Shown here piece after piece: positions 1 to 25,782 of a stretch of DNA of 25,782 nucleotides. Made by a program: the position numbers and the translations under genes. Under the pieces are notes generated by a model. That model saw only the letters and a list, made by a program, of their open reading frames with translations, ran no database searches and was not told the DNA's origin. The stretch is from Bacteroidaceae bacterium (GTDB lineage: Bacteria; Bacteroidota; Bacteroidia; Bacteroidales; Bacteroidaceae): positions 1-25,782 of the forward strand of contig JAFVTT010000029.1 in the NCBI GenBank assembly GCA_017503065.1, given 5' to 3'. The stretch's first letter is position 1, and the number at the start of each line of letters is the position of its first letter.

Positions 1-146
1 ATGATGATAATCGCTTTGTTTTTGAACAGATGTTTTGTCGCTTTGAGGGCGCAATGGGGTTCCATTGTAACCGAGAAGCGACGAAACAGATGACAAAAAG
101 ATAGCGTCATTAGCGCGTAACAGTCTAATGACCGATTTGGGTTTAT
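1..146. repeat. Dispersed palindromic element, copy A (left end cut by window edge)
   Basis: About 140 nt here match 21559-21700 at roughly 80-85% identity by eye, including the shared 19-mers TTTTTGAACAGATGTTTTG and CGAGAAGCGACGAAACAGA. The element is self-complementary: GTTTTGTCGCTT can pair with AAGCGACGAAAC, and inside that CAATGG pairs with CCATTG over a GGTT loop. The right end, TAATGACCGATTTGGGTT (126-143), is the reverse complement at 17 of 18 positions of the left end of copy B (21536-21553). This implies terminal inverted repeats, with the left terminus of copy A lying outside the window. No reading frame is apparent. It could be a MITE-like element or a structured RNA; nothing here decides between them. 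Confidence 0.8.
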
Positions 147-151
147 ATTTC

Positions 152-188
152 TTTGGTAAAAGTAGGGACGCAGCGCGCTGCGTCCGCT
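152..188. terminator. GGGAC-type palindrome behind the helicase gene, likely terminator
   Basis: GGACGCAGCGCGCTGCGTCC at 166-185 is a perfect 20-bp palindrome, extended by GTAAA/TTTAC flanks. It begins a few bases past the stop codon of the minus-strand helicase gene, and on that strand it is followed by a TACTTTTACC tract. It could act as an intrinsic terminator. It also belongs to the GTAGGGAC palindrome family found at 6282-6345, 21472-21507 and 21743-21808. Confidence 0.6.
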
Positions 189-2192
189 TTACTTCTTCTT
201 AGGTTTGCGACGTGCCCAACCTTCTTCGTTGAAGTCGGGCATTTCGCCTTTTAGGGGAGAGGTGTCGGGATGCAGGAACTTCATCCAGTCCTCCTTGGTG
301 TAGTGATGTTGCTGAGCAGGGGACTTGGACGATGAGCGGTGAGCGGATGGGGGATTTGACGGTGAGCGGTGAGCGGTGAGCGGATGAGCGAGTTTTCCGT
401 TTTCCGTTTTCCGTTTTCCGTTTACCTTGTTTCTGCTCTCGCTTGCTCGCAAAGTTCTCCTTTCTCCTTTGACTTTAGCCCCTCCGGGCGTCGACCTTCG
501 GTTCTCCTTTCTCCTTTCGTCTTTATCGTTCTCGCTCTTGTCGGCAACATCGCACACCACACTACGACCTTTCACGGTCACTCCGTGCTTCATGGACTTG
601 ATGACATCCTGAGCCTGCTCTGCCGCCACTTCCACGAAGGTAAAACTCTTCATCAGGTCTATCTTGCCCACTTCCACCTGCATGCCCTTCGTGGCACGGT
701 TTATCAGGCCTATGACCTCCTTGGCATAGAATCCGTCTATCTTGCCCACATTGAGGAACAGACGTGTGTAGCCTTCCTCGGCCTGACGCGGACCGCCCTT
801 GCCATTGCGCTTGGTGCGCTCCTTGCCACTGCCTCCCTTGCCCTCCTGCACCTCCTCTATTTCCGGTGCATCGGCATAGTATGCCAGGAAGCGTCCGAAC
901 TCGCGGCTGACAATGCGCTTGATGAGTTCTTCCTTGTCGAGCCATTCCCAGCGGCGCACCACCTCGGGCAATACCTCGGCAATCTCCTCTTCCATCACGT
1001 CCACACGCTCTATGTCGTCTATGACACGGTAGAGTTGTTTCTGGCATATCTCCTTGCCAGAGGGCAGGGTGCCACGCTCGAACTGCTTCTGTATGGCCTT
1101 TTCAATGATACGTATCTTGCCCTTTTCGCGGACGTGAACTATGCTTATGCTCGTACCCTTCTTGCCGGCACGGCCTGTACGTCCGCTTCGGTGGGTATAG
1201 TTCTCGGTATCGTCGGGCAGACCGTAGTTGATGACATGCGTCAGGTCGTTCACGTCCAAGCCGCGTGCCGCCACGTCCGTGGCCACAAGCAACTGTGTGC
1301 GGTGCTGGCGGAACTTCTGCATGGTCAGGTCGCGCTGTTGCTGGGAGAGGTCGCCATGCAGGGCATCGGCATTGTATCCGTCCTGTATAAGTTTGTCGGC
1401 AATCTCCTGTGTCTCCATACGGGTACGGCAGAAGACGATGCCGTAGATTCGGGGATAGTAGTCCACCACACGCTTCAGCGCCAGATATTTGTCTTGCGCG
1501 CGTACCATATAATATATATGGTTCACATGCTCCGCTCCCTCGTTGCGCGACCCCACCTGTATCTCCTTCGTGTCCTTGAGGTACTGGCGTGCTATGGCCT
1601 CAATTTCCTTGCTCATTGTGGCGGAGAAGAGCAGTGTGCGGTGCTCCTCGGGTATACCGCCGAGGATTTCGTTCAGGTCTTCCTGGAAACCCATTGTGAG
1701 CATTTCATCTGCCTCGTCCAGTATCACGTTTCTTATGGTGGAGAGGTCGGCTGCTCCGCGCTTCATCAGGTCTATGAGTCGTCCCGGCGTAGCCACGAGC
1801 ACGTTTATGCCGCGCTTGAGGGCACGGATTTGTGCCTCTATGCTGGTACCTCCGTACACGGGCAGTATGCGCACGCCCTCGGAATGCTTTGAGAATCCCT
1901 CCAGGTCGTCGGCTATCTGCAGGCACAACTCTCTGGTGGGTGCCAGAATCAGGGAAACGGGATGCTGGGGCATTCCCTCGGTAAGTTGCACTATGGGCAG
2001 ACCGTATGCCGCCGTCTTGCCGGTACCTGTCTGTGCCAGTGCTACCATGTCGCCCTGCCATCCGCTTTCGTCCCCGTTGCCTAAGAGCACCGGTATCACC
2101 GCCTCCTGAATGGGCATGGGGTATTCATAACCTTGCTCGCCAATGGCTTGCAGTATCCTCTCGTTCAGTCCTAACTCTTCAAATGATTTCAT
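189..2192 (-). CDS. DEAD-box ATP-dependent RNA helicase with DbpA-type RNA-binding domain
   Basis: An RNA-unwinding ATPase that would act in the cytoplasm on ribosome assembly or mRNA structure. Visible motifs: Q motif PMPIQE (25-30), Walker A AQTGTGKT (53-60), PTREL (85-89), TPGR (135-138), DEAD (159-162), SAT (190-192), motif V with ATDVAARGLD (304-313) and motif VI HRSGRTGRAG (334-343). Residues about 475-552 resemble the DbpA RNA-binding domain of the CsdA/DeaD/DbpA group. The tail from about 631 (YTKEDWMKFL to a Lys/Arg-rich end) looks like a genuine C-terminus. Residues about 553-625 are odd: they are encoded by DNA that matches intergenic repeats elsewhere in this window (468-492 and 431-459, plus GTGAGCGG and CCGTTTT tandem runs). 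It is the last gene of a minus-strand cluster, 24 bp after the GNAT gene. The family is certain; the exact orthologue name is not. Confidence 0.97.
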   Translation of the reverse strand: MKSFEELGLNERILQAIGEQGYEYPMPIQEAVIPVLLGNGDESGWQGDMVALAQTGTGKTAAYGLPIVQLTEGMPQHPVSLILAPTRELCLQIADDLEGFSKHSEGVRILPVYGGTSIEAQIRALKRGINVLVATPGRLIDLMKRGAADLSTIRNVILDEADEMLTMGFQEDLNEILGGIPEEHRTLLFSATMSKEIEAIARQYLKDTKEIQVGSRNEGAEHVNHIYYMVRAQDKYLALKRVVDYYPRIYGIVFCRTRMETQEIADKLIQDGYNADALHGDLSQQQRDLTMQKFRQHRTQLLVATDVAARGLDVNDLTHVINYGLPDDTENYTHRSGRTGRAGKKGTSISIVHVREKGKIRIIEKAIQKQFERGTLPSGKEICQKQLYRVIDDIERVDVMEEEIAEVLPEVVRRWEWLDKEELIKRIVSREFGRFLAYYADAPEIEEVQEGKGGSGKERTKRNGKGGPRQAEEGYTRLFLNVGKIDGFYAKEVIGLINRATKGMQVEVGKIDLMKSFTFVEVAAEQAQDVIKSMKHGVTVKGRSVVCDVADKSENDKDERRKENRRSTPGGAKVKGERRTLRASESRNKVNGKRKTENGKLAHPLTAHRSPSNPPSAHRSSSKSPAQQHHYTKEDWMKFLHPDTSPLKGEMPDFNEEGWARRKPKKK
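330..515 (-). repeat. Repeat-derived DNA inside the helicase coding sequence
   Basis: This stretch encodes roughly helicase residues 560-621, between the RNA-binding domain and the terminal tail. Bases 468-492 are identical to 21826-21850 (25 bp, intergenic). Bases 431-459 match intergenic 6429-6457 with one mismatch. Bases 362-424 hold GTGAGCGG tandem units followed by repeated CCGTTTT, as in intergenic 6219-6250. The frame stays open throughout. The encoded stretch is basic and rich in Ser, Pro, Arg and Lys, so it is probably disordered. Confidence 0.8.
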
Positions 2193-2216
2193 CCGAAATG
2201 TGTTCAGTATTTGTTC

Positions 2217-2645
2217 TTATACGTCTATAGTATAGACGTTTGTTTCTTTTTGCTTAAAACCCATCTTGCGGTATAGTGCATTGGCTGCTATGCGGGAAGG
2301 CTTGGAGGTGAGCCCCACCTTGTAGGACTGTCCCGTACCGGCCAGATAGTCCAAAGCCGCCTGCACCAGTTTCCTTCCAAGACCTGTGCCCTGACATTCT
2401 GGCAAGACAACAACGTCCTCTATGGTGGCATGCCTGCCAGTTGGAATCGTGAAGCAGCATACCGTGGTCATGCCCACGATGCAACCTTCCTCATTACGTG
2501 CCACAAACAGGTGTGAATCCTCCTTGGCGATGACCTCGTCGATAATCTCTCTATTGCCCTTGCACGAGGTAGAAAGCACTCCAATCAAGGTTTCAATCTG
2601 ACGGAAATCCTCGTCCGAGCAGAATGTCATTATTGATATTTCCAT
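2217..2645 (-). CDS. GNAT-family N-acetyltransferase
   Basis: A 142-residue protein the size of a single GNAT domain, which transfers an acetyl group from acetyl-CoA to an amine on an unknown substrate. The acetyl-CoA-binding motif A is clear: the strand IEDVVVLPE is followed by QGTGLGRKLV (Q/R-x-x-G-x-G type), then a later ANALYRKMGF segment typical of motif B. It starts 17 bp after the stop of the CPBP protease gene and ends 24 bp before the helicase gene, so the three are probably co-transcribed. The substrate cannot be inferred from sequence alone. Confidence 0.9.
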   Translation of the reverse strand: MEISIMTFCSDEDFRQIETLIGVLSTSCKGNREIIDEVIAKEDSHLFVARNEEGCIVGMTTVCCFTIPTGRHATIEDVVVLPECQGTGLGRKLVQAALDYLAGTGQSYKVGLTSKPSRIAANALYRKMGFKQKETNVYTIDV

Positions 2646-2662
2646 AGGGTAAGTGGAATTTG

Positions 2663-3535
2663 TTACAATGTCTCCTGCGATGTATTGTCAGTGTTTGTTG
2701 CTGTTTGTATCATGTGTTCCTGTCTGCCACCAATGACATACCATGCCAGTATGCCTACGCACAGGACGGACAAAATTGCTATCATGCTCCATGCCATGCC
2801 ATTGCCTCCGAAGGTGTCTACAAGGCTGTATTCCTTCACCTTGTCGCCAAGCAGCCAAACCTGCAGGCATGCCACTGAGTTGTTGAGGATATGCAGGATG
2901 ATGGGCCATATTATATTCCCGCTTCGCCAGTACAGTATGCCAAGCATGATGCCCATGGCTCCGGCAAAGAACACCTGGGCAGGGTTCATGTGCAGGAGAC
3001 CGAAAAGCACGGCGCTGACCACGATAGCAATAGGGGCGCTGCAGTTGCGTCTGAGCATGTGACCCATGATGCCCCAGCGGAACATCACCTCCTCGCCCAA
3101 CGGTGCACCCATGGCAATGGCCAGCATGCCCCATGGTTCGCGGCACAATCCTATCATCTGCTCCTCCATGATATTGGGCAGGGCAACAAGTTCGCTGAGC
3201 AGGTCCAAGGCTATGGTGCCAAGGATGCAGCCACCGATTGCCACCAGACTCCTCGTCCAACGTGTGGAGGACGGCACGTAGGCACTATTACTATTGGCGT
3301 AAAGACTTCTGCGGAACAAGAACAGGCATGAAACGGCCATAAGCACATTGCATGCAAAGGTGGCAATTCCTACCAACCGTGCATCAAAGAGGCGCTCCGA
3401 AACATTGTCCAACAGATTGCCACCACCGGTGACCATCTGCACTACCAACACAATGACACCACCCAATGCCTGGAACAACAGGAAAAGAAGTAAGGCCAAC
3501 AGTGGGCGCTTGAGAATAACAAGAAATCTGCTCAT
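2663..3535 (-). CDS. CPBP family intramembrane glutamic endopeptidase (Abi/CAAX-like)
   Basis: A 290-residue polytopic membrane protein of the CPBP (Rce1-like) family. Conserved motifs are all present: EE at 148-149 with R153 (EExxxR), F178-x3-H182 (FxxxH) and H215-x3-N219 (HxxxN). Hydrophobic segments lie near residues 8-36, 55-75, 97-118, 135-147, 165-203 and 250-268. Bacterial members include bacteriocin-immunity and membrane-proteolysis proteins, but substrates are mostly unknown. It is first in a minus-strand cluster with the GNAT and helicase genes and has its own promoter (3600-3631). No bacteriocin gene is visible nearby, so an immunity role is not supported here. Confidence 0.92.
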   Translation of the reverse strand: MSRFLVILKRPLLALLLFLLFQALGGVIVLVVQMVTGGGNLLDNVSERLFDARLVGIATFACNVLMAVSCLFLFRRSLYANSNSAYVPSSTRWTRSLVAIGGCILGTIALDLLSELVALPNIMEEQMIGLCREPWGMLAIAMGAPLGEEVMFRWGIMGHMLRRNCSAPIAIVVSAVLFGLLHMNPAQVFFAGAMGIMLGILYWRSGNIIWPIILHILNNSVACLQVWLLGDKVKEYSLVDTFGGNGMAWSMIAILSVLCVGILAWYVIGGRQEHMIQTATNTDNTSQETL

Positions 3536-3599
3536 TGTACGTTAATAATTAAGGTCCGTCGGGAAGAGTACGGGCATATCTTCCTTAGGGTAACGAGTA

Positions 3600-3631
3600 C
3601 AAAAGTAACCATTTATCCATAAAAACGCAAA
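3600..3631 (-). promoter_or_regulatory. Bacteroidetes-type promoter for the CPBP-GNAT-helicase cluster
   Basis: On the minus strand a TTTG (-33) at 3631-3628 is followed after 20 bp by TACTTTTG (-7, TAnnTTTG) at 3607-3600. The spacing matches the Bacteroidetes primary sigma consensus. Transcription would start near 3593, leaving a leader of about 60 nt before the CPBP start codon. Its -33 box lies only 6 bp from the -33 box of the divergent methyltransferase promoter. Confidence 0.8.
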
Positions 3632-3637
3632 GATTTC

Positions 3638-3668
3638 TTGTACGGCTTTCAGGAATTGCTTACTTTTG
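3638..3668 (+). promoter_or_regulatory. Bacteroidetes-type promoter for the rRNA methyltransferase gene
   Basis: TTG at 3638-3640 and TACTTTTG at 3661-3668 are separated by 20 bp. Transcription would begin near 3674, almost at the ATG at 3677, so the mRNA would be nearly leaderless. This also argues against the longer reading frame that opens at 3638, because that start lies inside the promoter. Confidence 0.75.
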
Positions 3669-3676
3669 TCTTCATA

Positions 3677-4492
3677 ATGCAGACACAGGATACCATAACC
3701 AGCGCACAGAACCCGAGGATAAAGGCTCTGCTGCAACTTCAGCAGAAATCGGCCTGCCGCAAAGAACAGGGTCTTTTCGTGGTGGAAGGCCGTCGCGAAC
3801 TGATGCATTGCCTGTCCAAGGGATACCAGGCAGACACATTGTTCATCTGTACAGAAATACTGAAGGCTGAGCAGGAGTATGACAATCTTCTTGCCGTCAT
3901 GCCTTCTTGCAAGTGCATATATGTATCTCCCAATGTGTATGACCGCATAGCATACCGTGGCGGTACTGAAGGCATAGTGGCCACCATAAGGATGAAACTT
4001 CATGGCCTGGACACCCTGCCAACACCTTCCCAAGGCCATGCACCGCTCTACGTGGTGCTGGAAAGCGTGGAAAAACCGGGCAACCTCGGTGCCATACTGC
4101 GCAGTGCCGATGCGGCCGGGGTGGATGCTGTAATAGTGTGCGACCCTCTTACCGACCTTTATAATCCCAACCTCATACGTTCATCCCTGGGTGGCATATT
4201 CTCCGTGCCTACAATAGCCTGTACCAGTCAAGAGTGTATTGAGCATTTCAAAGCACACGGCATACGCATACTCACGGCACAACTGCAGGATTCGTCGCTT
4301 TATTACGATACGGACATGACCCTGCCCACGGCCATAGTGATGGGAACGGAGGCTACGGGGCTTACCGACCAGTGGCGCCAGGCTGCCGACGCTCACATAC
4401 GCATACCCATGCTGGGCATACTGGATTCGCTCAATGTTTCCGTGTCTGCCGCCATACTGATGTTCGAAGCGGTGCGACAGAGACAGAAATAG
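3677..4492 (+). CDS. SpoU/TrmH-family RNA 2'-O-methyltransferase
   Basis: A 271-residue SPOUT methyltransferase that would transfer a methyl group from S-adenosylmethionine to a ribose 2'-OH of rRNA or tRNA. The N-terminal substrate-binding region (ITSAQNPRIKALLQL, then FVVEGRREL) is typical of RlmB/TsnR-like enzymes. The catalytic domain shows motif 1 (EKPGNLGAILRSADAAG), motif 2 (IVMGTEATGL) and motif 3 (LDSLNVSVSAAILMFE), which form the trefoil knot. I chose the ATG at 3677 because the longer frame starts within the promoter. The gene stands alone: divergent from the CPBP cluster and convergent with tRNA-Leu, separated by a shared hairpin. Which nucleotide it modifies is unknown. Confidence 0.93.
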   Translation: MQTQDTITSAQNPRIKALLQLQQKSACRKEQGLFVVEGRRELMHCLSKGYQADTLFICTEILKAEQEYDNLLAVMPSCKCIYVSPNVYDRIAYRGGTEGIVATIRMKLHGLDTLPTPSQGHAPLYVVLESVEKPGNLGAILRSADAAGVDAVIVCDPLTDLYNPNLIRSSLGGIFSVPTIACTSQECIEHFKAHGIRILTAQLQDSSLYYDTDMTLPTAIVMGTEATGLTDQWRQAADAHIRIPMLGILDSLNVSVSAAILMFEAVRQRQK

Positions 4493-4498
4493 CCTATA

Positions 4499-4540
4499 AA
4501 GCAAGAGAGTCTGTCCTATGACGAACAGACTCTCTTGCTT
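4499..4540. terminator. Bidirectional hairpin terminator between methyltransferase and tRNA-Leu
   Basis: A perfect 16-bp stem (4499-4514 with 4525-4540) encloses a 10-nt loop. On the minus strand the stem is followed by CTTTATAGG, a short U-rich tract, so it probably ends the tRNA-Leu transcript. It lies 6 bp after the methyltransferase stop codon and may serve that gene as well. Confidence 0.85.
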
Positions 4541-4544
4541 GCAG

Positions 4545-4626
4545 TACCCAGAGCCGGGATCGAACCGGCACACCTTGCGGTATTGGTGTTTGAGACCAAC
4601 GCGTCTACCTATTCCGCCATCTGGGC
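4545..4626 (-). tRNA. tRNA-Leu (anticodon CAA)
   Basis: On the minus strand, GCCCAGA at the 5' end pairs with TCTGGGT at the 3' end, with A as discriminator. The anticodon arm TTGGT/ACCAA encloses the 7-nt loop CTCAAAC, giving anticodon CAA and reading UUG leucine codons. The T arm carries GGTTCGATCCC. The long variable arm (ACCGCAAGGT) is the class II feature expected of tRNA-Leu. Length is 82 nt. The 3' CCA is not encoded. Anticodon and isotype agree. Confidence 0.96.
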
Positions 4627-4639
4627 TTATTTGCGAGTG

Positions 4640-4671
4640 CAAAGGTATGGCAATTTTTCGGAAACTCCAAA
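4640..4671 (-). promoter_or_regulatory. Promoter of tRNA-Leu
   Basis: Minus strand TTTG (4671-4668), 20 bp spacer, TACCTTTG (4647-4640). This is an ideal Bacteroidetes promoter; the predicted start near 4633 lies about 7 nt before the mature tRNA 5' end. Confidence 0.85.
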
Positions 4672-4689
4672 TAAATTGCAGGAAAATAG

Positions 4690-4751
4690 TGTAAGTACGC
4701 TTACATGTACGTAATTTTGCACTCCCCCGACTTGGTTGTCAAGGGGAGTGC
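4690..4751. terminator. Two stem-loops downstream of the flotillin gene
   Basis: A stem of GCACTCCCC (4719-4727) with GGGGAGTGC (4743-4751), with an inner CTTG/CAAG pairing, starts 11 bp past the flotillin stop codon. A second small hairpin, TGTAAG-TACG-CTTACA, lies at 4690-4705. Neither is followed by a clear U tract, so intrinsic termination is plausible but not certain. Confidence 0.5.
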
Positions 4752-4762
4752 ACTATAATAGT

Positions 4763-6127
4763 TTACTTCTGCTCAACCTTTTCGTCCTTCTTCTTGGCAA
4801 GGTACTCGGGGAGAGCCATACCGGCCTGGTCAAAGAGGTCGTTCAGAGGAGGAACGGACTTCATGAGACCTGACAAGAAGTTGGCTGTGGAGGTCTGACC
4901 GTTTGCATTGCCGGCACCACCGTCCCAAACAGTAACCTTGTCGATATTGATACCCTTGATGGCATCCACCTGAGTCTTGACAAGTTCGGGCAATTTCTCC
5001 AGCAGGAGCAAGGTATATGCTTTGGTGGCATCGCCTCCGGCAGCCTTGATCATACGGTCGTAACCGTCGGCCTGCTTGGTAAGAATCTCGTACAGGCCCT
5101 TAGCCTCAGCCTCCATCTTTGCGAAGATGGCGTCAGCCTCACCCTTGGCGTTGACACGCTTCTGCTCGGCCTCGGCCTCGGCAGCGATGACAAGACGGCG
5201 TTTTTCAATCTCCTGGGCCACGATGACGTTGGCATTCTGGCTGGCACGGTCGCGCTCGGCACGTGCATCCTCGGCCTTCTGCTCGGCAGCATAAGCCTCC
5301 TCCAGAGCCTGAGCCTGGGCAACCTTCTCGGCAGCAATGGCCTTGCGCTGTGCCTCTGCCTCGCGCTCACGACGGTTTGCGTCAGAGTTGGCAATGGTAA
5401 TCTTGGCCTCGTTCTCACCCTGCACGGCCTGGGCATTGGCTTCGGCAGTACGGATACGGGTCTCGCGGACAGCCTCGGCACGACCGATTTCACCGACCTT
5501 CTCCTGCTCGGCAACGCGAACCTTGGCCTCGTTGATAGCCTTGGCGGCAGCCTCCTGACCGAGAGCCTCGATGTAGCCGCTCTCGTCCTTGATGTCGGTT
5601 ACGTTTACGTTGATAAGTCGAAGACCGATCTTCTTCAATTCCACCTCCACATTGGCGGTGATGGCCTCCAGGAACTTGTCGCGGTCTGAGTTCAGTTCCT
5701 CGATGCTCATGGTGGCGATAACCAGACGCAACTGACCGAACAGTATATCACGTGCCATTTCCTGAATCTGTGAAGACTGAAGACCAAGCAGACGCTCGGC
5801 GGCAGCCAACATTGACTCGGGTTCTGTACTGATACCCACGGTGAAACGGCAGGGAACGTCCACACGGATGTTCTGGCGTGACAGGGCGTTGGTAAGGTTG
5901 GCGTCAATGCCGATGGGGGTCAGCGACAGGTAGGCGTAGTCCTGGATTACAGGCCACACGAATGTACCGCCACCATGTACACACTTGGCAGAACCACGGT
6001 CACCAGTAGTACCGTATACTACAAGAATCTTGTCCGAGGGACAACGGCGGTAGCGGTTCAGGATGGCCATGACAAGCATGACGAACACCACTACACCTAC
6101 AACAATCAAATAAATAGGTTCAATCAT
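4763..6127 (-). CDS. Flotillin-like SPFH/Band 7 membrane-scaffold protein
   Basis: A 454-residue protein with one N-terminal membrane segment (about 5-23), an SPFH/Band 7 domain (about 28-210) and a long Ala/Glu/Lys/Arg-rich coiled coil (about 190-350). The C-terminal region carries the flotillin-type segment near LLLLEKLPELVKTQVDAIKG. Bacterial flotillins (FloT/YuaG, YqiK) organise membrane microdomains and protein complexes at the inner membrane. An NfeD/YuaF-like gene lies directly upstream on the same strand, the arrangement typical of floT operons, although here a 358-nt repeat-filled gap separates them and no TAnnTTTG box is seen in the gap. Whether the two are co-transcribed is an inference. 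Family assignment is secure. Confidence 0.94.
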   Translation of the reverse strand: MIEPIYLIVVGVVVFVMLVMAILNRYRRCPSDKILVVYGTTGDRGSAKCVHGGGTFVWPVIQDYAYLSLTPIGIDANLTNALSRQNIRVDVPCRFTVGISTEPESMLAAAERLLGLQSSQIQEMARDILFGQLRLVIATMSIEELNSDRDKFLEAITANVEVELKKIGLRLINVNVTDIKDESGYIEALGQEAAAKAINEAKVRVAEQEKVGEIGRAEAVRETRIRTAEANAQAVQGENEAKITIANSDANRREREAEAQRKAIAAEKVAQAQALEEAYAAEQKAEDARAERDRASQNANVIVAQEIEKRRLVIAAEAEAEQKRVNAKGEADAIFAKMEAEAKGLYEILTKQADGYDRMIKAAGGDATKAYTLLLLEKLPELVKTQVDAIKGINIDKVTVWDGGAGNANGQTSTANFLSGLMKSVPPLNDLFDQAGMALPEYLAKKKDEKVEQK

Positions 6128-6485
6128 AATGGATATGTTTTTAGGTTAGAGAATTAACGTTGAAGGTTAGGACCCCCTCAATCCCCCTGCAGGGGGAGGG
6201 GCGATTAACGTTTAACGGGTGAGCGGTGAGCGGTGAAAGTTTTCCGTTTTGACTTTGTCGAGCCTGCTTCCGCTCGGCTATGTAGGGACGCTGCGTGCAG
6301 CGTCCGAGAAGATAACCATGCGGACGCTGCACGCAGCGTCCCTACCATGTTTCTGTACTCTGTACTCTGTTAATCCCGCTCTGCGGTCTTGACTTTGCTC
6401 ATGCTCGGCATAATTCAAACAAGTTTGATTCTGCTCTCGCTTACTCGCAAAGTTCTCTGTACTCTGTACTCTGTTCTCCGTTTTC
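6128..6485. repeat. Repeat-mosaic spacer between flotillin and NfeD genes
   Basis: No gene is visible. From left to right: a CCCCCTGCAGGGGG palindrome (6183-6196); GTGAGCGG tandem units followed by AGTTTTCCGTTTT (6219-6250); an inverted pair of 24-nt arms (6282-6305 and 6322-6345); CTGTACTCTGTACTCTGTT twice (6353-6371 and 6457-6475); a CCGC/GCGG module (6372-6390) shared with 21702-21720; and a 29-nt stretch (6429-6457) shared with 431-459 inside the helicase gene. The modules recur in other spacers in different orders. Confidence 0.8.
6282..6345. repeat. Inverted pair of GTAGGGAC palindromes
   Basis: The 24-nt arm at 6282-6305 is the exact reverse complement of 6322-6345. Each arm is itself nearly palindromic (GGACGCTGC/GCAGCGTCC), so either a long hairpin or two small ones can form. 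GTAGGGAC lies at the outer left and GTCCCTAC at the outer right, the same architecture as 21743-21808. Confidence 0.85.
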
Positions 6486-7106
6486 CTACAGTTTTTCCAC
6501 GAGCACTGTTGTGCCGTCGATTACCTCAGTAACACGCACCTTTGAACCGGAGCGCAGAGGTGTGTCGGAGTCTGTCAGGGCACTCAATTCCTGCACGGAA
6601 CCGGAGAAACTTATCTGAACCTTGCCCATGCCGGTACGGTTTGCAGGAATGGTGAGGTAGACATCAACGGTTTGACCGACACAATCGCTTATGCGGTAAG
6701 CGCCATTCCTTTCCAATTTGCGCAATTGCTTATATATAAGTAAGAATATGTATACGAAAAGTACACCCACCAATATTGCAAAGATGGCAAGTACTATTGT
6801 ATTGGGGATAACAGAATAGAGGCACACACCACCCCATCCCAAACCAAGGAGGAAGTTGATGAAGTTGCGGATGGTGAACAGCTGCATGGCACCACCGGTG
6901 TCCAACGTGTCGCCATCGGAGAAATCGGCATCGCCACCAAAGTCAGCATCACCGCCGAAATCAATGTCTGTGTCGGCATCACCTATACCGATAAAGGTGA
7001 GCACCATCTGGACAAGGAAAACCAATGAGGTGATCAATGCAATGACCCAATACACCTGCAGAGTGGAAGGCTGGGCATTGTACCATTCATAAAATGTGTC
7101 TATCAT
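6486..7106 (-). CDS. NfeD/YuaF-like membrane protein with C-terminal OB fold
   Basis: A 206-residue protein with membrane segments near residues 17-39, 80-97 and 102-125, and a C-terminal region (about 138-206) of beta-rich OB-fold type, as in short NfeD proteins that lack the ClpP-like protease domain. Such proteins pair with SPFH/flotillin partners, and the flotillin-like gene follows on the same strand. Between the first two membrane segments lies an unusual acidic Asp/Gly repeat (about 43-69, units like DFGGDA), which could bind divalent cations on one face of the membrane; that is a guess from composition. Its own promoter lies at 7159-7189. Confidence 0.88.
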   Translation of the reverse strand: MIDTFYEWYNAQPSTLQVYWVIALITSLVFLVQMVLTFIGIGDADTDIDFGGDADFGGDADFSDGDTLDTGGAMQLFTIRNFINFLLGLGWGGVCLYSVIPNTIVLAIFAILVGVLFVYIFLLIYKQLRKLERNGAYRISDCVGQTVDVYLTIPANRTGMGKVQISFSGSVQELSALTDSDTPLRSGSKVRVTEVIDGTTVLVEKL

Positions 7107-7158
7107 AATGAAAAATGCGATAAGGGTTAGTCTCTTTCTTTTTTTCTTTTGTCATAGA

Positions 7159-7189
7159 CAAAGGTACAGAAAAGGGAGAAACGACGCAA
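7159..7189 (-). promoter_or_regulatory. Promoter of the NfeD-flotillin pair
   Basis: Minus strand TTG (7189-7187), 20 bp spacer, TACCTTTG (7166-7159). It is divergent from topA and gives a leader of about 45 nt. Confidence 0.75.
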
Positions 7190-7241
7190 GCATTTGCCAT
7201 TTTTTTTGAATAATAAATAAGGTATAATGGGAAAAATGACT

Positions 7242-7249
7242 TATCTTTG
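7242..7249 (+). promoter_or_regulatory. -7 box of the topA operon promoter
   Basis: TATCTTTG fits TAnnTTTG. No convincing TTG is found 20 bp upstream. Transcription would start near 7255, downstream of the alternative start at 7247, which supports translation from the ATG at 7280. Confidence 0.65.
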
Positions 7250-7279
7250 CGCCCAGCATTCATAAAAACAGACGAAACG

Positions 7280-9610
7280 ATGAATAAGAATCTGGTTATC
7301 GTGGAGAGTCCTGCCAAGGCAAAGACAATAGAAAAGTTCCTTGGGGAGGAATACAAGGTCCAGTCATCATACGGACACATCCGTGACCTGAAAAAGAAGA
7401 ATTTCAGCATAAACACCGACACTTTCGCACCACAGTACGAAATCCCTGCAGACAAGCAGAAGATTGTACAGACACTGAAAAAGATGTCGGCCGAGTCGGA
7501 GACCGTATGGCTGGCTTCCGATGAAGACCGCGAGGGAGAAGCCATTTCATGGCACCTTCAGCAGGTATTGGAGTTGGATCCCACACGTACAAAGCGCATC
7601 GTCTTCCACGAGATTACCAAGAACGCCATTCTGGAGGCTATTGCCAACCCAAGGCAGATAGACAGCAACCTTGTCAATGCACAGCAGGCCCGCCGTCTGC
7701 TCGACCGCATTGTGGGTTTCAAGTTAAGCCCGGTCCTTTGGCGCAAGGTGAAGCCTGCCCTGTCTGCCGGCCGTGTGCAGAGTGTGGCAGTGCGCCTCAT
7801 CGTTGAAAAGGAGAGAGAAGTCCTTGCCTTCAAGAGTGAAGAGACATATCGCGTGACAGGTGTGTTCCTTACGGAGAAAGGCGAGGAGGTCAAGGCCGAG
7901 TTGTCAAGACGATTCACTTCGCAGGAAGAGGCAGAGGCCTTCTTGGAAAGTTGCAAGGGCGCAACGTTCACTATACAGGAAGTGACGAAGAAACCGGCAA
8001 AAAGAAGCCCTGCACCACCATTCACCACCTCCACCCTGCAACAGGAAGCAGCCCACAAACTGGGATTGAGCGTGGCACAGACCATGATGATAGCCCAGCG
8101 CCTGTATGAAGGCGGTATGATAACATACATGCGTACCGATAGTGTGAACCTGTCCAAATTGTGCCTGGGCGCCAGCAAGAAATACATTACCGAAAACATG
8201 GGAGCGGACTACGTTTCCATACGCCAGTACCATACCAGCAGCAAGGGCGCACAGGAGGCACACGAGGCCATCCGTCCCACATACATGGACAAGACAGAGA
8301 TACAAGGTTCCCTGCAGGAAAGAAGGCTTTACGAACTGATATGGAAACGTACCATAGCCAGCCAAATGGCAGATGCACAGATAGAGCGCACGCAGGCCGT
8401 CATCGGCATCAGCGGAGATAACGACAACCAGTTCATAGCCACCGGCGAGGTAATAACCTTTGACGGTTTCCTGAAGGTTTACCAGGCACACAACATCACT
8501 TCTGAGGATGAGGAGAACGAAGGTGGAGAAAACCTCCTGCCTGCACTGACAAGCGGTCAGGCACTGGACAGTCAGGAAATCCAGGCCACACAACGCTTCA
8601 GCCAGCGTCCAGCAAGATTCAACGAGGCATCACTGGTAAAGAAACTGGAAGAATTGGGTATAGGCCGTCCCTCCACATACGCCACAACCATTACCACCAT
8701 ACAGGACCGCGAGTATGTGCAGAAGGGGGACAAGGCCGGTGAAACCGTTCCATATACCGTAATCGTACTGAAGGACGGCAAGACAGAAACCATCGGGCGT
8801 GAGATAACCATAGGTGCAGAAAGAGGCAAACTCCTGCCCACGGACACTGGCATCGTGGTGAACGACTTCCTGATGGACAGTTTCCCCGAGATAATGGATT
8901 ATAACTTCACCGCCGAGGTGGAGAAGGAGTTTGACGATATCGCCGAGGGAAAGGCCGACTGGATACAGATGATACGCAAGTTCTATGAGGACTTCGATCC
9001 CAAGGTGGAGCAGAGCCTGAACAGCCGTAGCGAGCATCGTGTGGGAGAACGCTTGCTGGGCAAGGACCCCAAAAGCGGCGAACCCGTAATGGTGAAGATC
9101 GGGCGCTTCGGTCCTGTGGCGCAGATAGGCAGTACGGAGAGCACCCAGAAGCCAAGGTTTGCACAACTGAAGAAGGAGCAGAGCCTGGAAACTATAACCC
9201 TGGAGGAAGCCCTTGACCTATTCAAACTGCCAAGGGAATTGGGCGATTTCGATGGTGAAATGGTGAAGATTGGATCCGGAAAGTTCGGCCCATATATAAA
9301 TATAGGTAAGACATACATCTCCATACCCAAGGAAACCGACCCTCTGACCATCAGTCTGGAGCACGCCGTGCAGATGATTCTGCAATACCGTCTGGACGAG
9401 GCCAGAAAACACCTCAAGACCTTTGAGGAGGACGCCGAACTGGAGGTGATGAACGGCAGATACGGACCATATCTGGTCTACAAGAAGCAGAACTACAAAC
9501 TGCCCAAGAACCTGCACGACAAGGCAGAATCGCTGACTTACGAAGAGTGCATGGATATAATTAACAATGCTCCGGCACCTGCGACCAAGAGCGTGAGAAG
9601 AAAAAAGTAA
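7280..9610 (+). CDS. topA: DNA topoisomerase I (type IA)
   Basis: Relaxes negatively supercoiled DNA by a transient 5'-phosphotyrosyl break. From the ATG at 7280 the protein has 776 residues. The N-terminal Toprim domain carries E9 (LVIVESPAKAKTIEKF) and the acidic cluster in SDEDREGEAI (D81, D83, E85, E87), which bind Mg2+. The active-site tyrosine is Y283 in GGMITYMRTDSVNLS. GRPSTYA and the later type IA core follow. The C-terminus has topoisomerase C-type repeats (GRFGPVAQIG, GKFGPYINIG, GRYGPYLVY) instead of the Cys4 zinc fingers of the E. coli enzyme, as is usual in Bacteroidetes. aroK follows 10 bp later, suggesting an operon topA-aroK-speA-argB. Confidence 0.98.
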   Translation: MNKNLVIVESPAKAKTIEKFLGEEYKVQSSYGHIRDLKKKNFSINTDTFAPQYEIPADKQKIVQTLKKMSAESETVWLASDEDREGEAISWHLQQVLELDPTRTKRIVFHEITKNAILEAIANPRQIDSNLVNAQQARRLLDRIVGFKLSPVLWRKVKPALSAGRVQSVAVRLIVEKEREVLAFKSEETYRVTGVFLTEKGEEVKAELSRRFTSQEEAEAFLESCKGATFTIQEVTKKPAKRSPAPPFTTSTLQQEAAHKLGLSVAQTMMIAQRLYEGGMITYMRTDSVNLSKLCLGASKKYITENMGADYVSIRQYHTSSKGAQEAHEAIRPTYMDKTEIQGSLQERRLYELIWKRTIASQMADAQIERTQAVIGISGDNDNQFIATGEVITFDGFLKVYQAHNITSEDEENEGGENLLPALTSGQALDSQEIQATQRFSQRPARFNEASLVKKLEELGIGRPSTYATTITTIQDREYVQKGDKAGETVPYTVIVLKDGKTETIGREITIGAERGKLLPTDTGIVVNDFLMDSFPEIMDYNFTAEVEKEFDDIAEGKADWIQMIRKFYEDFDPKVEQSLNSRSEHRVGERLLGKDPKSGEPVMVKIGRFGPVAQIGSTESTQKPRFAQLKKEQSLETITLEEALDLFKLPRELGDFDGEMVKIGSGKFGPYINIGKTYISIPKETDPLTISLEHAVQMILQYRLDEARKHLKTFEEDAELEVMNGRYGPYLVYKKQNYKLPKNLHDKAESLTYEECMDIINNAPAPATKSVRRKK

Positions 9611-9620
9611 GGGCAGAGGC

Positions 9621-10148
9621 ATGAAGAGCATAGTCCTCATTGGATACATGGGAGCCGGCAAGACAACCATCGGTCATGCCATGGCAAAGGAAATGGGCCT
9701 ACAGTTCTACGACCTGGACTGGTACATAGAGATGCGCTTCCACAGGACGGTGGCGCAAATCTTTGAAGAACGTGGCGAAGAGGGCTTCCGCGAGATAGAA
9801 CGCAACATGCTTCACGAGGTGGCAGAATTCGAGAACGTCATTATCTCCTGCGGCGGAGGCACACCCTGCTTCTATGACAACATGGACTACATGAACTCGC
9901 TCTGCGACACCATATACCTGAAAGCATCGGCAGAGGTGCTGGCGGCACACCTGAAGATGGGCAAAGTGGTACGCCCCCTTATAGTGGGCAAGACAGAAGA
10001 GGATCTGACCGCATACATCCGGGACATGCTCGAAAAGCGGGAACCCTTCTACATGAAGGCCAAGCACATCTTCAACGTGGACCTGCTGAATTCAAGGGAG
10101 AAGGTGGCGGAAAGCGTAAGACTGCTCAGGGAGGCAACCGGCATATAG
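9621..10148 (+). CDS. aroK: Shikimate kinase
   Basis: Phosphorylates shikimate to shikimate 3-phosphate with ATP, the fifth step of the chorismate pathway. It has 175 residues, the normal size. Walker A is GYMGAGKT (8-15). The shikimate-binding acidic pair lies in YDLDWYIE, the GGG motif in ISCGGGTPC, and the lid region around RPLI. It starts 10 bp after topA and is probably translated from the same message. A 75-bp gap separates it from speA. Confidence 0.97.
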   Translation: MKSIVLIGYMGAGKTTIGHAMAKEMGLQFYDLDWYIEMRFHRTVAQIFEERGEEGFREIERNMLHEVAEFENVIISCGGGTPCFYDNMDYMNSLCDTIYLKASAEVLAAHLKMGKVVRPLIVGKTEEDLTAYIRDMLEKREPFYMKAKHIFNVDLLNSREKVAESVRLLREATGI

Positions 10149-10223
10149 ACCGTACATATTATTATATATCACACAGACAATACATTACAACAAACAGCCT
10201 TTGGCAATAATCCTGTCATATAA

Positions 10224-12119
10224 ATGAAAAAGTGGCGCATTGAGGACTCGGAAGAGTTGTACAACATCAAGGGATGGGGCGTGAATTTCTTTGGTATCAA
10301 CGAGAAGGGACACGTTTATGTGGAGCCTAAGAAGAACGGCACACGCATAGATTTGAAGGAAGTCGTGGACCGTCTTGCCACAAGACACGTTGCAGCACCC
10401 ATGCTACTTCGTTTCCCCGACATTCTGGACAGTAGAATCCAGAAGACGGATGCCTGCTTCCGCACCGCCGGCAAGGAATACAACTATCAGGGCGAGCATT
10501 TCATCATATATCCCATCAAGGTGAACCAGATGAGGCCTGTGGTAGAGGAGATTATCAGTCACGGCAAGAGATACAACCTCGGACTGGAGGCAGGCAGCAA
10601 GCCCGAACTGCATGCCGTGCTGGCAACACACATGGACTCGGACTCACTCATCATCTGCAACGGCCACAAGGACCAGAACTTCATTGAACTGGCACTGCTG
10701 GCACAGAAGATGGGCAAGCGTGTCTTCCTGGTGGTGGAGAAACTGCCCGAACTGAAAATCATAGCAGAAACCGCGAAGAAACTGGGTGTACGTCCCAATC
10801 TGGGCATACGCATCAAGTTGGCTTCCAGCGGTAGCGGCAAGTGGCAGGAGAGCGGAGGCGACGCCAGCAAGTTCGGTCTGAACAGTTCCGAGTTGCTCAC
10901 AGCCCTGCACACACTGGAGGAGATGGAACTGAAGGACTGCCTGACGTTCATACACTTCCACATAGGCAGCCAGATAACAAAGATTCGCCGTATCTCCACA
11001 GCCCTGAAGGAGGCTGCGCAGTTCTATGTGCAACTGCATGCCATGGGATATAACATCAAGTTCGTGGACTGTGGCGGCGGTCTGGGCGTAGATTACGACG
11101 GCACACGCAGCAGCAACTCGGAAAGTTCCGTGAACTACAGCATCCAGGAGTATGTGAACGACTGTGTCTATACCTTCGTGGAGGAATCAAACAAGAACAA
11201 CATACCGCATCCCAACCTCATCACCGAGGGCGGACGCAGCCTTACCGCACACCATTCGGTGCTGATTCTGGATGTCATGGAGAGCGTTACCGCACCCCAG
11301 ATGCCCGAGGACTTCCAGCCCACGGCAGAGGACCACAAACTGGTACACGACCTGACCGAGATATGGGACAAACTGTCCAGCCGTTCCATGTTGGAGGACT
11401 GGCACGATGCCGAGGACATCCGCGAGGAGGCTCTGGACCTGTTCCGCCACGGCATTATCGACCTGAAGACCCGTGCACAGATAGAGAGCCTTTACTGGGC
11501 CATCAGCCATGAAGTGGCAGAGCTGGCACACCACCAAAAGCATGTCCCCGACGAACTCCGCACACTGGACAAGCAGATGGCCGACAAGTACTTCTGCAAC
11601 TTCTCCCTGTTCCAAAGCATGCCCGACTCTTGGGGCATAGACCAACTGTTCCCCATCATGCCCATCGAGCGACTGGAGGAGAAACCCACACGTTCTGCCA
11701 CCCTGCAGGACATTACCTGCGACTCGGACGGCAAGATTTCGGCCTATGTGAACGGAACCCAGCAGACCAGTTACCTGCCCCTGCACACCATCAAGCAGGG
11801 AGAGCACTACTACATCGGCGTGTTCCTCGTCGGTGCATATCAGGAAATCATGGGCAACATGCACAATCTCTTCGGCGATACCAATGCCGTGCACATTTCC
11901 ATAGACGGGGATGGCGGTTACGAGATAGAGCAGATAATCGACGGTGAAACCGTGGCAGATGTGCTGGAATACGTACAATACGAACCTAAGAAACTGGTCC
12001 GCCGCCTGGAGATATGGGTCAGCAAGGCAGTAAAGGACGGCAAGATAACGGAAAGCGAGGGCAAGGAGTTCATCAGCAACTACCGTGCCGGCCTGTATGG
12101 TTACACCTACCTGGAATAA
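10224..12119 (+). CDS. speA: Biosynthetic arginine decarboxylase (PLP-dependent)
   Basis: Converts arginine to agmatine, the first step of the agmatine route to putrescine and spermidine. It is a 631-residue fold-III (alanine-racemase-like barrel) enzyme of the SpeA family. The PLP lysine is K99 in YPIKVNQMRPVVEEI. The glycine-rich phosphate-binding strand (VDCGGGLGVDYDG) and the TEGGRSLTAHHS segment match the family. A long C-terminal helical region follows the barrel, as in other SpeA proteins. argB starts 9 bp after the stop codon, so arginine synthesis and arginine consumption are linked in one transcript. Confidence 0.97.
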   Translation: MKKWRIEDSEELYNIKGWGVNFFGINEKGHVYVEPKKNGTRIDLKEVVDRLATRHVAAPMLLRFPDILDSRIQKTDACFRTAGKEYNYQGEHFIIYPIKVNQMRPVVEEIISHGKRYNLGLEAGSKPELHAVLATHMDSDSLIICNGHKDQNFIELALLAQKMGKRVFLVVEKLPELKIIAETAKKLGVRPNLGIRIKLASSGSGKWQESGGDASKFGLNSSELLTALHTLEEMELKDCLTFIHFHIGSQITKIRRISTALKEAAQFYVQLHAMGYNIKFVDCGGGLGVDYDGTRSSNSESSVNYSIQEYVNDCVYTFVEESNKNNIPHPNLITEGGRSLTAHHSVLILDVMESVTAPQMPEDFQPTAEDHKLVHDLTEIWDKLSSRSMLEDWHDAEDIREEALDLFRHGIIDLKTRAQIESLYWAISHEVAELAHHQKHVPDELRTLDKQMADKYFCNFSLFQSMPDSWGIDQLFPIMPIERLEEKPTRSATLQDITCDSDGKISAYVNGTQQTSYLPLHTIKQGEHYYIGVFLVGAYQEIMGNMHNLFGDTNAVHISIDGDGGYEIEQIIDGETVADVLEYVQYEPKKLVRRLEIWVSKAVKDGKITESEGKEFISNYRAGLYGYTYLE

Positions 12120-12128
12120 ACGAAGACA

Positions 12129-12944
12129 ATGGACAAGATAAACGTCATAAAGGTTGGAGGTGCCGTAGTAGAGAACGAGGCATCGCTGAAGGAACTCATC
12201 AACCAGTTCGCCACTATGCCGGGTTATAAGGTGCTGGTGCATGGCGGAGGACGCTCGGCCACCAGGATAGCATCGCAGTTGGGCATAGAAAGCCGTATGG
12301 TGGGCGGCCGCCGCATTACCGACGAGGACATGCTCCAGGTAGTGACCATGGTGTACGGCGGTCTGGTGAACAAGCGCATCGTTGCCGCCCTGCAGGCCAG
12401 AGGAGTGAATGCCATTGGCCTGACCGGTGCCGACATGGACATTATCCGAAGCCACAGGCGTGAGCCGAAGATGGTTACCCTGGACGACGGCACACAGGAA
12501 ATGGTGGACTTCGGTTTCGTGGGCGACGTGGACCATGCCAACGGTCATCGCCTGGCCTCACTTGTCAAGGCCAGGGACGGCATACAGGCTGCAGTGCCTG
12601 TGGTGGCACCGCTCACACACGATGGAATGGGCAATATCCTCAACACCAATGCCGACACGATGGCCGCCACGGTGGCAAAGGCCCTGACGGAGGAGTTCGA
12701 CGTTACCCTGACCTATTGCTTCGAGAAACCCGGCGTGATGGCCGATGCAGAGGACGACGACAGTGTCATCCCATCCATCAACACAGAATCCTATGCCCGC
12801 CTGAAGGCCGACGGCATAGTCAGCGGTGGCATGATTCCCAAACTGGACAATGCCTTTGACAGCATTTCATCGGGAGTGAAGCGCGTAGTTATCACACACT
12901 TCATGGACATACAAGCCAGCATGGGAACGGTGATAGAGAAGTAG
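12129..12944 (+). CDS. argB: Acetylglutamate kinase (possibly N-succinylglutamate kinase)
   Basis: Amino-acid-kinase-fold enzyme of arginine biosynthesis, phosphorylating the gamma-carboxyl of N-acylglutamate. It has 271 residues. ATP-site elements: K8 in IKVGGAVV, the glycine loop HGGGRSAT (38-45), and SGGMIPKLDNAF near 213-224. The acyl-glutamate site includes NTNADTMA (162-169). The usual HGGGPxI loop reads HGGGRSAT here. Bacteroidetes such as B. fragilis use N-succinylated intermediates, so the natural substrate may be N-succinylglutamate; that is inferred from the taxon, not from this sequence. It is the last gene of the topA-aroK-speA-argB run and is followed by a strong terminator. Confidence 0.93.
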   Translation: MDKINVIKVGGAVVENEASLKELINQFATMPGYKVLVHGGGRSATRIASQLGIESRMVGGRRITDEDMLQVVTMVYGGLVNKRIVAALQARGVNAIGLTGADMDIIRSHRREPKMVTLDDGTQEMVDFGFVGDVDHANGHRLASLVKARDGIQAAVPVVAPLTHDGMGNILNTNADTMAATVAKALTEEFDVTLTYCFEKPGVMADAEDDDSVIPSINTESYARLKADGIVSGGMIPKLDNAFDSISSGVKRVVITHFMDIQASMGTVIEK

Positions 12945-12966
12945 CACCGGTCTTATGTGAACCAAT

Positions 12967-13000
12967 CCGAAGCCCCGACTACCCAAGGTCGGGGCTTCGG
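12967..13000 (+). terminator. Terminator of the topA-argB operon
   Basis: CCGAAGCCCCGAC (12967-12979) pairs perfectly with GTCGGGGCTTCGG (12988-13000) over an 8-nt loop, starting 22 bp after argB. A GTTGTT tract follows instead of a pure U run. Confidence 0.85.
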
Positions 13001-13036
13001 GTTGTTAGGTCCCGGACATAGTGGCGGTAATTTTTT

Positions 13037-13145
13037 GTTGTACTATCAACAGAGCAGTGTTGATGTGACAACAGAACGGTGTTGATACTACAACAAAGAC
13101 AATGCTGACGCGACGGCAGGACTGTGTTGATGCGACGACAAAGGC
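13037..13145. repeat. Array of five tandem 20-23-bp units, each a mini-hairpin
   Basis: Units lie at about 13037-13056, 13057-13078, 13079-13101, 13102-13123 and 13124-13145. Units 2-5 follow the pattern TGTTG-N6-CAACA, a 5-bp stem with a 6-nt loop; unit 1 is GTTG-N6-CAAC. Sequence changes keep the pairing: unit 4 has TGCTG with CGGCA and unit 5 has TGTTG with CGACA (G-U). The spacing is about two helical turns. The array lies between the argB terminator and the promoter of the regulator gene. It could be a set of operators or a structured RNA; no gene is visible in it. Confidence 0.75.
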
Positions 13146-13156
13146 GAAAGGTGCCG

Positions 13157-13183
13157 TTGTCACGCTTGTCACATTCTTGTCAC
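13157..13183. promoter_or_regulatory. Three direct TTGTCAC repeats upstream of the regulator promoter
   Basis: TTGTCAC occurs at 13157-13163, 13166-13172 and 13177-13183, with start-to-start spacing of 9 and 11 bp, near one helical turn. They lie about 45-70 bp upstream of the -7 box at 13228 and may be activator or repressor sites. This is based on position and repetition only. Confidence 0.45.
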
Positions 13184-13227
13184 ACCTTTTTCACGCCCCG
13201 AGGAAAGGTTATTTGCACCATTTTGCC

Positions 13228-13235
13228 TATCTTTG
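13228..13235 (+). promoter_or_regulatory. -7 box of the regulator gene promoter
   Basis: TATCTTTG matches TAnnTTTG and lies 22 bp before the ATG at 13257. No good -33 TTTG is found at standard spacing, which would fit a promoter that needs an activator. Confidence 0.6.
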
Positions 13236-13256
13236 CACGCAAACAACCATGACACC

Positions 13257-14423
13257 ATGAAAACTTGTACCCATCTCTTATTGTCCCTCGGGCTTCTCGT
13301 GTCCATTGTATGTTGTAGGAACACGCGTACACCCGAACAGGAGCAGCGCATGGCTCACGACTACCTGTGGCAGGCCAACAAGACGAGCCTGGAGAAGAAC
13401 GACGAGCGTATGGCCCTGTACGACAAGGCGGCTCTGCATTTTGCCAATATTGTCGTGCGCGAAGACGCCAACGATACGGTGCGTGCCGATGCCCTGTTTA
13501 CCTTGCGATGGATTGCCGCCTACATACGGCACGACTATGAAATGGCGCTGCAGTACCTTAACCAGTACCTTGAAATAGTAGGGCCGGAACATGAGAGTTA
13601 TCCTACGTGTATGGCCTACAAGGCCGATGATTTGTGGCATTTCGGAGCGCACGACTCTGCCATGCACTATGCCTACAAGGCTCTGGAGGCGCCGCATACT
13701 CCGCACGACCGAATAGAGTACATCTGCCATCATATACTATGGAATATATATGATAGCCGCGAGATACCCGACTCGGCACACAAGCACAAGGTCCTGCATA
13801 CGCAGATACGCGACAGCCGTGCATTCGAACCGATGAGCATGGAGGAACTGAAGAACCAGATTGAAACCGACATTATCGCCTCATCCAAAGACAGGTACAA
13901 TGCCGTGTACATTTGGATTGCAGGTGTGGCAGGGCTTGCCTTGATATGTATATTGTGCGCATTTGTCCTGTATCGCAGACGCAGAAACACTAACATTGCC
14001 CATGAGGAGGCACAAACCGAAGACAACCCCATGGCAGGCAGTGCCGATGCCGGCGATGCCGAAAGCCTGCGCCTTGCTTTGGCTAAGGGCAATGAACAGT
14101 TCGGGCAAACCTCTGTATGCCACGACATCAATGCCATGAAGGTGAACGAGAGGGAACTGCCCGCCATCAATTCCGAGGGCAGGCGGTATATAGAGCGGAC
14201 GCTGCTGGAATGTTTTGCCGGGGCGTGCGGAATACTGCTCGAGGGCAGCGACCTCAACGAACAGGAACTTGTCTGCATCCTGTGCATGTACCTCGGTTAT
14301 TCCAATACCCTTGCCGCGCATCTCGGACACACGACCAATGCCACCATACGCAAGCGCAAGGAACGCATACGCAAGAAGGTTTCTGCCGCCCGATACGAGG
14401 TCTTGACAGGGGAAAAGCAATAG
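13257..14423 (+). CDS. Membrane-anchored TPR-like protein with cytoplasmic HTH-type C-terminus (putative regulator)
   Basis: A 388-residue protein. The start is hydrophobic (about 5-20) and ends in a Cys pair (C19, C20), possibly a lipoprotein signal although the lipobox is weak. Residues about 28-200 are alpha-helical with TPR-like spacing. A clear membrane segment at about 216-239 is followed by RRRRN, placing the C-terminus in the cytoplasm. Residues about 330-375 resemble a helix-turn-helix (ELVCILCMYLGYSN, AAHLGH, then a basic RKRKERIRKKV helix). The layout is like Bacteroidetes TPR-TM-HTH regulators that sense a periplasmic signal. I chose the ATG at 13257 because the upstream TTG at 13233 lies inside the promoter. 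The next gene on the same strand is the large GH2 enzyme, a possible target. Function is inferred from architecture. Confidence 0.8.
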   Translation: MKTCTHLLLSLGLLVSIVCCRNTRTPEQEQRMAHDYLWQANKTSLEKNDERMALYDKAALHFANIVVREDANDTVRADALFTLRWIAAYIRHDYEMALQYLNQYLEIVGPEHESYPTCMAYKADDLWHFGAHDSAMHYAYKALEAPHTPHDRIEYICHHILWNIYDSREIPDSAHKHKVLHTQIRDSRAFEPMSMEELKNQIETDIIASSKDRYNAVYIWIAGVAGLALICILCAFVLYRRRRNTNIAHEEAQTEDNPMAGSADAGDAESLRLALAKGNEQFGQTSVCHDINAMKVNERELPAINSEGRRYIERTLLECFAGACGILLEGSDLNEQELVCILCMYLGYSNTLAAHLGHTTNATIRKRKERIRKKVSAARYEVLTGEKQ

Positions 14424-14516
14424 ACTCAGGCAGGAAATACCGCATTTTTGCCGACGAAAAGCCAGAAGAGGCGCTAAAGACTTGGCGAAATACTATGGAA
14501 TTCAAAATATTATTGC

Positions 14517-14524
14517 TATCTTTG
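14517..14524 (+). promoter_or_regulatory. -7 box of the GH2 gene promoter
   Basis: TATCTTTG fits TAnnTTTG and lies 35 bp before the ATG at 14560, within the 136-bp gap after the regulator gene. The -33 box is unclear. A separate promoter means that the GH2 gene need not be co-transcribed with the regulator. Confidence 0.65.
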
Positions 14525-14559
14525 CAACGAAACGCATATAACCTAAATAACAAATTAAC

Positions 14560-17500
14560 ATGATGAAAAAGTTTCTGACAGTGTGCACCATGTTGGCCGG
14601 TATAGCCGGTATGGCATGTGCCGACAATCTGGAGGGCTTCAAGTACGGTAACGAAACCGCGCCAACAGGCAAGGAATGGGAATCCGTTGAAGAACTCGCC
14701 CTCAACAAGGAGCAACCTCATGCTTGGTTCTTCTCTTTCGAGAACGTGGAGAAGGCACGTAAGGTACTGCCCGAGAACAGCAAGTATTGGCAATCCCTGA
14801 ACGGCACATGGAAGTTCCACTGGGCTCCCAATCCCGACGAGCGTCCCGCCAACTTCCACGAGGTAGGTTTCGATGCCTCTGCATGGGACAACATCCCCGT
14901 TCCCTCTTCATGGAACATCGTAGGCCTCCAGAAGGACGGCACACAGAAGTATGGCACTCCCATCTATGTGAACCAGCCCGTCATCTTCCAGCACCGTGTG
15001 GCCGTGGGCGACTGGAAGGGTGGCGTTATGCGCACTCCTCCCACACACTGGACAACCTACAAGCACCGCAACGAGGTGGGTTCATACCTGCGCACCTTCA
15101 CCGTACCTGCCGACTGGAAGGGCCGCGAGGTGTTCATCTCATTCGATGGTGTGGACTCTTTCTTCTACCTTTGGATAAACGGCAAGTATGTGGGATTCTC
15201 CAAGAACTCACGTAACACCGCCGAGTTCAATATCACTCCCTACCTGAACGAGGAAGGCGAGAACACCGTGGCCGTGGAGGTTTACCGTTCAAGCGACGGT
15301 TCTTTCCTGGAGGCTCAGGACATGTTCCGTCTGCCCGGTATCTTCCGCACCGTGGCCATCCAGAGCCGTCCCGCCGTCCGCGTGCGTGACCTCGTGGTTA
15401 AGCCCGACCTGGACGAGAACTACCAGAACGGCGTGCTGAACATCAGCGCTGACCTGCTCAACACCTCCAAGAAGAACGCCAAGGACCTGAAGATGCGCTA
15501 CACTCTGTACCAGCATGAGTTGTATGATGACAACAATAAACCCACTGACGTTATCGCATACAGCGCTCCCTTCACTCTGGACAAACTCACCGGCAAGGCT
15601 ACCGTAAAGGCCGAACTGAAGATGATAGAACCCCGCAAGTGGACAGCCGAGGCTCCCTACCGCTATACTCTGGTGGGCGAACTTCTGGACAAGAAGGGCC
15701 GCGTGCTGGAGACCGTTTCTACCATCGTAGGTTTCCGTGAGGTGGAAATCAAGGACACCAAGGCCGAGGACGACGAGTTCGGTTTGGCCGGCCGCTACTA
15801 CTACATCAACGGCAAGACCGTGAAACTGAAGGGTGTAAACCGCCACGAGAGCCATCCTGCCGTTGGTCATGCCATCACACGCGAGATGCAGAAGGAAGAG
15901 GTTATGCTGATGAAGCGCGCCAACATCAACCACGTGCGCAACTCTCACTATCCCTGCGACCCCTACTGGTACTTCCTCTGCGACAAGTACGGTATCTATC
16001 TGGAGGACGAGGCAAATATCGAGAGCCACGAGTACTACTACGGCGAGGCTTCCATCTCTCACCCCGAGGAGTGGAAGAAGGCCCACGTTGCCCGTGTGAT
16101 GGAAATGGCTCATGCCAACGTGAACAACGCTTGTATCGTTATCTGGTCTTTGGGTAACGAGGCAGGTCCCGGCAAGAACTTCGTGGCTGCCTACGATGCA
16201 CTGAAGGCATTCGACGCTACCCGTCCCGTACAGTACGAGCGCAACAACGACATCGTGGATATGGGTTCTAACCAGTATCCCTCTATCGGCTGGACACGTG
16301 GTGCCGTAACCGGCAAGTACAACATCAAGTACCCCTTCCATATCTCCGAGTATGCACACTCCATGGGTAATGCCGTGGGCAACCTCATCGACTACTGGGA
16401 TGCCATGGAGAGCACCAACTTCTTCTGCGGCGGTGCCATCTGGGACTGGGTAGACCAGTCTATGTACAACTACGAGAAGGACGGCACACGCTATCTGGCA
16501 TACGGTGGCAACTTCGGCGACACCCCCAACGACGGCCAGTTCGTAATGAACGGTATCATCTTCGGCGACCGCGAACCCAAGCCCCAGTACTACGAGGTGA
16601 AGAAGGTTTACCAGTATGTAGGTGTGAAGATGCTCGATGCCAAGCAGGGCAAGGTGGAGATCTTCAACAAGAACTACTACACTCCCCTCAACGATTACGA
16701 AATAGTATGGTCACTCTGGGTTAACGGCAAGTGCGTACAGCAGAACCAGCCCGTACAGGGTCCACGCATGGCACTCCAGCCACGCCAGAAGGCCGTTTAC
16801 ACTCTCCCCTACAAGTACGACTCATTTAATCCCAAGGACGAGGTGTTCGTGAAGGTACAGTTCCTCCTTGGCCATGACATGCCTTGGGCAAAGCAGGGCT
16901 ATCCCCAGTTCGAGGAGCAGTTGCTCGTGGCAAGTCCCTCTGTAGCCGCACCTGCTATCAGCCAGGTGGCAGAGAACGCCGGCAAACTTGAGGTTTCTGC
17001 CGATGCCGACAAGGCTTTCCAGACCATCAAGGGTGAGGGCTTCGAGGTTCAGTTCGACATGAAGCAGGGTACTATCAATAAGTTGGTTTATGGTGGCGAG
17101 AGCGTTATCGTTCCCGGTTATGGCCCCCGTCTGAATGCATTCCGTGCCTTCGTGAGCAACGACAACTGGTGCTACCAGCCCTGGTTTGCCAACGGTTTGC
17201 ACAACCTGAAGCACCATGCCGAGAACGCACAGGTGATAAAGGAGAAGAACGGTAACGTGAAGATTACCTGCACCGTTGTTTCCCAGGCTCCCAACGCAGC
17301 ACGCCTGCAGAGCAAGAACGGACGCTATGACAGCGGTATCCACACTCTGGAGGAGAATACCGACCGTCCCTTCGGTGCCGACGACTTCAAGTTCACCACC
17401 AACCAGATCTGGACCATCTATCCCGACGGTTCTATCGAACTGCAGGCTGCCATCACATCCAACAACCCCGGCATAGTATTGGCACGACTGGGTTATGAGA

Positions 17501-18600
17501 TGGGCGTTCCCGCACAGTACGACCGCTTCGCATACTATGGCCGCGGTCCTGTCGACAACTACAACGACCGCAAGACCGGCCAGTTCATAGAGCAGTTCTC
17601 TTCTACCGTGGCCGAGCAGTTCACCAACTGGCCCAAGCCCATGCAGATGGGCAACCACGAGGAGACACGCTGGACCTCTCTCAGCAATGCCAAGGGCAAG
17701 GGTATCCTTGTCGTGAACGAGAAGCCTTATGCCGTTTCTGCCCTGAACCACAGCGCTATGGACATGACCATGGCTACACATCCCCACAAGTTGCCCAAGA
17801 GCGACATCAACTACCTCACCATCGATGCCATGGTAACAGGTCTGGGTGGTAACTCCTGCGGCCAGGGCGGTCCTCTGCCTCACGACCGTGCCTTCGGTGC
17901 TCCCACACGCATGGGCTTCATCATCCGTCCCGTAGGTGCCAAGGGTGGCGTAGATGTAAGCACTGCCAGCCAGAAGCCTCTGCTCATGATGCAGCAGAAG
18001 AACGGCGACGTTACCATAGAGAGCGGTATCGAGGGTGCTACCATTATGTATAAGGTGGGCAAGGAGAAGAAGGCCAAGGAGTACACCGCTCCTATCGCAT
18101 TCCGCGACGGCGGTACAATCACTGCCTTCTACAAGGAGAACCCCGAACTGCAGGTTACCATGACCTATGCCAAGATAGAGAAGATCAACACCGAGGTGGT
18201 ATTCACCAGCAGCGAGGAGGCCGGTGAAGGCAATGCCTCTCACCTGACCGACGGTGACATCAATACCATCTGGCATACCATGTACAGCGTTACCGTGGCC
18301 AAGTATCCTCACTGGGTTGACTTCGACGCAGGCGACGTGAAGAACATCAAGGGCTTCATCTACCTGCCCCGCCAGGACGGTCCCAACGGCAACATCAAGG
18401 ATTATGAAATCCTCGTAAGCCAGGACGGCAAGAACTGGGGCGAACCCATCATGAAGGGTACCTTCGAGAACAACCAGAAGGAGAAGAAGGTTATGCTGAA
18501 GGCTCCCGTGAAGGCTCGCTACTTCCGCTTCCGCGCCTTGTCCAGCCAGAATGGTCAGGACTTTGCCAGCGGTTCCGAATTCAGCATCATAGCCGACTAA
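14560..18600 (+). CDS. Exported GH2 beta-galactosidase, LacZ type, with chitobiase-C-like and F5/8-type C-terminal domains
   Basis: A 1346-residue exported glycoside hydrolase predicted to release terminal beta-galactose. The signal peptide spans about 1-21, with an ACA/DN cleavage site; the nearby C20 makes a lipoprotein conceivable. Domains in order: GH2 sugar-binding (about 75-275), Ig-like (280-395), TIM barrel (400-690) with acid/base E534 in SLGNEAG and nucleophile E597 in HISEYAHSMGN, a linker domain (690-800), the beta-galactosidase small-chain domain (about 818-1124), a CHB_HEX_C-like domain (about 1137-1203), and a discoidin/CBM32-like domain (about 1210-1346) for glycan attachment. 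Ile is mostly ATC, unlike the ATA-rich neighbours, suggesting strong expression. ATG occurs at both 14560 and 14563; either may be used. No susC/susD genes are nearby. Linkage specificity is not certain. Confidence 0.95.
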   Translation: MMKKFLTVCTMLAGIAGMACADNLEGFKYGNETAPTGKEWESVEELALNKEQPHAWFFSFENVEKARKVLPENSKYWQSLNGTWKFHWAPNPDERPANFHEVGFDASAWDNIPVPSSWNIVGLQKDGTQKYGTPIYVNQPVIFQHRVAVGDWKGGVMRTPPTHWTTYKHRNEVGSYLRTFTVPADWKGREVFISFDGVDSFFYLWINGKYVGFSKNSRNTAEFNITPYLNEEGENTVAVEVYRSSDGSFLEAQDMFRLPGIFRTVAIQSRPAVRVRDLVVKPDLDENYQNGVLNISADLLNTSKKNAKDLKMRYTLYQHELYDDNNKPTDVIAYSAPFTLDKLTGKATVKAELKMIEPRKWTAEAPYRYTLVGELLDKKGRVLETVSTIVGFREVEIKDTKAEDDEFGLAGRYYYINGKTVKLKGVNRHESHPAVGHAITREMQKEEVMLMKRANINHVRNSHYPCDPYWYFLCDKYGIYLEDEANIESHEYYYGEASISHPEEWKKAHVARVMEMAHANVNNACIVIWSLGNEAGPGKNFVAAYDALKAFDATRPVQYERNNDIVDMGSNQYPSIGWTRGAVTGKYNIKYPFHISEYAHSMGNAVGNLIDYWDAMESTNFFCGGAIWDWVDQSMYNYEKDGTRYLAYGGNFGDTPNDGQFVMNGIIFGDREPKPQYYEVKKVYQYVGVKMLDAKQGKVEIFNKNYYTPLNDYEIVWSLWVNGKCVQQNQPVQGPRMALQPRQKAVYTLPYKYDSFNPKDEVFVKVQFLLGHDMPWAKQGYPQFEEQLLVASPSVAAPAISQVAENAGKLEVSADADKAFQTIKGEGFEVQFDMKQGTINKLVYGGESVIVPGYGPRLNAFRAFVSNDNWCYQPWFANGLHNLKHHAENAQVIKEKNGNVKITCTVVSQAPNAARLQSKNGRYDSGIHTLEENTDRPFGADDFKFTTNQIWTIYPDGSIELQAAITSNNPGIVLARLGYEMGVPAQYDRFAYYGRGPVDNYNDRKTGQFIEQFSSTVAEQFTNWPKPMQMGNHEETRWTSLSNAKGKGILVVNEKPYAVSALNHSAMDMTMATHPHKLPKSDINYLTIDAMVTGLGGNSCGQGGPLPHDRAFGAPTRMGFIIRPVGAKGGVDVSTASQKPLLMMQQKNGDVTIESGIEGATIMYKVGKEKKAKEYTAPIAFRDGGTITAFYKENPELQVTMTYAKIEKINTEVVFTSSEEAGEGNASHLTDGDINTIWHTMYSVTVAKYPHWVDFDAGDVKNIKGFIYLPRQDGPNGNIKDYEILVSQDGKNWGEPIMKGTFENNQKEKKVMLKAPVKARYFRFRALSSQNGQDFASGSEFSIIAD

Positions 18601-18615
18601 GAGTCATGTAAATAG

Positions 18616-18663
18616 AAAAACGGAAAGGTGAAAACGGAAAACTGTTTTTACCTTTCCGTTTTT
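18616..18663. terminator. Terminator after the GH2 gene
   Basis: A perfect 14-bp stem (18616-18629 with 18650-18663) ends in a run of T and encloses a further AAAAC/GTTTT pairing. It begins 16 bp after the stop codon and is built from the AACGGAAAA/CCGTTTT motif that recurs in other spacers of the window. Confidence 0.8.
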
Positions 18664-18711
18664 ACGTTTACACATTTCCGTTCTCATATTACCGTTTTCC
18701 GTTCAATATAT

Positions 18712-19653
18712 ATGCAATCAAGAATAATAGGATTGGGAGAGACCGTAATGGACATACTCTTCCACGAAAAGGAGGCAGGCAAGGGCGAATACGTACCCTT
18801 TGCCAGCGTACCCGGTGGCAGTACCTTCAACAGTATGGTATCGGTGGGCAGAAGCGGTGTACCATGCAAGTTCATGGGGTATACAGGCAACAACAAGGTG
18901 GGCCACCAGATAGTGGACTTCATGCACCGCAACGGCATATCCACCGAGTATTTCCAAGTTCGCGACAACGAGCGTGCCGCCATTTCGCTGGCATATCTGG
19001 ACAGCAACGGCGACGCCGACTATACATTCTACAAGGAAGAACCTCTTGCCGCCACAGATTACAGCATGCCAGAGTTTACCGACAGGGACTATTTCCTCTT
19101 CGGTTCGTACTACTCCATCTGCCCTGGCCTGCGCCCACAGGTGAAGGACATACTGCATGCCGCCCACCGTGCCGGTACCGTAATATATTACGACATCAAC
19201 TTCCGTCGCTCACACATCCACCAGAAGCAGGAACTGTTGCCCGTGATACAGGAGAACTGCCGTCTGAGTTCCATTGTCAGAGGCAGTGCCGACGACTTTG
19301 ACATCCTCTTCGGCACACGTGATCCCGAGGAGATATACAGCAAGCACATATCGCCTTTCTGTCCCATATTCATCTGTACGGCAGGAGCAGGGCATATCTT
19401 CATCTGCACGCCAAGGGGAACATATGACTTCATCGTGCCGCAGATTCCTGCCAATGAAATAGTCAGCACCGTAGGTGCCGGCGACAGTTTCAATGCCGGT
19501 TTCCTGTGTGCCATGCACCGATTGTCCATATGCAATTCAGACCTGGCCGGTATGGACTGCACCCAATGGGAACTGCTCGTGGAAAATGGCATCAGGTATT
19601 CATCGCAGGTGTGTCGGAGCCAGGATAATTATATCAAAGCATGGTCTGATTAG
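18712..19653 (+). CDS. PfkB-family carbohydrate kinase (fructokinase-like)
   Basis: A 313-residue ribokinase-fold sugar kinase. It has the N-terminal signature region IIGLGETVMDILF with the substrate-binding VPGGSTFNSMVSVGRSG, and the C-terminal PfkB signature VSTVGAGDSFNAGF with catalytic base D258. Bacteroidetes members of this type are usually annotated as fructokinases, but the substrate is not determined here. I chose the ATG at 18712; an upstream extension to 18628 would run through the hairpin and repeat-rich spacer. It follows the GH2 gene after a terminator, so it is probably separately transcribed, though no TAnnTTTG box is obvious. Confidence 0.9.
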   Translation: MQSRIIGLGETVMDILFHEKEAGKGEYVPFASVPGGSTFNSMVSVGRSGVPCKFMGYTGNNKVGHQIVDFMHRNGISTEYFQVRDNERAAISLAYLDSNGDADYTFYKEEPLAATDYSMPEFTDRDYFLFGSYYSICPGLRPQVKDILHAAHRAGTVIYYDINFRRSHIHQKQELLPVIQENCRLSSIVRGSADDFDILFGTRDPEEIYSKHISPFCPIFICTAGAGHIFICTPRGTYDFIVPQIPANEIVSTVGAGDSFNAGFLCAMHRLSICNSDLAGMDCTQWELLVENGIRYSSQVCRSQDNYIKAWSD

Positions 19654-19683
19654 TGCAATAAAGCAATTAATTAGTGGGAATCC

Positions 19684-19716
19684 TTGTAGGATTTTAAGAT
19701 TATTTCACTATATTTG
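19684..19716 (+). promoter_or_regulatory. Promoter of the Na/phosphate cotransporter gene
   Basis: TTG (19684-19686) and TATATTTG (19709-19716) are separated by 22 bp, slightly longer than usual. The predicted start near 19723 leaves a leader of about 16 nt. Confidence 0.65.
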
Positions 19717-19738
19717 CACGGACTAAGTTACAAAAGAT

Positions 19739-21427
19739 ATGGAAACTATCATTAACATCTTCGCGCTCTTAGGTTCGCTCGGCCTCTTCCTCTTCGGTAT
19801 GAAGATAATGAGTGAAGGTCTGGAGAAGTTTGCAGGCGAACGTCTGCGCAGCATTTTGGCTTGGATGACCAAAAACAGGTTCATGGGTGTGCTCACAGGT
19901 GTCACACTGACGGCCCTCATCCAATCATCCTCCGCTACCACCGTAATGGTCGTGAGTTTTGTGAATGCAGGTCTGATGACTCTCTCCGAGGCTATCGGCG
20001 TTATCATGGGTGCTAACATCGGTACTACCGTCACCGCATGGATTATCACTGCCGTAGGTTTCAAGGTTGACATTGCAGCCTTTGCCATTCCCTTGCTGGC
20101 TGTAGGCATGCCGCTGATTTTCTCAAGCAACGGCAACAGAAAGAACATCGGTGAGTTCATCTTCGGTTTCTCCTTGCTGTTCCTTGGTCTGGAATACCTG
20201 AAAGTCAATGCAGAGGGCATGCATGTTGACACTATCGTCAGCAACCTCGTGACATACATCCCTTGTGATTCCTTCCTTGGCACAGTGTTGTTTGTTATCC
20301 TTGGCGCCATCATCACCATGGTGGTACAGTCCTCTTCTGCTGCTATGGCCATAACCCTGATGCTGTTGGCCATGAATATCCCCGGTTTCGGTTTCGTACA
20401 GGCTGCCGCACTGGCAATGGGTCAGAATATAGGTACCACCATTACCGCCTTCATGGCCTCACTGACCGCCAACACACAGGCACGCCGTGCCGCCATGGCA
20501 CATCTGGTGTTCAACGTGGTGGGCGTGCTGCTGGTTCTGCCTGTGTTCACATACGCATGCGACGGTGTCACCTATATTACCACTGAAATATTGGGACGTG
20601 CCAATGACGACACTACATGGAAACTTTCCACCTTCCACACTCTGTTCAACCTCATCAACACATGCATACTCATCGGCTTTGTAAAGCAGATAGAAATGCT
20701 TGTATGCTGGCTTGTGCCACAGAAGGAGGCAGAGGAGGAGTACCGCCTGCAGTACATTTCTGCCGGCATGCTCTCTACCGCAGAACTGAGCATTCTGGAA
20801 GCACAGAAGGAGATAAACAGTTATGCAGAGCGTTGCAACCGTATGGCTGGTTTCATTGACGAACTGATGAATACCGAGAAGGATGATGATTTCAACAAGA
20901 TATTCTCTCGTGTGGAGAAATATGAAAACATCACCGACAACATGGAGGTTGAGATTGCCAACTACCTGCACAAAGTGAGCGAGGGACGTCTGAGCATAGA
21001 GTCGAAGATGCAGATTATGCGCATGCTCCGTCAGGTTACCGAACTGGAGAGCATAGGCGACTCCTGCTATAATCTGGCACGCACACTGAACCGCCACCGC
21101 CAGAACTGCACAACTCCGTTCACAGAGCAGCAACTGGCCAACATGCACACCATGATGGGAATGGTACGCAAGGCAATGCAGCACATGGGACTGATTGTCG
21201 ATGCTATCCTGTCTGGTCACCATGTAGACTACAATACCTCTTATAATCTGGAGAACGAAATCAACAACTACCGCAAACAGTTGAAGAACCGCAACCTGCA
21301 GGACATCAATGCCGGTCTGTACAGTTATCAGATAGGTGTATTCTACATCGACTTCATTTCCGAGTGCGAGAAACTGGGCGACTACATACTGAACGTCGTT
21401 CAGGCAACAAAGCCCGAGAAGGTGTGA
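19739..21427 (+). CDS. Na+/phosphate cotransporter family protein with PhoU-like C-terminal domain
   Basis: A 562-residue inner-membrane protein of the NptA/YjbB (PF02690) family, coupling sodium to phosphate movement. The two inverted Na/Pi repeats each carry the diagnostic QSSSA motif (62-66 in LTALIQSSSATTVM and 197-201 in VVQSSSAAMAIT). About eight to nine hydrophobic segments lie in residues 1-320. Residues about 350-555 form a helical PhoU-like domain, presumed regulatory. Spacing indicates a single-gene unit: own promoter upstream and a strong palindromic hairpin 45 bp after the stop. Import and export directions are both known in the family; the sequence does not decide. Confidence 0.94.
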   Translation: METIINIFALLGSLGLFLFGMKIMSEGLEKFAGERLRSILAWMTKNRFMGVLTGVTLTALIQSSSATTVMVVSFVNAGLMTLSEAIGVIMGANIGTTVTAWIITAVGFKVDIAAFAIPLLAVGMPLIFSSNGNRKNIGEFIFGFSLLFLGLEYLKVNAEGMHVDTIVSNLVTYIPCDSFLGTVLFVILGAIITMVVQSSSAAMAITLMLLAMNIPGFGFVQAAALAMGQNIGTTITAFMASLTANTQARRAAMAHLVFNVVGVLLVLPVFTYACDGVTYITTEILGRANDDTTWKLSTFHTLFNLINTCILIGFVKQIEMLVCWLVPQKEAEEEYRLQYISAGMLSTAELSILEAQKEINSYAERCNRMAGFIDELMNTEKDDDFNKIFSRVEKYENITDNMEVEIANYLHKVSEGRLSIESKMQIMRMLRQVTELESIGDSCYNLARTLNRHRQNCTTPFTEQQLANMHTMMGMVRKAMQHMGLIVDAILSGHHVDYNTSYNLENEINNYRKQLKNRNLQDINAGLYSYQIGVFYIDFISECEKLGDYILNVVQATKPEKV

Positions 21428-21471
21428 AACGAACGGAAAACCTAAAAGTCAGAACAAAGAACTGCGATAAC

Positions 21472-21507
21472 AATAATAGGGACACGGCCAGCCGTGTCCC
21501 TATTATT
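21472..21507. terminator. Palindromic terminator after the Na/phosphate gene (GGGAC family)
   Basis: A perfect 17-bp stem (21472-21488 with 21491-21507) over a 2-nt centre contains GGGACACGGC/GCCGTGTCCC and ends in an A/T-rich tract. It is placed like a terminator and shares the GGGAC...GTCCC core with other palindromes in the window. Confidence 0.75.
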
Positions 21508-21535
21508 ATATATACTAAAACCCTATTCCTGTTTT

Positions 21536-21700
21536 AACCGAAATCGGTCATTAATGTTATGATGATAATAGCCTTGGTTTTTGAACAGATGTTTTGGCAC
21601 TTTGAGGGCGCAATAGGGTTCCTTTGTAAGCGAGAAGCGACGAAACAGACGCAAAAAGGATGGCTTTATTAGTGCATAAGAACCTAATGACCTTTGGGTT
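21536..21700. repeat. Dispersed palindromic element, copy B (complete)
   Basis: This is the complete copy of the element cut at position 1. The left end AACCGAAATCGGTCATTA (21536-21553) and right end TAATGACCTTTGGGTT (21685-21700) form imperfect terminal inverted repeats. Much of the interior is also self-complementary, so about 165 nt can fold back on itself. No reading frame and no obvious target-site duplication are seen. It lies between the Na/phosphate terminator and the 3' end of the TrhA gene. Confidence 0.8.
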
Positions 21701-21701
21701 C

Positions 21702-21850
21702 AATCCCGCCTTGCGGTCTTAAATCTGCTTCAGTTAGGTAATGTAGGGACTCGGCATGCCGAGTCCGCTTTGATACTGTTTTTCGGACACGGCATGCCGT
21801 GTCCCTACCATACTCTCGTCTGCGTTTTGACTTTAGCCCCTCCGGGCGTC
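21702..21850. repeat. Repeat mosaic: CCGC/GCGG module, two palindromes and 25-bp shared repeat
   Basis: The rest of the 494-nt gene-free stretch after the Na/phosphate gene. 21702-21720 resembles 6372-6390. 21747-21766 and 21785-21804 are perfect 20-bp palindromes (GGACTCGGCATGCCGAGTCC and GGACACGGCATGCCGTGTCC), framed by GTAGGGAC and GTCCCTAC (21743-21808). 21826-21850 is identical to 468-492, which lies inside the helicase gene. The remaining bases to 21921 are pyrimidine-rich with CCGTTTT and show no gene. Confidence 0.8.
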
Positions 21851-21921
21851 AACTTACGGTTATTCGCCTACGCTCATCAAGCTCCGCAAGTCCATTTTCA
21901 CCTTTCCCCTTTCCGTTTTAA

Positions 21922-22545
21922 TCACCATCCCATCACTATGCAAAGGACAGTACTGAAGTGGGCAGCAGCACCAAGCAGGACAAAGATGTGCCAGATGGCA
22001 TGGAAATTGTTGCGGTCATCGTGAGCGAAGAAATACGTTCCTGCCGTATAGAACAAACCTTCGGCAAGCAGGAATATCATGGAGAGGACGGAAAGGCGCG
22101 AACAGACACTGTCTGCAATGAGCAGGCCACTCCATCCCATGAACAGATACAGCCCGAGCGACAAACGTGGCCACTTGCCAAAGGCGGCAAGTTTATAGAC
22201 AACACCCAATGCCACAAAGAACCACTGTATGCCGAATACCAGCCAGCCAAGCCAACCGCCCACTACACCTATGGCAATGGGGGTGTAGGAGCAGGCTATC
22301 ATCACGTAGATGCTGATATGGTCGCACTTGCGCAGGGCACGCTTCAATTTGCCAGGAGGCACCATGTGATATACCGTACTGGCCAGGAACATCAGGAACA
22401 TGCCCACGATGAAGAAGATGACGCCAAAGGACATCTGCCACCCCTGCTCGGTTGCCGGCCAGATTAGCCAGATGCAACTTAAAGCAAACACGACACCAGC
22501 CAGATGTGTCCAGCTGTTGCCGTGCTCAAAGCGAACCTCCTTCAT
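21922..22545 (-). CDS. TrhA/hemolysin III (PAQR-like) membrane protein
   Basis: A 207-residue, seven-helix inner-membrane protein of the YqfA/hemolysin III (UPF0073) family, related to PAQR receptors. Conserved polar residues are present: H8 in HGNSWTH, STVYHM near 57-62, DHISIYVMI near 74-82, and the C-terminal pair in HAIWHIF. These form the family's metal/hydrolase-like site. Family members influence membrane fluidity or lipid balance; a haemolysin activity should not be assumed. Its ATG overlaps the stop codon of the ABM-domain gene (TGATG), so the two are translationally coupled. Confidence 0.92.
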   Translation of the reverse strand: MKEVRFEHGNSWTHLAGVVFALSCIWLIWPATEQGWQMSFGVIFFIVGMFLMFLASTVYHMVPPGKLKRALRKCDHISIYVMIACSYTPIAIGVVGGWLGWLVFGIQWFFVALGVVYKLAAFGKWPRLSLGLYLFMGWSGLLIADSVCSRLSVLSMIFLLAEGLFYTAGTYFFAHDDRNNFHAIWHIFVLLGAAAHFSTVLCIVMGW

Positions 22546-22820
22546 CAGAATTCCAGTTTCTCAATCTTCAGCAGACCGCAGTCGTTGAGGATACCTGCAT
22601 ATTCCACAAACTCGGGTGTCTGTGCGTGCAGGTCGAGGGATTCCTGATCCTGCCAGGTCTCGCAAATCATAAAAACGTCGGGGCGTGTGGCACTCTCGAA
22701 TACATCGTATGCCTTGCATCCCTGGTGTGACTGACTCTTGGCAGTGAGGGCCATGGCAGCCTGCAGTGCCTCATCATAACGACCTTCATTGGCCTGGAAG
22801 AAACAATTAAGACGTAACAT
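22545..22820 (-). CDS. ABM-domain protein, putative quinol monooxygenase (YgiN-like)
   Basis: A 91-residue single-domain protein with the antibiotic-biosynthesis-monooxygenase (dimeric alpha/beta barrel) pattern: an N-terminal strand (LRLNCFFQ), helix (RYDEALQAAMALTAKSQSH), GCKAYDVFES, then VFMICETWQDQESLDLHAQTPEFVEYAG. The ETW-D...L..H arrangement is typical of YgiN-like proteins. Such proteins can oxidise quinols without cofactors, but many members have no known function. Its stop codon overlaps the TrhA start. A 66-bp gap separates it from the thioesterase gene, with no clear promoter box. Confidence 0.88.
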   Translation of the reverse strand: MLRLNCFFQANEGRYDEALQAAMALTAKSQSHQGCKAYDVFESATRPDVFMICETWQDQESLDLHAQTPEFVEYAGILNDCGLLKIEKLEF

Positions 22821-22886
22821 AGTAGTATGTGTGTTTGTTGTGATTACTATTTTCTCCCTACTTGGACAGATAGCGAAGCAAATGGT

Positions 22887-23243
22887 TTATAACCTTCCCA
22901 TGAACTTCTCCTTATTTATAATATAGCGTACATGCTCGCCCTCTCCTATCAGCCCCTGCTCGTCATGAGCCTCCACATGGAAGGTCAACTTGCGCCCTTC
23001 GCGTGAAAGCAGGGTGGCCGTGGCAGAAACCTTCTTGCCGAGGGCCGTGGGTTTGACGTGAGAGACGGAAATGTGGCTGCCTACCGTGGATTCGCCATCG
23101 GCAAGTTCTCCCTGCACGCAAAGCATGGCGGCATTCTCCATCAGCGCCACCATCATTGGGGTGGCAAGAACCGGTAGGTAGCCACTGCCTACGGTGCAGG
23201 CCAGATGCTTCTCTTCTACGGTTATTGTACTTGTATATTTCAT
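22887..23243 (-). CDS. FlK-like hotdog thioesterase
   Basis: A 118-residue hotdog-fold acyl-CoA thioesterase resembling fluoroacetyl-CoA thioesterase FlK. The proposed catalytic triad is T28 (in LATPMM), E36 (in LMENAA) and H62 (in SVSHVKP). The spacings (8 and 26 residues) equal those of T42, E50 and H76 in FlK. Homologues are widespread in bacteria that never meet fluoroacetate, so the natural substrate is probably another small acyl-CoA. It starts 7 bp after the HAD gene stop, on the same strand, suggesting co-transcription. Confidence 0.9.
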   Translation of the reverse strand: MKYTSTITVEEKHLACTVGSGYLPVLATPMMVALMENAAMLCVQGELADGESTVGSHISVSHVKPTALGKKVSATATLLSREGRKLTFHVEAHDEQGLIGEGEHVRYIINKEKFMGRL

Positions 23244-23250
23244 CGCATTA

Positions 23251-23925
23251 TCATTGCTTTTCTTCTTCTAATATCTGCATGACATCCTTGCGGAAGTCAT
23301 ACCTGACCGGTGTCTTGTAAACCTTGTAGCCCAATGCCTGGGCAGCATCCACATTGGCCTGAGCGTCGTCCAAAAACAGGCACTGCGAGGCTTCCGCCCC
23401 CAACTGCTCCAGAACAGACAGGAATATGTCGGCATTGGGTTTGGACATGTGCATCTCCTGAGAAAGGAAGAGGCTGTCGAAATACTCATCGGTACGCCCC
23501 CCGAAGTGCTCCTTGGCGATAAGTTGCCAGTGTGCTTCGTTGGTATTGGAGAGCAGGTGCGTACAGTATCCCTCTACCCTCAGGGCCTTGATGAACTCCA
23601 GTTTATATGCCGGTATGGTCAGAAGGCAGGCGTTCCATGCCTCCAGAACCTGCTCTTCGGTAGTACCAGGCTTGCAGAACCGCTGTATGCCAGCAACAAA
23701 GTCGTCCGTAGACACGTCTCCCGTCTGGTACAGGTCCATGGCACCATTTGCCACCAATCCGTCGCACAATGTGGCCTTTGCCTTGCCACTCCCAGCATCG
23801 GCGGGTTCGGGTCGGCGCAGCAATACCTCAGGGTCAGCGCCCAAGGCACGGAATTCCTCCAGGCAACGTGGCATGTCAAGGTCTATCAGCACACCGCCCA
23901 AGTCGAAAATAACATGCTTAATCAT
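23251..23925 (-). CDS. HAD-superfamily hydrolase, subfamily IA (sugar-phosphatase-like)
   Basis: A 224-residue HAD phosphatase. Motif I is HVIFDLGGVL with nucleophile D8; the +2 position is Gly instead of Asp, as in the YihX-like DLGxV group. Motif II is LLSNTN, the motif III lysine lies in MSKPNADIF, and motif IV is FLDDAQANVDAA. A helical cap lies at about 20-95. Substrate unknown. I chose the ATG at 23925 because it directly precedes motif I and the longer frame to 23991 lies inside the upstream gene. Start and stop overlap by 8 bp with the tRNA deacylase gene, indicating coupling. Confidence 0.93.
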   Translation of the reverse strand: MIKHVIFDLGGVLIDLDMPRCLEEFRALGADPEVLLRRPEPADAGSGKAKATLCDGLVANGAMDLYQTGDVSTDDFVAGIQRFCKPGTTEEQVLEAWNACLLTIPAYKLEFIKALRVEGYCTHLLSNTNEAHWQLIAKEHFGGRTDEYFDSLFLSQEMHMSKPNADIFLSVLEQLGAEASQCLFLDDAQANVDAAQALGYKVYKTPVRYDFRKDVMQILEEEKQ

Positions 23926-24442
23926 AGAGTTCCAGGTATTCGTAAGTATTTCCCACGATAGACAGATAATATTCAAAGTCGGCCTTGGCAATTACCACCG
24001 TGCCACGGCAATCGTTGGGATGGAAACTCAGCGTCTCCGCTTCCTGCAGGGTGGCATCCAGAAACAGATGCACATGGTGCTCCTCATCGTTGATAAGGCC
24101 GAAGGGCGACACACTGCCGGGTTCAAGTCCCAGATAGCGCATCATGCGCTCTGCCGAAGCAAAGGAAAGTTTACCCGGAGCCGCCATGCCACGGCTCTGC
24201 AAGGCCGCCTTCAGACGCTGTTCGAGGCTATGGATATCCAGGTTGTGGTCGCAATGATAGCACACCAGATAGTGCTTGTTGCCCTTATGGTTGCGCAGGA
24301 ATATGTTCTTGCAATGCACACTCCCGTCGTCCTTCCACCACCTTTTGGCCTCCTCTATGGTCTTGCCCTCGGGGTGGTTGTAATTGGTAAACGGTATATC
24401 GTGCTCGCGCAGGAAGTTCAGTACAGTCTCTTCTCGTGTCAT
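23918..24442 (-). CDS. ProX/YbaK-type aminoacyl-tRNA deacylase (prolyl-tRNA editing family)
   Basis: A 174-residue free-standing trans-editing domain (YbaK/ProXp type) that hydrolyses misacylated tRNA, most likely Ala-tRNA-Pro in the PrdX/ProXp-ala branch. Visible are FTNYNHPEGKTIEEA, CKNIFLRNHKGNKHYLV with the conserved lysine before IFLRN, SFASAERMMRYLGLEPGSVSPFGL (the family G-x-S-P signature) and VHLFLDATL. I chose the ATG at 24442, just below a -7 box; the TTG extension to 24580 crosses the promoter. It heads a minus-strand run with the HAD, thioesterase, ABM and TrhA genes. Confidence 0.92.
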   Translation of the reverse strand: MTREETVLNFLREHDIPFTNYNHPEGKTIEEAKRWWKDDGSVHCKNIFLRNHKGNKHYLVCYHCDHNLDIHSLEQRLKAALQSRGMAAPGKLSFASAERMMRYLGLEPGSVSPFGLINDEEHHVHLFLDATLQEAETLSFHPNDCRGTVVIAKADFEYYLSIVGNTYEYLELYD

Positions 24443-24460
24443 ATTTGTCGTTTTATGCCT

Positions 24461-24468
24461 CAAAGATA
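24461..24468 (-). promoter_or_regulatory. -7 box of the tRNA deacylase/HAD operon
   Basis: The minus strand reads TATCTTTG here, 18 bp before the ATG. No clear TTG lies 20 bp upstream. Confidence 0.65.
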
Positions 24469-24726
24469 CTGACTTTTGGCCGTTCCTCCTAACGGCATCA
24501 GCCTTTTTTACGGAAATTTCTTCAAAAAGAAACTGAGGAGCCGTCTTATCATAGGCACCAACAAGCAAGGGAGCAAGCAAGAATCTTGTCTTTTGCGAGT
24601 GTAAGTACCTTGTTTGAATGACATTTATCCTTTGAGGAAGCGATAGGAACTAAAAGGCGCTTGTCTCGGTAATCAAAAGTCTTTATACAAGAAAACAAAC
24701 AGTTGAAACATGCGTATATAAAAATG

Positions 24727-24786
24727 TACTCAATGTTCAGTACAAATAGATTTAATGTTGAGGATAATACTACTGAACGTTAAGTA
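24727..24786. promoter_or_regulatory. Pair of operator-like 16-bp palindromes
   Basis: TACTCAATGTTCAGTA (24727-24742) and TACTGAACGTTAAGTA (24771-24786) are inverted copies of one near-palindromic motif. Their centres lie 44 bp apart, about four helical turns. They sit about 260-320 bp upstream of the tRNA deacylase promoter and 180-240 bp past the glycosylase gene end. The rest of the 520-nt gap (24443-24962) is A/T-rich and shows no gene that I can support. Confidence 0.5.
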
Positions 24787-24962
24787 CAATGCTCCCAAAT
24801 GTTGAATTTATTTAATATTTCCCGTTCTTTCTGCTTATATAACCCATTCTTAAGCACAATACAACGGAATGTTAACTAATATCCGTCCTGTCCCGATATC
24901 CGGTTCTCGCATTATCAATGAAACAGACAAGACAATAAGAGTCTTTTCAATAGCATTGCACC

Positions 24963-25607
24963 CTACTCCACCCCACAGAAACTGAACATCTGGCGGTATG
25001 CTTCGGCTTTTTTGGGCAAGGAAAGGGGATATGCGCGTGAAGAGGAGGGCAAACGGTAGAGTACCATCTGCTGTCCGTCGGCATAGAGGCCCGGAATGGG
25101 CACATACTGGCCCACTGAGGGCATTTCAGGGATGGAGAGGGACTGGCATAGGGTGGCGGTGGCTTTCTCGCCTGTGGTGACGATTACACGGCAATGGGGA
25201 ATACGGGACAGGAGGGCGTGGATGTCGGTTGGTAGGACTACCTCAAGGAACTTGTCCGAGGCATTGTCCTTCAGGCGGCGAACGGCGGTGGAGGTGTCGT
25301 AGAAGCCTATGCCCTTGTCCATCAAGAAGGGGATGATGAGGTCCAGGCGGAAGGTCTTTGCCGCGGTGTCCACGAAATGGTCCTTGTCACCAAAGAATAT
25401 GAGGCCCTCTATGCGCCAATGGTCGTTGATGAAGTTTGGATAGTAGAAGTCCATGCACCATCGCTTTCTCTGCGGAGGGAAACTGCCCAGGAAGAGCACA
25501 CGGCAGTTCTCTGGCAGGAAGGGGTGCAGAGGGTGGTACTCCACCCCATCGGTGGAGAGAGCGATGTGCTCGGGATTGAGGAAGGAGGAGGGAGAAAGGC
25601 TTGGCAT
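24963..25607 (-). CDS. Uracil-DNA glycosylase superfamily protein (Mug/HDG-like)
   Basis: A 214-residue protein with the superfamily's two active-site motifs: motif 1 VLFLGSFPP (37-45) followed by YYPNFINDHW, and motif 2 LPSSSRAY (186-193). The central IVTTGEKA strand is also typical. Such enzymes excise uracil or deaminated bases from DNA. The arrangement recalls the single-strand-selective and hypoxanthine (family 6) branches; the exact base specificity is uncertain. I chose the ATG at 25607: the longer frame uses a TTG at 25655 that lies inside a 17-bp direct repeat. No recognisable TAnnTTTG promoter is seen; a TACTTTTTG lies upstream in each repeat, one base too long. Confidence 0.82.
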   Translation of the reverse strand: MPSLSPSSFLNPEHIALSTDGVEYHPLHPFLPENCRVLFLGSFPPQRKRWCMDFYYPNFINDHWRIEGLIFFGDKDHFVDTAAKTFRLDLIIPFLMDKGIGFYDTSTAVRRLKDNASDKFLEVVLPTDIHALLSRIPHCRVIVTTGEKATATLCQSLSIPEMPSVGQYVPIPGLYADGQQMVLYRLPSSSRAYPLSLPKKAEAYRQMFSFCGVE

Positions 25608-25648
25608 TGGAGGGAGTTTTTTGGAGTAATTCGTAATTGTCGGTAGGG

Positions 25649-25706
25649 TGGACAAAAAGTAGGATGATTTTACTCTAAAAATCTCTTATTGGACAAAAAG
25701 TAGGAT
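25649..25706. repeat. Two 17-bp direct repeats (TGGACAAAAAGTAGGAT)
   Basis: Exact copies lie at 25649-25665 and 25690-25706, start-to-start 41 bp. Multiple short repeats of this TACTTTTTGTCCA type near an end are reminiscent of IS21-family termini, but no transposase is visible before the window ends. The repeats could also be regulatory sites of the glycosylase gene. Confidence 0.6.
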
Positions 25707-25744
25707 AGAATCCCTTGGCAGGGCGCGCCCTGCCAAGGGATTCT
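25707..25744. repeat. 38-bp perfect palindrome
   Basis: Two 19-bp arms meet at a CGCG centre with no loop, directly after the second 17-bp repeat. It could act as a terminator or as a REP-like element; it lacks the GGGAC...GTCCC core of the other palindromes. Confidence 0.75.
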
Positions 25745-25782
25745 GCGTTTAATAATGTCGCATAATGTACTCATCTAACAAC

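Follow-up and report, generated by a model that had tools for sequence, protein, structure and literature searches.

Intergenic repeats as predicted protein sequence in loops and linkers of housekeeping enzymes of herbivore-gut Bacteroidales

The helicase gene and its linker

As listed in Table 1, the stretch of DNA analyzed in this study (25,782 nucleotides of a Bacteroidaceae contig, JAFVTT010000029.1; hereafter, the window) carries a DEAD-box RNA helicase gene on the minus strand and several spacers filled with short repeats. The helicase consists of a DEAD domain (residues 27-199), a Helicase_C domain (251-343) and a DbpA RNA-binding domain (477-546), followed by a hypervariable linker and a conserved tail. 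AlphaFold models of the helicase and of the DNA ligase (LigA) discussed below were too poor for use, the mean pLDDT over the whole protein being 40 and 35, respectively.

Table 1. Coordinates of the helicase features and of the intergenic repeats in the window
Position	Strand	Feature	Remark
189..2192	-	DEAD-box RNA helicase gene	667 aa
189..329	-	Conserved C-terminal tail (..YTKEDWMKFLHP..PDFNEEGWARRKPKKK)	EEGWA in 20/30 genus orthologues; 0 intergenic 12-mers
330..535	-	Hypervariable linker built of intergenic repeat modules	76% intergenic 12-mer coverage
331..349	-	CCGCTCA-type heptamer units, peptide PSAHRSS	
360..383	-	CCGCTCA heptamer array, peptide PLTAHRS	361-379 identical to intergenic 6218-6236
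392..423	-	CGGAAAA heptamer array, 4.6 units, peptide NGKRKTENGK	
427..459	-	CGAG module (TTTGCGAGCAAGCGAGAGCAGAA), peptide LRASESRNK	Near copy at 6425-6457
455..470	-	AGGAGAA heptamers, peptide KGERR	
468..503	-	M2 module (GACTTTAGCCCCTCCGGGCGTCGACCTTCGG on the plus strand), peptide NRRSTPGGAKVK	Copy at 21826-21861
502..518	-	AGGAGAA heptamers, peptide ERRKE	
6170..6200		GGACCCCCTCAATCCCCCTGCAGGGGG module, intergenic	Related module in frame in the G089 helicase linker (L133)
6218..6256		GGTGAGC array, then TTTTCCGTTTTGACTTT, intergenic	
6282..6345		Pair of GTAGGGACGCTG..CAGCGTCC palindromes, intergenic	Close copy in frame in the G095 helicase linker (L134)
6352..6393		TCTGTAC heptamers and CCCGCTCTGCGG hairpin, intergenic	
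6425..6482		CGAG module copy, then CTCTGTA heptamers, intergenic	
18609..18703		AAAACGG / TTTTCCG units in both orientations, intergenic	
21784..21811		Palindrome GGACACGGCATGCCGTGTCC, intergenic	In frame in the G094 helicase linker (L132)
21823..21861		M2 module copy, intergenic	

A preliminary description of this DNA had noted that positions 330-515, encoding residues 560-621, are made of modules that also occur in intergenic DNA, and this was confirmed. When the helicase gene was compared with the remainder of the window on either strand, the longest exact match was 25 bp; in 30 dinucleotide-preserving shuffles, it averaged 13.0 bp and never exceeded 15 bp. Positions 468-492 are identical to 21826-21850 over 25 bp, positions 431-459 differ from 6429-6457 by one mismatch only, the GGTGAGC run at 361-379 is repeated exactly, and the TTTTCCG run also has its match, at 6238-6256 (AGTTTTCCGTTTTGACTTT). 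The tandem-repeat rows of the linker segment have a period of 7 in four of five cases and of 30 in the remaining one. When a sample of about 67 kb (the window and stretches from two sister genomes) was used as the source of intergenic 12-mers, these covered 76% of 330-535, 8.9% of 536-2192 and 0% of the tail. The coverage of other genes in the window is 0-19%, save for 12129-12944 at 49%, where a piece of a homologous gene was perhaps called intergenic in the sample. As had also been described, the repeat segment lies in frame between the RNA-binding domain and the conserved basic tail, an arrangement that recalls the Rickettsia palindromic elements (RPEs).

Did the repeats create a new linker, as had been proposed? 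A variable stretch follows the RNA-binding domain in all 30 aligned orthologues from the genus, and the EEGWA tail is shared by 20 of them, which speaks against this proposal. By a crude measurement, the genus linkers are about 40-115 aa in length (one of the 30 was not measurable), and a crude motif search found a lag-7 array (at least 9 matches) in none of the 29 measurable ones. The preliminary description had also considered that orthologues may carry a linker of equal length and similar sequence without intergenic copies of it; the likeness in length was found, while the rest was not. Judging from these alignments, the linker appears to be old and its content young.

The content differs even between close relatives. 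The G001 helicase is 93% identical to that of the window, while its linker carries the GTAGGGACACGTGTGTCCG palindrome in place of the window modules. Each of five sister genomes has a different combination of modules in its helicase linker. The linker of G094 (L132) has CGGAAAA units and the GGACACGGCATGCCGTGTCC palindrome; that of G089 (L133) has CGGAAAA, M2, CCGCTCA and a CCTACAGGGGGATTGAGGGGGTCC module; that of G095 (L134) has a GTAGGGGCGCTGCGTGCAGCGTCC palindrome and a CCGCAAAGCGG hairpin; and that of G087 has a CGAG module. Among 119 motif-bearing proteins of the best 120 hits, 73 distinct linkers were counted, point differences included, and a heptamer peptide occurs in 62 of these listed proteins. 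The P0111 helicase, found on 79 listed contigs, has a linker without recognizable modules. Some distant helicase linkers have their own unrelated heptamers (AAGAGGT, AAGGAGC) in an open frame (L047:7157-7216, L051:1504-1537 and L099:7336-7355). In addition, heptamer arrays of the ACTATGG/AACTATG type lie about 25-55 bp upstream of the start of the helicase match in other relatives (L039, L056, L059, L062 and L064, at about 5946-5978).

The intergenic repeat vocabulary

I searched 139 genomes of the genus for two of the repeats. M2 was found in 21 copies (two mismatches or fewer) in five genomes, and its reversed control in none of the 139; the CGGAAAA array was found in seven genomes, and its reversed control pattern in two. 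In a 614-kb set from G001, G094 and the window, 5.1% of the intergenic bases fall within repeat 14-mers, as against 0.29% of the coding bases, where coding means ORFs of at least 100 aa and the stretches are not random but picked partly around known hits. The commonest 14-mers in this set include the CGGAAAA, CCGCTCA and GGACACGGCATGCC types. The modules and the heptamers are neighbors: a heptamer lies within 20 bp on the 5′ side of 20 of 36 M2 copies and within 24 bp on the 3′ side of 23 of 36, as compared with 3.1% (193/6200) of random intergenic 20-mers. In L036-L063, 63 arrays have a lag of 7, and every other lag from 4 to 12 accounts for five at most; in the more distant L064-L110, there are 31 arrays at lag 7, 29 at lag 8 and 15 at lag 9. 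In some copies of M2 in L145 and L150, the 14-bp blocks are themselves duplicated. Because of this duplication, M2 may itself be built in a 7-bp register.

The modules differ in their folding potential. The GTAGGGAC..GTCC modules, which are perfect palindromes tagged with GTAG, are predicted to form a stable hairpin (z -3.67). M2 was also considered as a strong RNA hairpin, but its fold, no better than that of shuffled sequences (z -0.63), does not support this. Other repeats of the window were noted in passing: a 120-bp dispersed repeat whose two copies are 85% identical, one just downstream of the helicase gene (14-133) and the other in the 21.5-kb spacer (21573-21692); an imperfect 45-bp tandem repeat (13036-13143) in the spacer after 12944; and a perfect 19-bp inverted repeat with zero spacer (25707-25744) near the window end.

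Inserts in other housekeeping genes and their reading frames

Codon usage was scored on both flanks of the array sites listed for two patterns in G001 and G094. The score was above 0.08 on both sides in 15 of 77 distinct contexts and above 0.2 in eight of them; the 95th percentile for wrong frames is 0.20, and contexts below 0.2 were used only where backed by orthologues or a family match. An M18 aminopeptidase has five CGGAAAA units in G094 and GGTGAGC units in G001 at one and the same site, in proteins that are 98% identical. The M18 loop is shorter in most other aligned members of the genus (M18 was found in 13 of 16 genomes).

The LigA stretch that runs from EIIPK to CPVC measures 28-33 aa in 11 genus genomes (L352-L363 minus L358, which gave no match). 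These include G025, which has its own AAAATTC-like units, and the sister genomes G087 and G095, where the loop is short and plain though both genomes are module-rich. In G094 and G001, its length is 75 and 76 aa, respectively, and the modules are entirely different. Among the best 120 hits, it is 54-98 aa and comes in 41 forms, point differences counted. The sugar-nucleotide reductase (RmlD) has five different loops in five sister genomes, while in the outgroups G005, G026, G034 and G036 the loop is shorter and free of these repeats; most outgroup loops of the inserted proteins lack the repeats. Among the best 120 RmlD hits, 103 segments are distinct (point differences counted) and 109 have a heptamer peptide. 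As compared with solved structures, LigA has 58 residues where its relative 2owo has 12, and the loops of the RmlD relative 1vl0 and the M18 relative 3wt4 are also shorter than those found here. The LigA, RmlD and M18 segments are thus insertions relative to these solved relatives.

In G001 and G094, a signal-peptide protein contains both heptamers; G095 has a degenerate form, and they are lacking from G089 and G005. Arrays were also found in Mfd (partial gene), the YgiQ tail, a UpxY protein, a PspC-like protein and proteins with a YDLSGRRV tail. A near-identical stretch of 34 residues (GTDAGSESRSK..GGKDREAGLKRKTE) is common to several LigA alleles and Mfd. A repeat linker between FeoA and FeoB is open in G094 (L291) and has an in-frame TGA in G001 (L322:1560-1760), so that the fusion is split or broken there. 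In L304, L305, L326, L327, L182 and L175, arrays or M2 lie right before a YDLSGRRV-like C-terminal tail.

How often do the loops change between close relatives? Among pairs whose flanks differ by 2% or less, loop similarity is below 0.8 in 649 of 1222 pairs for the helicase (whose right flank is short), 727 of 4532 for LigA and 88 of 124 for RmlD; the pairs come from the best 120 hits per search and are not population frequencies. Since protein searches give mainly intact proteins and the best 120 hits were taken, these counts are blind to broken alleles as well as to population frequencies. Every genome behind the counts is a draft, and short-read assemblers cope poorly with repeats.

Because 7 cannot be divided by 3, a heptamer array without stop codons encodes one and the same peptide of seven residues whichever frame of a given strand is read, and the frame therefore matters only for the total length. 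The CGGAAAA array encodes RKTENGK and the CCGCTCA array PLTAHRS. The CGGAAAA, AGGAGAA and GTACAGA arrays are open in six frames, and the CCGCTCA array in three frames of one strand. On either strand, M2 has two open frames out of three, and both of those on the protein strand are in use, giving NRRSTPGGAKVK in the window and TEGRRPEGLKSK in another gene, from G001 (L182). The third frame of M2, which contains a stop codon, was not met in the alleles read. Likewise, the CGAG module is read as LRASESR in the window and as SASRREQ in L135.

With stricter coding flanks, 78 contexts gave eight open and in-frame cases, no frame-shifted case, one case in the same frame with a stop codon, and 69 that fell into none of these classes. 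Since the eight include two orthologous pairs (L304/L327 and L305/L326), they represent six independent events; with one third expected in frame, the chance of six out of six is near 0.001. CGGAAAA lies on the coding strand in seven of the eight. The LigA array among them is on the opposite strand and encodes FRFPFSV, and LigA also occurs with a sense array. The same-frame case with a stop inside (L302:1496) may be the end of a gene. Real cases escape the strict test, among them RmlD and the helicase, and so does the FeoA-FeoB stop of G001, the last because the flank there is itself repeat; it thus undercounts open and broken cases alike. Taken at the level of sequence, intergenic repeats are apparently read in frame, as predicted protein, in loops or linkers of the RNA helicase, the DNA ligase and the sugar-nucleotide reductase.

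Comparison with known elements and origin of the inserts

In-frame repeats in housekeeping genes, ligase and RNA helicases included, are already known from RPEs and intragenic REPs, as described in the accounts cited here. RPEs are elements of about 150 bp in ten families, each with a conserved peptide, and the present repeats are like them in being spread over the genome and lying in frame within unrelated protein genes (PMC10969869). By that description of RPEs, the present repeats are set apart as mosaics of heptamer arrays and 20-55-bp modules with many alleles per site; M2, moreover, encodes two peptides instead of a conserved one. Intragenic REPs are short palindromic sequences inside ORFs, of which many belong to replication and repair; the carriers reported from O. 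terrae include a DNA ligase and RNA helicases, and flexible linkers and loops have been proposed as neutral sites (PMC3733652). Unlike these, many of the present inserts are heptamers, not palindromes. The same source places GTAG repeats in Proteobacteria, Cyanobacteria, Chloroflexi and the PVC group and, for Bacteroidetes, gives CGTC instead of GTAG (PMC3733652). The GTAGGGAC..GTCC module fits the GTAG type by eye. The form of a GTAG REP (a 20-40-bp palindrome with GTAG at one end) is seen in GTAGGGACGCTG..CAGCGTCC and GTAGGGACACGG..CCGTGTCC and not in the other modules. In contrast to GTAG REPs, no RAYT was found in five module-rich draft genomes (69-88% complete). M2 has CGTC beside its hairpin, with a predicted inner stem of 4 bp and a fold no better than shuffles, where the CGTC REP is described with a stem of 8-9 bp and a loop of 4-5 bp. 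Of the MITE traits, neither terminal inverted repeats nor a target-site duplication was seen in a non-systematic look at the M2 flanks and the M18 site.

The heptanucleotide repeats of Xanthomonas, Nostoc and Calothrix are similar in being genome-wide and mainly intergenic 7-bp tandem arrays; those of Xanthomonas vary extensively among close relatives, and intragenic ones were also counted (PMC4692102). As far as they are described there, they differ from the present arrays, which have other units, several unit types per genome and a mosaic in-frame use in conserved proteins. Enterobacterial RU elements are also intergenic repeats kept as open reading frames in annotated genes, but their units are 103-168 bp and likened to MITEs, and strain-level mosaics do not figure in the account as described (PMC2759123). 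In those parts of the literature that the search covered, heptamer arrays were not met in combination with a vocabulary of many modules, reading in two frames and mosaic loops at the strain level; among the open-licence papers listed on heptanucleotide, intergenic, in-frame or RPE-like repeats, none was on this lineage.

I propose that, in herbivore-gut Bacteroidales, intergenic repeats probably enter the loops and linkers of protein genes by slippage and copying and are filtered by selection. An uncultured lineage shares a vocabulary of arrays of 7-bp units and modules of 20-55 bp, some palindromic. The arrays would grow by slippage, and the modules may be copied via shared heptamers, through ectopic recombination or template switching in replication; slippage and copying between modules would together bring repeats into protein-gene loops and linkers. 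Several modules are open in two or more frames. Selection would purge most insertions that break the frame or the fold, and the survivors would sit at tolerant sites, keep being replaced and give rapidly diverging loops. The helicase linker of the window may be one such tolerant site. I infer the copying mechanism and the near-neutrality of the inserts; no copying event was seen, and no target-site duplication was found.

Might a transposase have moved the modules into coding sites as miniature transposons of the REP, MITE or RPE type? RAYT transposases have been proposed as the movers of GTAG REPs, which the GTAG-tagged GTAGGGAC..GTCC palindromes resemble, also in their stable hairpin (PMC3733652). 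A transposase route is possible for these GTAG palindromes. For the modules in general, it is doubtful: a search that covered the Y1 family (PF01797) was positive in one of 12 genomes (G036) and in none of the five module-rich ones, whose incompleteness means that a transposase could be missed. Moreover, terminal inverted repeats are not visible by eye in the heptamer arrays and M2, the M18 site shows no target-site duplication, and the M2 hairpin does not rise above shuffles.

Slippage in place, by which basic low-complexity linkers would grow their own heptamers and resemble intergenic DNA by convergence, is improbable as the sole cause. Many bacterial genomes have an excess of heptameric repeats, for which an explanation by slippage has been put forward (PMC4692102), and the more distant helicase orthologues do have unrelated heptamer arrays of their own. 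Period 7 dominates in L036-L063, which also agrees with local growth, though not in the more distant L064-L110. Nevertheless, this reading is already strained by the exact M2 match: M2 and CGAG are non-repetitive and, like the palindromes, match intergenic copies, and slippage cannot create them. In addition, the M18, RmlD and LigA sites have no basic linker in most outgroups. An assembly artefact, considered in the preliminary description, is unlikely for the helicase allele of the window because the identical 667-aa protein (P0001) recurs on 10 listed contigs. Chimeras in which short-read assembly joined genes to intergenic repeats are, as a general explanation, barely credible. G001 and G094 are drafts, and repeat misassembly is documented in Bacteroidia (PMC5771137), but identical module-bearing alleles also recur for LigA (P0177, 12 listed contigs) and RmlD (P0351, 21 listed contigs), the frame was kept in eight cases against none, and sister species have the site in common and not its content.

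Beyond slippage and copying filtered by selection, I consider it conceivable, though rather unlikely, that the heptamer arrays serve as frame-neutral adaptors for an ongoing exchange of cassettes, in which modules with heptamers on either side would be copied from intergenic stores into fixed loops of housekeeping proteins at a rate high enough to yield strain-specific loops. If this is true, proteins would be diversified without a dedicated target gene or a diversity-generating enzyme.

In these bacteria, non-coding repeats appear to become protein sequence repeatedly in housekeeping enzymes, and many stages are visible in close relatives. They may thus offer a natural series for studying how a folded protein takes in an arbitrary peptide, what filter is set by frame and stop codons, and whether the loops only put up with the peptide or make use of it. 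Such loops would also disturb orthologue alignments and strain typing.
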